IMG/VR virus record: IMGVR_UViG_3300047174_000059
Coordinates: 1 to 59,809 of that record
Origin: a virus
Strand: one strand, 5' to 3'
Length of the DNA stretch: 59,809 nucleotides
Below the pieces are notes generated by a model. The model was not told where the DNA came from and made no database searches. It saw only the letters and a program-made list of their open reading frames with translations. Positions within the stretch are counted from its first letter, which is position 1; the number at the start of each line of letters is the position of its first letter. The translations under genes were made by a program, and so were the position numbers. Positions 1-59,809 of this stretch are shown here, in pieces.

Positions 1-127
1 CTCTAGCTAAGGACCGGCGGCGCGATGGCCGAAAACGTGGTTAGCCTACGAGACTTTGCGGCCCGAAATTTTCGCGACCTCTCGCATAATGTTGACGGTG
101 GCAATCTTGGCGTCAATCCGGAGACCA
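1..127. repeat. Terminal direct repeat, left copy
   Basis: These 127 bases recur without change at 59683-59809. The length fits the k-mer overlap left when an assembler opens a circular molecule. The 3' end of the repressor gene lies inside the repeat, so it is simply the same stretch read twice. Confidence 0.95.
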
Positions 128-453
128 CTCCACAGGTCAAGAAACTGCTGCTCCAAAAGCTCATCTTTGATCTCGGCGCCGAGCTGGGGATCTACATCAG
201 AGGCTCCCCGTACAGCGACCAATAGGGGCTTGGGCTGCTTGGCTGGGGGCTTGAGGGGCGCAGGATCAATGCCGTAGCGCTCCTTCAGCAATTCTCGGTC
301 GCGCTCGTCCAGCCATTCTGGCACGCCGTTCTTTATATACTGCTGGATATAGGCGTCGTTCCGACCGAGCACGCGCGAGACGTGCTTCATGTAGTGACGC
401 CCTCTTTCCAGGGCCTCTTTCAAGTATCTGCGGGCTTCATTCATCTCGCTCAT
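46..453 (-). CDS. CI-like phage repressor, N-terminal HTH only
   Basis: This 135-residue protein probably keeps the lytic genes off by binding the 16-bp operators at both early promoters. Residues about 10-60 (LERGRHYMKHVSRVLGRNDA, then a YIQQYIKNGVPEWLDE stretch) closely match the helix-turn-helix of S24/LexA-like repressors common in sphingomonads and Caulobacterales. The S24 peptidase half is missing: a proline-rich linker leads instead to an acidic tail, so RecA-stimulated self-cleavage is not expected. I chose the ATG at 453. A TATACT -10 box at 460-465 would start the message at about that base, giving a leaderless transcript as for lambda cI. The open frame reaches 486, but that start would place an operator inside the gene. 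Function is inferred from fold and position. Confidence 0.72.
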   Translation of the reverse strand: MSEMNEARRYLKEALERGRHYMKHVSRVLGRNDAYIQQYIKNGVPEWLDERDRELLKERYGIDPAPLKPPAKQPKPLLVAVRGASDVDPQLGAEIKDELLEQQFLDLWSGLRIDAKIATVNIMREVAKISGRKVS

Positions 454-459
454 ACCCGC

Positions 460-491
460 AGTATACGTTGCTGAAATAGGTTTCATCCAAT
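460..491 (-). promoter_or_regulatory. Repressor promoter with an overlapping operator site
   Basis: On the minus strand a TATACT -10 box (460-465) lies six bases before the repressor ATG. Just upstream, 476-491 reads ATAGGTTTCATCCAAT on the plus strand, one mismatch from the ATAGG-N6-CCTAT pattern seen at both early promoters. It covers the likely -35 area, so it could mediate autoregulation. No convincing -35 hexamer is visible. Confidence 0.5.
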
Positions 492-504
492 ACGTTTTTT
501 CCTA

Positions 505-533
505 TTGCCGGATAGGGTCAGCCCTATTATGGT
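505..533 (+). promoter_or_regulatory. Rightward early promoter with operator in the spacer
   Basis: A -35-like TTGCCG (505-510), a 17-base spacer and a -10-like TATGGT (528-533) face the rightward operon. The spacer holds the palindrome ATAGGGTCAGCCCTAT (512-527). The same plan (TTGAGC, 17 bases, TATGTT, same palindrome) occurs at the leftward early promoter (58975-59003). Bound repressor would block the polymerase directly. Transcription should start near 540, almost on the ATG at 541. Confidence 0.65.
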
Positions 534-540
534 CGGCTAC

Positions 541-750
541 ATGGAAGCACAGCCGACCCCAGACCCAATACTCGCTGACATCGAGCGTTTTCTGAGCGCG
601 ACCGGCATGACGCCGACCGCTTTTGGCTCGGGCGCTCTAAATGACCCCGCTTTCGTCCACCAGCTTCGAAAGGGCCGCGAGTGCAAGCGGGCCACGAGGG
701 CCAAGGTGAGAGCTTTCATTGAAGCTGCCCGGTCGGACGCCGCCGCATGA
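541..750 (+). CDS. Small HTH-like early protein, Cro position
   Basis: First gene of the rightward operon, 69 residues, divergent from the repressor, which is where a Cro-like protein is expected. The sequence (ILADIERFLSATGMTPTAFG, then LRKGRECKRATRAKVRAFIE) suggests a short helix-turn-helix of the kind common in alphaproteobacterial phages. Starts at 505 (TTG) and 529 (ATG) are in frame but fall inside the promoter/operator, so 541 is preferred. No Shine-Dalgarno is visible, which fits a leaderless message. It overlaps the next gene as ATGA. The Cro role is inferred from position. Confidence 0.6.
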   Translation: MEAQPTPDPILADIERFLSATGMTPTAFGSGALNDPAFVHQLRKGRECKRATRAKVRAFIEAARSDAAA

Positions 751-899
751 CCGCCTTCTGCACCTTCATCATCGGCCTCGCCTTCGCCGGCTGCCTCGAC
801 GCCGCTGTCCACTGGCTCGACGCGCGGTGGACGCAGCGGGCGCTTGACGACCTCGACCGAGCGGTGGCGGCGGATGAGGCGGAAAGGGAGCGGGGGTGA
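747..899 (+). CDS. Tiny hydrophobic protein, 50 aa
   Basis: Begins with the ATGA overlap of the previous gene and ends at the TGA that overlaps the next ATG. The N-terminus (MTAFCTFIIGLAFAGCLDAA) is a likely membrane segment, followed by a charged amphipathic tail rich in Asp, Glu and Arg. No family recognised. It belongs to a run of such mini-membrane proteins. Confidence 0.5.
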   Translation: MTAFCTFIIGLAFAGCLDAAVHWLDARWTQRALDDLDRAVAADEAERERG

Positions 900-1015
900 T
901 GTGGAACCTCGGCCCCAACGATTCCGGTCTGATGATCATCGCAGTGCTGCTGATGGGCCTGGGCGCCATCCTCTTCGCGGCTGCCGAGCTTGTGCTCCGG
1001 TGGCTGTTCTGGTAA
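899..1015 (+). CDS. Tiny single-span membrane protein, 38 aa
   Basis: A short soluble start (MWNLGPNDSG) is followed by one transmembrane helix (LMIIAVLLMGLGAILFAAAE) and a Trp/Arg-rich end. It is coupled to the gene before it by TGATG and ends in TAATG, whose ATG was probably the next gene's start before the TnpB element landed there. Function unknown. Confidence 0.5.
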   Translation: MWNLGPNDSGLMIIAVLLMGLGAILFAAAELVLRWLFW

Positions 1016-1017
1016 TG

Positions 1018-1130
1018 TATCCGCTCCGTAAACGAAGCGGCTTTTCCCTGCCGCAGTCATGCGGCGAGAACTTCGGGGGACATTACTCTCCCCTGACTTG
1101 CTCGTCCGCGTGTGCGGATGTTGCAAGCCG
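1018..1130 (-). ncRNA. Candidate omega (right-end) RNA of TnpB
   Basis: TnpB proteins use an RNA from the 3' end of their own gene and the right end of the element, with the guide taken from the flanking DNA. Here that would cover the last codons of tnpB, the hairpin at 1020-1039 and the flank just below 1018. The call rests on family knowledge and the hairpin; the RNA edges are not defined. Confidence 0.35.
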
Positions 1131-2148
1131 CGTTGATGTCAGCATTGGCCGTGTGGCCGCAACTGATGCACTTGAAGGTGGCTTGGTCTGGGCGGTTTCG
1201 CTTGTCGATGCAGCCACACGCCCGGCACTCTCGGGATGTGTTGCGCGGATCGACGAACACGACCGGCACGCCCGCACGCTTCGCTTTGTAGGCAACGAAG
1301 CTGCCGAGTTGCCCGAATGCCCAGTTACCAAGCCTCGCTCGCTGATCGCGACTGGCCGTTACCCGGCTGCGGATGCCCTTGAGGTTTTCAAGGGCCAATC
1401 CCCTGCTGGTGCGTTCAGCGTCCAGAACGAGCGCCTTCGATATCGTATGGTTCGTGTGCTTTTGGAACCTCGCTTGTTTGCCCGCCAACTTGCGCAGACG
1501 GCGTTTTGCGGCTTTGGTGCCGCACTTCTGGAGCCCACGGCGACGGCGAGCCAGCCGAGACCGAATGCGCTCAACGGCGTTACCAGAATAAGTCGTGCCA
1601 TCGCTGTCCGTAGCCAGCGAGACAATCCCGAGGTCTACACCAAGCCAATCCTCGGCGTTGAACTCGGTTGTCTCGGGGATGTCGCAAGTCGCGGCGAGAT
1701 ACCACTTGCCGCGCACGAAGCAGAGATCGACTTCGCCCTTCTGAAAAGCGAAGAGCCGGCGCTGATGCTCGCCCATGACGCAGGACACGGTGACGCGGCC
1801 TTCAAGCGTCCAAATGCTGGCGGCATTGCCATCCTTCACGAAACGAAGGATGCGCTCATCGTAGGGCTGCGCGGCATCCTTTCGGAACTTCGGCGCCACC
1901 TCGCGATTGACTTTGAACGCATCCGCCACCTTGGCGATCGTGCGAACCGCCATTTGAGCAGCGAGCCCATAGCGGGAGCGGAGATCGGCATAGGCCATCT
2001 TGTGAAGGTCGAATTGCCGGAAGCATTTGGCGTCATGGCCGATCTGAGCAAGCCATGTGGCCGCCTCGTTGCACCGGACAAGCGTGGCCTTCAGGGCAAT
2101 CGCCTGAGACTTCGAAGGAACGAGCTTAACCGCCGCAACCAGCTTCAT
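1057..2148 (-). CDS. tnpB: TnpB, RNA-guided RuvC nuclease of an IS605-like element
   Basis: A 363-residue protein of full TnpB length. In order it has an N-terminal OrfB helix-turn-helix/wedge region (start MKLVAAVKLVPSKSQ), a split RuvC domain with D172 in GVDLGIVSLATDSDG, E254 in LALENLKG and D337 in ANADINAACNI, and a zinc ribbon with CRAC (308-311) and CISC (327-330). All three catalytic acids and four cysteines are present, so the enzyme looks intact. The ATG at 2148 fits the family start; the frame runs open to 2532, but that extension is non-coding in appearance. It lies antisense within the rightward early operon. Confidence 0.93.
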   Translation of the reverse strand: MKLVAAVKLVPSKSQAIALKATLVRCNEAATWLAQIGHDAKCFRQFDLHKMAYADLRSRYGLAAQMAVRTIAKVADAFKVNREVAPKFRKDAAQPYDERILRFVKDGNAASIWTLEGRVTVSCVMGEHQRRLFAFQKGEVDLCFVRGKWYLAATCDIPETTEFNAEDWLGVDLGIVSLATDSDGTTYSGNAVERIRSRLARRRRGLQKCGTKAAKRRLRKLAGKQARFQKHTNHTISKALVLDAERTSRGLALENLKGIRSRVTASRDQRARLGNWAFGQLGSFVAYKAKRAGVPVVFVDPRNTSRECRACGCIDKRNRPDQATFKCISCGHTANADINAACNIRTRGRASQGRVMSPEVLAA

Positions 2149-2238
2149 ACGTTCAAATATAGAACGCTTTCCACAATCAATCAAGGGCGGCATTTCCTCC
2201 GCCCCCCTGAAGGAGGCGGTTTCCATGCCGACCGTTTG

Positions 2239-2334
2239 ATGATCTACATCCTCGCGCATATCTGCCTTCCGTCCGCCTTGATCTGCGTGGCCTCCGCTTG
2301 GCTCACGGGCGAGTTCGCGAGGAACGGTCAGTGA
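2239..2334 (+). CDS. Tiny membrane protein at the TnpB insertion point, 31 aa
   Basis: Begins MIYILAHICLPSALICVASA and continues WLTGEFARNGQ: one hydrophobic helix and a short polar tail. Its ATG is the base triplet shared by the two flanks of the TnpB element, so the insertion separated it from its upstream neighbour but left the frame whole. It now lacks the translational coupling it probably had. Confidence 0.45.
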   Translation: MIYILAHICLPSALICVASAWLTGEFARNGQ

Positions 2335-2343
2335 GCGCCGCCG

Positions 2344-2421
2344 ATGATCGTGCCCGTTGTGAGTCTCCTGATCGCCGCCGTGGTCTTCGCGATGCTGTGC
2401 GCGATTGGCTTGCCGCGATGA
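2344..2421 (+). CDS. Tiny membrane protein, 25 aa
   Basis: MIVPVVSLLIAAVVFAMLCA followed by IGLPR is almost entirely one transmembrane helix. It ends in ATGA shared with the next mini-gene. A longer GTG frame (2331-2513) covers the same bases in another phase, so only one of the two readings may be used. Confidence 0.35.
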   Translation: MIVPVVSLLIAAVVFAMLCAIGLPR

Positions 2422-2513
2422 GCGAGGACGAGCGGACGCTGGTGACTGTCGCCGTCGTGGTGGCGCTGATGCCGATCGTGGCGGCTGCGGTTCTGTTCGG
2501 GGTGCGGGGATGA
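2418..2513 (+). CDS. Tiny membrane protein, 31 aa
   Basis: MSEDERTLVTVAVVVALMPI, then VAAAVLFGVRG: an acidic start followed by one hydrophobic span. It is coupled through ATGA to the genes on both sides. It could instead be the C-terminus of a 60-residue protein starting at GTG 2331. Confidence 0.42.
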   Translation: MSEDERTLVTVAVVVALMPIVAAAVLFGVRG

Positions 2514-2929
2514 CCCACCACCCCGACCGCATACTCTATCGCCGTCAAATGCGCCTGGCGCTCAGACTGCGTGCTGAGGGGTATTCCGGGGCAGCGATCG
2601 CACGTATGGTCGGTATCTCCAATATGGCCCAACGGGAACGATTCAAGCGCCATGACGCTTGCGTGGCTGCGGGGCGGGATCCGTTTGCGCCGAGGGTGCG
2701 GCCGGATCCTGCGGTCGAGGCGTCTTTGCCCGTCGAGCCCCGCCGTCCCGAGCCCGTCTGGACCGACGCACGGCGCATTGCCGCGACCCGCATGCTCCGG
2801 GCCGGGCGCAGCCTCCCCGTCATCGCCGCGCGGCTGAACAAGGATTTCCCGGGCGCGCCCGTCGAGACCGCGCACATTGTCGCCGCATTCCGTGGCGCCC
2901 CGTGGGTGCAGCTCAGGGGTGCGGCGTGA
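2510..2929 (+). CDS. Putative DNA-binding protein with two HTH-like segments
   Basis: A 139-residue basic protein. Residues about 12-38 (LALRLRAEGYSGAAIARMVG) and about 86-110 (RMLRAGRSLPVIAARLNKDF) both resemble helix-turn-helix elements of the kind seen in resolvase- or GcrA-type proteins, joined by a proline-rich linker. The ATG at 2510 overlaps the stop of the preceding gene. It could be an early regulator; no specific family is certain. Confidence 0.6.
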   Translation: MTHHPDRILYRRQMRLALRLRAEGYSGAAIARMVGISNMAQRERFKRHDACVAAGRDPFAPRVRPDPAVEASLPVEPRRPEPVWTDARRIAATRMLRAGRSLPVIAARLNKDFPGAPVETAHIVAAFRGAPWVQLRGAA

Positions 2930-2930
2930 C

Positions 2931-3224
2931 TTATTCCTCGACATCATCTGCTTCTTTCCCGCCGGTCGGGCAGCATGCGTCGGGGGATGGGCGGCAGATC
3001 TGCGACCGGCGGTCGGGATCTGCCGTTTCCCAATTCGACGCCGAGCTACCCCTTTGGGGGAGCCTGAAAGGCGGCGTCGATCGGGAGACACGATCGCGGC
3101 GCGGTGTGTCTCCCGTCTCATCCGCCCTGTCCGCCTGCCAGCGGGACACGGCTCGTATCCACAACCGTTCGATAATCGTCCCGATCCATTCGGGGGCTAT
3201 GCTTTCGTGTTCCTCCTCTGTCAT
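2931..3224 (-). CDS. Possible leftward hypothetical protein, 97 aa
   Basis: The only credible frame in this roughly 330-base stretch lies on the minus strand. It starts MTEEEHESIAPEWIGTIIER with a good GGAGG six bases upstream. The C-terminal half is low-complexity, with many Ser, Pro and Cys, and I recognise no family. It runs against the operon, so it could also be a non-coding spacer. Confidence 0.35.
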   Translation of the reverse strand: MTEEEHESIAPEWIGTIIERLWIRAVSRWQADRADETGDTPRRDRVSRSTPPFRLPQRGSSASNWETADPDRRSQICRPSPDACCPTGGKEADDVEE

Positions 3225-3274
3225 GTCAACCTCCGTCCTAATGCACGAACAATGTGCAGCAAGCCGGAGAACAA

Positions 3275-3613
3275 ATGTCGTTTTTTACGCCCAATATTCT
3301 GGGGCCGCGCAACAGAAATGCGAAGCGCGGCATGTCACCTGAAGCGATGGAGGTGCGCGGATATCTGTGCGATGCGGTGTCAGCCGAAGCAGGCGACGGC
3401 CGCGCGCGCGTCATCCACGCGATCCACCGCGAGACCGGCCTGAGCGAGCGCCGCATCATCGGGATCCTTCGTGCCGAGGTGAAGCGCCTCTGGGCCGATG
3501 AAGTCACGGCTGTGCGCGATTGGTATCAGGCCTGGGGAAACCGTCGCGCAGAGCAGTTGCGGCACCAAGCAGACCTCCTAGAGGCGCGAACCAACGCGCG
3601 GAGACACACATGA
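3275..3613 (+). CDS. Hypothetical early protein, 112 aa
   Basis: Starts at ATG 3275 after GGAGAACAA, in preference to the in-frame GTG at 3254. The middle (GRARVIHAIHRETGLSERRI) reads as a possible helix-turn-helix, followed by a basic amphipathic helix. It may bind DNA. It overlaps the next gene by ATGA. Confidence 0.6.
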   Translation: MSFFTPNILGPRNRNAKRGMSPEAMEVRGYLCDAVSAEAGDGRARVIHAIHRETGLSERRIIGILRAEVKRLWADEVTAVRDWYQAWGNRRAEQLRHQADLLEARTNARRHT

Positions 3614-3801
3614 GGAAATGGCTGTTACTGACTCGTTTGGCGCGACTTCTGTCCGCGCAACGGCGGCTGGAGGACCGGCTTGATCGGCTGCTCGTCCGCA
3701 TCCGTCGCGTGCGCGGGCAACTTGGTATTGCGACGCCCGCCGTCGAGGACGCGCGGGAGTTGGAGACGCCGAGCCGGATGACGAAGGGGAGGTGCGGGTG
3801 A
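3610..3801 (+). CDS. Small basic coiled-coil protein, 63 aa
   Basis: MRKWLLLTRLARLLSAQRRL begins a heavily arginine- and leucine-rich helix with heptad spacing, so it is probably a coiled coil. No family recognised. It is overlapped by the GTGA of the next gene. Confidence 0.5.
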   Translation: MRKWLLLTRLARLLSAQRRLEDRLDRLLVRIRRVRGQLGIATPAVEDARELETPSRMTKGRCG

Positions 3802-4430
3802 GCACCATCGCCGCGCTCTTCGTGCAGCCTGACGGTTGCTACGCCAATCTGCCGGGCGTTGATGTCTGGGATGAGAATCGTGATGCTCGGACGTATGCCG
3901 GGCCGTGGCCGGTCGTCGCGCATCCTCCTTGCGCCAGATGGGGAAAGTTCTGGCACGGCAGCACGCGCAAGCCGCACCAGTTCAAGCTGGGTGATGACCG
4001 CGGATGCTTTGCCGCGGCACTCAAGGCGGTCTCTCAGTATGGCGGCGTTCTTGAGCACGCCGCACACAGCCGCGCATGGGACCGGTGGGACTTGCCGAAG
4101 CCGCCGGCTAAGGGTGGTTGGGTTCACGGCCGGTATGGTTGGGCATGTCACGTGGAGCAGGGGCATTACGGGCATTTTAGCAACAAGCCGACATGGTTGC
4201 TGGTCTGTTTTGAACGCAAGCCCGCCGACCTGATTTGGGGCCCGGGCGAGCAGCGCATCCATCCCCGCGCGCTTGAGCTTCACGGCTACGAAAAAGCGCG
4301 GCGCATCGGAATGATGGCGATGGTCGGCGGCAAGGACAAAACGAAGATCCGCGAGGCCACGCCCCCAGCGTTCCGCGACGTGCTGCTGGACATAGCGCGC
4401 TCCGCGAAACGGGAGGCAATCGCAGCATGA
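3798..4430 (+). CDS. Conserved phage protein with an AHPPC motif
   Basis: A 210-residue protein starting at GTG 3798 (VSTIAALFVQPDGCYANLPG). PVVAHPPCARWGKFW recalls the Pro-Pro-Cys motif of cytosine-5 methyltransferases, and the fold seems to include several tryptophan-rich loops. I see no SAM-binding glycine motif, so I do not call it a methyltransferase. Proteins of this look recur in early regions of alphaproteobacterial phages. A role in DNA modification or nucleotide metabolism is conjecture. Confidence 0.6.
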   Translation: MSTIAALFVQPDGCYANLPGVDVWDENRDARTYAGPWPVVAHPPCARWGKFWHGSTRKPHQFKLGDDRGCFAAALKAVSQYGGVLEHAAHSRAWDRWDLPKPPAKGGWVHGRYGWACHVEQGHYGHFSNKPTWLLVCFERKPADLIWGPGEQRIHPRALELHGYEKARRIGMMAMVGGKDKTKIREATPPAFRDVLLDIARSAKREAIAA

Positions 4431-4651
4431 CCCGCCCCTCCCCCCACATCGTCTACGTGGGCAAAGCAAATTGCGCCGCCGAGGCGGTTCCTTGCTTTAA
4501 CTGCCGGGTGGCGATCGGAACCGCATGCATCAACGGCATAAATCCTGGGAAACCCCACCGAATCCGCGTCGAGCTGGCGGAGGCCATTGGGCTGGTGGAT
4601 GTGCAGCCGGCGCCGGTGTTCGATGACGATGCGACGAGGGCGTTGCGGTGA
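4427..4651 (+). CDS. Small cysteine-containing protein, 74 aa
   Basis: Contains CFNC (23-26) and one further cysteine (34), perhaps a half zinc knuckle. The frame is held between ATGA and GTGA overlaps, which supports real translation. No family recognised. Confidence 0.5.
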   Translation: MTRPSPHIVYVGKANCAAEAVPCFNCRVAIGTACINGINPGKPHRIRVELAEAIGLVDVQPAPVFDDDATRALR

Positions 4652-4986
4652 CCAAGCATCCTGAATGGCTTCCGATCGACGACGATACGCCGCGCGATCG
4701 GTGGATTTTCGTTTACGCGGCTCCATATACGGGCGGCTGGGACGATCCTTCTATGTGGCTGCCTGGATTTGTGTCGCTCTGCCGCTGGCACCCAGATGCG
4801 GGCTTTTGCGTGGACGAGCTGCGCGAAGCCGTCATGTGGTGCCCGGTCGTCTACCCGGAGATTCCCGCCGCTTCGGCGCCGGGCGATGCCGTGCAGCCCG
4901 GCAGGTGCGCTGCTTTCTTGGACGTTTCCTCCCTAAACTCGGCGGCCGGTGATGAGCCGGCCGCCCTTTTTGAGCAGAGGGTGTAA
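4648..4986 (+). CDS. DUF551-like protein
   Basis: The N-terminal 80 residues follow the DUF551 pattern: WLPIDDDTPRDRWIFVYAAP, a tryptophan-rich middle and a closing MWCPV segment. DUF551 proteins are small phage proteins of unknown role. The GTG start at 4648 overlaps the previous stop. The C-terminal 35 residues are an unrelated extension. Confidence 0.62.
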   Translation: MTKHPEWLPIDDDTPRDRWIFVYAAPYTGGWDDPSMWLPGFVSLCRWHPDAGFCVDELREAVMWCPVVYPEIPAASAPGDAVQPGRCAAFLDVSSLNSAAGDEPAALFEQRV

Positions 4987-5519
4987 TGCGCGCCAGCGGA
5001 TACGATCGCGCAGCGGAAGATTATTACGTCGAGCCGGCTTGGGCTGTGGAGCTTTTGCTTGACCGCGAGCATTTCCCGACCGGCGTATGGGATCCGTGCT
5101 GTGGGAGTGGCACCATTCCCAAGGCATGCTTGGCTCGCAAAATTCCTGCTCTAGGTTCCGATATCGCCGATCGGCCCTATGGCGCCGGAGGAATGGATTT
5201 CTTCGCGTTTAAGCCTTCGACGGCGCGGAGCATCGTCAGCAACCCGCCCTATGACGTGCTACAAGAATTCATCGATCATGCGCTAGCCGTCAGTACAGGC
5301 AAGGTCGCCGTCATCGCCCGGCTCGCGTTTTTGGCCAGTATGAAGCGGAAGAACTGGTTCGAGAGCGGATCACTTGCGCGTCTTTGGACAATGAGCCGGC
5401 GTCCGTCTATGCCGCCCGGCGGCACCAACGTTCCAGCGAAGGGCGGCTCAATCGATTACGCTTGGTTCGTATGGGATCGCGCGCACGTGGGCGCGCCGGA
5501 ACTTGGGTGGATCGGATGA
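4986..5519 (+). CDS. DNA adenine-type methyltransferase
   Basis: A 177-residue class I SAM-dependent methyltransferase. DPCCGSGT (36-43) is the SAM-binding motif I, GSDI (57-60) the acidic loop after strand 2, and NPPY (86-89) the catalytic motif IV of N6-adenine or N4-cytosine enzymes. It is short and has no obvious target-recognition domain. It probably modifies phage DNA against host restriction. The motifs are clear; target base and sequence are unknown. Confidence 0.85.
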   Translation: MRASGYDRAAEDYYVEPAWAVELLLDREHFPTGVWDPCCGSGTIPKACLARKIPALGSDIADRPYGAGGMDFFAFKPSTARSIVSNPPYDVLQEFIDHALAVSTGKVAVIARLAFLASMKRKNWFESGSLARLWTMSRRPSMPPGGTNVPAKGGSIDYAWFVWDRAHVGAPELGWIG

Positions 5520-5764
5520 CAACCCCCGACACCTCGGAGCCCGCTGTGTCGGGCATCACCCGCATGATCGACGCGGCGATGACGCGCACGCCAGCGCCGA
5601 GGTGGTCGACGTATCGCGTCACCTATGGCCGCAAGACCGAGGTCTGGGTCAGCGACGAGGAGCTGGCGCGCATCGAGGCCGGGGTGGCTGCGGGCACAAT
5701 CGAGACGCGGATCGTCAACGACCGGGCGGGGCAGTTCCACCAGTGGCTGGAGGTGCGGTCGTGA
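5516..5764 (+). CDS. Hypothetical early protein, 82 aa
   Basis: MTTPDTSEPAVSGITRMIDA starts at an ATGA overlap with the methyltransferase. The second half is a compact alpha/beta stretch (STYRVTYGRKTEVWVSDEEL). No family recognised; it overlaps the VRR-NUC gene by GTGA. Confidence 0.5.
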   Translation: MTTPDTSEPAVSGITRMIDAAMTRTPAPRWSTYRVTYGRKTEVWVSDEELARIEAGVAAGTIETRIVNDRAGQFHQWLEVRS

Positions 5765-6273
5765 GGCAGCTTGAGCATGCGTTGCAGCGCGCGATCCACC
5801 GGTATCTTAAGCTTGCCGTCCCGCAGCCGCGCGCAATCTGGGCGGTCGATCACGCCCGGAAGTCCAGCATGATTGAGGCCGTGCGGCTCAAAGAGCGGGG
5901 CTGCATCAGCGGCATCCACGATATGTTTTGCCTTTGGGGCGGCCAGCTTATCACGCTGGAGATCAAGGTTGGTCGCAACGATGCCACGCCGGGGCAGAAT
6001 GAGTTTGCCGATGCCGTGATTGCCGCCGGTGGGTTGTGCTTTCTGGTGCGCTGCATCGAAGACGTGGAAGCGGCGCTGCGTTCCGCTGGCGTGCCGGTGT
6101 TGGCGTCGGCCCAGGGGCGCGACGAGAAGCTTGCCGTGTGGCAGGCAAAGCCCAAGCGCGCGTCCCGTCCACGCGCCAAGCGCGACGATCCGGCGGCCAT
6201 CCGGCGCATGATGCGGCCTGGCGGAAGTGCGGATCGTGATCCGAATTTGGTCAAGAACAGAACGCTGGTTTGA
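5761..6273 (+). CDS. VRR-NUC domain nuclease
   Basis: A 170-residue protein whose first 110 residues form a VRR-NUC fold. The active site is visible as D54 (GIHDMF), E67-x-K69 (LEIK) and Q79 (GQNEF). In phages such proteins act as structure-specific nucleases, perhaps on Holliday junctions or replication intermediates. The C-terminal 50 residues are basic and probably bind DNA. GTG start overlaps the gene before. It sits between the methyltransferase and an HNH protein, in a DNA-processing group. Confidence 0.85.
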   Translation: MRQLEHALQRAIHRYLKLAVPQPRAIWAVDHARKSSMIEAVRLKERGCISGIHDMFCLWGGQLITLEIKVGRNDATPGQNEFADAVIAAGGLCFLVRCIEDVEAALRSAGVPVLASAQGRDEKLAVWQAKPKRASRPRAKRDDPAAIRRMMRPGGSADRDPNLVKNRTLV

Positions 6274-6467
6274 TGGATGGCAACGCACCCCCGACGGTCT
6301 CGCATTACGACGCGATGGTCGCAAACCGACAGCAGTTCTTGGCGTCGTGGCTTGCTTGGGTTTCGACGAAGCCCGGCGACCAAGTAGCCCGAGATGAGGC
6401 TCGCGCTGCGGTGTTGGCGATTCATCAGATTGTGTCGATCTACGTCACTCCAGATTTCGAGTCATAA
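6273..6467 (+). CDS. Hypothetical protein, 64 aa
   Basis: Starts with the TGATG that ends the nuclease gene. Mostly helical, with a tryptophan pair (FLASWLAWVSTKPGDQ). No family recognised. Confidence 0.45.
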   Translation: MDGNAPPTVSHYDAMVANRQQFLASWLAWVSTKPGDQVARDEARAAVLAIHQIVSIYVTPDFES

Positions 6468-6468
6468 A

Positions 6469-6981
6469 ATGCTCCAGATACCATTGCTCCGCGCCGACGC
6501 GCACCGATGGGGGCGCGGTCTTGTTCATCAGATCGATGAAGAGAAGGACACCACCCTTTGCGGCAAGTCCCCTGGCGCGTGCCCCGGAACGAAGTTTTGG
6601 GGAACGACAAACGATATCTCGTGCAAGATGTGTCTAAAGGCCATTGCCGCGCGCCTGAAGGCGGCCGAGTGGCGCGAGCATTGGCAGCACGAGGCGGCAG
6701 AACGCGAGCGGGAGCGTGTCCAGTGGTCTGAGATGTATGCCGATTACCTGCGTAGCCCGGCATGGAAAGACAAGCGGGCCAAGGTTCTGAAACGCGCAAA
6801 CGGGTTGTGCGAGGGCTGCGGCGAAAAGACTGCGGCTCAAGTCCACCATCTTCGCTATCCGCAAGCATGCTGGCCGGGTTCTCCTGAGTGGCTCGCGCAA
6901 GAGAAGCTGTTCGACCTGAGAGCGATTTGCCGTGACTGCCATCAGGATGTGCACGGAGCCGGCCGGAGAACCTGCACATGA
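6469..6981 (+). CDS. HNH-like endonuclease
   Basis: A 170-residue protein. Residues 93-160 give an HNH/McrA-type module: YLRSPAWKDKRAKVLKRANG, then C114-x2-C117, the HH pair at 126-127, and C154-x2-C157-H158 (CRDCH). The N-terminus has its own cysteines (C31, C38, C52, C55), perhaps a second zinc site. It lies before the primase rather than beside terminase, so it may act in replication or as a homing-type nuclease rather than in packaging. Confidence 0.78.
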   Translation: MLQIPLLRADAHRWGRGLVHQIDEEKDTTLCGKSPGACPGTKFWGTTNDISCKMCLKAIAARLKAAEWREHWQHEAAERERERVQWSEMYADYLRSPAWKDKRAKVLKRANGLCEGCGEKTAAQVHHLRYPQACWPGSPEWLAQEKLFDLRAICRDCHQDVHGAGRRTCT

Positions 6982-9473
6982 TCCCCTTTGACCAGATCAA
7001 TGCGGCAGCCGTTTCTGCCCTTCCCTCTCTGCTGCCCGAGTGGTTTCCGCGCGGCAAGTTTGTCGGCAAGGAATTCCTGATTGGCGACCTAAGCGGCTCG
7101 GCGGGAGAATCCCTTTCGATCAACGTGCGTTCAGGGAAATGGGGGGACTTCGCTGGCGGTGATCGCGGCGGCGATCCGATCAGCCTGGCCGCGGCTCTTT
7201 TCCACAATGGCGACCGGGTGGCCGCCGCGAAGGATTTGGGCCAGAGGCTGGGCGTCTACACCAACGGCACGACGACATCGGTTGCGCCGCCGCCGAAGGT
7301 TGATAAGCCCAAAGACGACTGGAGGGATTTCTTTCCGCCCGAAGACGCGCCCGCACCGGACCTTTCTGGCTGGGATCACGCCTACGTCTATCGCAGCGGC
7401 GACGGTTTCATTCGGCGCTATGTGGTGCGCAAGGATGCGCGCGGCAGCGAGCGCAAGAAGATCATGCCGCTCACCTATGGCATCCTGAACGGCAAGGAGG
7501 GGTGGCACTATCGGCATCCTCTTGCGCCTCGGTCATTGTACGGGATCGACCGGCTTTACGAGATGCCGAGTGCAGCCGTCATCGTGTGCGAGGGCGAGAA
7601 GGCCGCCGACGCGGCGCAGCTGCTTTTCCCGCGGAGCCCATGCATCACTTGGACAGCCGGCGCCGGCAATGTCGGCAAGACCGATTGGTCACCGCTGGAA
7701 GGGCGCCGCGTCATCATCTGGCCCGACAATGATGAGCCTGGCATCAAGGCGGCGCTTGAGATCACGGAAATCCTATCCGGTATCGCGTCGAAGGTCGGCA
7801 CGATTCGCGTTGATGATTTGCCTGAGAAAGCCGACGCCGCCGACGTGACGATCGACAATCCGGTCGAGTGGATTAAGGCTCGCTTGTCTTGGGAAGAAGT
7901 AGAATCGGCCTCGGGCGCTGAGCGACCTCCTCGCCGGCAAATTGCCCTTGAGACAATCAAGATCAAGGCTGGCGAGATCGACGTTACTGCGACCGAAGGC
8001 GAAGCGGCTCTCATATCAGCGGACATGCCCGTGTATCAGCGGGGAGAGTCTTTGGTTCGGCCCGGCAAGCGGGAGGTTTCCGCGTCTGGTGGTCGCGTCA
8101 TATTGGCTCCGGGCCTGTCAGAAATATCCGCGACGGGTATGGTTGATCTGCTGTGCCAAGCCGTGGCGTGGGAGAAATACGATGCTCGATCTAAAGATTG
8201 GATCGAGTGCAACCCGCCAGCTTCGATAGCCCAGACCATTCTAAGCCGCGTCGGGCAATGGGAGTTCAAGTCGATCGCTGGCGTGATCACGACGCCCACT
8301 TTGCGGCCTGATGGCTCTATCCTTTCTCGCCCCGGTTACGACGCCGCTACCCGTCTTTTCTATCTGCAAGACCCGTCACTTCGATTGGATGCCGAAAGGC
8401 TGCCGGTTTCGAAGGGGCATGCCGAAGATGCTCTTGATGATCTTGAAAGCCTGCTGAGCGGCTTCCCGCTTGTGTCTCCTTTGGACGTATCCGTTGCTTT
8501 GTCAGCAATGATTACTCCCGTCGTGCGCGGCATCATGTCGGTATCACCGCTCCATGCTTTCCGGGCATCGACCGCGGGCACTGGGAAATCATATCTCGCC
8601 GACGTGGCCAGTGCCATCCAAGCCGGCCGCCCCTGCCCGGTTGTTGCAGCAGGACAGACCGAGGAGGAGACCGAGAAGCGGCTCGTGGGGCTCCTCCTCG
8701 GCGGATACCCTCTTCTCAGCCTCGATAACGTCAACGGCGAGCTGGGCGGCGATCTTCTATGCCAGGCCGCTGAGCGCCCGATCATTCGCGTTAGGGAATT
8801 GGGCGGATCAAGCATCACCGAGATCGAGAACAGCGCTACCATCTTCGCCAACGGCAATAATCTTCGGGTGCGCGGCGACATGACGCGCCGCACTTTGCTG
8901 GCGAACCTCGATGCCAAAATGGAGCGCCCCGAGCTGCGCGAGTTCGAGTTTGATCCGTTTCGGCAAGTCTTGGAAGACCGGGGAAGGTACGTCGCGGCGG
9001 CCCTCACGATTGTCCGATCGTATCTGGTTAGTGGCGACAAAATGTCTCTGCCTCCGATCGCCAGTTTTGAGGATTGGAGCCGGACCGTGCGTGCGGCCCT
9101 CGTCTGGCTTGGGAAGGAAGACCCGTGCAAGTCCATGGAGGAGGCGCGTGATGACGATCCCGTTCTTGCCGATCTCCACGAGGTGCTTGTGCATGCCGTG
9201 CCCGTCGTCCAGGTCAACCGCCAATTCATAGTCCGCGAAATCGCGGAGGCATCGGGCGAATGGGTCAAGGACGAATACGGCAATCCCATCCGCCTCGCCC
9301 ATCCGGATCTCCGAGAGGCCCTTATGCGGGTTGCTGCGGGAAAGAACGAAATCAACACGCGCGTTCTCGGGAAGTGGCTATCCGCCAACGAGGGCCGAGT
9401 GGTCGGTGGCCTGAGATTTAGTCGCGCGAAGGAATCAATGTTCGGTGTCCAGTGGAGGATCGAAAGGGTCTGA
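6978..9473 (+). CDS. Bifunctional DNA primase-helicase
   Basis: An 831-residue replication protein. The N-terminus (SGKWGDFAGGDRGGDPISLA) is typical of phage primase leaders. A TOPRIM domain follows, with VIVCEGEKAADAAQ (about 197-210) and VIIWPDNDEPG (about 251-261). The C-terminal half is an AAA-type helicase with ASTAGTGKS (about 529-537) as Walker A and PLLSLDNVNG as Walker B-like segment. It would lay primers and unwind DNA at the fork. The AT-rich repeat block directly downstream is a plausible origin. This is the largest early gene and is translationally coupled (ATGA) to the HNH gene. Confidence 0.88.
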   Translation: MIPFDQINAAAVSALPSLLPEWFPRGKFVGKEFLIGDLSGSAGESLSINVRSGKWGDFAGGDRGGDPISLAAALFHNGDRVAAAKDLGQRLGVYTNGTTTSVAPPPKVDKPKDDWRDFFPPEDAPAPDLSGWDHAYVYRSGDGFIRRYVVRKDARGSERKKIMPLTYGILNGKEGWHYRHPLAPRSLYGIDRLYEMPSAAVIVCEGEKAADAAQLLFPRSPCITWTAGAGNVGKTDWSPLEGRRVIIWPDNDEPGIKAALEITEILSGIASKVGTIRVDDLPEKADAADVTIDNPVEWIKARLSWEEVESASGAERPPRRQIALETIKIKAGEIDVTATEGEAALISADMPVYQRGESLVRPGKREVSASGGRVILAPGLSEISATGMVDLLCQAVAWEKYDARSKDWIECNPPASIAQTILSRVGQWEFKSIAGVITTPTLRPDGSILSRPGYDAATRLFYLQDPSLRLDAERLPVSKGHAEDALDDLESLLSGFPLVSPLDVSVALSAMITPVVRGIMSVSPLHAFRASTAGTGKSYLADVASAIQAGRPCPVVAAGQTEEETEKRLVGLLLGGYPLLSLDNVNGELGGDLLCQAAERPIIRVRELGGSSITEIENSATIFANGNNLRVRGDMTRRTLLANLDAKMERPELREFEFDPFRQVLEDRGRYVAAALTIVRSYLVSGDKMSLPPIASFEDWSRTVRAALVWLGKEDPCKSMEEARDDDPVLADLHEVLVHAVPVVQVNRQFIVREIAEASGEWVKDEYGNPIRLAHPDLREALMRVAAGKNEINTRVLGKWLSANEGRVVGGLRFSRAKESMFGVQWRIERV

Positions 9474-9486
9474 GCGCGCCCCGCAA

Positions 9487-9662
9487 GGTAATCAAGGGTT
9501 TTAAGGGTAGTTCCCCGTATAGGGGCTGAAACTGTCACGGCGAAATAGAGCATTCTAAGGTGATCATGGTTTTTAAGGGTGTTTTCTAGCGCTATCGCGA
9601 GAACTGTCATCTGACAGTTTTCATATATAGACGAGAATATACCCTTTATTACCTTGATTACC
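9487..9662. repeat. Three 22-bp iteron-like repeats, possible origin
   Basis: Copies at 9487-9508 and 9559-9580 are direct and 72 bases apart; a third at 9641-9662 is inverted. All share GGTRATCAWGG at one end and AAGGGT at the other, with only a few differences between. The interval is AT-rich, gene-free and directly follows the primase-helicase. That suggests a replication origin or a control site for the next operon section. Confidence 0.6.
9602..9619. promoter_or_regulatory. 18-bp palindrome AACTGTCA-TC-TGACAGTT
   Basis: A perfect inverted repeat with 8-base arms inside the iteron block; a single arm, AACTGTCA, also occurs at 9530-9537. Directly after it the sequence is AT-rich (TTTCATATATAGACG). 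It could be a protein-binding site at the candidate origin or an operator for the gene at 9682. Confidence 0.5.
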
Positions 9663-9681
9663 TTATAAGGAGAATAAGGTG

Positions 9682-9915
9682 ATGAAAATCGAAGGCGACA
9701 AGAAGTTGCCAAAGGTCAACAGCGAGAGATTCGAAGAGTTGCTTCGGACGATCGGTGCCGGCCCTTGGAAGGATGCCTTGGTCGAGGTCTGCGACACCGC
9801 CTTCATGGTGAAGGTTTGGTTTGCGTCCTACGGCATTGCCGCCACAGCCTCTGACATCGTGGCAATGACAGCCCTGGTTGTTGGGCGCGCTCCGAAAGAG
9901 GGCGAAGAAGCATGA
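9682..9915 (+). CDS. Hypothetical protein, 77 aa
   Basis: First gene after the iteron block, with a good AAGGAG and spaced ATG. A helical protein (KVNSERFEELLRTIGAGPWK, then an alanine-rich C-terminus). No family recognised; its place next to the candidate origin makes a replication or copy-control role worth considering. Confidence 0.5.
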   Translation: MKIEGDKKLPKVNSERFEELLRTIGAGPWKDALVEVCDTAFMVKVWFASYGIAATASDIVAMTALVVGRAPKEGEEA

Positions 9916-9995
9916 ACCCGTCCCCCACCCGTCCCAGCAACCCCGCGCGTGCGAGGCCTATCGAAGTCCACCCCTCCCCCGTGGCCCCAACGTGA
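9912..9995 (+). CDS. Very short proline-rich ORF, 27 aa
   Basis: MNPSPTRPSNPARARPIEVH then PSPVAPT. It fills the gap between two real genes with an ATGA overlap at its start, so it may serve translational coupling only. Confidence 0.25.
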   Translation: MNPSPTRPSNPARARPIEVHPSPVAPT

Positions 9996-10002
9996 GGCGG
10001 AG

Positions 10003-10347
10003 ATGAGCGAGGAAGCGACGACGGCGGCGGTGTGCGGAGCATGTGGCGGCAAGGGGGTGGTGTTGACGGTCTGGGATCGCCCAGGCGGCCCTCCCGGTAA
10101 CGGCTGGGCTGAGTGCCAGCTCTGCAAACCCCAAGGTGAGGCGCCGGCACACTCGACCAGCCTCATAGCCCCCGACCTCGCCCTCACCCACCTCCGCGCC
10201 GTCATCCAGGGCTGCGTGGAGGACCTTGACCGCATGAAAGCCGCGCATCCCCCGAGCAAGCGCGGCTGCCGCTACAGCCAGGCCCTGGAGTCTCTGGAGA
10301 TGCGGCTGACTGTGGCGCTGGGTGAGATTGAGGAGACGATCGGATGA
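10003..10347 (+). CDS. Small zinc-ribbon protein, 114 aa
   Basis: The N-terminal part has CGACGGKG (11-18) and CQLC (38-41), a DnaJ-like zinc ribbon. A helical C-terminus follows (LRAVIQGCVEDLDRMKAAHP). RBS GGCGGAG precedes ATG 10003. The role is unknown; such proteins may bind nucleic acid or a partner. Confidence 0.58.
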   Translation: MSEEATTAAVCGACGGKGVVLTVWDRPGGPPGNGWAECQLCKPQGEAPAHSTSLIAPDLALTHLRAVIQGCVEDLDRMKAAHPPSKRGCRYSQALESLEMRLTVALGEIEETIG

Positions 10348-10691
10348 GCAAACAGCAGCAAGCGGCGGCACCCGCGGACATCACCTGGACGGGCAGCGAG
10401 GCTATGGCCTGCGCGCTGTGCTGGGCCGAGGGTTCAAAGCCTGAGGGGTACGCCAGCCCAGAGGCCTATTGGGCCGCCATCACGCCGCGTGCCCGGATGG
10501 ACTATCGGCGATCGGCGAACGAGATGCGGCTGCTGGCGGTGGCCAAGCGGGAAGCGGTCGCGTTGCCCGCGCCAAGTCAGATATCCGACGAGCGCATGGC
10601 GATGGTCGCGCGGTATCTGGGACTCAAGTCACGGCACCGGGTCGAGCAGATATTTCGCGAGGTGGATCATGCGCTGCGGAACGCATCATGA
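10344..10691 (+). CDS. Hypothetical protein, 115 aa
   Basis: Contains a helical middle (ITPRARMDYRRSANEMRLLA) and ends in what may be a helix-turn-helix (RMAMVARYLGLKSRHRVEQI). It could be a small DNA-binding protein. Coupled by ATGA on both sides. Confidence 0.5.
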   Translation: MSKQQQAAAPADITWTGSEAMACALCWAEGSKPEGYASPEAYWAAITPRARMDYRRSANEMRLLAVAKREAVALPAPSQISDERMAMVARYLGLKSRHRVEQIFREVDHALRNAS

Positions 10692-10792
10692 CCCAGCACG
10701 CGCCCTGGTTCATTAGCGTGCCAATCGTCGGTCTGCTGTGGGCGTTGGCTATCGCCTGCGTCGTCGAACTGTGGCGGGGGATGCGGCGATGA
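10688..10792 (+). CDS. Tiny membrane protein, 34 aa
   Basis: One transmembrane helix (FISVPIVGLLWALAIACVVE) with a basic end, WRGMRR. Overlaps both neighbours by ATGA. Function unknown. Confidence 0.45.
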   Translation: MTQHAPWFISVPIVGLLWALAIACVVELWRGMRR

Positions 10793-10935
10793 TTCCCACA
10801 GCCATCGCGCGCATCGCCGCGCGTGCGCGGCCTACGGCGGGGCTACACGCCGGTGTGGCTCTGGCCGCACCCACCCTAGCGGACGTGGCGGCGAAGGGGC
10901 GTGGGGCCTTACAAAACCAAGGGAGAATTCCGTGA
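10789..10935 (+). CDS. Hypothetical small protein, 48 aa
   Basis: Alanine- and arginine-rich (MIPTAIARIAARARPTAGLH). Kept in frame between an ATGA and a GTGA overlap; no family recognised. Confidence 0.38.
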   Translation: MIPTAIARIAARARPTAGLHAGVALAAPTLADVAAKGRGALQNQGRIP

Positions 10936-11240
10936 AACCGCATCAAGAGCTGCACAGCGACGGAACGACGATGGGTCGCGACCCGCGAACGCTGACGGGC
11001 GCCGATCTGGAAGCCATGGGCAGGCCGAAGATCAGCAGGCGCGATGCGATCCGGGCGAAGTGCTTGGACTGCTGCTGCGGCTCTCCGGCCGAGGTCCGGC
11101 GGTGCGGCGATATTGAGTGCGCGCTTTGGCCGATGAGGATGGGCACAGACCCCTACCGAGAGGCTAGGGAGATGACAGCCGAGCAGCGCGCCGAGGCTGG
11201 CGATAGGCTGCGTCGTGCTCGGGAAGCGAGGGTGGCATAA
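10932..11240 (+). CDS. Conserved phage protein with a cysteine cluster
   Basis: A 102-residue protein; the core DAIRAKCLDCCCGSPAEVRR, then CGDIECALWPMRMGTDPYR, has six cysteines and closely resembles small proteins found in many tailed phages, probably zinc-binding. The GTG start at 10932 overlaps the previous gene. The biochemical role is not known. Confidence 0.7.
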   Translation: MKPHQELHSDGTTMGRDPRTLTGADLEAMGRPKISRRDAIRAKCLDCCCGSPAEVRRCGDIECALWPMRMGTDPYREAREMTAEQRAEAGDRLRRAREARVA

Positions 11241-11488
11241 TGGCTGACGACCAGACGATGACCATCCCCGTCACCCTCCGGTGGGTCGAGCACTCGTGGG
11301 GCGGTCGCAGCCTCATGGCTGGGGGCGTCGAAATGGCGTATATGGGATGCGACGCCCACGAATGCCGTGGACACTGGTCGTACACCCTGCACCACACGCA
11401 CGAGAATTCGCTGCACAAATGGCCCGGCCTTGGTCGAGACGAGGTGCAGGCCATGTGCGAGGCCCACGCCCGAGCGGTGCTGGCATGA
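11240..11488 (+). CDS. Hypothetical protein, 82 aa
   Basis: Histidine- and tryptophan-rich (CDAHECRGHWSYTLHHTHEN), perhaps metal-binding. Its ATG overlaps the previous stop (TAATG). Last rightward gene before the leftward island. No family recognised. Confidence 0.5.
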   Translation: MADDQTMTIPVTLRWVEHSWGGRSLMAGGVEMAYMGCDAHECRGHWSYTLHHTHENSLHKWPGLGRDEVQAMCEAHARAVLA

Positions 11489-11489
11489 C

Positions 11490-11693
11490 CTACGCAGCCC
11501 GCCTCGCCCTCAGCTCGTCGATCTGGTCCAGCGCCAGGGTCAGCCGGTCGAGCGCCCCCCACAGCGGCGAGGTGGCGTATCTGCCGTCCTCAAGCCCGCG
11601 CAGGGTGCCCTCGGCAACGCCCAGCACGTCGGACGCATCGCGGCGGGAGAGGCCGCGCGCCTCCCGCCAAGCGCGGAGTGATTTGGGGGTCAT
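11490..11693 (-). CDS. XRE-type HTH regulator
   Basis: A 67-residue protein that is essentially one helix-turn-helix: RAWREARGLSRRDASDVLGV, then EGTLRGLEDGR. It is cotranscribed with the winged-helix gene upstream of it, against the operon direction, so it may control a local promoter or oppose early transcription. Confidence 0.75.
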   Translation of the reverse strand: MTPKSLRAWREARGLSRRDASDVLGVAEGTLRGLEDGRYATSPLWGALDRLTLALDQIDELRARRAA

Positions 11694-11694
11694 G

Positions 11695-12096
11695 TTAGGC
11701 GGCCTTTCCAGCGGTTATTGCCACACGCTCGAATTTCATCAGGCCGCGCTTGTTGGTCGGCTCGATGCGCCGAACCAGGCCGCGCAGAATCAGCCGTTGC
11801 AGGGCCGTGCGGCACATCTCCTGATAGCGCGTGCCGCCGCGCGGCTTAGGCGTGTCCTCACCTCGTCGGAGAGCCACCACGCCATCGGCGATGTCGATCA
11901 GGGTCAGCGGCTCGGATGCAGCCGACAGCACGGACAGCACCTGCGTGCCCGTCGTCCGAACCGCGACCATCTGTCGCGTCACGGGATCGGGCGCCTCTGC
12001 ACCGATGGCGGTGAGCGCCTGGTTGATGGCCTGCTCGGCCCTGTGCAGGGCGGACAGCGCCTCGACCAAAGCGCTGGCGGCTGTGATTGTGGACAT
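11695..12096 (-). CDS. Winged-helix regulatory protein, 133 aa
   Basis: Residues about 55-130 look like a winged helix: PLTLIDIADGVVALRRGEDT, then YQEMCRTALQRLILRGLVRR and a basic wing. An N-terminal helix precedes it. It pairs with the XRE protein and a leftward tRNA upstream. Confidence 0.6.
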   Translation of the reverse strand: MSTITAASALVEALSALHRAEQAINQALTAIGAEAPDPVTRQMVAVRTTGTQVLSVLSAASEPLTLIDIADGVVALRRGEDTPKPRGGTRYQEMCRTALQRLILRGLVRRIEPTNKRGLMKFERVAITAGKAA

Positions 12097-12113
12097 GGTT
12101 TCCCTCGTGAGAT

Positions 12114-12204
12114 TGGTGGCGCCGGCAGGAATCGAACCTGCTCAGCTACCGAGTGGAAGAGTAGCAGCCCTCCCTCAAGGGAGCTCTCCATGAGCTACGG
12201 CGCC
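12114..12204 (-). tRNA. Atypical tRNA, isotype unclear
   Basis: The ends are clear. The acceptor arm GGCGCCG (12198-12204) pairs with CGGCGCC (12118-12124), an encoded ACCA follows, and the T-arm is GCAGG TTCGATT CCTGC. The middle is odd. A short D-arm GCTC-ATGGA-GAGC is followed by a CTCCC-TTGA-GGGAG hairpin and then a stem GCTACT/GGTAGC enclosing CTTCCACTC. If that loop is the anticodon loop, TCC (Gly) is possible, but it has nine bases and the body is about 14 bases too long. Confidence 0.65.
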
Positions 12205-12213
12205 AAGGTGATG

Positions 12214-12408
12214 TCAGGCGTCCTCGCCGACACGCAGTCGGCGAACAACCATCAGGTCATCGCCCATATCGCCAGTAGCTCTCTGCGCATCGGCGTGATC
12301 CGCGTAGCCAGCCTCGCGCGCCATGGCGTCCAGTGCGGCATCGCTGCTGTCAGCCTCACGCGACGGCGATGGAGCGGCTGTGCGTGGAGGCGGGACGGTG
12401 ATGCGCAC
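12214..12408 (-). CDS. Small conserved hypothetical protein, 64 aa
   Basis: The C-terminal half (ALDAMAREAGYADHADAQRA, then TGDMGDDLMVVRRLRVGEDA) has the composition of a genuine soluble protein. The GTG start at 12408 overlaps the divergent ATG at 12401 by eight bases. It heads the leftward group of tRNA and two regulators. Confidence 0.45.
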   Translation of the reverse strand: MRITVPPPRTAAPSPSREADSSDAALDAMAREAGYADHADAQRATGDMGDDLMVVRRLRVGEDA

Positions 12409-12583
12409 CTGGCTCGCTGACCGCGTAGACGCCATCGCGTGCCGCGTGGGCGTCTGGGCTTTGACGCACATCTGGGGCCGGTGCCGACCGCCGTATGCGG
12501 ATGGGTGCATGGGGTGCCGCGTGGGCAGCATGTGCGACGAGATGGAGGCGATCATGCACGGACGTTTGGGAGTGAAGCCATGA
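12401..12583 (+). CDS. Small cysteine-rich protein, 60 aa
   Basis: MRTWLADRVDAIACRVGVWA followed by LTHIWGRCRPPYADGCMGCR: several cysteines with CMGC. Coupled to the next gene by ATGA. It could bind zinc; no family recognised. Confidence 0.45.
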   Translation: MRTWLADRVDAIACRVGVWALTHIWGRCRPPYADGCMGCRVGSMCDEMEAIMHGRLGVKP

Positions 12584-12840
12584 CCGACATGGACCCCCGC
12601 GCTGTGGCAGCTGGGCTGGGGAAATATCTGCGCAGGGCACTCGCAGAAGCCGACCAGGAGTTTGTGCCGAATGGCCGGAAGGTCGCGTCAATGAAAACGC
12701 TCAGCCGCATGGGCCTGGTGCGATGGTGTTTTGTCGGTTGGGAAACCACACCCCTCGGTCGAGATGTTGCCGCCGCAGCGGAGGAGGCACCGATGTGTCC
12801 TCGGAAGCCGATCCCGAAACCGCCTGCGCTATCACGATGA
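12580..12840 (+). CDS. Hypothetical protein, 86 aa
   Basis: The segment KVASMKTLSRMGLVRWCFVG then WETTPLGRDVA resembles a small winged helix, as found in host proteins that read cell-type or phase signals. It may bind DNA. ATG 12580 overlaps the preceding stop. Confidence 0.5.
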   Translation: MTDMDPRAVAAGLGKYLRRALAEADQEFVPNGRKVASMKTLSRMGLVRWCFVGWETTPLGRDVAAAAEEAPMCPRKPIPKPPALSR

Positions 12841-12857
12841 CTCCAGAGGAGACCGCT

Positions 12858-13697
12858 ATGTCAGCCGCCCGCACGCCCCGCGAGATGACGCCCGAGATCG
12901 CCACCGCACTGGCCCGGCAGGACGAGCACGCGGCCCGGGAGGCGGAGCGGGTTGCGCGCGTCATTTACGGTGAGGCCAAGCCAGTACCACCGCCGCCCGA
13001 TGGTCCGGCCAAGATCGCCAAGGGCGATGGCCTGTCCAAGGCCGAGCGCCGCCGGCTGCAGGACCGCGAGAACCGCCGCGTGCAACGCCTCACCGATGAG
13101 CGCAACGACATCGCGGAGGCCAACAGGCAGGAGGCTGCCGATGAGATGGTGGCGCCAGCGGCCGTTCGTGTCGCGATCATCGGACCCGATGGCGAGATCC
13201 TGCGGGGCGCGCTGGTCGAGCGGGACGGCGTGACATTTCGGCGGGCGAATGTGGTGCGGCGTCTGCGCGCGCGCTCGGAGGGCACCATCAGTGCCGCGCA
13301 TGTGGACGCGGCCGAGCGGCTGCTGCGGGTGCATGCGGCCATCGCGGGTGGCATCGGACTGGGGGCGAGCGACTACCTGTCCAAGTCTGCTGGCGCGGTC
13401 GGTGGCGCGGGCGTGTCGGAGGCCAAACAGCGGGCCATCCTGGAGCAGATCACGATGCGGTCGGAACTGGATGGGGCGCTTGCCTGGATGGGCGGCTTGA
13501 TCGATGTGGTGTCGGGCGTGGTGTTCGACGGCATTGACGTGACAGCGTGGTCGGAGGCCCGCAGCATGCACCCCAAGGTCGGGCTGGGGCGGCTGGTGGC
13601 CGCATTGGACAGGCTATGTGAGTTCTATGAGCCCGAGGACCGACGCCCGGTGACGGCGCGCATCAGGGCCGCAGTGGTGGTTGGAGGTGGGGTGTGA
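12858..13697 (+). CDS. DUF6456-like protein, possible late regulator
   Basis: A 279-residue protein with a long charged helical region (LSKAERRRLQDRENRRVQRL) and a C-terminal domain like DUF6456 (HVDAAERLLRVHAAIAGGIG, then MRSELDGALAWMGGLIDVVS). DUF6456 proteins are found in alphaproteobacteria near regulators. Placed last in the early operon before terminase, it could switch on late genes. ATG 12858 has the strong upstream GAGGAG; an in-frame ATG at 12837 overlaps the previous gene and is the alternative. Confidence 0.55.
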   Translation: MSAARTPREMTPEIATALARQDEHAAREAERVARVIYGEAKPVPPPPDGPAKIAKGDGLSKAERRRLQDRENRRVQRLTDERNDIAEANRQEAADEMVAPAAVRVAIIGPDGEILRGALVERDGVTFRRANVVRRLRARSEGTISAAHVDAAERLLRVHAAIAGGIGLGASDYLSKSAGAVGGAGVSEAKQRAILEQITMRSELDGALAWMGGLIDVVSGVVFDGIDVTAWSEARSMHPKVGLGRLVAALDRLCEFYEPEDRRPVTARIRAAVVVGGGV

Positions 13698-13879
13698 TCG
13701 TCGAATGGTCTGGCATGGGAATTGAAATTGAGCGGCGCATCTTCCTAAGCATCTTGCGCCAGCGCTCGGGGATGTCTGCTCAGCGGTTCTGGAGGGCGTC
13801 GCGCGTGCCGGATGACTATTACGTCCCCATACATCTCGCGGAGACACCGCCCCACATCCTGTGTGCAAAAACCCCTTGA
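13694..13879 (+). CDS. Hypothetical protein, 61 aa
   Basis: GTG start overlaps the previous stop; the sequence VIVEWSGMGIEIERRIFLSI then LRQRSGMSAQRFWRA is plausible for a small folded protein. Its end overlaps the late promoter candidate. Confidence 0.42.
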   Translation: MIVEWSGMGIEIERRIFLSILRQRSGMSAQRFWRASRVPDDYYVPIHLAETPPHILCAKTP

Positions 13880-13904
13880 CAAACTAGATAGTCGAATTCT
13901 AAAA
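13875..13904 (+). promoter_or_regulatory. Candidate late promoter
   Basis: A perfect TTGACA -35 (13875-13880) is followed 17-18 bases later by CTAAAA/TAAAAA (13898-13904). It lies in the 93-base gap between the early operon and the terminase small subunit, so it probably drives the head genes. The -10 is weak, which would suit an activator-dependent promoter. Confidence 0.5.
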
Positions 13905-13972
13905 ACGGGCAGGCTTGAGAATTGCGCCTAGGGCGCGTCTCGCAAGGTGGGCCACTGTCCTCTGAGGCCAAC

Positions 13973-14368
13973 ATGACCAAGCCCCTCAAGCGCCCGCCCA
14001 CCAAAGGCACCCGCCGCGGAAACGGCGCGGGCAAAGGCGAAGGGTGGGGTGGCCCCGCGAAAGGTTTCGCAAAAAAAACGGAGAGGCCGAAGTTCGAGCC
14101 CGGCAACGCTGCCGCAGTAGGGCGTAGCGCGCCCGACCGTGAGCGTATCCTGTCCGATCAAGAAAAGGCCAGGGCGCTTAGGGACCATCTGTTCTTTTTA
14201 TCGCTGAATGCCGAGCGCCAAGAGACACAGCGCAGCGCATGCGAATCTTTGCTGAACCGGATTGAGGGCATGCCCGTCGCACGGACGGAGTTGACCGGTG
14301 CTGATGGGGCGCCTGTCGCATTGACCGCTATCAGGCGCGTCATCGTTGATCCAAAATCTGAGGAATGA
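13973..14368 (+). CDS. terS: Terminase small subunit
   Basis: A 131-residue protein directly before the large subunit, overlapping it by ATGA. The N-terminus (KPPTKGTRRGNGAGKGEGWG) is the glycine- and arginine-rich leader typical of small terminase proteins in sphingomonad phages. A helical body follows (RALRDHLFFLSLNAERQETQ). It recognises phage DNA and hands it to the ATPase. Confidence 0.75.
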   Translation: MTKPLKRPPTKGTRRGNGAGKGEGWGGPAKGFAKKTERPKFEPGNAAAVGRSAPDRERILSDQEKARALRDHLFFLSLNAERQETQRSACESLLNRIEGMPVARTELTGADGAPVALTAIRRVIVDPKSEE

Positions 14369-15684
14369 CGTTTCTAGACATTGCTACCCCAAGGGCCTTC
14401 GCCCCCCTTCTTTCTCCCTGCCGCTACAAAGGCTCATGGGGTGGCCGAGGGAGCGGCAAATCACATTTCTTTGCAGAAATGTTGGTCGAGCGAGCCCTGC
14501 TGCAGCCTGGGTTCCGAGGGGTGGGGATTCGAGAAGTTCAGAAGTCAATAAAACTTTCCGTCAAGCAACTGATTGAAGACAAGATTCAAAGTCTAGGCGT
14601 TTCCCGTAAATTCCAGCCGCTCAGAGATGAAATACGGACACCGGGCGGAGGTCTGATTATCTTCCAAGGTATGCAAGACCATACCGCCGACAGCATAAAA
14701 TCGTTGGAGGGATTCGACGTAGCCTGGGTTGAAGAAGCTCAGAACCTTTCTGGTCGGAGCATGCAGCTCCTACGGCCCACGATCCGCAAGCCTGGGTCTG
14801 AGCTTTGGTTCTCATGGAACCCAGAAAGCCCCGATGACCCGGTTGACCAGTTGCTGCGAGGCGAAAAACGCCTAGCCAACACAATCGTTGTCCAAGCCAA
14901 CTGGCGTGACAACCCTTGGTTTCCAGAGGTTCTTGAGGAAGAGCGACTTTCCGACCTCGAACGCTCGCCCGACGACTACGATCACGTTTGGGAAGGTGGC
15001 TACGTCACCATCTCGGAAGCCGTGATTTTCAAAAACCGAGTTTCGGTCGAGCTTTTTGATACGCCTTCGGATGCCAGATTCTTCCACGGGGTAGACTGGG
15101 GCTTCAGTCAAGACCCCACAGTTCTGATTCGAGCTTTTGTCAAAGATGAGGCGCTTTACGTAGACAAAGAGGCATTCGGCTACGGTTTAGAATTGGACGA
15201 GTTGCCTGCGCTGTTTGATACAATCCCAACGGCGAGAAAGTGGCCTGTCAAAGCGGACTGCTCTCAGCCGGCCATGATCAGCCACACGGCCAACCGAGGG
15301 TTTGATCAGATCAGCGGAGCGCAAAAGTGGAGCGGCAGCGTAGAGGACGGTATTGCGTGCCTCAAAGCATTCAAACGCATTGTTGTTCATCCGTCTTGCC
15401 ACAACATCGCGAAAGAATTTCGCCTCTATTCGTTTAAGACGGACAAGAGGCAAGTAGATTCCAATGGAAGGCCAACCATTCTTCCTATCATTGTTGATAA
15501 GTGGAATCACGGCATCGATGCTTTGCGCTACGCTCTCGACGGTTACATAAAAATGTCCAAAGGCCAGGGCCTCTTTGAACTGGCGCGTCAGCAAGCCCGC
15601 GACATGAAGCCACCCGCGCCGGAGCCTCCCAAACCAACCCCCGCCGTGGGCTCACTCGAATTCATGAAGGCGCTGCAAGATTAA
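14365..15684 (+). CDS. terL: Terminase large subunit
   Basis: A 439-residue packaging motor of the Terminase_3 type. Walker A is GGRGSGKS (26-33); Walker B with the catalytic Glu is DVAWVEEAQ (118-126); the C-terminal RuvC-like nuclease has GVDWGF (about 240) and KWNHGIDALRYAL near the end. It pumps DNA into the prohead and cuts it. The gene is visibly less GC-rich at third positions than its neighbours, which hints at a separate ancestry for the packaging pair. Confidence 0.93.
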   Translation: MTFLDIATPRAFAPLLSPCRYKGSWGGRGSGKSHFFAEMLVERALLQPGFRGVGIREVQKSIKLSVKQLIEDKIQSLGVSRKFQPLRDEIRTPGGGLIIFQGMQDHTADSIKSLEGFDVAWVEEAQNLSGRSMQLLRPTIRKPGSELWFSWNPESPDDPVDQLLRGEKRLANTIVVQANWRDNPWFPEVLEEERLSDLERSPDDYDHVWEGGYVTISEAVIFKNRVSVELFDTPSDARFFHGVDWGFSQDPTVLIRAFVKDEALYVDKEAFGYGLELDELPALFDTIPTARKWPVKADCSQPAMISHTANRGFDQISGAQKWSGSVEDGIACLKAFKRIVVHPSCHNIAKEFRLYSFKTDKRQVDSNGRPTILPIIVDKWNHGIDALRYALDGYIKMSKGQGLFELARQQARDMKPPAPEPPKPTPAVGSLEFMKALQD

Positions 15685-15700
15685 GTGGCGGAGATGATCC

Positions 15701-17092
15701 ATGCCGCCTCCTAACTCTGGTGTCCGGACGCCGATATCGCTGACGATGGCCCCGAATGGCCAGTGGATGAACGCCTTCCAGCCCAGCAGCGGCGTCTTCT
15801 CGCCGGGCCTGCCGTTGGTGCCGCCCGACCCTCAGTCGACGCGTGTCTTCGACTTCGCCGTTGGCTCCAACAGCAATATCACCCCGCGGTCCTACGAGAC
15901 CTTCGGCTTTGCGTCACTCCGGGCTTTCTCGAACGTCGAATTGGTCCGGCTGGCGATCGAGACCTGCAAGGATCGCGTCGAGCGCCTTGAATGGCGCATC
16001 AAGCCGAAGAACGAAAAGAAGCCGCAGCACGACGCGGACGTGCGTATCCGCAAGATGGAGCGCCTTTTTCGCCGGCCCGATGGCGCCACCGACTTCGCGA
16101 CGTGGCTGCGCATGTCGCTGGAAGACCTGCTTTCGATCGACGCGCCGGCATTCGAAAAGCGCCGCAGTCGCAATGGCGACCTGATCGCGCTGGATGTGGT
16201 GCCGGGTGACACGATCAAGCTTCTGGTCGATGAAACCGGGCGCCGCCCACTGCCGCCGGTGGCCGCCTATCAGCAGATCATCAAAGGCCGCGTCTGGAAC
16301 AACCTGACGACCGACGATATGCTTTACGCCCCGCGCAACCGCCGCCCGAATCACCTCTATGGCTTTGGCCCGGTCGAACAGACCATCGTCACGATCAACA
16401 CGCTGCTACGTCGGCAGACGATGCAGCTGGCCTATTTTACCGAAGGCAACATCCCGGCCGGCCTGATCAATGCTCCTGATGGCTGGACCGCGCAGCAGAT
16501 CAAAGATTTCCAGGACTGGATGGATGCTCGCCTAAGCGGCAACCAGGCCGAGCGGTCAAAGCTCCTCTGGGGGCCGAACGGCGCAAAGTATCACGCCTTC
16601 AAGGAATCGCCCCTAAAGGACGACTTCGACGAATGGCTAGCCCGCATCGTCTGCTTTGCCTTCAACATCCCGCCGACCCCGTTCATTCGCCAGATGAACC
16701 GCGGGACTGCCGCCGACGATACGCAGCGGGCGATGGAAGAAGGCCGCGAGCCGCATCTACTCTGGTGGAAGCGCGTTGCTGACGGCGTCATTCAAGACGA
16801 CTGCGGCAATGACGACCTTGAATGGACTTGGGACATTCCCAAGGAAGTCGATCCGGTCGTGCAGGCCAAGGTGCATGACATGTACCTCCGCAACGGCACT
16901 CTGAGCATCAACCGTGTGCGCGACGACCTGGGCGAAGAGTCCATCCCCGGCGGCGAAGAGCCGATGATCTACACTGCCACGGGCGCGCTTCCGATTTCGA
17001 TTGTTCTGGAGCGCGCAGCCGAGCCTCAGGTGACGCCGCCCGCGCCCGAGAGTGCTGGCCCATCTGGCCAGCCTCAGGAGACCGAGAAATGA
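15701..17092 (+). CDS. Portal protein
   Basis: A 463-residue portal, the dodecameric ring through which DNA enters and leaves the head. HK97/SPP1-family features include FASLRAFSNVELVRLAIETC, the stem region and DEWLARIVCFAFNIPPTPFI. Its position between terminase and protease and its length fit the family. Confidence 0.87.
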   Translation: MPPPNSGVRTPISLTMAPNGQWMNAFQPSSGVFSPGLPLVPPDPQSTRVFDFAVGSNSNITPRSYETFGFASLRAFSNVELVRLAIETCKDRVERLEWRIKPKNEKKPQHDADVRIRKMERLFRRPDGATDFATWLRMSLEDLLSIDAPAFEKRRSRNGDLIALDVVPGDTIKLLVDETGRRPLPPVAAYQQIIKGRVWNNLTTDDMLYAPRNRRPNHLYGFGPVEQTIVTINTLLRRQTMQLAYFTEGNIPAGLINAPDGWTAQQIKDFQDWMDARLSGNQAERSKLLWGPNGAKYHAFKESPLKDDFDEWLARIVCFAFNIPPTPFIRQMNRGTAADDTQRAMEEGREPHLLWWKRVADGVIQDDCGNDDLEWTWDIPKEVDPVVQAKVHDMYLRNGTLSINRVRDDLGEESIPGGEEPMIYTATGALPISIVLERAAEPQVTPPAPESAGPSGQPQETEK

Positions 17093-17433
17093 CGACATAC
17101 AATGTGACCAGTCGCACCTTTCGGGTTATCCCGCCCGCAGGCGCCCTTGCGCTCGTCACGCTGCCGAGCGGTCGTGTTGTTGACGGAAGAAACGTCGCCT
17201 ATGCCGACGTTCCCTTCGCAGATGCGAACCATCTGGGCGCGAACGGATGGATCATCCTGATGGAGTCGGGGCCGACCTCGGCGCGGCCGCAGGCCGGAGA
17301 AGCCAACGATCTGCGCGGCCTCAAGATCCAGATGGGCGCTGGCCGGCCCTACTATGACACGACACTGAGCTGTGCCGTCTACTGGAACCCGGCGAAGAAT
17401 GGCTGGGTCGACGAGACAGGCACGTCGCGCTGA
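17089..17433 (+). CDS. Hypothetical head-region protein, 114 aa
   Basis: A beta-rich small protein (FRVIPPAGALALVTLPSGRV). Lying between portal and protease, coupled by overlaps at both ends, it is probably a minor head component. No family recognised. Confidence 0.55.
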   Translation: MTTYNVTSRTFRVIPPAGALALVTLPSGRVVDGRNVAYADVPFADANHLGANGWIILMESGPTSARPQAGEANDLRGLKIQMGAGRPYYDTTLSCAVYWNPAKNGWVDETGTSR

Positions 17434-18995
17434 TGCATTTCTACGGCGACATCCAGCGCATCGACGAAGATGCGCGCATGGTCTGGGGCTACGCTTCGAC
17501 CAGCAAGCCCGCATCGGATGGTCAGACCATCACGCGCGCCGCGCTGGAAGCGGCACTTGAGGGCTACGCGAACAACATCCGCGAGATGCACCGCTCCGAC
17601 TCCGCAGTCGGTGTGGCGATGGAATCGCACGTCGACGATGAGGGCCTCTACATCGGCGCTCATGTCGTTGATGACCGTGCCTGGGAGAAGGTCGTCAAGC
17701 GCGTCTACAAGGGCTTTTCGATCGGCGCCAAGGTCACCGAGCGCGACAAGATCGACCGCAACTTGGTGCATGGCATCAACCTTATCGAAATTTCCCTGGT
17801 CGACCGGCCGGGCGATCCAGGCGCCACCTTCGACGTGTGGCGCGCCGACATGCCCGACAAGGAATCCGACATGACCGTAGCCGCCCCTGCGCCCGGCAGT
17901 GACGAGAGCGCCGACGACATTGAGCGCCGCGCGTTCACTCAGGCCGAGCGCGACAAGATGGCGAAGAGCGGCGAGGCCATGAAGGACGGCAGCTTCCCGA
18001 TCGCCAACCGTTCCGACCTGGAAAACGCCATCCGCGCCTACGGGCGCGCGAAGAACAAGCGCTCCACCAAGGCACACATCATGAAGCGGGCCAAAGCCCT
18101 CGGCGCCGAAGACCTGATCCCGGACGACTGGAAGGGCGACGACGCCATGCGCGCCGACCAGACGGCGGAAGGCGAGGATACGATTGAGCGCGCCGACCCA
18201 GTGGCCGAGGCCGCGGCAGCCGCGGAAGCCGCCACGCAGGCCGCTCAGGCAACGCTCAGCCGCCTCGACGCCGATTCCGCAATGCCGCCGCGTGTCATCG
18301 CCCTCCCTGGTGCCGACATCCGCCGCGGCATTCCAAGCGTGGCGCGACTGGGCTACCTGCTTTGCGAACTGGCCTATCTTGCGGCCGACACGCAGTGGGA
18401 ATCCGACATCGAGGGCGATGATTCGACCGTCCCCGGCAAGCTGCGTGCCGCACTGCTTTCTCTCGGCGCCGCATACCGCGCCATGAACGACGAGGAGCTG
18501 GCCGAGCTTCTGAACGGCGTCGGCGTCGATGTGCAGCTTGAGAACGGCGTCATCTGCCTTGTGGCGGCCGGCACAGACATCCGCCGCGCCGAAGGCGATC
18601 ATGCCGATGTCCTGGCGCGCGCCAACAGCGCGTTGGGCGTGCTCGGCTTCAAGCCGCCGGCGGTGGCGCAAGCCGATGATCTGCGCCGCACCGTCGATAC
18701 ACTGACCGCCGACCGCGACACACTGCTGCGATCCGTAAGCGGCCTGACAGAGATGATGGGCAACCTCGTCGCCCGCGTTGAGGCGATGGGCGCTCAGCCG
18801 CTCCCGCCCAAGACGGCCGCCGCGACGATCGCGCGTGTCGTTTCGAAGGAAGAGGACGCCTCCGGGCAAGAGGCATCCTCTGCTGCGCCAAGCGAGGCCG
18901 ACATCCGCCGCGTCCTTGATGCCATGCCAGACCATGAACGCGCGCATCTGCTCACGAAAGCGGCACTCGCCCGGCCGACCCCCATTACCCGCTAG
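17433..18995 (+). CDS. XkdF-like prohead protease fused to a scaffold-like region
   Basis: A 520-residue protein. The first 140 residues match the XkdF putative serine protease: IQRIDEDARMVWGYASTSKP, MESHVDDEGLYIGAHVVDDR (with the candidate catalytic His) and YKGFSIGAKV (candidate Ser). A DUF6582-like module follows (FTQAERDKMAKSGEAMKDGS, then SDLENAIRAYGRAKNKRSTK). The rest is a long alanine- and acid-rich helix, probably the scaffold, cleaved off during head maturation. Length well above a bare protease supports the fusion. Confidence 0.78.
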   Translation: MHFYGDIQRIDEDARMVWGYASTSKPASDGQTITRAALEAALEGYANNIREMHRSDSAVGVAMESHVDDEGLYIGAHVVDDRAWEKVVKRVYKGFSIGAKVTERDKIDRNLVHGINLIEISLVDRPGDPGATFDVWRADMPDKESDMTVAAPAPGSDESADDIERRAFTQAERDKMAKSGEAMKDGSFPIANRSDLENAIRAYGRAKNKRSTKAHIMKRAKALGAEDLIPDDWKGDDAMRADQTAEGEDTIERADPVAEAAAAAEAATQAAQATLSRLDADSAMPPRVIALPGADIRRGIPSVARLGYLLCELAYLAADTQWESDIEGDDSTVPGKLRAALLSLGAAYRAMNDEELAELLNGVGVDVQLENGVICLVAAGTDIRRAEGDHADVLARANSALGVLGFKPPAVAQADDLRRTVDTLTADRDTLLRSVSGLTEMMGNLVARVEAMGAQPLPPKTAAATIARVVSKEEDASGQEASSAAPSEADIRRVLDAMPDHERAHLLTKAALARPTPITR

Positions 18996-19030
18996 CTGAA
19001 GCCTGCATCCCGGCCGGCAGGCCGTTCAAC

Positions 19031-19053
19031 AGCCGCCTTAACGGCGGCTTTTT
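19031..19053 (+). terminator. Rho-independent terminator before the capsid gene
   Basis: Stem AGCCGCC/GGCGGCT with loop TTAAC followed by a T run. It would set capsid transcription apart from the protease gene, or reduce readthrough. No separate capsid promoter is obvious in the 20 bases after it. Confidence 0.75.
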
Positions 19054-19073
19054 GTGGCCAGGAGGCCAACCAA

Positions 19074-20606
19074 ATGTCTGAAGACGCGCTCGCTACGGCC
19101 CTCCGTGGCAGCCTGACGAATCCCTCCGAGGATATCGCCCGCTCGATCCTTGCCGCCGCTGGCGCGCATCCCGACGACATCCAGCGCACGATTTCGACCG
19201 GCACCGGCCTCGTCGCTTATGACCTGCAGGCGCCGGCCAAGAACCTCTACCCGGTCTATACGCCGGTTCGGAACAGCCTGCCGCGCGTCGGCGGCGGCGT
19301 CGGCACGGCGACCAACTGGCGCCAGGTAAATGCCATCGTCGGCTCCGGCTACGACGGCATGGGCTGGGTGCCGGAAGGCCAGCGTGCCGGGCAGATGAGC
19401 TACAGCACCTCGAACAAGGCCGCCTCCTACGCCACGATCGGCGAGGAAGACGGCGCCACCTTCGAGGCGATCAACGCAGCGCGCACCTTCGAAGACATCC
19501 GCGCCACCATGACGATGCGCCTGCTGCAGAAGGCCTTCCTGAAGGAGGAGTCGGCCTGCCTGTTCGGCAACAACTCGCTGGCCCTCGGCACGCCCGCCAC
19601 CCCGACGCTTTCCGCAAGCGGCACCGGCGGCACGCTGCCCGCCGCGACCTACAGCGTCATCGTGGTCGCGCTCACGCCCGAGGGCGTCCGCAACATCACC
19701 ACGGCCGGCATCGGCACCACCAAGACCATCACGGGCGCGGACGGCAAGACCTTCACCCTGAATGGCGGCTCCTCGATCAAGTCGGCGAACGCCACCCAGG
19801 CCGTGACGCTCGGTCAGACCCTATTCGCTTCCACGACCGCCATCCAGGGCGCCGCAGCCTATGCGTGGTTCGTCGGCACGGCCGGGAACGAAGTGCTGCA
19901 GACCATCACCTACATCAACAGCGCGTCGTTCGCGCTGCCCCTGACGACCGGCACGCAGGCGGCCACCGCGGTCGGCGGCGCCGACTACTCCACCAACAGC
20001 ACCGCCTTCAACGGCCTGTTCACGACGGCCGCGCTCAGCGGGTCGGGCGCCTACGTCAACTATCTCGCCACCGGCACCGCCGGCATTGGCACGCCGCTCA
20101 CCTCTTCGGGCCGCGGCTCGGTCATCGAGATCGACACAATGATGAAGGCCATGTGGGACAACTATCAGGTCTCGCTGGATGTGCTGTACGTCAACTCGCA
20201 GGAGTTGCGGAACATCACGACCAAGGTGCTGACGGGGGCCAACGGCGGCTCTCTGATCAACTACTTCCAGGACCCGAAGGCGGGCGAGTACATCATCTCT
20301 GCCGGCGGCATGGTCGAGTTCTACTACAACCCGTTCATGGCGCCTGGGGCCGGCCGCCGCATCCCGATCATGATCCACCCGCAGGTTCCGGCGGGCACGA
20401 TCATCGGCTGGGCCAAGAACCTGCCGATCCAGTACCAGAGCAGCGAAGTGCCGAACGTCGCCGAGGTCAAGACGCGTCAAGACTATTACCAGATCGACTG
20501 GCCGATCACGACGCGTCAAAGGCAAGTTGGGGTATATTCGGAAGAGGTGCTCGCCGTCTATGCGCCGTTTGCCATGGGTATAATTTCTAACATCGCGAAC
20601 GGATAG
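19074..20606 (+). CDS. Major capsid protein with an inserted beta domain
   Basis: A 510-residue HK97-fold shell protein. N-terminal and C-terminal parts (NLYPVYTPVRNSLPRVGGGV; EVKTRQDYYQIDWPITTRQR) match capsid proteins of this type. Residues about 185-310 (threonine-, alanine- and glycine-rich, ATPTLSASGTGGTLPAATYS onward) look like an Ig-like or Fn3-like insertion that would project from the shell. Strong GGAGG upstream. The capsid call rests on order in the head cluster and on the fold pattern. Confidence 0.85.
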   Translation: MSEDALATALRGSLTNPSEDIARSILAAAGAHPDDIQRTISTGTGLVAYDLQAPAKNLYPVYTPVRNSLPRVGGGVGTATNWRQVNAIVGSGYDGMGWVPEGQRAGQMSYSTSNKAASYATIGEEDGATFEAINAARTFEDIRATMTMRLLQKAFLKEESACLFGNNSLALGTPATPTLSASGTGGTLPAATYSVIVVALTPEGVRNITTAGIGTTKTITGADGKTFTLNGGSSIKSANATQAVTLGQTLFASTTAIQGAAAYAWFVGTAGNEVLQTITYINSASFALPLTTGTQAATAVGGADYSTNSTAFNGLFTTAALSGSGAYVNYLATGTAGIGTPLTSSGRGSVIEIDTMMKAMWDNYQVSLDVLYVNSQELRNITTKVLTGANGGSLINYFQDPKAGEYIISAGGMVEFYYNPFMAPGAGRRIPIMIHPQVPAGTIIGWAKNLPIQYQSSEVPNVAEVKTRQDYYQIDWPITTRQRQVGVYSEEVLAVYAPFAMGIISNIANG

Positions 20607-20625
20607 CAATATTTCCTGATCAAAG

Positions 20626-20645
20626 CGGCGCCCCAATGGGCGCCG
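20626..20645 (+). terminator. GC-rich hairpin after the capsid gene
   Basis: Perfect 8-bp stem CGGCGCCC/GGGCGCCG, loop CAAT. No T run follows directly, so it may protect the capsid mRNA from decay or act as a weak terminator. Confidence 0.5.
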
Positions 20646-20674
20646 TGCCTGCTTTCTTGCATCAGGAGTGACCG

Positions 20675-21007
20675 ATGCCCCGAGTCAAACTGACGGCGCC
20701 GCTCGGAACCGACGAGGCCAACTTCGGAACCGAACGACTGCGCGTCGACAATGACGGCACTGTCGATGTGCCCGAAGAGGCCGTCGACAGCCTTGTCCAT
20801 ATGGGCGGCTTCATCCGCGATCCGGCCGCACACCAAGCGCATGACGACGGCACCGTTCCCATGCGCCACCCCGAGGGCATCGGCTGCTCCGTGGGCGGCG
20901 TCGAGTGCGCGCCCGATGCGAATGGCGTCGTGATGGTCCCGAGCGGCGCAGTCGCCTCTCTGGCTGCGCATGGCTTCATGGCGGTGGACGCGCCCTCTCA
21001 GGAATAG
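20675..21007 (+). CDS. Head protein of unknown role, 110 aa
   Basis: A histidine- and aspartate-rich small protein (MPRVKLTAPLGTDEANFGTE) right after the capsid gene with RBS CAGGAGTG. It could be a decoration or head-joining protein. No family recognised. Confidence 0.55.
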   Translation: MPRVKLTAPLGTDEANFGTERLRVDNDGTVDVPEEAVDSLVHMGGFIRDPAAHQAHDDGTVPMRHPEGIGCSVGGVECAPDANGVVMVPSGAVASLAAHGFMAVDAPSQE

Positions 21008-21010
21008 ACC

Positions 21011-21622
21011 ATGACGGTTGCGCCAAACCCGCTGGTCGACCTGACGAACGTTGCCGATGCGTGTGCCTACCTGACATCTGTCGGCGTTGCCGTGCCGGCA
21101 AATTCCGACACGCTGCAACTCTTGATCACGGCCGTCTCGCAGCAAATCCAAAGCTGGACCGCGCGCAAATTCATCTCTCAGAGCTACAGCACGGTTCTGA
21201 GTGGGCGCGGCGGATGCCGGCTTTATCTGCGCAACACGCCCATCTCCGCCGTGGCTTCGCTTTCGGTCAATGGCCTGGCTATATCCGCGGCCGCTTCATG
21301 GGGGCAGTTCGGCTATATCTTCGATGAGACGACAGTCAGCCTCGCGGGCTACGAGTTCTGCCGCGGCGTCGGGAACATCTCAATCAGCTACACCGCCGGA
21401 TATGATCCGATACCGGCCGATGTGGTGCTCGCGTGCCAGATGGGTCTTGCGGCCGTCCTGAGTTCCGAAATTCGCGACCCGCTGCTCTCGAAGTGGCGCG
21501 CGGGCGATACGGAGCAGGACTTCGCCGTCAGCCCGCAACTGCTGCTGGCCATCTCGAAGATCTGCATCAGCGGGCCGGTCACGTCGATGCTCTCGTCTTA
21601 CCAGCGTGTGGCACCAGCATGA
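21011..21622 (+). CDS. Head-tail connector protein (gp6-like)
   Basis: A 203-residue helical adaptor with YLTSVGVAVPANSDTLQLLI, a central beta segment (LYLRNTPISAVASLSVNGLA) and ISYTAGYDPIPADVVLACQM, typical of phage adaptors that bind under the portal. Position supports this. Confidence 0.75.
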   Translation: MTVAPNPLVDLTNVADACAYLTSVGVAVPANSDTLQLLITAVSQQIQSWTARKFISQSYSTVLSGRGGCRLYLRNTPISAVASLSVNGLAISAAASWGQFGYIFDETTVSLAGYEFCRGVGNISISYTAGYDPIPADVVLACQMGLAAVLSSEIRDPLLSKWRAGDTEQDFAVSPQLLLAISKICISGPVTSMLSSYQRVAPA

Positions 21623-21987
21623 GCTTCATGTTCCCCCGCACCATCACGATCCAGGGGCGCGTCACCCCGGCTCGGGCCGGCGTGCAGCCCCTTCGCGAGG
21701 CCAATGGCAGCCAAACAACGCCCGTCGCGACAAATGTGCCGTGCTCCATCCAGTATGACCAGGCCGGGCAGGCGCCGCTCACAGGCCTGCCGCTCGACCC
21801 CGAATACCGCGGCACCTGGAAGATCTTCATCGGCCAGCGGAACGCGGTCGCATTCGGTGTTCCCGGCCCAGGCTCGATCCGCAATGGCGATGTCCTGACC
21901 GACGACATCGGTGGCGGCTACAAAGTCAGCCAAGCCTACTGGAACAGCCTCGGCTGGAACCTCAAATGCGAGGGGCTGCAGAAGTAA
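21619..21987 (+). CDS. Head closure/neck protein, probable
   Basis: A 122-residue beta-rich protein (ITIQGRVTPARAGVQPLREA). Lying after the adaptor and before the tail-terminator candidate, it is the expected place of the stopper. ATGA overlap with the adaptor. The family match is weak. Confidence 0.55.
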   Translation: MSFMFPRTITIQGRVTPARAGVQPLREANGSQTTPVATNVPCSIQYDQAGQAPLTGLPLDPEYRGTWKIFIGQRNAVAFGVPGPGSIRNGDVLTDDIGGGYKVSQAYWNSLGWNLKCEGLQK

Positions 21988-22809
21988 GTGGCCGACATCG
22001 CCGACGTTCGCAACGCCATGGTGGCGATCATCGCCGAGACGTTGTTTCCGAACGGCGTGAATGGCGCGGGCGCCGTGCAGGGCGTCTCCGTCATGCCGGG
22101 CTATCCCGCTGACACCGATCTGGCGGCCGTAGGCATCACGACGGACGGCGGCACGCTCAATGCGGTGGTGGCCGTCTACGACCTTGGCGCCCCGCGCGAC
22201 ACCGCGCGCTTCTTCCCGCAGGTGCGGTGCGGCGCCGTGCCAGCGCCCACGCTGTCCTGGGCCGTCGCCGGCAACACCGCGACGCTCTCGGGCAACGCTA
22301 CGGTCCCGCAGAACCTATGCCTCGTCGATGTCGGCACGGACTATGTGCGCGCCGTCCAGCCGGACGACACGCTGACGGGCATCGCAAGCGCCATGGCGGC
22401 GCTGATACCCGGCGCCACGGCCTCGGGCGCGAGCGTCACCACGACGAACCTACGCGCGGCCCGCGTCGGCGTGGTCGTGCCGACGCTCAAGGAAGTCGGG
22501 CGCCAGGTCTCGATGCTGCATGTCTCCGTCTATGCTTCGACGGATGCGATTCGGTCCTCGGTCGTGAGCGCCATCAAGCCCGTGCTGGACGACCAGACGC
22601 GGTTCACGCTGCCGGACGGCTCGGTCGCTTGGATCAGGCCCGGGACCGAGATGTCGGCCTGGGCGACCACCAAGCTAGGGCTCGCGCAGAGCATCCTGGT
22701 CTATCAGGTCGAATACCCGACTGTGCTGCTGGGTAGCGCCGCGCAGATGATCGCTTGGGTGCTGAACATCCAGGCCAACGGCGGACCCATCGTCGAATAC
22801 CAGGGCTGA
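21988..22809 (+). CDS. Probable tail completion/terminator protein
   Basis: A 273-residue protein (GTG start). It begins DVRNAMVAIIAETLFPNGVN and includes VSMLHVSVYASTDAIRSSVV, features of tail-terminator proteins that cap the tube. A central domain with NTATLSGNATVPQNLCLVDV looks like a separate beta module. Position before sheath agrees. Confidence 0.6.
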   Translation: MADIADVRNAMVAIIAETLFPNGVNGAGAVQGVSVMPGYPADTDLAAVGITTDGGTLNAVVAVYDLGAPRDTARFFPQVRCGAVPAPTLSWAVAGNTATLSGNATVPQNLCLVDVGTDYVRAVQPDDTLTGIASAMAALIPGATASGASVTTTNLRAARVGVVVPTLKEVGRQVSMLHVSVYASTDAIRSSVVSAIKPVLDDQTRFTLPDGSVAWIRPGTEMSAWATTKLGLAQSILVYQVEYPTVLLGSAAQMIAWVLNIQANGGPIVEYQG

Positions 22810-22852
22810 CTTCCTCAGCGCATAGCGCCCCCTCCTCCCGGAGTTTTCAAGC

Positions 22853-24427
22853 ATGCCCATCGTCCAACAGGGCGCCATCAACACGACGGCGCTGGTCGTT
22901 CCGGATCTCTATGTCCAGATCGTGCCGCCGCCCTTGGCTATCAACGGCGTGCCGACGAACGTCCTGGGCATCGTGGGCACAGCGAACTGGGGGCCGGTCG
23001 ATGTCCCAACCGTCATCGGCACGCCGTCGCAGTTCCAGCAGACCTTCGGCGCTGTGCAGAATCGCGCCAATGACCTTGGCACCGCAGTTGCCATCGCGTC
23101 CCTTCAGGGCGCCAGCAACTTCCGTTGCGTGCGCGTCACTGATGGCACTGACACCAAGGCTTCGGTCGAAATTCAGACCACCTGCATAGACATCACCGCA
23201 AAATACAGCGGCACACTCGGCAACCAGATCACCGTGACGATCGCCGCAGCTCCGGCGGCTGCGTCCTACAACGTCACGATCGCGCTCGCCGCCACAGGTC
23301 AGGCTCAGACATTCCCGAACATCACGGGCACGGGCAACGCCTTCTGGGTCAACCTCGCCAATGCCATCAACAATGGCATCCCCGGCACGCTGACGGGCGC
23401 CTCGCCCATCGTGACGGCGGTGGCTGGCGTCGGCACCACTGCGCCAGCCGCGGCAACCGCGACCCTCGCAGGCGGCACGGACGGCGTGGCGACGATCACT
23501 TCGTCCGTCATGATCGGCACCGACACGGCGCCGCGCACGGGCATGTACGCGCTGCGCAGCCAGGGCTGCTCAGTCGCCATGCTGGCCGATGTCACCGACC
23601 CGACCACATTCACCACGCAGGCCTCTTTCGGACTTTCCGAGGGAATCTACATGGTGGCGACGATGGCCGCCGCAACCGGCACGCCGTCAAGCAGCGAGAC
23701 GACGCAGCAGACGACCTTGGTCGGGACAGGCGCCAGCAGTTATGCGCTCAAAGTCATGTTCGGCGATTGGGTGTATTGGCTCGACACCACGAACCAAGTG
23801 CAGCGGCTCGTCAGCCCGCAGGCCTTCGTCGCCGGCCTGCTTTCCAATCTTTCGCCCAACCGCTCAAGCCTGAACAAGCAGATCTTCGGTGTGATCGGCA
23901 CGCAACAGAGCGGTCTGCCCAGCTCGACCCAGAGCCAGACCTACGCAGAGGCTGACCTTCAGGTCATTTTCGGCAGCGGCTCGGCGCCCTCGTTCGATGT
24001 CATCACGAACCCGATCCCGGCCGGCGCTCAATGGGGCGTCCGCGGCGGCTTCAATACTTCCGCGACCCAGGGCACGAACGACGACAGCTACCCGCGCATG
24101 ACGAACTATCTGGCGGCAACGCTTAATGCCGGCATGGGCAAGTTCGTCGGTCGCACGATCACACCTAGCCTGTTTGTGGAGGTGGCCTCGGTCCTGACCA
24201 ACTACCTGAACGGCCTCTTGCAGCAAGGCCTGCTGTCGATGACGACGACGGCGAGCGGCAACTCTGTGCCGCCGTTCACCGTCACATGCAACGCCTCGAA
24301 CAACCCCCAGGCGCGGACGGCGATCGGCTATCTGCAAGCCGATGTCCGCGTTCAGTATCAGGGGATTGTCAAGTTCTTTATCTTGAACCTGCAGGGCGGC
24401 AGCACCGTCACGATCTCGCAATCTTAA
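22853..24427 (+). CDS. Tail sheath protein
   Basis: A 524-residue contractile sheath subunit. The N-terminus (INGVPTNVLGIVGTANWGPV) and C-terminus (NPQARTAIGYLQADVRVQYQ) are standard sheath features. An inserted Ala/Thr-rich domain around 100-220 (ITVTIAAAPAAASYNVTIAL) lies on the sheath surface. It defines the phage as a myovirus. A GGAG site precedes the ATG. Confidence 0.9.
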   Translation: MPIVQQGAINTTALVVPDLYVQIVPPPLAINGVPTNVLGIVGTANWGPVDVPTVIGTPSQFQQTFGAVQNRANDLGTAVAIASLQGASNFRCVRVTDGTDTKASVEIQTTCIDITAKYSGTLGNQITVTIAAAPAAASYNVTIALAATGQAQTFPNITGTGNAFWVNLANAINNGIPGTLTGASPIVTAVAGVGTTAPAAATATLAGGTDGVATITSSVMIGTDTAPRTGMYALRSQGCSVAMLADVTDPTTFTTQASFGLSEGIYMVATMAAATGTPSSSETTQQTTLVGTGASSYALKVMFGDWVYWLDTTNQVQRLVSPQAFVAGLLSNLSPNRSSLNKQIFGVIGTQQSGLPSSTQSQTYAEADLQVIFGSGSAPSFDVITNPIPAGAQWGVRGGFNTSATQGTNDDSYPRMTNYLAATLNAGMGKFVGRTITPSLFVEVASVLTNYLNGLLQQGLLSMTTTASGNSVPPFTVTCNASNNPQARTAIGYLQADVRVQYQGIVKFFILNLQGGSTVTISQS

Positions 24428-24449
24428 TCGCTGAGACCAAGGAAACACC

Positions 24450-24899
24450 ATGGCGACGAATACCACGTTCACGGTCGGGCGTGATTGCTCGTCCGTTCTC
24501 ACGACGCCCTATGGCACCAACATCACGCTCCCGCTCGGCACCCAGATCACCTGGAAGCGTGAATACACCACGGCGAAATCGACCCCGCTCAACACGCCGA
24601 CCGTTGAGCGTCCGCTACCGATGGGGCATCGGCTCACCTTCGCTTATGACCGCACGGATGCCAGCATCGACAGGGTGTTCTCGCAGATCGAGGCGAACTG
24701 GTGGGCCGGCGGCACCCCGGATGGGGGCACCAATGCATCCGGCGCCGCGTTCATCTATGTGAATGAGGCATCGGGTGGCCAGACGACCTACAACTTCCAG
24801 AATGCGGCGATCAGCCAAACGGACGGCGGCACGTTCTCGGTCGAGAACCCCGTCAAGGGCGAGATCGCGGTGTTCGCGCCGACGATGGTGATGTCGTGA
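24450..24899 (+). CDS. Tail tube protein
   Basis: A 149-residue inner tube subunit directly after the sheath (GTNITLPLGTQITWKREYTT). Position and size agree with myovirus tube proteins. It overlaps the chaperone gene. Confidence 0.8.
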   Translation: MATNTTFTVGRDCSSVLTTPYGTNITLPLGTQITWKREYTTAKSTPLNTPTVERPLPMGHRLTFAYDRTDASIDRVFSQIEANWWAGGTPDGGTNASGAAFIYVNEASGGQTTYNFQNAAISQTDGGTFSVENPVKGEIAVFAPTMVMS

Positions 24900-25246
24900 G
24901 CGACGAGACGCCGACGCAGGCGATCGTCCGGGCCTCGGCCCCGCAGGATGTGACGCTCGACGCGAATGGCCGCAAGATCCTGGTGCGCGTTATGACGCCC
25001 GTGGAGCAGTTCCGATTCAAGAAGGTCATCGGCAAGTTCATGGACAACGGCGGCTATATGATGGATGCCATGATGGCCGCCAGTGTGCGCGCGGTCGATG
25101 GCATGCCGATGCCGTTTCCGCAATCCGAAGCAAACGTCGAGTTCATCCTCGAAAGGCTCGCGACGGACGGCTGGGCGATGGTGCAGGACCATTTCATGTC
25201 GCTCGCCAATGACGACGCCGAGGAGATAGACGCGGCAAAAAACTAG
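24896..25246 (+). CDS. Tail assembly chaperone, short form
   Basis: A 116-residue acidic protein (VRVMTPVEQFRFKKVIGKFM) in the position of the lambda G analogue, between tube and tape measure. GTG start overlaps the tube gene. Its last codons GCA AAA AAC TAG contain a slippery heptamer, so part of the ribosomes should go on into a longer product ending at 25419. Confidence 0.8.
   Translation: MSDETPTQAIVRASAPQDVTLDANGRKILVRVMTPVEQFRFKKVIGKFMDNGGYMMDAMMAASVRAVDGMPMPFPQSEANVEFILERLATDGWAMVQDHFMSLANDDAEEIDAAKN
25237..25243 (+). other. Programmed -1 frameshift site A-AAA-AAC
   Basis: The heptamer sits in the correct phase (GCA AAA AAC) just before the TAG at 25244. Slipping back one base opens a frame that stays open for 58 more codons and stops at the TGA overlapping the next gene's ATG. 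This is the arrangement of the G/GT tail chaperones. Confidence 0.88.
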
Positions 25247-25419
25247 CTCGGGATGCCGGCTTTCGTCAGAGGCTTTACCTCGCCCGAAACGGCATCCCTT
25301 TCGATGTGGCGTTCAGCCTGTCTGACGCCGAAGCGCTAGCCTTCATGGTGGCGACGGCTGAAGACCTCAATCGCAAGCTGAAGTTCGACTGGTCGAGGAT
25401 GGAGTTCATTGAGACATGA
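25243..25419 (+). CDS. Frameshift extension of the tail chaperone (GT-like)
   Basis: Read in the -1 frame from the slippery site it encodes LARDAGFRQRLYLARNGIPF, then DVAFSLSDAEALAFMVATAE and a short end. No start codon of its own is needed. The frame ends in ATGA with the gene at 25416. In the family the longer form binds the tape measure protein. Confidence 0.82.
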   Translation, partial: LARDAGFRQRLYLARNGIPFDVAFSLSDAEALAFMVATAEDLNRKLKFDWSRMEFIET

Positions 25420-25925
25420 ACCTCATGTCACTAGCCGACTTTGCAGCAAAGCTGACGGACCTCACAGTCGCGGTGCATGAGGAATCTGCGCTCGCGCTGG
25501 AGCATGCTGCGCAAGTCGTGGAAGCTGAGGCGAAAGCATCCATCTCGCACCTTCAGGATGACGCTGGCCCGTTCGTGGCATGGGCGGACCTGAAGCCTGC
25601 CACCATCGACGAAAAGGTGAGGCTTGGGCTGCCGCCCGACATCAACGCCGAGGGCAGTCCGCTTGAGCGGACGGGCGCGATGCGGGATAGCATCCAGCAT
25701 GCTGTGGCGCCCGACATAACCGGCGGCACGGCGCACATTGGTTCCAACGATCCGGTCGCCGAATATCAGGAGCTTGGGACCGAGCACATACCGCCGCGGT
25801 CATTCCTGGGCGGCGCGCTGTTCCGCAAGACCGATCAGGTCAAGGCCATCGTGGGGGCGTATGTCGTCGGCGCGTTGGTTGGCGATCGGGTCCACAATGC
25901 GTCGGTATCTGTGATCGAAGAGTAG
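25416..25925 (+). CDS. HK97 gp10-like tail/virion morphogenesis protein
   Basis: A 169-residue protein with ALEHAAQVVEAEAKASISHL, LERTGAMRDSIQHAV and YQELGTEHIPPRSFLGGALF, a match for gp10/Mu G-type morphogenesis proteins. Its position after the chaperone is slightly unusual, as these usually lie before the sheath. Confidence 0.75.
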   Translation: MNLMSLADFAAKLTDLTVAVHEESALALEHAAQVVEAEAKASISHLQDDAGPFVAWADLKPATIDEKVRLGLPPDINAEGSPLERTGAMRDSIQHAVAPDITGGTAHIGSNDPVAEYQELGTEHIPPRSFLGGALFRKTDQVKAIVGAYVVGALVGDRVHNASVSVIEE

Positions 25926-25926
25926 G

Positions 25927-26283
25927 TCAGTTGCTCGTCTTGATGAAGGGCAGTGGAACCCAGAAACTGACATCGGCGGCGACAGCTATTCGAGCAAAGC
26001 GCCCATCGGCGGCAGTCTCCGTGACCAGAAACTGACCGTCGCCAGGCCCAAACGCTCGGCATCCCGCGACGAGCGCTGCCGAAACTACCCTTTGTTCATC
26101 ATCGGAATCATCCCGCTTGGATGCCGCCATGAAGTCCCCGAAAGCAGCGCGGTCTACACTTTCGGTTGGGCATCCCAAGGTCGGAGAAATAAACTCGATC
26201 GTATCTCCCTGCTGCGGCATGCAGAAAGCTGCGCCTGGGATTGCAACGCACATGGCAAGCGCAAGTGCGCTTAGACTGCGCAT
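25927..26283 (-). CDS. Secreted moron protein, 118 aa
   Basis: Has a clear signal peptide (MRSLSALALAMCVAIPGAAF, cleavage near CMP) and a compact exported domain with two cysteines. It is encoded against the tail genes and forms a two-gene unit with the membrane protein upstream. It could act in the host envelope during lysogeny, for example in exclusion. No family recognised. Confidence 0.7.
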   Translation of the reverse strand: MRSLSALALAMCVAIPGAAFCMPQQGDTIEFISPTLGCPTESVDRAAFGDFMAASKRDDSDDEQRVVSAALVAGCRAFGPGDGQFLVTETAADGRFARIAVAADVSFWVPLPFIKTSN

Positions 26284-26284
26284 T

Positions 26285-26545
26285 TCAGTTCCCAGTCGCC
26301 CAAAGGACGATCATCAGCAGGAAGATGCCAAGCGGTATCGCGACTGCGACCGCGGCGACCAGAAGTCCGATCTTGAGGCCGTCCCTCACGGCCTCCTTCG
26401 AATTCCGCGGACGCGACCACATAGACCGGGCTCGGTTGAACTCCCGCGCCAGATAGGCCTCCCGCCTTACGCGGAATGAGGCACCGTCATCCTCGAAGTC
26501 GTCGATCGGGTCCAACGACCCGTCCGGCCGGATGGTTTTTTTCAT
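26285..26545 (-). CDS. Membrane moron protein, 86 aa
   Basis: A soluble charged N-terminus (MKKTIRPDGSLDPIDDFEDD) is followed by one strong transmembrane span (IGLLVAAVAVAIPLGIFLLM). RBS AAGGAG precedes the ATG. It is first in the leftward moron unit. Function unknown. Confidence 0.7.
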   Translation of the reverse strand: MKKTIRPDGSLDPIDDFEDDGASFRVRREAYLAREFNRARSMWSRPRNSKEAVRDGLKIGLLVAAVAVAIPLGIFLLMIVLWATGN

Positions 26546-26564
26546 GAGGGCTCCTTGAATGGTC

Positions 26565-26595
26565 AGTATAGCACGACCCGGGGCGCTCCTGGAAC
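26565..26595 (-). promoter_or_regulatory. Moron promoter, leftward
   Basis: On the minus strand a TG-extended TATACT (26565-26570) lies 19 bases before the moron ATG; TTCCAG about 18 bases upstream could be a weak -35. An own promoter would allow expression from the silent prophage. Confidence 0.5.
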
Positions 26596-26609
26596 GAGGC
26601 GGCTAGCCT

Positions 26610-28613
26610 GTGGCGGATGTCTATCGCATCGGCGTGGCAATCAGCCTCACGAACAACGTTAGCGCGGCTCTGCGTGTCATTCAGCGCGACGTGCTGGGGC
26701 TAGGACGGTCGGTCGACTTGACCCAAGGCAAGTTCGACCGCCTGAAGCTAGCCATTGGCGGCGCTGCTGCCGCTTTTGTTGGCGTCGGGATGCTGAAGGG
26801 GTTCGATGCGCTGGCCAATGCTGGCGGCGAGTTGCTGAACCAGCAGCAGAAGATCCTGGCGGCCGGTACCACACAGTCGGACCTCGCCAAGGAAATGGCG
26901 ACCGCCTACCAGATGGCGGCCATCTCTGGGTCTACGCTGGCTCAAAACCTCAAGATGGTGGCGGACCTCCGCTCGGTGCTGGGATACAGCAATCTCGGCG
27001 AAGCGCAGGCGTTGGCGCCCACCATGCTCCGCGCGGGTATTGCCGCTGGCAATCTCACGGGCATGGACCCTGAGCAGGCTGCGTACAACATTGCCCTGAT
27101 TGAGGACCGTCTCGGTTACACGCTGAACCAGAAGACCGGCAAGCTGGACGCCGATCGGGCTGGGCAGATGGCCAACCTCATCGACGCCATCATCTCGGGC
27201 ACCAATGGCCGCGTCGATACGCAGCAGCTTCTGATGTTCGCGCAGCGCGCGCTGGCGTCGGGCAAGCTTCTCTCGACCCAAGGCCTGATTAATCTCGTTC
27301 CCATCATCCAAGCTATGACCGGCACGATCGCGGGGACGGCGCTGACCGCCTTTGACAAGGCGCTTGTGGGCGGGGTCATGACGACCCGCGGCACATCCTG
27401 GCTTCAAGGCTTGGGCTTGTATAATGGCCCTACCAAGAAAGAGGGATCGGGCTACGTTCGAATGAACCCGAACGATATCGCCGGCAGCGGTATCGTTGGC
27501 CTAGACCCGCAAGCTTGGGTTAACCAATACTTGTTACCCGCCCTTCGGTCGGCTGTCGGCCCCAAAGGCACGCTTCAGGACATGCTGAAGTTGCTGGCGC
27601 AGAGCGGCTTCGCAAATACGACGGTTCGGTTCCTCTCGGAACTCGTCGGCTCGTCCGTGCAAAACGCCAAGGATGTGCAGAACATCAACGTGGCGGCCGG
27701 GGCTGACCAGTACGGCAAGATGATGCAGAGCCTGGCGGGCGCGGAGGGCAATTTCACATCGGCCTTGAACAGCCTTTGGCAAGCTCTCGGCCTCCCAGCT
27801 GCTACGATGGGCGTCAAGATCCTCAACACGCTTTCGGGTGGCATCCGCAACTTCACCCAATGGGTAGGCGCGCACCCCGCTTATGCCGATGCGATGGTAA
27901 AGGCGCTGCTCGGGCTTGGTGCAGCGCTCACCGTTCTGGGCGGCGCAGCGGTCGTGGCGGCAATCGCCACAATGATTGGCAGCGGCGGCACGATCGCGCT
28001 GGTTGGGGCTGCTCTCGTCGGCATTTCGGCGGTTTTTTTGTCCCTTCGCGATCCCGTCGCCGATGCAAAGGCGGTCTTCAAGGCGGTTGGCGGCTGGGTC
28101 GTCGACCTCACCAAAGACGTAACGGGATTGGCGCATCCATTTCAGACCTTGAGCAACGACTTCAAGATCGCGGCCGGCTGGGTGGATGGCTTGGCTGCGT
28201 CTCTGGGCGCGCTGGCGAACCCGATCCAGGCCCTAGAGAAACTGCTTGGCTTCTTTGGGCCATCTTCGGCTGCTTCGATCCACGGCGCCTATGGCCGCCA
28301 TGTTCCGACCGCCCTCCCAGCCCCTTCACCAGCAGCAGCCGTTCCACCTCCGGCCAGCACGATCCACGGCGCCTATGGCCGGCATGTCCCGCAACAGCTC
28401 GGCGAAGCTGACATCCCCGCCGACAATGCGGTCATCGCCAACTGGATTCGCAGCGGCGCCCCAATGACAGTTACCAACACCGGCGACATCGCCCGCGGCG
28501 CCAATGCCTTCGTGGGTCGCCAGCTTGGGCGGCCAAACACGGGCGCCACGGGCGTCAACCTGCGGGCCACGCCTGCCGGCAGTGCCGCGCTCGCAATACC
28601 GGCGTACGGCTGA
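26610..28613 (+). CDS. Tape measure protein
   Basis: A 667-residue protein that sets tail length; at roughly 1.5 A per residue, near 100 nm. It begins VADVYRIGVAISLTNNVSAA with helical repeats, has a hydrophobic membrane-like block (LGLGAALTVLGGAAVVAAIA, about residues 430-480) and ends with two IHGAYGRHVP repeats about 38 residues apart. GTG start after the moron. Confidence 0.85.
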   Translation: MADVYRIGVAISLTNNVSAALRVIQRDVLGLGRSVDLTQGKFDRLKLAIGGAAAAFVGVGMLKGFDALANAGGELLNQQQKILAAGTTQSDLAKEMATAYQMAAISGSTLAQNLKMVADLRSVLGYSNLGEAQALAPTMLRAGIAAGNLTGMDPEQAAYNIALIEDRLGYTLNQKTGKLDADRAGQMANLIDAIISGTNGRVDTQQLLMFAQRALASGKLLSTQGLINLVPIIQAMTGTIAGTALTAFDKALVGGVMTTRGTSWLQGLGLYNGPTKKEGSGYVRMNPNDIAGSGIVGLDPQAWVNQYLLPALRSAVGPKGTLQDMLKLLAQSGFANTTVRFLSELVGSSVQNAKDVQNINVAAGADQYGKMMQSLAGAEGNFTSALNSLWQALGLPAATMGVKILNTLSGGIRNFTQWVGAHPAYADAMVKALLGLGAALTVLGGAAVVAAIATMIGSGGTIALVGAALVGISAVFLSLRDPVADAKAVFKAVGGWVVDLTKDVTGLAHPFQTLSNDFKIAAGWVDGLAASLGALANPIQALEKLLGFFGPSSAASIHGAYGRHVPTALPAPSPAAAVPPPASTIHGAYGRHVPQQLGEADIPADNAVIANWIRSGAPMTVTNTGDIARGANAFVGRQLGRPNTGATGVNLRATPAGSAALAIPAYG

Positions 28614-29437
28614 TGAGTGGCGTCCTGACGGCCCTTGAGACCATCGGCGCGCTGTTCGGCGGCTATGGCATTGTCACGCTCGGCCCCGTGGTCTTCCAGG
28701 GTCAGGAAGTCCCAGAGAAGATCGGGATTGGCGGCGCGCAATCGCTGAAGGTCCACAAGCTCCCTGGGGGCCTGCGTGTCATTGATGCGATGGGTCGAGA
28801 TGACAGGTCGCTCAGTTGGTCCGGCATCATGCTGGGCGTGGGCGCAGAGCAGCGGATGCTGCTGCTCGACAGCCTGCGTGTGTCGGGGCAGGAAATCACC
28901 CTCGCCTTCGGCACCATGTCCTATACCGTGGTCGTGTCAGAGTTCACGGGCGACTATCGGCGCACGAACTGGTGCGAATATTCGATCTCGTGCGAGGTCT
29001 TGGTCGACAACTCGGCGCAGTTCGCGAGTGTATTGCCGACCGACCTTCAGCAAATCACAAGCGACATCGGCTCCGCACTTGGCTACATTCCGTCCGATCT
29101 CCCAGGCATCGCTAGCGTGGTCGGCAGCGCACAAACGGCGCTGGCCGTCACGGGCGCCATCAGCCAGGGATCAGCCGCCTTCACAGCGGCAACCGCAGCC
29201 GTGGGCTCGGCCGTGTCGTCTGTCAGCAATGGCATCTCGTCAGCCGGCGCGTCCATCGCAACGCTCGCTAGCGGCGCCGCTGGCATCCTTGGCACGGACA
29301 GCGGTTTCGCAGCCACGGGCGCGGCCATCGCGAACATGGCGACTGCGGTAACTTCGTCCGGCGATGTGGCGGGCCTTGTGACAGCGGGCGGCTATCTCGG
29401 CCGGGTCGCTACCAATCTGGCGAATGCGGGGGCGTGA
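28613..29437 (+). CDS. Tail protein, DNA-circulation-N-like
   Basis: A 274-residue protein. The first 130 residues (YGIVTLGPVVFQGQEVPEKI, then AMGRDDRSLSWSGIMLGVGA) match the N-terminal domain of proteins that sit between tape measure and baseplate hub. The rest is an Ala/Ser-rich helix. It overlaps the tape measure by ATGA and the next gene by TGATG. Confidence 0.7.
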   Translation: MSGVLTALETIGALFGGYGIVTLGPVVFQGQEVPEKIGIGGAQSLKVHKLPGGLRVIDAMGRDDRSLSWSGIMLGVGAEQRMLLLDSLRVSGQEITLAFGTMSYTVVVSEFTGDYRRTNWCEYSISCEVLVDNSAQFASVLPTDLQQITSDIGSALGYIPSDLPGIASVVGSAQTALAVTGAISQGSAAFTAATAAVGSAVSSVSNGISSAGASIATLASGAAGILGTDSGFAATGAAIANMATAVTSSGDVAGLVTAGGYLGRVATNLANAGA

Positions 29438-29625
29438 TGCAGACCATCACAGTCTCTGGCGGAAATTTGTTCTCCATCGCCGCCCAATATTTGACCGATG
29501 CCACACAGTGGATTCGCATCGCTCAGCAGAACAGCTTGACTGACCCCATGCTGCCGACCGGCTCGACGACCTTGGTCATCCCAAACGTCAATGCCGCGGC
29601 AACCGGCGGCGTGCCTTCGCAGTGA
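29437..29625 (+). CDS. LysM-like tail protein (gpX-like)
   Basis: A 62-residue LysM-type module (ITVSGGNLFSIAAQYLTDAT, then IRIAQQNSL...TLVIP). In P2-type tails such a protein fixes the tube to the hub. The ATG at 29437 uses the TGATG overlap. Confidence 0.78.
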   Translation: MQTITVSGGNLFSIAAQYLTDATQWIRIAQQNSLTDPMLPTGSTTLVIPNVNAAATGGVPSQ

Positions 29626-30725
29626 GCGGCGCCTATGGCCCAGTCCCCGGCCCGACGCTTCGCGCGCCACGCGCCCAGGTGATGCTGAACGGCCAAGTGA
29701 TGCCCGGGCTTGTCGGCCTTTCTGTCGGCCTGAACAACAACTTCGAAGCGGCGCAATTCACCGTCGACGCCAACATTGAGGACACCTATCCGACCAACGC
29801 CGCGTGGTGGAGCACGCAGACAAAGGTCTCGGCCGTCATCCAGATCGGCTATCAGACTGGGGGCACGGTGGCTTGGCAGACAGTCCTCTCCGGCGTGGTC
29901 GATGACTATGAAATCGACCTCGACAACCGCACGCTGACGCTGAACGGACGCGACCTGGCGGCGCAGCTTATTGACACCAAGACGGCCGAAACCTACAGCA
30001 ACCAGACATCGAGCGAGATCGCGAATATCCTTGCGAATTCGGTCGGCCTGACGCCCGTGGTCACAGCGACCACAACGCCAGTCGGTCGCTACTACCAGAT
30101 CGACCACGCCCGCCTGTCCTTGGGTGCGTTCCATAGCGACATCACGCAATGGGATCTGCTCATCTACCTCGCGCAGCAGGAGGGCTTTGATCTCTTCGTC
30201 TCTGGTGGCTCGCTCTACTTCCAGCCAGCCGCTACCCCCGACACATCCTACAACATCTTTTGGCGGCTCGGGCAGGACGGCGTTCCTAGTGCCAATGTCA
30301 TGGGGCTCAAGCTGCAGCACGCATTGACCCTTGCGAAAGGCGTCTCGGTGACGGTGAAGTCGTGGCACAGCGGCTTGCGGCGCCCGATCGTGGCGAAGGC
30401 CGCCGATCCGAACTACGCTGGCAAGAGCGGCGACGGAACGCAGGATTTCGTGTTCTATGTGCCCAACCTGACGCCGCAGCAGGCGATCAACCTCGCTAAT
30501 CAGCGCTATGCCGACATCACGCGCCATCTGCGTAAGATTTCGTTCGACGCGCCCGGTGATCTGGTCCTCTCGCCGCGCTTTGTCGTGCAGTTGAACGGCA
30601 CCGGCACCGCTTTCGATACGAACTACTACCCCGACATGATCCGGTTCACCTATTCGCAAGATGATGGGTTCTGCATGTCGGTGACAGCCAAGAACATCCC
30701 TCCAACGCCGACTCAGTTGATCTGA
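29622..30725 (+). CDS. Baseplate hub protein (gpD/late control D-like)
   Basis: A 367-residue protein in the D slot of the baseplate module, with VLSGVVDDYEIDLDNRTLTL, GRDLAAQLIDTKTAETYSNQ and a middle barrel. It would join tube to spike. GTG start overlaps the LysM gene. Confidence 0.8.
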   Translation: MSGAYGPVPGPTLRAPRAQVMLNGQVMPGLVGLSVGLNNNFEAAQFTVDANIEDTYPTNAAWWSTQTKVSAVIQIGYQTGGTVAWQTVLSGVVDDYEIDLDNRTLTLNGRDLAAQLIDTKTAETYSNQTSSEIANILANSVGLTPVVTATTTPVGRYYQIDHARLSLGAFHSDITQWDLLIYLAQQEGFDLFVSGGSLYFQPAATPDTSYNIFWRLGQDGVPSANVMGLKLQHALTLAKGVSVTVKSWHSGLRRPIVAKAADPNYAGKSGDGTQDFVFYVPNLTPQQAINLANQRYADITRHLRKISFDAPGDLVLSPRFVVQLNGTGTAFDTNYYPDMIRFTYSQDDGFCMSVTAKNIPPTPTQLI

Positions 30726-31270
30726 TGAGCATCGCGGGGGAGATGAAGCGGCACGCGGTCGGCGCCGCTATGCAGCTTGGCGTGCCGAGGTTTGGCCTCG
30801 TCGAGAGCGTCGATCCGAGCGCCTATACGGCCAAGGTCAAGCTGCAACCTGACGGCGTTTTGACGAGCTGGCTGCCGATTGCCTCGGCATGGATCGGCGC
30901 CGGTTGGGGGCTTGTGTGCCCGCCAAACGTCGGCGATCAGGTCATTGTGGCGCCCCATGATGGTGATGCAGACAACCTCGTGATCATCGGCCGCGTCTAT
31001 TCGCAAGCGCAGATGCCGCCGGCTGGCATCTCGGGGGAATTCTGGCTTGTACACAAAACGGGCTCCTTCCTAAAGCTCACGAACGACGGAAACATCCAAT
31101 CCCAGGCGCCTATTTGGACGCACACCGGCGCCATCCACGCCACGGGCGAGATCGTCAGAGGCTTTGGCACTAGCGATCAAGTCACGCTCGGGGGTCACAT
31201 CCACGATCAGGCTACTGATAGCGCGGGAGACGGAGAGGAGCCTACCACGCCTCCTGTGGCAGGCACATGA
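30725..31270 (+). CDS. Baseplate spike protein (gpV-like)
   Basis: A 181-residue protein with an OB-fold (FGLVESVDPSAYTAKVKLQP, then WLPIASAWIGAGWGLVCPPN) and a short C-terminal needle ending in GHIHDQAT, where histidines may bind iron at the tip as in P2 V. Confidence 0.83.
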   Translation: MSIAGEMKRHAVGAAMQLGVPRFGLVESVDPSAYTAKVKLQPDGVLTSWLPIASAWIGAGWGLVCPPNVGDQVIVAPHDGDADNLVIIGRVYSQAQMPPAGISGEFWLVHKTGSFLKLTNDGNIQSQAPIWTHTGAIHATGEIVRGFGTSDQVTLGGHIHDQATDSAGDGEEPTTPPVAGT

Positions 31271-31629
31271 CCGACCTTTCCCATAACTTCGGCGGCGACC
31301 TCCAAGTCAGCGCGTCGGGCGATCTCTTGCTTGCATCGGGCACAACTGTCGTCCAGCAGCGCGTCATCCGTAGGCTGCTCACAAACCAAGGCGATTACAT
31401 TTGGCAGCTTGCCTATGGCGCCGGCCTTCGTGAGCAGGTCGGCCAGGACACGAACCTGATCACCATTCAGAACATCGTTCGCTCCCAAATCTTTGCCGAG
31501 GCCGATGTCGCCCAGGTTCCAGCCCCTGTCATTACCGCGACCCGTGACGTGACAGGGAATGTCTCGGTGACAATAGCCTATGTCGACGCATCAAGCGGCA
31601 CCATCCAGACTCTCACCTTCCAGGTTTAG
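31267..31629 (+). CDS. Baseplate wedge protein (gpW/gp25-like)
   Basis: A 120-residue gp25-type wedge protein: GDLLLASGTTVVQQRVIRRL, then LTNQGDYIWQLAYGAGL, the conserved lysozyme-like core. Between V and J, as in P2-like baseplates. Confidence 0.83.
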   Translation: MTDLSHNFGGDLQVSASGDLLLASGTTVVQQRVIRRLLTNQGDYIWQLAYGAGLREQVGQDTNLITIQNIVRSQIFAEADVAQVPAPVITATRDVTGNVSVTIAYVDASSGTIQTLTFQV

Positions 31630-31632
31630 CCG

Positions 31633-32760
31633 ATGGCATTGTCGCTGCAGAATTTCGCGACCATGGTCCAAAACATGGCCGCAGCGGTGCAGGGCGCGGC
31701 CTCGCAGCTCATCGACCTCACGATCGGCTCTACGCTGCGCGCGATCCTGGAAGCGACCGCTAGCGTCAGCCTGTGGTTGCAGTATCTTATCCTGATCGTG
31801 CTCCAGGGCACGCGCCTGGCGACCAGCGCGGGAACCCAAGTTGATACTTTCGGAGCAGATTTCGGCTTCACTCGGCTGCCGGCGACCTACGCGACCGGCG
31901 CCGTCACCTTTTCGCGCTTCACGGCAACCAACTCGGCACTGATTCCGATCGGCGCCCAGGTGCGGACAGCCGATGGGACGCAGACGTTCGCAGTCACGGA
32001 AGACACCACCAACTCGCTGTGGAGCGCATCACTTAACGGCTACCTGATCCCCGCCACGGTCGCGAGCGGCACGGTTCCGGTGATCGCGGTGAATGCAGGC
32101 ACGCAGGGCAACATCGTCGCTGGTGCCATCAACCTGATTGTCGGCGCGATTTCTGGCCTCGACACTGTGACCAACGCGCTGGCCTACACGAATGGCGCCA
32201 ACGCCGAGTCCGACGCCGCTTTCAGGTCGCGGTTCGTGAACTTCATCAACAGCCGCGCGCGTGCCACGTTGGCGGCCGTCACAAACGCGGTTCTCTCGGT
32301 CCAGCAGGGTTTGACGTGCCAGATCGTCTCGAACGTCGACACGGCAGGTAATTTCCTCGCCGGCAATTTCGTGGCCTACGTCGATGACGGCACGGGCTAT
32401 CCCTCGTCGCCGCTCCTTGCTGAGGTTTCGGCCGCAGTTGATGCGGTTCGCGGCCTGACGATCAGCTACAACATCCAGCCGCCTACCGTCATATCGGCAG
32501 CCGTCGTGATGACGATCGTGGCCGCACCAGGCTACACCTCGTCCAATCTCACGGGGCCAGTGGCGACTGCGCTCACGGCCTTCATCAATGGCCTTGGGAT
32601 GGGCGTGGCGCTTCCCTATTCGCGCCTCGCCCAGGTGGCCTATGGCGTGACTGGGGTGGCCAATGTCACGGGCGTGACCCTGAACTCTGGAACCGCCGAC
32701 ATCGGCGGCGCTCAGGGCGATTCGGTCCACGTCGGCTCGCTGACGATCAATCCGGGCTGA
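31633..32760 (+). CDS. Baseplate protein J
   Basis: A 375-residue J-like wedge protein; LSLQNFATMVQNMAAAVQGA, LIDLTIGSTLRAILEATASV and NGANAESDAAFRSRFVNFIN are typical. It forms the periphery of the baseplate. Confidence 0.88.
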   Translation: MALSLQNFATMVQNMAAAVQGAASQLIDLTIGSTLRAILEATASVSLWLQYLILIVLQGTRLATSAGTQVDTFGADFGFTRLPATYATGAVTFSRFTATNSALIPIGAQVRTADGTQTFAVTEDTTNSLWSASLNGYLIPATVASGTVPVIAVNAGTQGNIVAGAINLIVGAISGLDTVTNALAYTNGANAESDAAFRSRFVNFINSRARATLAAVTNAVLSVQQGLTCQIVSNVDTAGNFLAGNFVAYVDDGTGYPSSPLLAEVSAAVDAVRGLTISYNIQPPTVISAAVVMTIVAAPGYTSSNLTGPVATALTAFINGLGMGVALPYSRLAQVAYGVTGVANVTGVTLNSGTADIGGAQGDSVHVGSLTINPG

Positions 32761-32764
32761 CGGC

Positions 32765-33469
32765 ATGGCGACGGGCGATCAAACCGACATGCTGGCCCGC
32801 ATCAAGGCGGTGTTGCCAGCGGATTGGTTTCCACTCACTGCGGCCGGTCAGGCAAGCGCCACGCCGATCCTGGATGGCGTCCTGTCCGGGGTCGCGTGGT
32901 CGCTGGCCTTTGCCTATTCGCTCTTGCAGTATGCCCAGGCGCAGACCCGCATCCTTACCTCAACGGATGTCTTCCTCGACCTCATCTCCCTCGACTATTT
33001 CGGCACATCGCTCCCCCGCAAAGCCTCCGAGGGCGATGCCGCGTTCCAAGCCCGCATCCTCGCCGCCCTTCTGCCTGACGGCGCCACGCGCGCGGCGCTG
33101 ATCGCCAAGCTGACGGCCCTGACGGGTCACGCGCCCAAGGTCTTCGAGCCGCGGCGGCCGGCGGATACCGGAGGCTACAACACCGGCTATCTCGGCTGGG
33201 GCGTGGCGGGTGGCTGGGGCGACATGAACCTGCCCTACCAGTGCTTCGTGACGGCCTATCGCCCTTCAGGCGGCGGCATTGCGCTGATGCAGGGCTGGGG
33301 CACATCGGGCGGGACATACGCTGCCGGCGGCTGGGGCACAGGCCTCATCGAATATGCCGACCGATCCATGATCCAAGGCCAGATCACTGACGCGGACATT
33401 GAGCAGGCGGTTGCGGCGGTCATACCGGAAGGCACCATCGCCTGGATGAACATCACGAACGCTCCTTAG
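32765..33469 (+). CDS. Baseplate protein I (YmfQ/gpI-like)
   Basis: A 234-residue protein with MLARIKAVLPADWFPLTAAG, the DVFLDLISLDYFG stretch and FQARILAALLPDGATRAALI, found in the tail protein I/YmfQ group that joins J to the fibres. It is followed by a terminator. Confidence 0.78.
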   Translation: MATGDQTDMLARIKAVLPADWFPLTAAGQASATPILDGVLSGVAWSLAFAYSLLQYAQAQTRILTSTDVFLDLISLDYFGTSLPRKASEGDAAFQARILAALLPDGATRAALIAKLTALTGHAPKVFEPRRPADTGGYNTGYLGWGVAGGWGDMNLPYQCFVTAYRPSGGGIALMQGWGTSGGTYAAGGWGTGLIEYADRSMIQGQITDADIEQAVAAVIPEGTIAWMNITNAP

Positions 33470-33495
33470 AATTCGACTTAGTAATCAAGAAATCC

Positions 33496-33518
33496 AGGCA
33501 CCTCCGGGTGCCTTTTTA
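33496..33518 (+). terminator. Rho-independent terminator after the baseplate genes
   Basis: AGGCACC/GGTGCCT stem with loop TCCG, then TTTTT. It separates the baseplate module from the fibre genes. Confidence 0.85.
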
Positions 33519-33531
33519 TTGGAGTCCGTCT

Positions 33532-34818
33532 TTGGACCGCAGAATCGTCTATCCAGCATCAATCCCGCTCGACACTGACTTCCTCTTTATGGAACAGCGC
33601 GCGATGGTCGCGCTTGGCTATATCGCGGAGATGTTGGGCGGAACGTCGGGCATCGTGTTTGATCTCGCATGCACGCCGACATCTCCGGCCTCAATGGTCG
33701 TCAACATCGGCCGGGGCGCCATCACCGCGCTCGCTGAGGTCGATGCCACGGCATTCGGCTCGCTTGGCACTGACACTGCAGCCCTGGTCAAGATGGGCAT
33801 CAACGAGGCCGCCACGCCCTTCACGCTGACGGCGCCCGGCACATCGGGTCAGTCCATCAATTATCTGATCGAAGCGCAGATGCTGGAACAGGACGGCACG
33901 CCGATCGTTCTGCCCTACGTCAACGCGGCCAATCCCTCGATGCCCTACGCCGGCCCCGGCAACAGCGGCACGGCTCAGAACACGGTGCGCGCACAGTCGG
34001 TCGGACTCCAGCTCAAGGCCGGCGCTGCCGCCACGACAGGCACGCAGACCACGCCATTGGTTGATGGCGGCTGGGTCGGGCTCTACATCATCACCGTCAA
34101 CTACGGCCAAACGACCGTTACGTCGTCTTCGATTTCGGTTTATCCGGGGGCGCCGTTCATCGGTGGGGGCGCTGTCACCCTGGGCCGTCTCATCAACGTC
34201 CAGAAGTTTTCTGGATCTGGCACCTACACCCCAACACCAGGGACAACCGAATGCATCGCCGAAGTCGTCGGCGGTGGCGGCTCTGGCGGCGGAGCGCAAG
34301 CCACTTCGGCTGGCCAGACTTCCTATGGAGGCGGCGGCGGTGGTGGCGGCTATGCAAAGGGCCGCTACCCTGTCGCAACCCTGACTGGCCTTGCTGTGAC
34401 CGTTGGCGCTGGCGGCTTCATAAGCTCGGGGAACGGCAACCCCGGCAACTCCTCTTCCATCGGAAGCGTCATCAGCGCCACGGGCGGCGGCGGTGGATCG
34501 GTGGCTTTGGCCAACACGCCGCCCGCCATGGCCGCCGGCGGTGCCAGTGGCATCGGTAGCGGGGGCAACATCCTGAACTCAGGCGGCGGCCCTGGCGGCG
34601 CGGGGATCGCGCTCTCCGTGGGAAACGGCCAAGCCGGCTTTGGTGGCGGCTCCGCGCTGACTGGTGGTGTTGTGGGTCCGTATTCGAACACAGCGGGCGG
34701 CAACGCTGGCTTCGGCCCCGGCTGCGGCTCTTCCGGCGCGTCCAGTCAGAACGGCGGCGGCACCGAATCATCCGCAAGCGCGGCGGCGGGAATCGTCATC
34801 ATCTACGAGTATAGCTAA
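33532..34818 (+). CDS. Tail fibre with a glycine-rich domain
   Basis: A 428-residue protein. The N-terminal part (LDRRIVYPASIPLDTDFLFM) is probably the attachment domain. From about residue 235 a glycine-rich domain begins (ECIAEVVGGGGSGGGAQATS), of the type forming polyglycine-II helices at fibre tips. The TTG start at 33532 is chosen because GGAG lies eight bases before it; the more upstream start would fall inside the terminator. Confidence 0.75.
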   Translation: MDRRIVYPASIPLDTDFLFMEQRAMVALGYIAEMLGGTSGIVFDLACTPTSPASMVVNIGRGAITALAEVDATAFGSLGTDTAALVKMGINEAATPFTLTAPGTSGQSINYLIEAQMLEQDGTPIVLPYVNAANPSMPYAGPGNSGTAQNTVRAQSVGLQLKAGAAATTGTQTTPLVDGGWVGLYIITVNYGQTTVTSSSISVYPGAPFIGGGAVTLGRLINVQKFSGSGTYTPTPGTTECIAEVVGGGGSGGGAQATSAGQTSYGGGGGGGGYAKGRYPVATLTGLAVTVGAGGFISSGNGNPGNSSSIGSVISATGGGGGSVALANTPPAMAAGGASGIGSGGNILNSGGGPGGAGIALSVGNGQAGFGGGSALTGGVVGPYSNTAGGNAGFGPGCGSSGASSQNGGGTESSASAAAGIVIIYEYS

Positions 34819-35006
34819 TGGCCCAGCAACCTTACGCGGTGATCGCGACATCCGCCGGCACCGTGAGCGATCAGACAGTCGTCGTGCGCCAAGTCGTCAA
34901 TGTCGTCCTCTGGGATGGCGTGACACCATGGTCACCACCCGCCGGCACCGAGACGCGCGCCGATCCCACGGGCTCGCTGCAGATCGGTCAAACGACGACC
35001 ATCTGA
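34818..35006 (+). CDS. Small fibre-associated protein, 62 aa
   Basis: MAQQPYAVIATSAGTVSDQT and a tail VVLWDGVTPWSPPAGTETRA resemble small proteins between fibre genes in other phages, perhaps chaperones or adaptors. TAATG coupling with the fibre gene. Confidence 0.55.
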   Translation: MAQQPYAVIATSAGTVSDQTVVVRQVVNVVLWDGVTPWSPPAGTETRADPTGSLQIGQTTTI

Positions 35007-35030
35007 TTCCAGCACCACGGAGAAGATTGA

Positions 35031-35345
35031 ATGACCACTCCCGCGTGGACGGTGAATCTCGGCCTGGGCACGGCCAGCGGCACAGCGCTCGTCGAGCCTA
35101 CGGCGGCTGAATACGCACGCCAGCCGGTGACGTTCACCGCGTTCCCGAGTTTCACAAGCCCCATGGACCAAGCTGCCAACTTTGGCGCGACAGTTACTTC
35201 GTGGGGGACACTGACATCCTGGGCGATTTTTGACGCAGCTGGCAATCAGATGTGCCCGGTCAAGCCGCTGTCCGCGTCTATCAATGGCGCCCCTGGGCAG
35301 ACCGTCAGCGTCATGGCGGGCGGGATCGTGGTGACCCTCGCGTGA
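35031..35345 (+). CDS. Small beta-rich adsorption-region protein, 104 aa
   Basis: MTTPAWTVNLGLGTASGTAL begins a beta-rich protein with VTFTAFPSFTSPMDQAANFG. It overlaps the GTG of the giant fibre gene, so the two are probably made together. No family recognised. Confidence 0.5.
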   Translation: MTTPAWTVNLGLGTASGTALVEPTAAEYARQPVTFTAFPSFTSPMDQAANFGATVTSWGTLTSWAIFDAAGNQMCPVKPLSASINGAPGQTVSVMAGGIVVTLA

Positions 35346-38300
35346 CCACTGGTGCAAACACGATCACGGTCAGCGCTGCCGCTACGGCGGTTGCCTGGGT
35401 GCCGTCGCAGGACCGCACCATCATCGTGCCGGCGATGTCGAGCGCAAACGTCCGGGGCATTGCCGCGTCTACGGCGTCGACTTTCACTATGGCGCCCGTT
35501 CAGGCCGGGTCTGATCTCGATTTCAGCTTCGACGTATCGGCGAACATTGCCTTTGGCGATACCATTGAAACCGTCGTCGCCAGTGTGGCGCCCACAACGC
35601 TGACGATCGTATTCGCTGGCGGCACCGGGAGTTTGGCCACGATCTGGGTCAAAGGTCTGGTGGCTGGGCAGGCTTACCTGTTCAGCGTCACCATCGTGAC
35701 GCGTCAGGGGCGCACGATCCATCTTTCTGCAACGCTCACGGTGCCAGGCTTTCCATCGGTTCCTGGCACGGTGACCGTTGTCACGGTCCCGCAGAGTTAC
35801 GTGGACAATGCAGTAGGCACCGAGGCCGCGATCCGCGCGGCCTCAATGTCGGGTTTGCAAAGCGGCCTCGCCTCGGAAGCAACGACGCGAGCCGCGGCGG
35901 ACACGGCGATCAGCGCCGCGGCCGCGCAGCGCGCGAACAATCTGTCCGATCTGGCGTCAACGAATTCCGCGCGCGAAAACCTAGGCCTCGGCGACGCCGC
36001 CGTCCTCAACGTCGGCACGATCGCCGGGACGGTGGCGGACGGTGGAGCGCTTGCGGCCACTGCAGAGCTTGCCTCCGCCGCTCTCCCCGCCGCTTCTCTC
36101 CCCGCCGCCTTGGCACCCTATGCGCCCCTTGTGGCCGCCCCACTCGTCAATCCCACCACGACCACGCCGCCGCAGTCCGACTCCTCTGCTTTGGTCCCAA
36201 ACACCTCATGGGTCCAATCCGCAATCTCCGCCGTTTCTGGAGGCTATGCCCAGCATGCGAGCGTCAGCGCGGTAGCGACGGGCAACGTCAGTCTCGCCGC
36301 GCCAGGCGCCACGATTGATGGCGTGACGCTCGTCACGGGCAATCGCATCCTGCTGACGGGGCAGACAACGGCCTCGCAGAACGGCTACTGGGTGTGGACC
36401 GGAAGCGCCGCGGCCCTCACGCGCCCCGCCGACTGGGCGAGTGGCAGCACGCAGGGCGGCGGCAAGCAGGCGGTGGCTCTGACCCTCGGTGGCACCGTCA
36501 ACGCCGGCATCTCCTGGGCCTGCACGACTACAGGCGCCATCGTTGTGGACACCACGGCGACCGCGTGGACGCAATCATCGTTTCAGAGCCCCATCATCGC
36601 CGGACAGGGGCTGCAGCTCACGGGCGGTGTGCTGGCACTGGCAAACGCCTACACGGTGCCGGGCGCGGTCATCCCAGGCACAACTATCGCGCCCCTGGAC
36701 CTGCTTCTTGATGGCCACAACCGCGTCATCCAAGCATCAGACACCGGAACCCTGTATCAGGCCGCCAGCACGGGGCTTGTGGCGGCGCCGAACGCCGCTG
36801 CTCTTGCGGCGACCAACGCCACAATCTCCACCGAGACGGCTGCCCGCGCTGCGCTGATCGAAACGGCAACCACCGTTATTCCCAATCCGCCAGAGACCCT
36901 GGCCGAGATCGTGCTCGACGAACAAAATCGCGTTGTGCAGGCGCGAGGCGACAGCGGCGCCGTCTATCTGCCTGTCGCGTCTGGGCTGGATGCGGTCGTC
37001 ACCAAGACCGAGCTGACCGAGACTTATCAAGGCCGCGTCTTTGTGCCCGGCTTTAGCTCGCCCGTCAGCGTGACGCTTGATTCGGAATACCGCGTCACTG
37101 AGATGCTTCTGGAGAGCGGGACCAGCTACACTCAAATCGCGACCGGACTTGATAGAGTCGTTACCGCATCACAAGTGCCGGATAGCTACACATCCGCTGC
37201 GGTCGTCGTCCCAGGGTTCGGGCCAGCGGCTGATGTGACGATAGATCCATCAAACCGAGTCACCAATCTCGTCACGTCTTCGGGCTCCAGCTATGGCGCG
37301 ACTGCAGCCGGCCTAGTGGCGCCTTCTGCATCCGCGCAGAACCCCCTGCACTTCGACGTGGTTGTCTATGGGGGCACAATCGGCGGCATCATGGCGGCTT
37401 ACCGGGCGTCCGTACAATACGGGCTGCGCGTCTGCATCATTGAGGCCACGCACTGGCTCGGCGGTGCGAGCGCTGCGGTTGGCTTGTCATTTGTCGATCA
37501 ACCTGCCACGCCAGGTCAGATCGGGGGGGATACCTACAACACTTGGTTCGGCACAATCGTATCAATCGATGGATCGTCTGCTCATCGCTACCAGTATGAG
37601 CCTAAGACCGGCCAGCAGACCGCGAACCAGCTGGCGGCGAAAGCGGCCGTCCTGTCCATCACCGACAGCCCAATCTACGGGCCGAGCGATCTGCTGATAA
37701 GCACGGGCCTCCTCGGCGTCACCATTCTCGGGATCATGACCCGCGTGGGTTTGGTGACCGGAACGCAATTCATTGACGCATCCTACGAAGCGGACTTGGG
37801 GATTGCGGCTCTTGGCATGTCCTACTTCACGATCGGCCGCGAATCGACTGCAACCTATGGGGAAAGCGCCGCGGGATTCCAGCCGGGAAGCGCCGCTACC
37901 TACGCAGTCTCAGACAACCAATACTACCCCGTCATTCCGACCATAACCGGAACGACTGGACAGGCCGACAACATGGTTCAGTCCTGGGGGTTTCGCGGGG
38001 CTCTTACACGAACCGCTGGCAACGTCATCCCGTTCTTCGAGCCGCCCGGCTACAATAACCAAAACTATATAGCCCAACTTGGAATCTATGCGGACCAGGG
38101 TATTACGGCGTTCGCTAGGCCAGTTTCGAACCAAGTATTCTACCAAGGGGGTCTTCCCAATGGGAAGATTGCCGTCAACGGAGGTGACCTTCCCAACTAC
38201 GCCAGCGCGTATTGCTCGGCAAACTGGAACACGCGCAAAGGCCTCATGCAGCAGCTGGGCTATTATTACATGGGCCTCCTGTACTGCATTCAGAGCGATC

Positions 38301-38866
38301 CTCTTACGGCGACTCTTGGTCTTTCGGCCCTTCAAGCCGACAGCCAAGGATGCGGATACTGCGCCGATGAATTCGTTGGCTCTCCTTTCGGAAACGGCGT
38401 CCCAATGTGGGGTTATCTCCGCGAAGGTCCGCGGTTCACGGGTGCCGCCTTGGTAATAACGCAAGCATACACAACCGGCTCGGGGATTGCCGTAAGCGAT
38501 CCCGTTTGCACCTATAATTATGCGCAAGATTTCCACAACGGCCACCTCTATGCCGTCAACGCTTCGTCCAATAGTGGCGTGGTCTCGGAAGGCTTCCCCC
38601 CTCTCTCCGGCGCGGCTCCGGTGGTCGGAATGTCGGCGCGGACGATGCAGACGGCGGTTGGTGGATCGCCCAACCTACAAATTAGCACCGCGTTTGGCGC
38701 TTCACACATTGGATGGGGACCGCTTCGGCTTGAGCCCAACTTTGGGATGATGGGCGAAGGTGCGGGCGTGATCGCCGCTCAATCCGTCCTCTCAGGCGCG
38801 CCAGTTCAAGGCTTCAACTATTCCGCCGTAGCAGCAGCCCTTACCGCTCGCGGTTCAATTCTTTAA
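35342..38866 (+). CDS. Giant tail fibre fused to an FAD-dependent oxidoreductase
   Basis: A protein of 1,174 residues, starting at GTG 35342, which overlaps the previous stop. Residues 1-220 are beta-rich and helical fibre (NNLSDLASTNSARENLGLGD is a typical fibre segment). About 300-400 is a fibre domain (GNRILLTGQTTASQNGYWVW). About 455-660 has four repeats of roughly 45-50 residues with D-x-x-NRV or similar. From H670 on there is a full PF12831-like flavoprotein: Rossmann start DVVVYGGTIGGIMAAY (672-687), E701 in RVCIIEATHWLGG, YLREGPRFTG near 1025 and the C-terminal FAD segment AFGASHIGWGPLRLEP near 1115. All the usual landmarks of that family are present in order. A receptor-modifying enzyme at the fibre tip is my inference. 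Confidence 0.88.
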   Translation: MTTGANTITVSAAATAVAWVPSQDRTIIVPAMSSANVRGIAASTASTFTMAPVQAGSDLDFSFDVSANIAFGDTIETVVASVAPTTLTIVFAGGTGSLATIWVKGLVAGQAYLFSVTIVTRQGRTIHLSATLTVPGFPSVPGTVTVVTVPQSYVDNAVGTEAAIRAASMSGLQSGLASEATTRAAADTAISAAAAQRANNLSDLASTNSARENLGLGDAAVLNVGTIAGTVADGGALAATAELASAALPAASLPAALAPYAPLVAAPLVNPTTTTPPQSDSSALVPNTSWVQSAISAVSGGYAQHASVSAVATGNVSLAAPGATIDGVTLVTGNRILLTGQTTASQNGYWVWTGSAAALTRPADWASGSTQGGGKQAVALTLGGTVNAGISWACTTTGAIVVDTTATAWTQSSFQSPIIAGQGLQLTGGVLALANAYTVPGAVIPGTTIAPLDLLLDGHNRVIQASDTGTLYQAASTGLVAAPNAAALAATNATISTETAARAALIETATTVIPNPPETLAEIVLDEQNRVVQARGDSGAVYLPVASGLDAVVTKTELTETYQGRVFVPGFSSPVSVTLDSEYRVTEMLLESGTSYTQIATGLDRVVTASQVPDSYTSAAVVVPGFGPAADVTIDPSNRVTNLVTSSGSSYGATAAGLVAPSASAQNPLHFDVVVYGGTIGGIMAAYRASVQYGLRVCIIEATHWLGGASAAVGLSFVDQPATPGQIGGDTYNTWFGTIVSIDGSSAHRYQYEPKTGQQTANQLAAKAAVLSITDSPIYGPSDLLISTGLLGVTILGIMTRVGLVTGTQFIDASYEADLGIAALGMSYFTIGRESTATYGESAAGFQPGSAATYAVSDNQYYPVIPTITGTTGQADNMVQSWGFRGALTRTAGNVIPFFEPPGYNNQNYIAQLGIYADQGITAFARPVSNQVFYQGGLPNGKIAVNGGDLPNYASAYCSANWNTRKGLMQQLGYYYMGLLYCIQSDPLTATLGLSALQADSQGCGYCADEFVGSPFGNGVPMWGYLREGPRFTGAALVITQAYTTGSGIAVSDPVCTYNYAQDFHNGHLYAVNASSNSGVVSEGFPPLSGAAPVVGMSARTMQTAVGGSPNLQISTAFGASHIGWGPLRLEPNFGMMGEGAGVIAAQSVLSGAPVQGFNYSAVAAALTARGSIL

Positions 38867-38876
38867 GGACCCCGCA

Positions 38877-40013
38877 ATGACCGTTACCGTTCGCCAACTT
38901 TCGCAAGCGATTGCGAATGAGAACCTGCCTGTCGCGATCACGAACCCTACTGAACTCGCTATCTACAACGCGGGTCCGACTGCATGGTGGTCAAACAACC
39001 AAGCCACGATGAAGGGGGTTATCACCAGCAGCCCATTCACATGGCAGGACCGTGTAAGCCTGACTCCGCTGACGGCTGCCATCAGTGGGACGCAGCCGAT
39101 CCCAAGCACTGATTCGATCTCCGGCATCCCCTATCTTGCAATGGGTTACGGCGGGTCTCTTGCGCAGACGAATTTCACCTTGGCCCAGATACTAATACAT
39201 CTGGGTGGAACGGGATACGTCACCGGGGACACGGGCACGGACGCGAACGGAACGGTCTTCAATCTTACCGCATCTGCGGGCGCTGTCACGGGAGCCACAG
39301 TGCGGACGCTCGGGACATACTCGTCCTATCCTTCCAATCCGGTCTCTTTTGTCAGCACCTCGGGTGCTGGGACTGGATGCGCTCTTGATCTAGACTTCGA
39401 GTCCCCGAACGGCGGCGTAATCACTGCAGCCGGGTCCACTCTTCTGCCGACCTCAGGGCCGCTCTCCTTTGTTGCCGCGTTTCGTTGCCCTGTTGTAGGC
39501 GGCGTGGCCGGAGCAACCCCTGGGGGGGTGCTTCTCGGAAACGCGCTTAGCCAATCCAAATTCGCGGACGTTGCTGCAAACATTCGGCTTACCGGACTGG
39601 GGGTTGGATACGGACCAGGCGGAAACGCCGGAAAGTTGGTATTCCGCGTCAGTGGCGATGCAAGGATTTGCTTCCCGTCTGCGGCCCAGGATCTCCGTGA
39701 CGGAAACTGGCACGTTGGGATTGGTGGTATGACGCCGTCCGCCGGAGCCGCGAACCTCTGCCTCGACACGGGGCAGATCGCAACGCTGTCGATTCCGACC
39801 AACACGACCATCAATAGCACGCCAGGCGCGCAGATGATTCGTGTTGGTGATGCCGGCTTGCCTACCAGCCTCCCGGTCTTCGGGTGGTCCGGAGATATTG
39901 GCGACATGATGGTCTGGCCGATTGATCTCACGGCCTCCGCCAATACCGCAACGCGCCAGCTCGTGGGGAACTACCTCAATGCCAAATATGGCGTCAGCGG
40001 AACGTGGTCATAG
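38877..40013 (+). CDS. LamG-like adsorption protein
   Basis: A 378-residue protein. The C-terminal 210 residues have the pattern of a LamG/concanavalin fold: GPLSFVAAFRCPVVGGVAGA, DLRDGNWHVGIGG and DIGDMMVWPIDLTASANTAT with NYLNAKYGV at the end. Such domains bind sugars. It is preceded by GGACCCCGCA. It probably extends the receptor-binding set after the oxidoreductase fibre. Confidence 0.65.
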   Translation: MTVTVRQLSQAIANENLPVAITNPTELAIYNAGPTAWWSNNQATMKGVITSSPFTWQDRVSLTPLTAAISGTQPIPSTDSISGIPYLAMGYGGSLAQTNFTLAQILIHLGGTGYVTGDTGTDANGTVFNLTASAGAVTGATVRTLGTYSSYPSNPVSFVSTSGAGTGCALDLDFESPNGGVITAAGSTLLPTSGPLSFVAAFRCPVVGGVAGATPGGVLLGNALSQSKFADVAANIRLTGLGVGYGPGGNAGKLVFRVSGDARICFPSAAQDLRDGNWHVGIGGMTPSAGAANLCLDTGQIATLSIPTNTTINSTPGAQMIRVGDAGLPTSLPVFGWSGDIGDMMVWPIDLTASANTATRQLVGNYLNAKYGVSGTWS

Positions 40014-40017
40014 CCCC

Positions 40018-40494
40018 ATGCGCATCCTTCTCGTAGCCCTCTGCGCGGCGTTCGCTCTCGCGCGCCCAGCCCTCGCCCAGCAGGCGATCCAGACGCCCAA
40101 TGGGGCCGTCGTCCCGACGGTGGGGGCGTTCCCGGTCGTCAATGGCGCCCCGGTTTCGAACTCAAACCCACTGCCAACCACGCCCGCTACGGGCGCCGCA
40201 TCATCCACCCAGTCGATCACGCAGACGACCGTCGCAGTCTCCGCCAACACCGACACCGTGGTCTCGGCCGCCAGCACGACGTTGCGATCGCTCGGCATCT
40301 TTGTTCAGACATCCGGTGCGCCTTGCAACCTTGCGTTCGGAATCGCCGCAGCGTCTGGCGTCGGGCTGCTGCTCGGATCGGGCTCGACCATCGGCTATGG
40401 CTACACCTGGGGGGCAGCCGATCCGCCGCCGAACAATGCGGTGCATGCTTACTGCACGACTGCCGCCACCATCGTCGTCTGGCAAGGAAACTAA
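40018..40494 (+). CDS. Secreted adsorption-region protein, 158 aa
   Basis: Begins with an apparent Sec signal peptide MRILLVALCAAFALARPALA followed by QQ. The mature part is Ser/Thr/Ala-rich (TQSITQTTVAVSANTDTVVS). A signal peptide in the middle of the tail-fibre genes is unusual. No family recognised. Confidence 0.65.
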   Translation: MRILLVALCAAFALARPALAQQAIQTPNGAVVPTVGAFPVVNGAPVSNSNPLPTTPATGAASSTQSITQTTVAVSANTDTVVSAASTTLRSLGIFVQTSGAPCNLAFGIAAASGVGLLLGSGSTIGYGYTWGAADPPPNNAVHAYCTTAATIVVWQGN

Positions 40495-40496
40495 CC

Positions 40497-42464
40497 ATGC
40501 GCAAGCTCCTACCTCTCGTCGCACTCCTTTGCACCCTCGCATCAGGCGCGTGGGCCGGGCCAGTCGGCTCTTCTTCTCCGCCGTTCGGGATAACATCTGC
40601 GTCTTTCGCGGGCATGGACCCCACGGGTGCTACTGACAGTTCCGGCGGTCTGGCTCTGGCCTGCGCATCAAGCCGTCGTGTACAGTTCCCCGCAGGCACT
40701 TACACCATTCACCTCAAGGCAGGGGTGTCATCACCGTGCGTTTTCCCCTCAGGCGGCGGGGCCATCATTCAAGGGGAGGGCGCGAAAACCATTTTTAACG
40801 TTATCAACGATGACGGCGCATTCCACACGATATTCAGCGCGTCCGGCCCCACGACGGCGCTAAAAGACTTCACTCTGAACTATACGGGTGTCGTCGGGTC
40901 TTCCGACACCACAATCATGGTTGCTACGGCTAGCACGACCGTCATGTTGGACAATCTGACGGTTAACGGTGGCATTGCTACCACCTCATCTTCGACCCTG
41001 AATTGGAAGTTCAACCCGCTTCAATACGCGGGTAATACCGCCGACGTGACGGTGCAAAATTCCCGCTTCACGGCGACCGGATATATCGCGCAGAAGTCCA
41101 ATGCGCAGACGACAGGCAGCATCAAGCTCCATTATTACAACAACACCTTCAATCAGATGTGGGGAGACCTGCTCAACAATTCGCCGCTCGGAGCCTGCAC
41201 CGACATTGATATTGAGCACAATACTTTCTATGACAACCTCTGGACGACCGCCTATGGTGGCGGCGGGAACGGACAGTTCTGGATTTCGGTGGCAGGTTGC
41301 CAGTCGGCTCGGATTATCTCAAATACCGGCACAGGTCTCGTTGAAGCTGGCGTGCATTTTGAGGACAGCACCGCGCACCTCATCATTGCCGACAACAATT
41401 TCAACCCCAACGGCGGCAAGTGCATTGAAGCAGTCCCGAATAATGTCTCTACCAGCGGCGGCGCTTACGTCTCCCCCAGCTACGTCAATATCAGCAACAA
41501 TGATTGCCTTAACACGGGATCGCTGACGGGCATTACCGGGATCGATGCAGGCATTAATTCTAACGGTCCGGGTATCGTTAACGGCATTATCTCGGGCAAC
41601 ACGCTGACGAACTTTGCCACTGGCATCAAAGACGGCGCGCGGCCTCAGGACGATTTAGAAGTTGTCGGCAACCATATTCTAAGCGGCACACCCGGCACGC
41701 AGGGCACTGGCACGATTGGGATACAGGCGCAGCAAGCATCGCAATCCATCCGCGAGAATACAATTGTCGATCAAATCACGGGTGTCCAAGTTTCGGGCGG
41801 CGGCACGCTGGGAACGAATACCTTTCAGGACGTGACGACGCCTTGGGCTTCCTCCGGATCGTCTTTTGCAATTACGGGGAGCAAATTCATTATCCCCTCC
41901 TACACTCACGCTTGTGGCAGCACCTACGTTGATGTCCCGCTATTCAGCAAAAGCAAGGTAACGTATTTCGGAACGCTGACAGGCTATGACACGGGGTCGG
42001 GGGCGACAAATAACGTTGCCTACTCGGCAAACCAAATCGTAACGTCTGGCACGTCAAACGCCACCTTCGTTGCCCCAACGTCGCTTACCAATCCCGCGCA
42101 AGGCGCTGCTTTTGTGGCGGGCATTTCCGGGTTTAATCTGACAGTAAGCACGGTCACAAGCGGCACGATTGCGGTGGGACAGCAGATTACGACGGGCGCA
42201 CTAGCGGGAACTGTAATTACAGGAGGCTCCGGCACCGCGTGGACTGTCAATCTTTCTCAGAGTGTTACTACTGGAACGTCCATGGTGGCGAGTGGCGTCA
42301 CTACCCCATCGTCTTACAGTCCCGGAAATTTAGCAGCGGGCTCAAAATACAACACGGGCACCGGCACAATCGATGCTTACATGTTCTGTAACGCGACGGC
42401 GGGCGCGAACATTACCGTGTATGCTGAGTATCAACTGACCGGTGCAGGTGCGGTAGCGCCGTGA
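40497..42464 (+). CDS. Beta-helix tailspike-like protein with a signal peptide
   Basis: A 655-residue protein. MRKLLPLVALLCTLASGAWA is a strong signal peptide. The mature protein starts with ASFAGMDPTGATDSSGG, the usual pectate-lyase/tailspike opening, and continues as right-handed beta-helix turns with asparagine ladders (FDHN-like NNTFNQMWGDLLNNSPLGAC, IEHNTFYDN). The C-terminal part (VTSGTIAVGQQITTGALAGT) repeats short beta hairpins. It is probably a polysaccharide depolymerase, but it may be exported rather than built into the tail. Confidence 0.75.
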   Translation: MRKLLPLVALLCTLASGAWAGPVGSSSPPFGITSASFAGMDPTGATDSSGGLALACASSRRVQFPAGTYTIHLKAGVSSPCVFPSGGGAIIQGEGAKTIFNVINDDGAFHTIFSASGPTTALKDFTLNYTGVVGSSDTTIMVATASTTVMLDNLTVNGGIATTSSSTLNWKFNPLQYAGNTADVTVQNSRFTATGYIAQKSNAQTTGSIKLHYYNNTFNQMWGDLLNNSPLGACTDIDIEHNTFYDNLWTTAYGGGGNGQFWISVAGCQSARIISNTGTGLVEAGVHFEDSTAHLIIADNNFNPNGGKCIEAVPNNVSTSGGAYVSPSYVNISNNDCLNTGSLTGITGIDAGINSNGPGIVNGIISGNTLTNFATGIKDGARPQDDLEVVGNHILSGTPGTQGTGTIGIQAQQASQSIRENTIVDQITGVQVSGGGTLGTNTFQDVTTPWASSGSSFAITGSKFIIPSYTHACGSTYVDVPLFSKSKVTYFGTLTGYDTGSGATNNVAYSANQIVTSGTSNATFVAPTSLTNPAQGAAFVAGISGFNLTVSTVTSGTIAVGQQITTGALAGTVITGGSGTAWTVNLSQSVTTGTSMVASGVTTPSSYSPGNLAAGSKYNTGTGTIDAYMFCNATAGANITVYAEYQLTGAGAVAP

Positions 42465-42559
42465 GCCCACACCATACAGGAGCGCTCGGCATGCCGGATT
42501 CCAACGATGACCGATCGGCAGAGCAGTGGAGGCCACGCCATGCCCGACGCGGCGCCTGA
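42461..42559 (+). CDS. Very short ORF, 32 aa
   Basis: GTG overlapping the stop of the beta-helix gene, encoding VSPHHTGALGMPDSNDDRSA and a basic end. It may be a leader for the lysis genes; evidence is only the overlap. Confidence 0.28.
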   Translation: MSPHHTGALGMPDSNDDRSAEQWRPRHARRGA

Positions 42560-42574
42560 TCCAGGGGCAACACC

Positions 42575-43096
42575 ATGACCCCACCGACCGAAAGCGCCAT
42601 GTTCATGGGCAATCTTGATCCGATCGAATTTGTGATGGTCGTGCTGACCGCGATGGGAATGTACACGGGCGGCTTGGTCTGGCTGATGCGCAACAACAGC
42701 GGGCAGGCGCGCGACATTGCGTCCATCCGCGAAAAGGAAGCGCTCGACATCGGGGCGCTGCGGCTGGAGGTCAACACCGCGATTGAGGCCAGCAAGGCCG
42801 TTTTCTCCGAGCGACTGGAAAGCCTGGATCAGCGGGCCGCGCGATCCCGTGCCGAATTGCGCGTCGAGCTGACAGCCCAGATCAGCGACGTGAAGGGCGA
42901 GGTCGCGACCATCCGGAAGGAGGGCGCCACGAAGCCGGAATTGCAGGCCGTGGAGGCTCGGCTGACGATTACGATGACGGACCTCAAAGACCAGATCGGG
43001 AAAGTCGGTGAAAAGCTAGCGGTCATCCCCGACATGAAGGCGAGCTTGGATTTGCTGGTGCGGCATTTCAATAGAGCGATGGGAGAGAAGGTTTGA
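42575..43096 (+). CDS. Membrane-anchored coiled-coil protein in the lysis module
   Basis: A 173-residue protein with one N-terminal span (FVMVVLTAMGMYTGGLVWLM) and a long coiled coil from about 45 to 165 (ARDIASIREKEALDIGALRL). Placed before the lysozyme, it could be a spanin or holin helper. It overlaps the TTG of the lysozyme. Confidence 0.6.
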   Translation: MTPPTESAMFMGNLDPIEFVMVVLTAMGMYTGGLVWLMRNNSGQARDIASIREKEALDIGALRLEVNTAIEASKAVFSERLESLDQRAARSRAELRVELTAQISDVKGEVATIRKEGATKPELQAVEARLTITMTDLKDQIGKVGEKLAVIPDMKASLDLLVRHFNRAMGEKV

Positions 43097-43569
43097 GCCT
43101 CGAACAACTTGCGGCGGCCTTCATCGGGCCGCTCGAAGCTGCGCACGGTCCGGTCCTGACGGCTTATCGCGATATCGCGGGCGTGTGGACGATCGGCTAT
43201 GGGACAACCTTCTTCCTGGACGAAGCCGGCGCGCAGGTTCCGGTGACAGAGGGCTTGGTGTGGACTGCCGATCAGTGCATGGCCGCGCTAGCATACGATG
43301 TGTCGGCAACCCTGGCGGCGGTGGTCGCGGCCAATACCTGGCACCCTTGGACGAACAGCGAAATCGTTGCCCTTACGAGCCTCGCCTACAACATCGGGCA
43401 ATCCGCCTACCGCTCGTCTAGCGTCCTGCGGCTGCACAACGAAGGCGACAAAGGCGCAGCAGCAGCCGCGTTTCTCCTCTGGGACAAGGCGCATGTCGAT
43501 GGAGAACTGCTCACCGTTACCGGGCTGCTGGATCGGCGTAAGGCCGAAGTAGCGAAGTATCTCTCATGA
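43093..43569 (+). CDS. GH24-type phage lysozyme, His at the expected catalytic Glu
   Basis: A 158-residue endolysin with the GH24 pattern AYRDIAGVWTIGYGTTFF. D27 and T33 fit the catalytic triad. The Glu expected nine residues before the Asp aligns with H18; E15 lies three residues earlier. Either the alignment shifts to use E15 or the enzyme is altered. The TTG start is backed by a GGAGAGAAGG box. It would cut host peptidoglycan at lysis. Confidence 0.78.
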   Translation: MSLEQLAAAFIGPLEAAHGPVLTAYRDIAGVWTIGYGTTFFLDEAGAQVPVTEGLVWTADQCMAALAYDVSATLAAVVAANTWHPWTNSEIVALTSLAYNIGQSAYRSSSVLRLHNEGDKGAAAAAFLLWDKAHVDGELLTVTGLLDRRKAEVAKYLS

Positions 43570-43928
43570 AAAGGACCACCATGATGAACCGTCTCATCCT
43601 CTCTGGCGTCGCCCTCATCGCGCTCGCCGGCTGCACTGCCGCCCAGATCACGACCGACACCGCCAAGGTGGCCGCTGCCGTGACCGCCGCGGAGCAGGTC
43701 TATGGCATCGCCAAGGGCGAGGCTCTGGCTGCCGCAGCCGCCAACCCTGGCTTGGCGCCGACGATCAACGCCGACATCGCCAAGGCGGATGCCGCAAATG
43801 CGGCGCTGGCGGCCGCCGCGCCGCTCGCGTCCGCAGATGTGGCGACCGATGCCGCGACGCTCACCGCCCAGGCCAACGCGCTGCAGCTGGTTGCGGCGCC
43901 TGCCATCAAGGTCGTTGGCACGAACTGA
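43566..43928 (+). CDS. Lipoprotein of the lysis module
   Basis: A 120-residue protein with a lipobox: LILSGVALIALAGCTA, cysteine at about 23. The mature part is almost all alanine-rich helix with heptads. It may be the outer-membrane spanin or an entry-exclusion lipoprotein. ATGA overlap with the lysozyme. Confidence 0.65.
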   Translation: MKRTTMMNRLILSGVALIALAGCTAAQITTDTAKVAAAVTAAEQVYGIAKGEALAAAAANPGLAPTINADIAKADAANAALAAAAPLASADVATDAATLTAQANALQLVAAPAIKVVGTN

Positions 43929-43942
43929 AAAGGAGAAGCGTC

Positions 43943-44422
43943 ATGAACCTCGCCCCCCTTCTCGACGCAGCCGCATCGCTGCTTTCGCTCACGCTCATCG
44001 GCGCCGTTCCGATCCTGCTGCCGGCCGCGCTGAAGCTGCTCCACGTCAATATCGACGCGGCGCATGAGGCGTCGCTTGAGAACACCATCTCTTCAGCGAT
44101 CGGCAAGGCCATCCAGTACGGAACCGCCGCCGGTGACCCTCTGCTCGCCAACGTCACCATCAAGAACAGCGCGCTGAATGCGGCTGCCGCCTTTGCCATG
44201 GACGACGCGCCCGTGCAGGTCGCGGCGCTGGGCTACACCAAGCAAAGCATCGCCGAGGTCATCGATGCCCGCTTGGCCAAAGCGCTGGCTGCCAAACCAA
44301 CCGTGGTGGCGGCCCCCGACACGCCGCCCACCGCCGAGGCCGTGAAGACGGCCGCAATGCTGGAGCGAGCTGCGGTGCCCGCCGTTGTTTCCGAGCCGAC
44401 GCCCGCTCTGGCCCCCGCGTAG
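43943..44422 (+). CDS. Holin-like protein (LL-H holin type)
   Basis: A 159-residue protein with an N-terminal hydrophobic segment (LLSLTLIGAVPILLPAALKL) followed by helices with many alanines and a stretch (EVIDARLAKALAA) typical of LL-H-type holins. It lies between the lipoprotein and a small membrane protein. RBS AAAGGAGAAG. Confidence 0.68.
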   Translation: MNLAPLLDAAASLLSLTLIGAVPILLPAALKLLHVNIDAAHEASLENTISSAIGKAIQYGTAAGDPLLANVTIKNSALNAAAAFAMDDAPVQVAALGYTKQSIAEVIDARLAKALAAKPTVVAAPDTPPTAEAVKTAAMLERAAVPAVVSEPTPALAPA

Positions 44423-44431
44423 GAGGCGGCG

Positions 44432-44596
44432 ATGCTTCTGATCGTGATCCTGCTCGTGCTGCTGCTCGGGGGCGGTGGCTGGGGATACCGGGCCGGGTGG
44501 GGCGGCAATCAGCCTGGCAGCCTCCTGGTGCTCGTGCTCGTCATCGTGCTGGTGTTCGCGCTGCTCGGGGGCGGATACCGCTACGGCATTTTGTAG
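44432..44596 (+). CDS. Tiny two-span membrane protein (DUF3309-like)
   Basis: A 54-residue protein: MLLIVILLVLLLGGGGWGYR, then SLLVLVLVIVLVFALLGGGY. Two hydrophobic spans joined by a Gly/Trp loop, as in DUF3309-type peptides. RBS AGGAGGCG. It could be an antiholin or pinholin. Confidence 0.6.
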   Translation: MLLIVILLVLLLGGGGWGYRAGWGGNQPGSLLVLVLVIVLVFALLGGGYRYGIL

Positions 44597-44626
44597 CGCA
44601 CCGGATACAACGTTGGAAACCTCAAC

Positions 44627-45076
44627 ATGAAACTTACTCGCCTCCTGACATTCGAAGAATATGCGGCCATGGGCGATGATGCGGTAGCGAGGGGGTTTTA
44701 TCGCAACGACAAACGCGTCTTCATCTTGGGTATGGGGTGGCCGGAACCTTGGTATTTTGACCCGACCGGAGAGCGTGAGCGCGCCAACAAGCACGTCATG
44801 TTCAAACTTGCCGACCGGGGCGCGCCTAGATTCCTGTCCCCGCACTATTGGCGCGACTGGTCGCATAAGCGCCCGCCGCTCTGCATCGTCTGCCCGAACG
44901 GCGAATGGTGGGAAATTGATCGACTATCCAGCAACGGCGACGGTTGGCGGATTGAGGGAGAATGGCCGAATCTGACCGCCTCGCCATCAATCGTCGCCGG
45001 CAATTACCATGGCTTTCTTCGGGGTGGGGAATTCACGCCCGATCTTGAGGGGCGCAGTTACCCAGCCCCCGCCTAA
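44627..45076 (+). CDS. Hypothetical protein, 149 aa
   Basis: A tryptophan-rich protein (FILGMGWPEPWYFDPTGERE; SHKRPPLCIVCPNGEWWEID), perhaps DUF6527-like. It follows the lysis genes and precedes a terminator. Role unknown. Confidence 0.58.
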   Translation: MKLTRLLTFEEYAAMGDDAVARGFYRNDKRVFILGMGWPEPWYFDPTGERERANKHVMFKLADRGAPRFLSPHYWRDWSHKRPPLCIVCPNGEWWEIDRLSSNGDGWRIEGEWPNLTASPSIVAGNYHGFLRGGEFTPDLEGRSYPAPA

Positions 45077-45099
45077 GCGCGGCGCCAAGTCGGCAGACG

Positions 45100-45132
45100 A
45101 CTTGACCAAGTAGCCGACATACTTGGCCAAGT
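45100..45132. repeat. Two 12-bp palindromes 21 bases apart
   Basis: ACTTGACCAAGT (45100-45111) and ACTTGGCCAAGT (45121-45132) are on the same helix face, and the area is framed by GGCGCC on both sides (45081 and 45135). It may be an operator, a partition site for the nearby ParA system, or a structured RNA. Confidence 0.5.
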
Positions 45133-45157
45133 AGGCGCCGGACTGGTCGACATGAAG

Positions 45158-45184
45158 CCCCGTCGCACACGTGGCGGGGGTTTT
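45158..45184 (+). terminator. Rho-independent terminator after the lysis genes
   Basis: CCCCGTC/GGCGGGG stem with an 8-base loop, then GTTTT. It would end the rightward late transcript before the leftward tRNA-Thr gene. Confidence 0.72.
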
Positions 45185-45201
45185 CTGTTTGGGAACGAGA
45201 T

Positions 45202-45278
45202 TGGTGCCCGACCCCAGGAATCGAACCGGGGACCTGCGCATTACAAGGGCGCTGCTCTGCCGACTGAGCTAGCCGGGC
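45202..45278 (-). tRNA. tRNA-Thr (TGT)
   Basis: Standard cloverleaf on the minus strand. Acceptor GCCCGGC (45272-45278) pairs with GTCGGGC; D-arm GCTC-AGTCGGCA-GAGC; anticodon loop CTTGTAA with TGT; T-arm CCCCGG TTCGATT CCTGGGG; encoded ACCA. One weak pair lies at the base of the anticodon stem. It reads ACA, a rare codon in GC-rich hosts. Confidence 0.93.
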
Positions 45279-45581
45279 AATGGTGCCGGGCATCCTCCGG
45301 CGCGGCTCCTGCCCCCAGTAAGCCCTCACAGCAGGCCGTGGCGTTGCTGGTCAGCGGGCCTTGAGCGTAGCGGTGTGCCTCTGCCACGCCAGCACCCCAA
45401 AAGGGCCTAGTGACGCAGCGCCCGAACTATACCGCCCCGCTCGGCGTGGGGGAAGATGCTGCGGGCCGGGCTTGATACCGGCTGGAGCCTTGCGTCAGGC
45501 AACTAACGTTATCGCACGTCCTTCCGTGCCGCCGCAGCGCCGCATCCTACCGCGGGCGCGGGTGGCGGGGAAGGGGTGGCC
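45279..45581. other. Gene-free interval
   Basis: About 300 bases between tRNA-Thr and the split GIY-YIG gene. The only open frame (45361-45585) has poor codon use and no RBS. Short GC-rich hairpins occur, for example around 45335-45400, but no recognisable RNA family. Confidence 0.5.
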
Positions 45582-46020
45582 CTAAGCACTCCTCTGCGAA
45601 TTCAACCACGATTGTAGTCTTGCGGCACTTGCCCGCTCTTCCGCTTTTCTCTTCTTGCCCGCGGCAAGGCGAGCTACGAGCGCGCGCTTGGGGGCGTCCT
45701 TTTCTTTTTGGATTTGGTCCGACCGCTCAAAGTATTCGTCGATAGAAATCCTTGAAACCACCGAGCCTTCGACAACGAAAGTGGGAATTGAGACAAGTGT
45801 TACCGGCGCCGTCTTTTTCGTCGCCGACTTCTTCTGCTTTTCTTGCCAATCCGCCTCAGATTTAGCCGCAACATCACGAACCGCCTGCATGGCCTCCGCA
45901 GGCGACACCGCAAACCACTCGCCCTTCAGCCGCTTTGATGCGAGCGCAGCATGGGCCGCGCGCTCCACGAGGGTCGCCAAGCCGGCCGGAAACTTGAACA
46001 CCTCAATCAGGTGAAGCTTT
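45582..46020 (-). pseudogene. GIY-YIG nuclease gene, 3' part (split by transposon)
   Basis: From the junction the frame reads KLHLIEVFKFPAGLATLVER and includes the conserved GEWF, then a lysine/alanine-rich C-terminal helix. Together with 48676-48820 it forms one gene of 191 residues. Taking out the transposon and one copy of the 8-bp duplication rejoins THEK and LHLIEV in frame. The open frame continues into transposon DNA up to 46163, but this is not the true start. Confidence 0.9.
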
Positions 46021-46105
46021 GGTAGTGTCTCAGTTTGAAATTTACCCGAGATCCAATTCTTTGACGCCGTGACCAAAATGCAACATGCTATGCTTAGCGC
46101 AAAGC

Positions 46106-46372
46106 ATGGTGGTGGCAGTGAACCGAACGAAGTCGGAAGCACGTTGGGTTGCCGTATTTTCAAACGGAGTCGAGGTTTCGCGCCCGATTAGGCACCAATA
46201 TTCTCATGCTTGGTACGCGGAAGAAAGTGGCCAAGGGCGCAATATGACGGGTTTTGCTGCATCAGAAGACCGCGCGCACACAGCTGCTGAAGCGTGGGGG
46301 CGAGCATTCCGTTCCGGCTCAGTTTCCGTTGAAGTTGTGATCGTGCGCGCTGTTGGCATTCGGCAGGAGTGA
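46106..46372 (+). CDS. Passenger hypothetical protein of the transposon
   Basis: About 88 residues (MVVAVNRTKSEARWVAVFSN). A compact alpha/beta protein ending in VEVVIVRAVGIRQE. An in-frame ATG at 46085 is the alternative start. No family recognised. Confidence 0.5.
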   Translation: MVVAVNRTKSEARWVAVFSNGVEVSRPIRHQYSHAWYAEESGQGRNMTGFAASEDRAHTAAEAWGRAFRSGSVSVEVVIVRAVGIRQE

Positions 46373-46377
46373 GAGAA

Positions 46378-46605
46378 ATGCCCCGCGGCCCCAGAGGCGA
46401 GAAGCGCCCCGCCGACCTGATCGGCAACGCCGTGCGCGTGGCTAGGATCGCCACTGGCGAGGAAGAGGACGACCGCGAGGCTACCGCCAGCGCCGCCGCG
46501 ACCCTGGGCAAGCTTGGCGGGGCCGCCCGCGCTCGGAACCTCACGGCTGAGCAGCGGGCGGAGATCGCGAAGAAAGGGGCGGCTAAGCGGTGGGCGAAAC
46601 CTTAA
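46378..46605 (+). CDS. Small passenger protein of the transposon, 75 aa
   Basis: Begins MPRGPRGEKRPADLIGNAVR and ends NLTAEQRAEIAKKGAAKRWA. Proteins of this sort, with a basic C-terminal repeat, often ride on mobile elements in proteobacteria. AGGAG lies eight bases before ATG 46378. Possible nucleic-acid binding. Confidence 0.6.
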   Translation: MPRGPRGEKRPADLIGNAVRVARIATGEEEDDREATASAAATLGKLGGAARARNLTAEQRAEIAKKGAAKRWAKP

Positions 46606-47645
46606 TTCGGTTTTCGCAAACGAGGCAGTCCGCCATCAAACGGAAGGGAGATCGTTTCATCAAAACGCGGGAAAGCTATATCCAGCTTAGCTGAATAATC
46701 TTCCCAATCTGTTGAAACTCTCATTAGCGCCTTAACGCCCTCAAGTAGCTCTCTAAGCCGAGGCTTTCCCTCCTCTGGCGAAAGGTGTTGCGTTAATTTT
46801 TGGGTCGGCTTTCCCTTTGCATTGCGGCGTACCAACCGATGAAGTTCAGGGCGGATCATCGGGGCAAGCCGATCGTACAAGTCGTTAGTCCAGTGCCCAA
46901 TGACGCCGGGGCGAGCGGTTTTATCAGGATCAAAGGCCCAACGATTCAAACGATAAATCTGTCGATAAAAGTCCATATCGAACATTTTGACATATGGAAG
47001 CGCGTCTGCGCGCACATATTTATCAAGTATTCGGTTGATGGCTTCTCGCTTACGAAGATCGTCGAACCCCGTTGCCTGATCTATGAGATCGTCGATGGCA
47101 TAGTTGGTTAGAGCTTTAAGAAAAGCCTTACAGGCCTCCCCAATGTGCTTTTGGCTGGGCAAAAGCTTCCGAGCCACCATGGCATCCTGATAAACCCAGC
47201 AGACCTCAGGCAGCAACTTTCCTTGGTACCCATATCCCACCCCGTCAAACCCGGCTGTGGGGTTTCTGGGAAGATAATGAATTGGCGCCATCGATCGCTC
47301 TAACTCACTGGAAATAAAGTCTTTTAAGTTCTTTGCCCGAAGAAATGGTGGGATGTTGTCGATCGCTGATCCTGTGCCTCCTTGCGCAAATGGATGACGC
47401 CCGATTGCCCTCAAGAACCCATTCTGCGTGAGAACGCGGGTATTGTTAGCGTCGTCCAGAACGGCGCAGGGGAGATTGACATCTCCTATTTTGAGAACCC
47501 CCTCGGCAACGGCTTTGGGAAAGTCCTTCCTGTGCCGAGATAGGGCGGCCCTGCGGGCGATAGCGCTACGATCATCTGAAGAAAGAGACTTAGCTCGCGC
47601 TACCCCGGCGGCAACCTTATTGGGGTCTTTGTCGCGTTTATCCAT
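46602..47645 (-). CDS. P63C-domain passenger protein
   Basis: A 347-residue protein. N-terminus basic (AAGVARAKSLSSDDRSAIAR), then the P63C region: LPCAVLDDANNTRVLTQNGF, FLRAIGRHPFAQGGTG, IDQATGFDDLRKREAINRIL. P63C proteins are phage- and mobile-element-linked, of unknown function, and look related to phage antirepressors. It starts at ATG 47645 after GGAAGG. A 15-bp inverted repeat flanks the start, suggesting autoregulation. Confidence 0.8.
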   Translation of the reverse strand: MDKRDKDPNKVAAGVARAKSLSSDDRSAIARRAALSRHRKDFPKAVAEGVLKIGDVNLPCAVLDDANNTRVLTQNGFLRAIGRHPFAQGGTGSAIDNIPPFLRAKNLKDFISSELERSMAPIHYLPRNPTAGFDGVGYGYQGKLLPEVCWVYQDAMVARKLLPSQKHIGEACKAFLKALTNYAIDDLIDQATGFDDLRKREAINRILDKYVRADALPYVKMFDMDFYRQIYRLNRWAFDPDKTARPGVIGHWTNDLYDRLAPMIRPELHRLVRRNAKGKPTQKLTQHLSPEEGKPRLRELLEGVKALMRVSTDWEDYSAKLDIAFPRFDETISLPFDGGLPRLRKPN

Positions 47646-47649
47646 ATCA

Positions 47650-47714
47650 CCTTCCTGCTTGCAGTTTTCTGGTGCAAGCATATGCTTACAGAATTATGTC
47701 TGCAAGCAGGAAGG
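47650..47714. promoter_or_regulatory. Inverted-repeat control region of the P63C gene
   Basis: CCTTCCTGCTTGCAG (47650-47664) and its exact complement (47700-47714) flank a smaller palindrome, AAGCATATGCTT, near 47678. It lies between the divergent P63C and transposase genes and could be an operator for both. Confidence 0.6.
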
Positions 47715-47769
47715 CAAAGGTGCGCTTTAACGTTGACGACAAGCATAAAAGTTCATTATCAATACGGGC

Positions 47770-48666
47770 ATGAACAAGTTGCCCCTCGCCAAGCGCGTCC
47801 AAATCCTCTCCATGCTGGTGGAGGGCTCCTCCATGCGCTCCATCAGCCGCGTAGCGGATGTCTCCATCAACACGGTCTCGGCGCTGCTGGTAGAGGCGGG
47901 AAAGGCCTGCATCGCCCATCACAATGAGATTGTGCGCGGCGTGAAGGCCAAGCGGGTTCAGTGCGATGAGATTTGGGCGTTCTGCTACGCCAAACAGAAG
48001 AACGTCGAGACCGCCAAGGCTGCCCCGGAAGAGGCTGGCGACGTGTGGACTTGGACGGCGCTGGACGCCGACTCCAAGCTCATCATCTCCTACCTCGCGG
48101 GCGGCCGGGATGCCGGATACGCGCAGGAGTTCATGCAGGACGTTGCCGATCGGCTGGCGAATCGGGTGCAGGTCACCACGGATGGCCACAAGGCCTACCT
48201 GGACGCGGTGGAGGGCGCTTTCGGGGTCGCCGTCGATTACGCCATGCTGGTGAAGCTCTATGGCGATGCGCCTGGCCCTGCGGGCCGCTACAGCCCAGCC
48301 GAATGCACGGGCGCGAAGAAGACCACGATCACCGGACGCCCGGACAAGGATCACGTCTCCACCAGCTACGTGGAGCGGCAGAACCTGACCATGCGGATGT
48401 CAATGCGCCGCTTCACGCGGCTGACAAATGCTTTCTCGAAGAAGGCCGAGAACCACGTCTATGCGCTGGCGCTCTACTTCACCTTCTACAATTTTGTCCG
48501 CATCCATAAGACCCTAAAGTGCAGCCCGGCGATGGCCGCCGGCATCAGCGCCACCCTTTGGAGCATGGAAGACGTGGTTGCCCTGATCGACGCACGGGCC
48601 GAGGCGCCGAAGGCTCGCGGCCCCTACAAGACCAAGGCGCGGATCACGGCGGAAAATTCAAACTGA
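47770..48666 (+). CDS. DDE transposase, IS1595/IS1-like
   Basis: A 298-residue protein. An N-terminal helix-turn-helix ([20 protein letters not shown], then [17 protein letters not shown]) is followed by a DDE core: D66 (QCDEIW), D138 (TTDGHKAY), E202 ([11 protein letters not shown]). Its stop codon lies inside the right inverted repeat. It should cut and join the element ends. It looks complete. Confidence 0.92.
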
Positions 48667-48675
48667 GACACTACC

Positions 48676-48820
48676 GAAGCTTTTCGTGGGTTGATGTTTG
48701 AAGCCCAGAAAGCCTATCCGCGACCTGATTGGCTATTCCGATCTTCAGCGGGCCTCTTTCGCTTCCGATGATGTAGACAGAGCGCATTTTCGCCGCTTCA
48801 GCCGTTCTATCGTCACCCAT
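48676..48820 (-). pseudogene. GIY-YIG nuclease gene, 5' part (split by transposon)
   Basis: MGDDRTAEAAKMRSVYIIGS, then RGPLKIGIANQVADRLSGLQ, breaks off at the transposon edge after THEKL. This is the GIY-YIG core of the T5orf172/MUG113 type. See the 3' part at 45582-46020. Start at 48820; ATG 48787 is an alternative. Confidence 0.9.
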
Positions 48821-48864
48821 GGGGGCTTTCTTAACCTCATGTCTTGTGTAGTGCTGTATTGTAT

Positions 48865-48878
48865 GGTTACAACTAACC
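48865..48878. promoter_or_regulatory. Palindrome before parA
   Basis: GGTTA-CAAC-TAACC lies 25 bases before the parA ATG, beside a TATTGTATGG stretch that could hold the -10. It may be the autoregulatory or centromere site of the partition operon. Confidence 0.42.
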
Positions 48879-48902
48879 ACGTTGAACAGCAAGGCCCAAG
48901 CC

Positions 48903-49526
48903 ATGAAGACCATCGTTTTAGCAAGCCGGAAAGGTGGGTGCGGTAAAACGCAGATATCCTGCCATTTGGCAGTAGAGATTGAGCGCGTGGGTGCCGGGCC
49001 GGTTATGCTCATTGACGCGGACCCTATGGCTGGCCTGTCTCAGTGGTGGGATGCACGCAAGGCGACAACTCCGGTCTTGGCCAAGCCGGGCGACAACCTG
49101 GCGGCGACCCTTGCGGCGGTGGCTGGGAATGGGTTTGCCTGGACGATCATAGACACGCCACCGGCCGCGCAGCCGTCAGTCGCGGGGATCATCGCGGTAT
49201 CTGATCTGGTGATCATTCCCGTTCAGCCGACGCCAGATGATTTGCGGGCCGTTGGCGTCACGGTGGAGATGTGCCGCGCAGCGGCCAAGCCGTTCATCTT
49301 CATCATCAACCGCGTCAAGCCGCGCGTTCGCCTCACGGGGGAAGCTGCAATCGAGCTTTCGCAGCATGGCGTGGTGGCGCCGACATTCATGTGGGACCGC
49401 ACCGACTACGCAGCCGCCAAGACGGACGGTCGTACGGCGCCGGAACTTGATCCGAACGGCCTGCCTGCCCAGGAGGTCGCCGGCATCTGGCGGTATGTGG
49501 CAGGGCGCATGGGGGTCGCAGCATGA
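48903..49526 (+). CDS. parA: ParA partition ATPase
   Basis: A 207-residue short ParA. The deviant Walker A is KGGCGKT (10-16), with signature lysine K10; LIDADPMAG is the A' motif and TIIDTPPAA the Walker B. It lacks an N-terminal DNA-binding domain, as in type Ib. It moves plasmid copies over the nucleoid. The next gene, a ribbon-helix-helix protein, would be its centromere-binding partner. Confidence 0.92.
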   Translation: MKTIVLASRKGGCGKTQISCHLAVEIERVGAGPVMLIDADPMAGLSQWWDARKATTPVLAKPGDNLAATLAAVAGNGFAWTIIDTPPAAQPSVAGIIAVSDLVIIPVQPTPDDLRAVGVTVEMCRAAAKPFIFIINRVKPRVRLTGEAAIELSQHGVVAPTFMWDRTDYAAAKTDGRTAPELDPNGLPAQEVAGIWRYVAGRMGVAA

Positions 49527-49810
49527 GCAAATCTCCGGCTGCCCCGCTGTCTGGTTTGATGGTTCCCGCGAAAGGGGAGGCGGCTGTGCCAGAGGTCGCG
49601 CCCGCTACTGTTGCGCCGCCTATTGCACCTGAGCGCGCCTATCGCCCCCGTCAGCGGGAGGTCAGGCACGGGCTCACGATTCGGGTTCTGGATGAACACA
49701 TGGAACTGCTCGATACCATGGCCACCATGGAGCATAGGACCAAACAGTCCCTTTTAGATCAAGCGATTGCCGAATTTCTTGTGCGAACGGGATATTCGCG
49801 GCGCGGCTAG
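49523..49810 (+). CDS. Ribbon-helix-helix partition partner (ParG-like)
   Basis: A 95-residue protein with a disordered, Ala/Pro-rich N-terminus and a C-terminal RHH: VRHGLTIRVLDEHMELLDTM, then EHRTKQSLLDQAIAEFL. It is ATGA-coupled to parA. In type Ib systems such proteins bind the centromere and stimulate ParA through an arginine finger in the tail. Confidence 0.78.
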   Translation: MSKSPAAPLSGLMVPAKGEAAVPEVAPATVAPPIAPERAYRPRQREVRHGLTIRVLDEHMELLDTMATMEHRTKQSLLDQAIAEFLVRTGYSRRG

Positions 49811-50010
49811 TGACCATGCACCCTGACGACATCCCCGCTGCGCGCGCTGACGCCACCATTGCCGGCGCCGCAGCGTTTGCCGCAGGCAATCCCTGCACCG
49901 CGCCCGATTATGGGCGGCGCGACCTGGAAGCGCTGTGGCGCATTGCTTGGCGTCGAGCTGCGGCTGCGGCTGGGGTTGTGACCAACTCGACCTCCCCGCC
50001 CGACTTGTGA
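49810..50010 (+). CDS. Small protein of the partition/replication block, 66 aa
   Basis: GTG start overlaps the RHH stop (TAGTG). DYGRRDLEALWRIAWRRAAA is a basic helix. It may take part in copy control or be a mere companion of the par operon. No family recognised. Confidence 0.48.
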   Translation: MTMHPDDIPAARADATIAGAAAFAAGNPCTAPDYGRRDLEALWRIAWRRAAAAAGVVTNSTSPPDL

Positions 50011-50248
50011 CAGTCTGCGGGCGCCCCGGATCGGCCGGGGCGAGTCGATTGGAAACAACAGATGTCGGAATGAGAAAGGGCTGCCCGAAGGCAGCCCCGT
50101 AACCCAGGCAGGACGGTCGCCAAACCGAACACCCATCAAACACACCCGCGATGGGCATCCTGCTAAATCGCCGCGCTTTTTGCAAGGCCCAAGAGGTCAA
50201 CGGGTAACTGCGTTCTGATGGCAACCTTTCTCCCGGCGGGAGAGGACG
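50011..50248. other. Hairpin-rich leader before the rep-like gene
   Basis: Gene-free. Contains CGCCCCG/CGGGGCG (50021-50042), a strong GGGCTGCC-CGAA-GGCAGCCC stem-loop (50078-50097), and CCCATC/GATGGG around 50133-50156. It could hold a plasmid replication origin or an RNA that controls Rep translation. Confidence 0.45.
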
Positions 50249-50752
50249 ATGAACGACACCCTGTCGCCAGCCCAGGCCGGCGCCATCGCCACGCGCGGCC
50301 GGTTGCTGCTTAGGCGCGGCGCGATTACGGCCCACCAGTATGCGCTGCTCGACACGATGCTCTGGGGTGCCAGACGCCCGGGCAGCGCCACGCTCATCGC
50401 TAGCCTGCACACGCTCGCTCGCCTCGCTGGCCAAGCCCGCAGCACGGCCACCGAGGGGATCAGGCGGCTGGAGGAGTTGGGGCTGATCCAGCGCATCCGC
50501 CGGCGCGTGCGCGTGGCGTGGGCGGGCTCAATCGCGTCCCGCGTGGTGTCCAATGCCTACCGCCTGCTGGCTCCCGACACAGAGACCGGCGGGCGGCCGA
50601 CAAGAGAACAGACCTCAAGAATCTCTCTGGTGGAGGCGCCGATCGCGGCTGTCAGGGCCGCTCAGGACGCCCTCGCCGCCTATCGGGACCGATTTACAGA
50701 GCAACAAAGGGCCACGAAACGGACGTTTGTAGGGGTGGCCGAGAGCGGGTGA
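50249..50752 (+). CDS. Rep-like winged-helix protein
   Basis: A 167-residue protein. After a helical start (AGAIATRGRLLLRRGAITAH) comes a winged helix: ATLIASLHTLARLAGQARST, then EGIRRLEELGLIQRIRRR. It resembles replication proteins of alphaproteobacterial plasmids as well as plain regulators. Its place right after the par operon, with a structured leader, favours replication; sequence alone does not prove it. RBS CGGGAGAGG. Confidence 0.58.
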   Translation: MNDTLSPAQAGAIATRGRLLLRRGAITAHQYALLDTMLWGARRPGSATLIASLHTLARLAGQARSTATEGIRRLEELGLIQRIRRRVRVAWAGSIASRVVSNAYRLLAPDTETGGRPTREQTSRISLVEAPIAAVRAAQDALAAYRDRFTEQQRATKRTFVGVAESG

Positions 50753-50819
50753 GCGGCGGGAGCGGGCAGGAAGGGCATTGAGGGGAGGCGAATCTGGCGA
50801 CGTAGATGCTTACCGCACG

Positions 50820-51170
50820 TCATAGAAACGCCGCCTCAATCGCCACCGCCGCGCACTCCAACAGCGTGTCCGCATGGCACGGGCCCGGCCCGCACCAACA
50901 CGCCAAGTCGCGGCCCCGCAGCTCGTGGATATGATCGAACACGTAGGCCCGGTGGGTCATCTGATCCGCGGCCGGCGCTTTCGCCGTCACGCAGATGAGG
51001 CCCGCCAGCAACGCCCGGTGCAGCCGCACGCACTCTTCCCGCGCACCGTCGCGGCCGACGACGAACGGGTTGCCCCAAGGGGTGGTGCGATCGACCTTGA
51101 CGGCGCTCTGCGGCATGCGCCAGCCTTTGGCGCGGCTGAGGCGGATGCGGTTAGGCGCGCGCTCAGTCAT
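50820..51170 (-). CDS. DUF4326 protein
   Basis: A 116-residue protein: NRIRLSRAKGWRMPQSAVKV, DRTTPWGNPFVVG and LRGRDLACWCGPGPCHADTL are the DUF4326 hallmarks, with the CWC cluster. Such proteins are common in phages; function unknown. Last gene of the leftward early operon. Start at ATG 51170, overlapping the previous gene. Confidence 0.85.
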   Translation of the reverse strand: MTERAPNRIRLSRAKGWRMPQSAVKVDRTTPWGNPFVVGRDGAREECVRLHRALLAGLICVTAKAPAADQMTHRAYVFDHIHELRGRDLACWCGPGPCHADTLLECAAVAIEAAFL

Positions 51171-51414
51171 CTGCACAACACCCGCGCCCAATACCCAGAG
51201 CGCGCGCAATCAAGGGCTCCATGCCAGCGGCCTCCTCAATCAGGACAAGTCGGCAATGGAACCGGCCTTCGTCAAACAGCATTCCTGGGCAACGCGCGCT
51301 TGCGCCCGGGAACGCTTCACGACCGATCGGGCAGATCTCCATGCGGCAGCATAGACCGCATCCGTTGCACGGAGACCCAAAGAGCGGTTTCGGGGGAAAC
51401 TCTAAATCTTCCAT
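51163..51414 (-). CDS. YkgJ-like cysteine-cluster protein
   Basis: An 83-residue protein with CNGCGLCCRMEICPIG and later single cysteines, the metal-binding cluster of YkgJ-type proteins (zinc or iron). ATG 51414 uses the TGATG overlap. Confidence 0.72.
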   Translation of the reverse strand: MEDLEFPPKPLFGSPCNGCGLCCRMEICPIGREAFPGASARCPGMLFDEGRFHCRLVLIEEAAGMEPLIARALGIGRGCCADD

Positions 51415-51632
51415 CACACCCTCACCATTGCGCTCATGCGCACCGTCGCCGCGAACGGGTCGCGCACCCAATCGACCTCGATGACCGGCTCACCGATCTC
51501 CGTGGGCGTCGTGTAGAGAGGCTCACCGCCGCGCCAGGTCCACTTGTCTTTGGCGACGTATCGGGCGATCCGCCATTCGCCGCACCAGCGGATGCGGTAG
51601 AGGGCGCCGGGGATAAGGGGTGCGCTACTCAC
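51414..51632 (-). CDS. Hypothetical protein, 72 aa
   Basis: GTG start (VSSAPLIPGALYRIRWCGEW). A beta-rich SH3-like pattern with several tryptophans. No family recognised. Confidence 0.5.
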   Translation of the reverse strand: MSSAPLIPGALYRIRWCGEWRIARYVAKDKWTWRGGEPLYTTPTEIGEPVIEVDWVRDPFAATVRMSAMVRV

Positions 51633-51876
51633 CGTACGACGACCATTCGGAATCACTTTTAGTGTGCTGGCGTCCGCAACCAGGGCACACATCGGAGATC
51701 ACTCGCAGCTTCGGACGGCCATGAGACGCGACGATCTCAATCTCGACTTCGACAACCTCAGTGTCGTCATCATCCGTGCTGCCGCTGAGTCGACGGATTG
51801 CGTCTTCCTTCGTCTCGCAGGATGAGGCGACGTTGAAGCTTCCGTCTGAATAGCGCCGCGCATATCTTCGGGTCAT
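51625..51876 (-). CDS. Hypothetical protein with a CPGC motif, 83 aa
   Basis: MTRRYARRYSDGSFNVASSC and a C-terminal VCPGCGRQH, half a zinc knuckle. ATGA overlap with the gene before it. Confidence 0.5.
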   Translation of the reverse strand: MTRRYARRYSDGSFNVASSCETKEDAIRRLSGSTDDDDTEVVEVEIEIVASHGRPKLRVISDVCPGCGRQHTKSDSEWSSYGE

Positions 51877-52154
51877 AGGCTATCGCCCTCCTGCTGGGGT
51901 GCGGGGCTGCGCCACTTCTCATTGGCTTCGCGGCGCCATACCGTCATCGCGTCGGCGCAGTGGCGCGCCTCCTGCACCATCGGGATATCGGAGACCGGCC
52001 GAATGCCGTCCAGGATGTCTTGCTCGCGGCGATCCGCCCAAGAACGGACCAGACTGGGCGCGTTCGGATCGCGGGCAAGCAGAATGAACATCGGTTCGTC
52101 GGGAAGCGCACTGCCGTAGCAATCAAATGCGGCTGGGTTTTGCTTGGTTCCCAT
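51873..52154 (-). CDS. Conserved hypothetical protein, 93 aa
   Basis: The segment EPMFILLARDPNAPSLVRSW, then IPMVQEARHCADAMTVWRRE, is seen in many phage and bacterial small proteins. RBS GAGGAGAAGG. Function unknown. Confidence 0.62.
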   Translation of the reverse strand: MGTKQNPAAFDCYGSALPDEPMFILLARDPNAPSLVRSWADRREQDILDGIRPVSDIPMVQEARHCADAMTVWRREANEKWRSPAPQQEGDSL

Positions 52155-53113
52155 CACGCCTTCTCCTCGGCCACGCCGGATGCGAGGGCGGCGCGTGCCG
52201 TGTCTCCGCAATCACACGGCCTGCCTTCTTCTGAAAGAACTGGAACAGCTTTCGGTGTGATGCACTCAAAGTCGCCATTCCAAGAGGGGGTATCAATCCA
52301 ATTCTTGGGATCAGCGTAGAACTCCAGCGCCGCCCGCATCTCCGCAGCCGCCGCCTGCAGGGCCGCAATCTGGGCGCGGAGGGTGGTAATCTTGTTCGCC
52401 GCCAATCGCCCAACAAGTTCGGTGTTATTGAGAAGCATGTGCTGGACCTGAGTTTTCGCTTTCAGTTGTCTGATCTCTTCACCAGCCGCTTCAACGTCCG
52501 TCGCATGGTCGTGCGTCATGGCCTCGATCTGCGCCCATGCTTCCTTCACCTCGCCCGCGAGCTTGGCGTTTTCGGATGCCAGCCTTTCGCGTGCCGCTAC
52601 TTCGGCTTGATAGCCACGGGGCGCGTCGTCCATGGCTGCTTTTGCATCCGCCTCCGACAAGCCGTCGAACTCCCGTCCCATGCCGTCACGGGCATAGAGC
52701 GGGCTTTTTAGGGCAACACCCATGTCGAGCAGTTGGCGGGTGCATCCGTTGATGGTAGACGGTGATCCCGTCATGCGTCCGTCCGCATATCGACGCGCCA
52801 TCCAGTGCAAGTCTATTGCGATGGATTTTAACAGCGCGATCTCTTCCCGCGCCGCCGCAAGTTCGGACGCGTCGGGGCGGAAACCAAATCCCCACAACGC
52901 CGGCATTTCACAGCGAACAAACCGCCCGTCGTCAAATTCATCCGACGGGCGCACCCAGAAGACCCCATCATGTCCCCTGTAGATCACGCATTTGACGAGA
53001 GTCGCTTCAATCAGGCCGCGAGCAATTTCCTCATAGACGCCATCGGTTTTGACGTGACTCCAGAAACGCCGTCCATCCTCCGCCGTCTCGGCGGGCGCGC
53101 AGGGGGTTGTCAT
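52154..53113 (-). CDS. DUF1653-like protein with a coiled coil
   Basis: A 319-residue protein. The N-terminus (DGVYEEIARGLIEATLVKCV, then VFWVRPSDEFDDGRFVRCEM) resembles DUF1653. A long coiled coil follows (AEVAARERLASENAKLAGEV), then a small C-terminal part with CDCG. It could be a structural or regulatory hub of the leftward operon; function unknown. Confidence 0.6.
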   Translation of the reverse strand: MTTPCAPAETAEDGRRFWSHVKTDGVYEEIARGLIEATLVKCVIYRGHDGVFWVRPSDEFDDGRFVRCEMPALWGFGFRPDASELAAAREEIALLKSIAIDLHWMARRYADGRMTGSPSTINGCTRQLLDMGVALKSPLYARDGMGREFDGLSEADAKAAMDDAPRGYQAEVAARERLASENAKLAGEVKEAWAQIEAMTHDHATDVEAAGEEIRQLKAKTQVQHMLLNNTELVGRLAANKITTLRAQIAALQAAAAEMRAALEFYADPKNWIDTPSWNGDFECITPKAVPVLSEEGRPCDCGDTARAALASGVAEEKA

Positions 53114-53316
53114 GGCGAAACCTCCAGATACTTCATCGGCTTCAGGTTGGCCCACTTGCACAGCGCCTCGAATGTCGCGATGTCGCAAGGATAGCGGCGC
53201 TCCACGCGACTGAATGTGGCGCAAGAAATGCCGGCCGCTTTTGAGGCGTCTCGAAGCGGCATTTTCAACGTGTGCCGACGCTCTGCAACGTCGCTCGAAA
53301 ACGCTTCCTGTCTCAC
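53110..53316 (-). CDS. XRE-type HTH protein, 68 aa
   Basis: HTLKMPLRDASKAAGISCAT, then FSRVERRYPCDIATFEALCK: a typical XRE helix-turn-helix. GTG 53316 overlaps the gene before by GTGA. It could be a second, Cro-like regulator on the leftward side. Confidence 0.75.
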   Translation of the reverse strand: MRQEAFSSDVAERRHTLKMPLRDASKAAGISCATFSRVERRYPCDIATFEALCKWANLKPMKYLEVSP

Positions 53317-53513
53317 CGCCCATCCTCCAAACACCACCCAAACACCCGCACCGCATCCGCCGAGGCCACCATCTCCGCCCGCAGCTCGCAGACCTGAACA
53401 TCGGAAGCCATCGTCATGCACGCGGACGACAGACCCATGGTCGCGGGAGTGGAGCCCCAGCACGCCATCGTGGTCAGCGCGGTGCCCCAGGCCGCGACGG
53501 CAAGGGGGATCAT
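53313..53513 (-). CDS. Small hydrophobic protein, 66 aa
   Basis: MIPLAVAAWGTALTTMACWG starts a hydrophobic N-terminal segment, possibly a signal anchor, then a cysteine-containing end. No family recognised. Overlaps on both sides. Confidence 0.45.
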   Translation of the reverse strand: MIPLAVAAWGTALTTMACWGSTPATMGLSSACMTMASDVQVCELRAEMVASADAVRVFGWCLEDGR

Positions 53514-53938
53514 GGGGCGCCGCCATGGATCATGCTTGAGACCCAATTACGGACTCGCTCAAATCGTTGTTCATCTGTCTCATTGTATGAGCCAGCTTCA
53601 TCGTTTAGGAACACGATCTCAAGAGCCAAAGCGCTCGCAATGTTAAGCTTGTGCGCCATCTCTCTTGTTACTTCTGGGCCATCACATTCGTCGATTTCGC
53701 CAACGGACATTTTGATGCCGCGCAAATGACCAATGACACCCAAAGCGCAATGATTTTGGTCTTCGGTGGTAAGGGCATTGGCCACCAAAGTCTTTTCGGT
53801 CTTGGCGTCAAGGGCAACAAGCAGGCCCCTAAGAAACGCTTGGCCGCGCTTGCCATTGATCGCTCGGGTGACGGCGCCACGCCAAAGATAGATGGAGTTT
53901 TCGCTGTCATAATCGTCGCAATATCCGGATCGGCTCAT
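53510..53938 (-). CDS. Conserved phage protein, 142 aa
   Basis: WRGAVTRAINGKRGQAFLRG and LGVIGHLRGIKMSVGEIDEC are a conserved pattern in many temperate phage early operons. Function unknown. Confidence 0.68.
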   Translation of the reverse strand: MSRSGYCDDYDSENSIYLWRGAVTRAINGKRGQAFLRGLLVALDAKTEKTLVANALTTEDQNHCALGVIGHLRGIKMSVGEIDECDGPEVTREMAHKLNIASALALEIVFLNDEAGSYNETDEQRFERVRNWVSSMIHGGAP

Positions 53939-53939
53939 C

Positions 53940-54209
53940 TCACTGCCCCGCCGCCGTGACGACCGTGTGGTAATCGCTCGTCCTCGGGTCCATCGTTGTG
54001 GTGATGACCATGCCGGCCGGAGCGCTGATGGTGTCGCCGTCCGCGACCTGGACGGCCTCCATCGACGCGGCGGCCGGAGATGGCGGATCAGGGGCCGTCA
54101 GCACCGTCACGCCGTCGCTGTCGGGGCTGGCGGCATAGCTCGGGAGCACAGCCGCGCCGGTCAGCAGCAACGCGGCCTGGGCGGCAAGGAGGATGAGGGA
54201 GGGGCGCAT
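53940..54209 (-). CDS. Small secreted protein, 89 aa
   Basis: A signal peptide (MRPSLILLAAQAALLLTGAA, cleavage near SYAA) is followed by an Asp/Pro-rich mature part. It might act on the envelope during infection. No family recognised. Confidence 0.6.
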   Translation of the reverse strand: MRPSLILLAAQAALLLTGAAVLPSYAASPDSDGVTVLTAPDPPSPAAASMEAVQVADGDTISAPAGMVITTTMDPRTSDYHTVVTAAGQ

Positions 54210-54232
54210 GGGTGGGGTCCTGGGTTGGGGGT

Positions 54233-55291
54233 CTAGACGAGCGAGCCGGACAGCCCGTGCTTGCGGGCCTTGATAGCGGTGTCGAGCGCCTTGGCGGCGT
54301 CCGCCGAGAGCGTCTTGCGCGCATCGGCGAAGGCCTTGCTGACGATCAGCGAGTTGAGGGTCTCGACCGTGGGGGCGGCTTCGACCTGGGTGATAAGCGC
54401 TGCGGCGGCGGAAGGTTGGGGGTCGGTGTCCGAGACCACTTCGCCCGTCAGCACTTCGCCGGTTTCTTCGTCCGACACGATAGATGATTCCAGCGCGTCC
54501 AGCTTCGACACGGGCGCAAGGGGCGTCACATTTAAAGGAGCCTCGGCTCGCCCTTCGATGGTGCGCTCATTTTCATCGTCTCGACTCAGCAGGGCATCAG
54601 CCTCCGCATCCATCGGCAGCCATTTGGAAAGGCGGCGGAACACGGTCTTGCGGGCCATCTCGGACCACCACTCTTTCCAAGGCCCAGTCGGATTGCCGTC
54701 GCGGTCCCTGGAACGACTGACGGCCTGAACTTTCCTGATCTCATCAAGGTCCATCACCTCGTATTGAGGTAAGCTGCCGTCCTTGAAGCGAGCGATCGCA
54801 TAGGCACCGATCGCTTCTCCGCGCGGGCCGGGGAACTTTGGGGTGTGGATAATCGTGCCCTCAAGGCCCTGCTTCCAGATGAACTCGTCATTCTCATAGA
54901 TGACGTGAGCCTCAATGCCGGCGACCTCGCCGCTGTTCCGAACGCGCTTCTGAATGCCAGCCAGCATAGGCATGTACTGGACGCGCTTTTCCCAGCGCGC
55001 AGGCTGACCCTTGGGTGCCGCATTGACGTTGAAGATCACCAGAGCGGCCTCTCGGCCATCGGGAATAAGGCCGTCCGCAGCGCACTTCATACAGGCGCCA
55101 AGGAGGCTGCGGCGATCGGCGGCGAGGAGGTCTGGCTGCTGCTGAGCGACCGTCATCACTACGCGCTGGAACTTCTCGGGCTTGATGTGACTTGGAAGGG
55201 CGTTGCGCAGTTCCGGCCCCATAGATGCAAGCTGGGTCCGAAGCTGCTCCTGGGGCGTGACTTCGCGGGTTTTGGTTTGAACGGCGCTCAT
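54233..55291 (-). CDS. recT: RecT single-strand annealing protein
   Basis: A 352-residue RecT: LPSHIKPEKFQRVVMTVAQQ, SLLGACMKCAADGLIPDGRE, YMPMLAGIQKRVRNSGEVAG and GPWKEWWSEMARKTVFRRLS are all family hallmarks. It anneals single strands made by the YqaJ exonuclease and pairs with it in the operon (ATGA overlap). The C-terminal third is a variable linker. Confidence 0.93.
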   Translation of the reverse strand: MSAVQTKTREVTPQEQLRTQLASMGPELRNALPSHIKPEKFQRVVMTVAQQQPDLLAADRRSLLGACMKCAADGLIPDGREAALVIFNVNAAPKGQPARWEKRVQYMPMLAGIQKRVRNSGEVAGIEAHVIYENDEFIWKQGLEGTIIHTPKFPGPRGEAIGAYAIARFKDGSLPQYEVMDLDEIRKVQAVSRSRDRDGNPTGPWKEWWSEMARKTVFRRLSKWLPMDAEADALLSRDDENERTIEGRAEAPLNVTPLAPVSKLDALESSIVSDEETGEVLTGEVVSDTDPQPSAAAALITQVEAAPTVETLNSLIVSKAFADARKTLSADAAKALDTAIKARKHGLSGSLV

Positions 55292-56235
55292 GCGGATACC
55301 CTTTCTTTTGGCATAATGCGCCGACTTTCGGCGCGGCCCTTGATGATTTCTCCCTCACGCGCCAACCTGTCTGGCTTGGCCGGAGTGACGGCAACGGAAA
55401 CGCTGAACTGATCGCACCAAGCGCTCTTGGCATCGCCGAGGATCGCGCGAAGTCGGTTCTTCAACTCCTCTTCCTCTTCGGTCACGCGCTTGCGCTCTTC
55501 GGTCTTTGACAAAAGCGCAGCCACGACGATAGGAAATTCGTTGTGCGTCCGCAGATCCAAAGACTGGCTGGTGACCTCGGGAAACAACGCACGCAAAGCG
55601 TCCGACGTGCTATCCTTGCCGTCCACCAAGGGCTCTTGACCAGCATCGATGGCAGACCAAAACTCGAACGTGCGGCGCCGAATGTCCGCTACGATCTTGG
55701 GGCGCGCTTGAAATCGATAGGTCAGGAGTTGGTTGCCTCCAACGAGCGCGACGACGCAGCCCCATGTACGGCCCGAGCACGCAAGTTGGGTCTGAAGTTG
55801 AAGCGTGATGTGGATAGGCGGCTCACCATCGGCCCATGACCGGCGGTGAACCATCCAGTCCACATTCTTGCATTCAAGGACGCCGGGGCCTTCGCATCCG
55901 TCATCCCCCGGCCCGGGCGCATCAATCTCGTAGTCCAGAGACGCGCCGAGCCCCGGGCAAAGCGGGTCTTCATGATATCGCCCCTTGGTGATCGTCCATC
56001 CATTCTCTTCCGCCGCCAGTTCGGCAATCAGGGGCTCAAGCTTGGTGCCGAACCGCACTCGGTCATTATCCACGACGGGCGGCGGAATATTGCCGGCCTT
56101 CACATGCCAAAGTGCGAAGTGACTCAAGGCGTAGTCCGGCTGCACCCCGAACAAGGCGGATACTTCGGATGAGCCAATATGTCGCGCGCGCACGGCATGC
56201 CACTCGGTTTCGGAAAGGCCAAGGGTCGCACTCAT
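55288..56235 (-). CDS. YqaJ/lambda-exonuclease-type nuclease
   Basis: A 315-residue exonuclease: RARHIGSSEVSALFGVQPDY, then FGTKLEPLIAELAAEENGWT, LGASLDYEID and VLECKNVDW give the D...E-x-K active site. It resects double-stranded DNA 5' to 3' for RecT. Length is normal. Confidence 0.9.
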   Translation of the reverse strand: MSATLGLSETEWHAVRARHIGSSEVSALFGVQPDYALSHFALWHVKAGNIPPPVVDNDRVRFGTKLEPLIAELAAEENGWTITKGRYHEDPLCPGLGASLDYEIDAPGPGDDGCEGPGVLECKNVDWMVHRRSWADGEPPIHITLQLQTQLACSGRTWGCVVALVGGNQLLTYRFQARPKIVADIRRRTFEFWSAIDAGQEPLVDGKDSTSDALRALFPEVTSQSLDLRTHNEFPIVVAALLSKTEERKRVTEEEEELKNRLRAILGDAKSAWCDQFSVSVAVTPAKPDRLAREGEIIKGRAESRRIMPKERVSA

Positions 56236-56399
56236 GTGTAACTGATCCTGACCTGAGGAATCTTGCGCTGTGCAATCGCCCTGACCACCGCTTTCGCCTG
56301 CTCCTCGCTCAGCTTCGCGACCGCAATGAGCGCAGCGGCGGCTTCGAAATTGATGCCGGATTGGCGGATGACCTCGGGGTCTGTGGTGGTGGTGTTCAC
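56232..56399 (-). CDS. Small helical protein, 55 aa
   Basis: VNTTTTDPEVIRQSGINFEA, then AAALIAVAKLSEEQAKAVVR. GTG overlaps the previous gene by GTGA. Placed before the exonuclease gene it could be a helper of the recombination pair. Confidence 0.5.
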   Translation of the reverse strand: MNTTTTDPEVIRQSGINFEAAAALIAVAKLSEEQAKAVVRAIAQRKIPQVRISYT

Positions 56400-56608
56400 C
56401 GCGCCAGCTCCTCGGTTTCCACCCCCTGCGCCACTCTCACCTCCGAAAGCGCCCGCTTGCGAGCGAGCGCATCCTTGGCCTTCGCGAAAATGTGCGGATG
56501 ATCGCCGAGGCATTCGCCATCGTGTTCGACGCACCATTCGACGATGGCGGCGAGGTTGGCGCACACGCGCGCCATTTCCATGGTGAAGTCGTGGAATGGG
56601 TCATGCAT
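56396..56608 (-). CDS. Small hypothetical protein, 70 aa
   Basis: MHDPFHDFTMEMARVCANLA: histidine- and cysteine-containing helical protein. Overlapping both neighbours. No family recognised. Confidence 0.5.
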   Translation of the reverse strand: MHDPFHDFTMEMARVCANLAAIVEWCVEHDGECLGDHPHIFAKAKDALARKRALSEVRVAQGVETEELAR

Positions 56609-56858
56609 TGGAAGTTGCCTTCTTCTGAAGAAAACGGATGTATCCGATGGGCGTCAATTCCCACACGGAGCCGCCCTTCTCAATCCCGCGCTCCGCAGCA
56701 AAGGACTCTTGAAGATCAGATTTCGTGACCTTGCGGAAGTGGATCAGTCCAAGCTTTTCGGCTTGTTCCTCAAATCCTTCTGGAACGAGATGCTTCTCTC
56801 CATCACAGAATGCCGTCCAAATGTCGGCAAAGCGGTCTTCGGTGAATGCGTCGTCCAT
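56601..56858 (-). CDS. Hypothetical protein, 85 aa
   Basis: MDDAFTEDRFADIWTAFCDG, ending in SVWELTPIGYIRFLQKKATS, a winged-helix-like end. TGATG coupling. Confidence 0.5.
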   Translation of the reverse strand: MDDAFTEDRFADIWTAFCDGEKHLVPEGFEEQAEKLGLIHFRKVTKSDLQESFAAERGIEKGGSVWELTPIGYIRFLQKKATSNA

Positions 56859-57178
56859 CAGCGGACCCTCCACTGCTCATAATGCGGCAAGATCGCCTCG
56901 AAGATGGATTGGTCACGGTGAGCCTCGACGCGCTCTGGGTAATCGCGGGGGTCCATGAGCGCGTCGCCCATCGGGTCCAGAGTCACGCCGTCTTTCTCGG
57001 CCCACCAGTGCGTGCGCCGATGACTGCCTCCAAAGAATGTAATCTCGCCAGCTACTGGAACTGCGCCCACGGCCTTGCAGATTTCATCCGCAATCAGCGG
57101 GCAGCATCCCTGTATTTCACCGTCATAGTGCTGGTAGTATTTGCGATAGATGGCTTCAGCAATCTGGACGTTGTCCAT
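56858..57178 (-). CDS. Hypothetical protein, 106 aa
   Basis: MDNVQIAEAIYRKYYQHYDG, then CCPLIADEICKAVGAVPVAG and HRRTHWWAEKDGVTLDPMGD. The cysteine and histidines recall NlpC/P60- or transglutaminase-like small proteins, but no family is certain. RBS GGAGGGTGGGTG. Confidence 0.55.
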   Translation of the reverse strand: MDNVQIAEAIYRKYYQHYDGEIQGCCPLIADEICKAVGAVPVAGEITFFGGSHRRTHWWAEKDGVTLDPMGDALMDPRDYPERVEAHRDQSIFEAILPHYEQWRVR

Positions 57179-57372
57179 CACCCCACCCTCCCGGCCACGA
57201 TGACATCGCCACCAGCCGCACGCATCCACGCCGCCGACGCCTGCATGGAGCACATCGCGGCCTGCAAGGCGTCGTCTTCGAGCAAGCAAATCCGCGCCGC
57301 GCTCTCGAAACCGATAGCGATGCGGGCCTGGTGAAGGGCGGTGGGGGTGAGGAAGGGGAATTGACTGCTCAC
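57178..57372 (-). CDS. Small helical protein, 64 aa
   Basis: VSSQFPFLTPTALHQARIAI, then helices rich in Ala and Cys. GTG overlaps the preceding gene. No family recognised. Confidence 0.42.
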   Translation of the reverse strand: MSSQFPFLTPTALHQARIAIGFESAARICLLEDDALQAAMCSMQASAAWMRAAGGDVIVAGRVG

Positions 57373-57596
57373 GGCTTTGTCCTCCGCCCAACCAGAACGC
57401 TCAACACGGCCCCATGCACAGTCTTGCCCGCAGCATACGGCCCGGCCAGTTCCTCCAGCCACAGCGCGGGGGCCTGACCGATCGCCGCAAGTTCGTCGTC
57501 AACGGCGCGCCAGAACACGGCTGGGTCGGCTTGACGGACGAGGCGGGGAACTCCGTTGACGCGGGGGCGAAGGGCGAAGGCGGTTGCGGGGGTCAT
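57369..57596 (-). CDS. Hypothetical protein, 75 aa
   Basis: MTPATAFALRPRVNGVPRLV, then VFWRAVDDELAAIGQAPALW. No family recognised. Confidence 0.45.
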   Translation of the reverse strand: MTPATAFALRPRVNGVPRLVRQADPAVFWRAVDDELAAIGQAPALWLEELAGPYAAGKTVHGAVLSVLVGRRTKP

Positions 57597-57599
57597 GGG

Positions 57600-57767
57600 T
57601 CAGCCCTCCAAGTATTCGCGGAGACGATCCGCTTCGACCGGCGCGCGCAGTCGGTAGTGCCGCTCCACGGCCTCGGCGATGACCGCGGCGCGCTCGGGCG
57701 TCAGGTTGAGGTCGGCAAGCCAAATCGTGTGCGCGAGATCGGCAGTGGGGTTGATCTGCGGATCCAT
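57600..57767 (-). CDS. Small acidic helical protein, 55 aa
   Basis: MDPQINPTADLAHTIWLADL followed by NLTPERAAVIAEAVERHYRL. TGATG overlap with the preceding gene. No family recognised. Confidence 0.5.
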   Translation of the reverse strand: MDPQINPTADLAHTIWLADLNLTPERAAVIAEAVERHYRLRAPVEADRLREYLEG

Positions 57768-58105
57768 CACGCCCACCCCTCGGCATCGCGGCGGGCTTCC
57801 CAGCGCATCTCCGCAGCCGCAGCTTTCTCGTCCTCGGCTGCATCGGCGTCAGCTTGCACGATGATGTCGTGCAGCTGGGCGTCGGTGTATTCGGCGTCGA
57901 TGAGTGAGCCCAGCACGTCCTCGTATTTGTCGAAGCCCATCACGTCGGACTTCTCCTCCAGCGCCGTGCGCAGCTGCGTCATGAGCGCCTGGATCTGGTG
58001 GTGCTCGGTCAGCGCGTCTTCGGCCGCGTCGGAGAGGCCGCCCCCCCAGTAGCGATCGAAAGCGGCTTGGCAGAAGTCGTCGGGGAGGTTGGAAAGGTGG
58101 TTCAT
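57767..58105 (-). CDS. Acidic helical protein, 112 aa
   Basis: MNHLSNLPDDFCQAAFDRYW, then ALMTQLRTALEEKSDVMGFD and a Glu/Ala-rich end. Strongly acidic, which would suit a DNA-mimic or inhibitor, but nothing specific is seen. RBS GGAGCACCC. Confidence 0.55.
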   Translation of the reverse strand: MNHLSNLPDDFCQAAFDRYWGGGLSDAAEDALTEHHQIQALMTQLRTALEEKSDVMGFDKYEDVLGSLIDAEYTDAQLHDIIVQADADAAEDEKAAAAEMRWEARRDAEGWA

Positions 58106-58131
58106 GGGTGCTCCGGGGGTTGGGATGGGGG

Positions 58132-58935
58132 TTAGGCTGCAAATTGCAGACGCATCCGAACAAGCGCATCCGCAGTCGTGCCGCCGCGCCCATCGGCCGC
58201 CGCGCGGGCGAGCAACGTTTCCTTATTTGCCCGCCAAAACTTCAAAGCTTGCGCACCATCCATGGCCGCGATTTTGCGATCATCGAATTCTGCCCAATCC
58301 GACAACGAGTGCGACTCGCAGCCGATGACCATGTGGGTGTCATAGATCGTCACAGAATAAGACAGATCAGGAATCCGGATCGGATCACGCAGCACGAGAT
58401 AGCCGCCGACGCTGGTCAGCGCGGGCAGCGGGTGCGCATAGCCCCGGGCGTAGAGAGAGCCGCCGACGCTGGTCAGCGCGGGCAGCGGGTGCGCATAGCC
58501 CCGGGCGTCGAGAGAGCCGCCGACGCTGGTCAGCGCGGGCAGCGGGTGCGCATAGCCCTGGGCGTAGAGAGAGCCGCCGACGCTGGTCAGCGCGGGCAGC
58601 GGGTGCGCATAGCCCTGGGCGTTGAGATAGCCGCCGACGCTGGTCAGCGCGGGCATCGGGTGCGCATAGCCCTGGGCGTAGAAAGAGCCGCCGACGCTGG
58701 TCAGCGCGGGCAGCGGGTGCGCATAGCCCTGGGCGTTGAGATAGCCGCCGACTGACTGAAGTTTCGGCGCCGAAAGAGTCCGGCTATCGAATTTCAGAAT
58801 CTCGTATTCGTATCCGGCGTGAATGCTGCGGGCAAAATCGGCGATCGGAACGGAAACGCCGTCGTTGATGACGAAGCCGGGCTCGGCGGCGACTTCCACC
58901 TGCGTCTCGGCTGCGGGCTGGTTCTTCTTGGACAT
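58132..58935 (-). CDS. Leucine-rich-repeat-like protein with 19-residue repeats
   Basis: A 267-residue protein, first gene of the leftward early operon. Residues about 65-178 are six 19-residue repeats of the type YAHPLPALTSVGGSLYAQG, an LRR-like solenoid with alternating SL-Y and YLN faces. The N-terminal part (FVINDGVSVPIADFARSIHA) and the C-terminal part (WAEFDDRKIAAMDGAQALKF) are unrepeated. AGGAGAG before ATG 58935 is a strong RBS. A protein-binding scaffold or host-directed factor is possible. Confidence 0.7.
   Translation of the reverse strand: MSKKNQPAAETQVEVAAEPGFVINDGVSVPIADFARSIHAGYEYEILKFDSRTLSAPKLQSVGGYLNAQGYAHPLPALTSVGGSFYAQGYAHPMPALTSVGGYLNAQGYAHPLPALTSVGGSLYAQGYAHPLPALTSVGGSLDARGYAHPLPALTSVGGSLYARGYAHPLPALTSVGGYLVLRDPIRIPDLSYSVTIYDTHMVIGCESHSLSDWAEFDDRKIAAMDGAQALKFWRANKETLLARAAADGRGGTTADALVRMRLQFAA
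58401..58742 (-). repeat. 57-bp tandem repeats, six copies
   Basis: Units begin at 58401, 58458, 58515, 58572, 58629 and 58686, nearly identical over most of their length, with a shortened copy at 58743. They encode the 19-residue protein repeats above. Near-identity at DNA level implies recent copying, so copy number probably varies among relatives. Confidence 0.92.
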
Positions 58936-58974
58936 CCGTCTCTCCTGACGCGGGGGCGTGGTGGGTGTGGGGGG

Positions 58975-59018
58975 AACATACGATAGGGTTGACCCTAGCT
59001 CAATAGGAAATATCCTAT
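58975..59018 (-). promoter_or_regulatory. Leftward early promoter with two operator sites
   Basis: Minus-strand TTGAGC (58998-59003), 17-base spacer, TATGTT (58975-58980). The spacer holds ATAGGGTTGACCCTAG (58983-58998); a second palindrome, ATAGGAAATATCCTAT, lies just upstream (59003-59018), touching the -35. It mirrors the rightward promoter at 505-533. Confidence 0.7.
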
Positions 59019-59078
59019 CGCCCGAGATTTTCTTTGGAGGGCGCGGCCACTGCGGGGCATACGCCATATGCACTACTC

Positions 59079-59102
59079 GCCCCGATTGGGGCTGACCTTT
59101 TT
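59079..59102 (+). terminator. GCCCC-GATT-GGGGC hairpin with a T run
   Basis: A 5-bp stem-loop (59079-59092) followed five bases later by TTTTT. It lies before the rightward gene at 59151 and may act as an attenuator or weak terminator. Confidence 0.4.
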
Positions 59103-59150
59103 CCGGGCCTACCGTTAATGCAGCTACCCAACTGCAACCCCGGCCAGAGC

Positions 59151-59612
59151 ATGAGAATACCGAGAGCCCGAGAGGCACAGCGCGGCCAGCGTCAAAGCGG
59201 CCTGCTATGGGCTGCAGCCGAGCGATCGTCGGTGAGCGCGGAGACGCTGGCCGGCATCCTCACCATTGAGGCGTGGGAGGACGCCCGCGACTCGTTTACC
59301 CGCGAGCTGCTGGGACACCCCGAACAGGCAGTGAACCTATGGAGCAGGCTCTGCCGAGAATGCGTCGTGTGCCTGGCGCATGGCAAGCAACACGGGATCG
59401 CGCACTACCAGCGCATGTTCATTCACTTGGCGAGCGACTCAGCGACCCGCGAAGAGATTTTCCGGCTGGCGGAGATTGGCGTGCTAATTATTCTCCCAGA
59501 CGAAACAAATGTTCGTCGGACGATAGTATTGCCCACAGCAAGATTGACGCTGTGGTACGCAAAAGTGACGCTGTTGCTTGTGGAGGAAGGGCGAATTCTC
59601 TTTAGAGAATGA
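59151..59612 (+). CDS. MarR-like winged-helix protein
   Basis: A 153-residue protein beside the repressor (starts MRIPRAREAQRGQRQSG; ATG 59118 is an in-frame alternative). A helical middle (TREELLGHPEQAVNLWSRLC-like) leads to a winged-helix end: SATREEIFRLAEIGVLIILP, then NVRRTIVLPTARLTLW, like the wing of MarR regulators. It faces away from the leftward operon and may be another immunity or lysogeny regulator. Confidence 0.55.
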   Translation: MRIPRAREAQRGQRQSGLLWAAAERSSVSAETLAGILTIEAWEDARDSFTRELLGHPEQAVNLWSRLCRECVVCLAHGKQHGIAHYQRMFIHLASDSATREEIFRLAEIGVLIILPDETNVRRTIVLPTARLTLWYAKVTLLLVEEGRILFRE

Positions 59613-59682
59613 ACGCCCGACCTTTTTTAAAAAGAACGTGCGTAATTGTACGGAGGGATTATCGTTCCGCTTCTAGCGTTCT

Positions 59683-59809
59683 CTCTAGCTAAGGACCGGC
59701 GGCGCGATGGCCGAAAACGTGGTTAGCCTACGAGACTTTGCGGCCCGAAATTTTCGCGACCTCTCGCATAATGTTGACGGTGGCAATCTTGGCGTCAATC
59801 CGGAGACCA
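59683..59809. repeat. Terminal direct repeat, right copy
   Basis: Identical to bases 1-127 of the window. Joining the ends gives a circle of about 59,682 bp with the repressor's 3' end intact. Bases 59613-59682, between the last gene and this repeat, hold no gene. Confidence 0.95.

Follow-up and report, generated by a model that had tools for sequence, protein, structure and literature searches.

To our knowledge, phages act on the surface polysaccharides of the host with virion-borne enzymes of the hydrolase, lyase and deacetylase or esterase types. In tailspike and fibre depolymerases, be they beta-helix hydrolases and lyases, SGNH esterases or BNR propellers, an N-terminal attachment part is followed by an exchangeable C-terminal surface-acting module. 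The fibre gene described here would follow the same plan; it lies in a 59,809-base IMG/VR virus record (this whole stretch of DNA is called the window) and ends in a flavoprotein domain of the FAD_oxidored family (PF12831). Two proteins of Ralstonia podophage GP4 have counterparts at this locus, since Gp77 (PF23148) matches the N-terminus of the window fibre and Gp80 (PF23140) matches the ORF upstream of it; the window phage differs from GP4 in having a sheath and a baseplate.

Within the open-access literature, we found no published account of a phage fibre that ends in a flavoenzyme. An oxidoreductase goes unmentioned in a study of Rhizobium phages from common bean regions (PMC8245606). An 'FAD-dependent oxidoreductase' is listed for phages P10VF and phiM9 (PMC10783043); a query of phage records with the FAD domain did not match it. 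The statement of an earlier note on this DNA that no such system has been described thus agrees with the open literature that we searched, but three proteins exist in the databases, all from Rhizobium phages, two of them named FAD-dependent oxidoreductase and the third filed as hypothetical.

A tail fibre gene with a C-terminal flavoprotein domain

The fusion of a fibre to a full flavoprotein, claimed in the earlier note, is encoded in one uninterrupted frame, with a PF23148 adaptor domain for virion attachment at the N-terminus and a full-length PF12831 match at the C-terminus (profile positions 1-416 of 416; 126.9 bits against a cut-off of 27 bits; Table 1). The gene starts with GTG, an alternative GTG upstream at 35252 being possible, and its start is overlapped by four bases (GTGA) by the preceding ORF. 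The stalk carries the four repeats that had been noticed before, in the form D-x-x-[NY]RV. In a Pfam scan of the fibre, PF12831 was the sole enzyme domain, and no beta-helix, hydrolase, lyase or esterase domain was found. The N-terminal 433 residues are matched by 254 phage records and, among the matches listed, all lie within residues ~278-433; the phrog_2647-type virion domain is common to proteins of other phages that are labelled head decoration or tail fibre.

Genes for a sheath, a tape measure protein, a baseplate hub, baseplate J and a glycine-rich fibre lie upstream and indicate a contractile tail. The fibre gene itself sits in the tail operon after the baseplate genes, and a lysozyme gene is found downstream. 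Being fused to a fibre adaptor within a tail operon, the FAD domain does not resemble an intracellular auxiliary metabolic gene, which would stand alone and outside the virion genes. The portal and capsid-like proteins (window 15701-20606) are nearest to those of the Brevundimonas phages Polewnik and Strzyga (~41% identity), though the window phage has a sheathed contractile tail. A placement of the window phage near a cultured phage was considered and dropped, the tail modules of these Brevundimonas phages being annotated differently, and no close relative of the window phage was found.

Viral contig searches, which scanned via short patterns so that their counts are lower bounds, gave the contigs referred to here as L002, L005 to L012, L095 and L096. 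In a separate IMG/VR search, the partner gene directly downstream of the window fibre was found only beside FAD fibres (window, L006, L007 and L096), and its copy in L096 matches PF13385 (Laminin_G_3; E 3.2e-7). An AlphaFold model of the partner was unusable (pLDDT 31). For the spike-like protein that follows, no match was found in Pfam, PHROG or the PDB; a beta-helix spike-like gene is also present downstream of the FAD fibre in L096, as judged by eye. The spike-like protein of the window opens with a signal-peptide-like stretch, MRKLLPLVALLCTLASGAWA, which is unusual in virion proteins.

Table 1. Features of the fibre locus, in window positions
Feature	Position	Strand	Basis
Baseplate J protein, tail operon context	31633..32760	+	PF04865, E 1.6e-33
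Glycine-rich tail fibre-like protein	33508..34818	+	phrog_863, E 1.8e-41
Small protein matching fibre protein Gp80	35031..35345	+	PF23140, E 5.3e-09
Tail fibre with C-terminal FAD_oxidored domain	35342..38866	+	1174 aa, single open frame and Pfam
Fibre-tail adaptor domain, Gp77-like	35504..35737	+	residues 55-132, PF23148, E 2.7e-11
Phage virion domain	36200..36646	+	residues 287-435, phrog_2647, E 5.2e-25
Stalk with four D-x-x-[NY]RV repeats	36659..37336	+	residues ~440-665; motifs at 457, 526, 580, 635
FAD_oxidored domain (PF12831), C-terminal tip	37355..38842	+	residues 672-1167, E 1.6e-36
Partner gene, probable Laminin-G/concanavalin-like protein	38877..40013	+	a homologue follows the FAD fibre directly in L006, L007 and L096
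Probable right-handed beta-helix spike-like protein	40494..42464	+	repeat pattern by eye

Fold and conserved residues of the FAD domain

Structure prediction of the domain, which the earlier note had proposed as a check, yielded a complete and confident FAD-type two-domain fold: the AlphaFold (AF2) model of residues 661-1174, computed from an input alignment of 53 sequences (window, viral contigs and genomes), has a mean pLDDT of 91.8 and a pTM of 0.93. When the model was compared with solved structures using Foldseek, the best matches were FAD enzymes of the flavocytochrome c3/fumarate reductase type (E 2e-10) with low TM-scores of ~0.27, and the domain is therefore without a close solved relative, in agreement with sequence searches of the PDB. 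A Foldseek comparison with viral models gave generic flavoprotein matches only. Among PF12831 members, we found none with a known substrate.

The dinucleotide-binding start, the Glu at the end of strand 2 and the conserved C-terminal segment are all present, and residues D672, G677, T679, G682, E701, G707, G708, H1122, R1129 and E1131 are conserved, as is H1065. The Rossmann start and E701 had been pointed out previously, and both are conserved, but the third Gly of the classical GxGxxG motif is a Thr (T679), which is normal for this subgroup because Thr is invariant in 32 of 32 aligned cellular homologues. We aligned 32 cellular and 14 phage domains, the cellular set having been picked by similarity to the window domain so that exact column counts are indicative. 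Of the 42 columns that are invariant in the cellular set, the window domain keeps 38, and of the 27 polar or aromatic columns among these it keeps 26; elsewhere it agrees with the cellular majority in 118 of 442 well-filled columns (27%; Fisher p 2.3e-16 against the invariant columns). At the level of sequence, then, this is not an FAD fold that has lost its conserved residues, and because the invariant columns are kept to such a degree relative to the others, its active site is probably maintained.

The fold might instead serve only as a receptor-binding, lectin-like domain, without redox chemistry and with FAD either missing or purely structural. Such a role would fit the position of the domain at the fibre tip, its exchange in the manner of a receptor-binding module (see below) and the loss of invariant residues in some phage copies, L011 keeping 31 and L009 32 of the 42 columns. 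However, the window domain and that of L096 keep 38-40 of these columns, including 26-27 of the 27 with polar or aromatic residues, and have changed in ~70% of the other columns, a pattern that is hard to reconcile with a domain devoid of catalysis and cofactor binding. Given the invariant residues kept, we regard reuse of the fold for binding, which the earlier note had offered as a second option, as the main rival but less likely than a working oxidoreductase.

Cellular relatives, module exchange and recurrence

Cellular PF12831 relatives occur in Planctomycetota, Acidobacteriota, Bacteroidota, Verrucomicrobiota and Actinomycetota and often have a signal-like N-terminus. Their link to carbohydrate loci comes from a few example loci, taken without an enrichment control or a statistic: one PF12831 gene adjoins GH28 and GH2 genes (L004), another SusC/SusD genes (L020), a third (L015) is next to another PF12831 gene as well as genes for an ABC transport permease and a beta-helix protein, and a fourth (L016) has an enolase-superfamily gene in its flank. 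The L004 sequence (MT836609.1), although labelled Bacteriophage sp., resembles a Bacteroides-type chromosome fragment and is therefore counted solely as a cellular example. In an ML tree, the window domain shares a group with those of L096, L005, L006, L007 and L008 as well as two actinobacterial proteins, from Kribbella and Jiangella, and the Rhizobium type and L009/L095 fall outside this group. A single origin of all phage FAD domains was rejected (AU p 0.00015, with the caveat of several long branches). That the phage domains do not form one clade suggests that they may have been recruited more than once.

A full FAD domain is present in three of 50,697 phage records, those of Rhizobium phages RHph_N3_19 (QIG73101.1), RHph_I72 (QIG76482.1) and RHph_Y55 (QIG68875.1), with PF12831 located at the C-terminus. 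Here the gene sits among terminase, portal and head genes, and its N-terminal region differs from that of the window fibre; because it belongs to the head module, its product may be a head fibre. This branch of FAD domains has lost some of the invariant residues.

Comparison of related Rhizobium phages indicates how the FAD module is exchanged. Between RHph_N3_19, which carries the FAD module, and RHph_N3_13, which carries a BNR_4 module, only the first 36 residues of the gene align (64%), whereas 22 other late gene products that were compared are ~80-100% identical; the N3_19 gene EVB99_115 was unmatched in this comparison, its likely counterpart lying outside the compared set. One module likewise replaces the other between RHph_Y55 (FAD) and N17 (BNR_4), where the flanking proteins are mostly 77-94% identical and one is 58% identical. 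The FAD proteins of RHph_Y55 and RHph_I72 are 88% identical over residues 29-852, and the structural proteins shared by these phages are 34-60% identical. At 72-86% identity, the BNR protein is found in several further Rhizobium phages with other genome sizes. Relative to RHph_N3_19, RHph_N3_13 (L105/L106) has its large terminase gene annotated in two pieces, and a gene annotated as a sigma-factor decoy interrupts its ribonucleotide reductase gene.

The Rhizobium FAD proteins have an N-terminal region related to the C-terminal part of the BNR protein (hhalign 97.3%). The same N-terminal region is also related to a stretch of a phiM12 protein that has an SGNH esterase-like part, and in phiM12 this stretch touches families of virion structural, tail and Hoc-like decoration proteins as well. 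Because these adjoining regions are related, the FAD, BNR and esterase-like modules have a common setting in rhizobial phages. A common origin of the Rhizobium-type N-terminal region and the Laminin-G-like partner was also considered and dropped, as profile comparison gave no similarity (hhalign 0.1%). Judged by the pattern of exchange in its Rhizobium relatives, the FAD module would behave as an exchangeable receptor-binding or depolymerase module.

Many flavoprotein oxidases transfer electrons to oxygen, and on this general ground a virion-borne enzyme could work by way of hydrogen peroxide, or have a substrate other than a glycan, and so weaken the envelope or affect competitors instead of acting on a receptor polysaccharide. 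The carbohydrate loci of the cellular relatives and the exchange of the FAD module with a BNR module nevertheless indicate glycan targets, which makes such a mode of action quite improbable in our view and leaves an enzyme acting on glycans as the preferred reading.

The fusion seen in the window recurs in independent contigs, as a search suggested by the earlier note showed. The protein of L096 (1081 aa) has D-x-x-GR-type repeats and PF12831 at residues 576-1070 (E 5.8e-61), the domain being 36-38% identical to that of the window, and the protein of L006 combines N-terminal matches to tail fibre PHROGs, repeats similar to those of the window (by eye) and PF12831. The repeat-plus-FAD fibre is thus present in L096 and L006, and probably also in L007, where an FAD-tipped protein with one or two weaker repeats (by eye) is encoded directly after a gene matching tail fibre/central tail fibre J. 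Because of this recurrence, we reject an assembly artefact, and a frameshift between fibre and enzyme is ruled out. Further virus contigs join the FAD domain to another N-terminal region, as in the Rhizobium phages; among catalogued phages, no stalk or partner of the window type was found.

In L095, a Golvesin_C domain follows the FAD domain. L009 and L095 have one IMG genome number and closely similar FAD_oxidored proteins with different N-termini and phage genes nearby, and are possibly two prophages of one host. A second long fibre is encoded in L096 (7636-11346); it has a long, repetitive coiled stretch rich in alanine and, near its C-terminal third, a motif like that of pectate lyases.

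It is very improbable that the window protein is no virion component at all, be it through an assembly error or the chance fusion of a metabolic gene: many phage flavoenzymes are intracellular, the copy in L008 stands alone and has a signal-like N-terminus, and L009 and L095 have few or no fibre features, but the fusion is found in several independent contigs as well as in complete genomes of cultured phages, and the window gene combines a fibre adaptor domain with a tail operon context.

Proposed function and relation to known systems

We think it probable, if by no means certain, that the gene product is a fibre on the virion of a contractile-tailed phage and that its C-terminal module, a folded and FAD-loaded oxidoreductase, has a glycan of the host envelope as its target. 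By homology, the N-terminal adaptor and the repeat stalk would hold the protein on the baseplate. The C-terminal domain would fold, as the model and the conserved residues indicate, and presumably bind FAD in the host cytoplasm during assembly. At adsorption, it could then dock on the surface polysaccharide and either oxidise one of its sugars or cleave it via transient oxidation, which would help the phage to attach or to pass through the layer. The downstream Laminin-G-like and beta-helix proteins may act on the same layer, and phages would trade the FAD module as they do other modules for receptor binding or depolymerisation. Participation of a redox enzyme in adsorption, as the earlier note imagined it, gains indirect support from the recurrence of the fusion, the exchange with BNR modules and the carbohydrate context of the cellular relatives; the oxidation of a surface sugar itself is what we infer.

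More tentatively, redox flavoenzymes on virions might constitute a class of oxidative or redox-neutral FAD-dependent glycan depolymerases, recruited on more than one occasion from bacterial carbohydrate-use loci and traded as a fibre module. If a conserved flavoenzyme indeed occupies this position, redox chemistry would join the list of phage enzymes acting on surface polysaccharides, and it would offer a first handle on the substrates of FAD oxidoreductases from carbohydrate-use loci, which form a large and uncharacterised group. The pairs of Rhizobium phages that differ at the FAD/BNR gene make the idea testable.

The Rhizobium phage proteins are like the window fibre in placing PF12831 at the C-terminus of a phage protein and differ in their non-FAD parts, with a phrog_26223-like N-terminus in RHph_N3_19, in their head-module locus and in their FAD domains, which are ~25% identical to that of the window. 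Cellular PF12831 enzymes share with the window domain a full-length profile match, the same conserved residues and ~27-36% identity; unlike them, the window domain ends a phage fibre with adaptor and stalk and forms a long branch in the tree. The likeness to tailspike and fibre depolymerases extends to sibling Rhizobium phages, in which a BNR module takes the place of the FAD module. In contrast to those enzymes, however, the module of the window fibre is a flavoprotein oxidoreductase and not a hydrolase, lyase or esterase, and for this reason the fibre falls outside the classical definition of a depolymerase.
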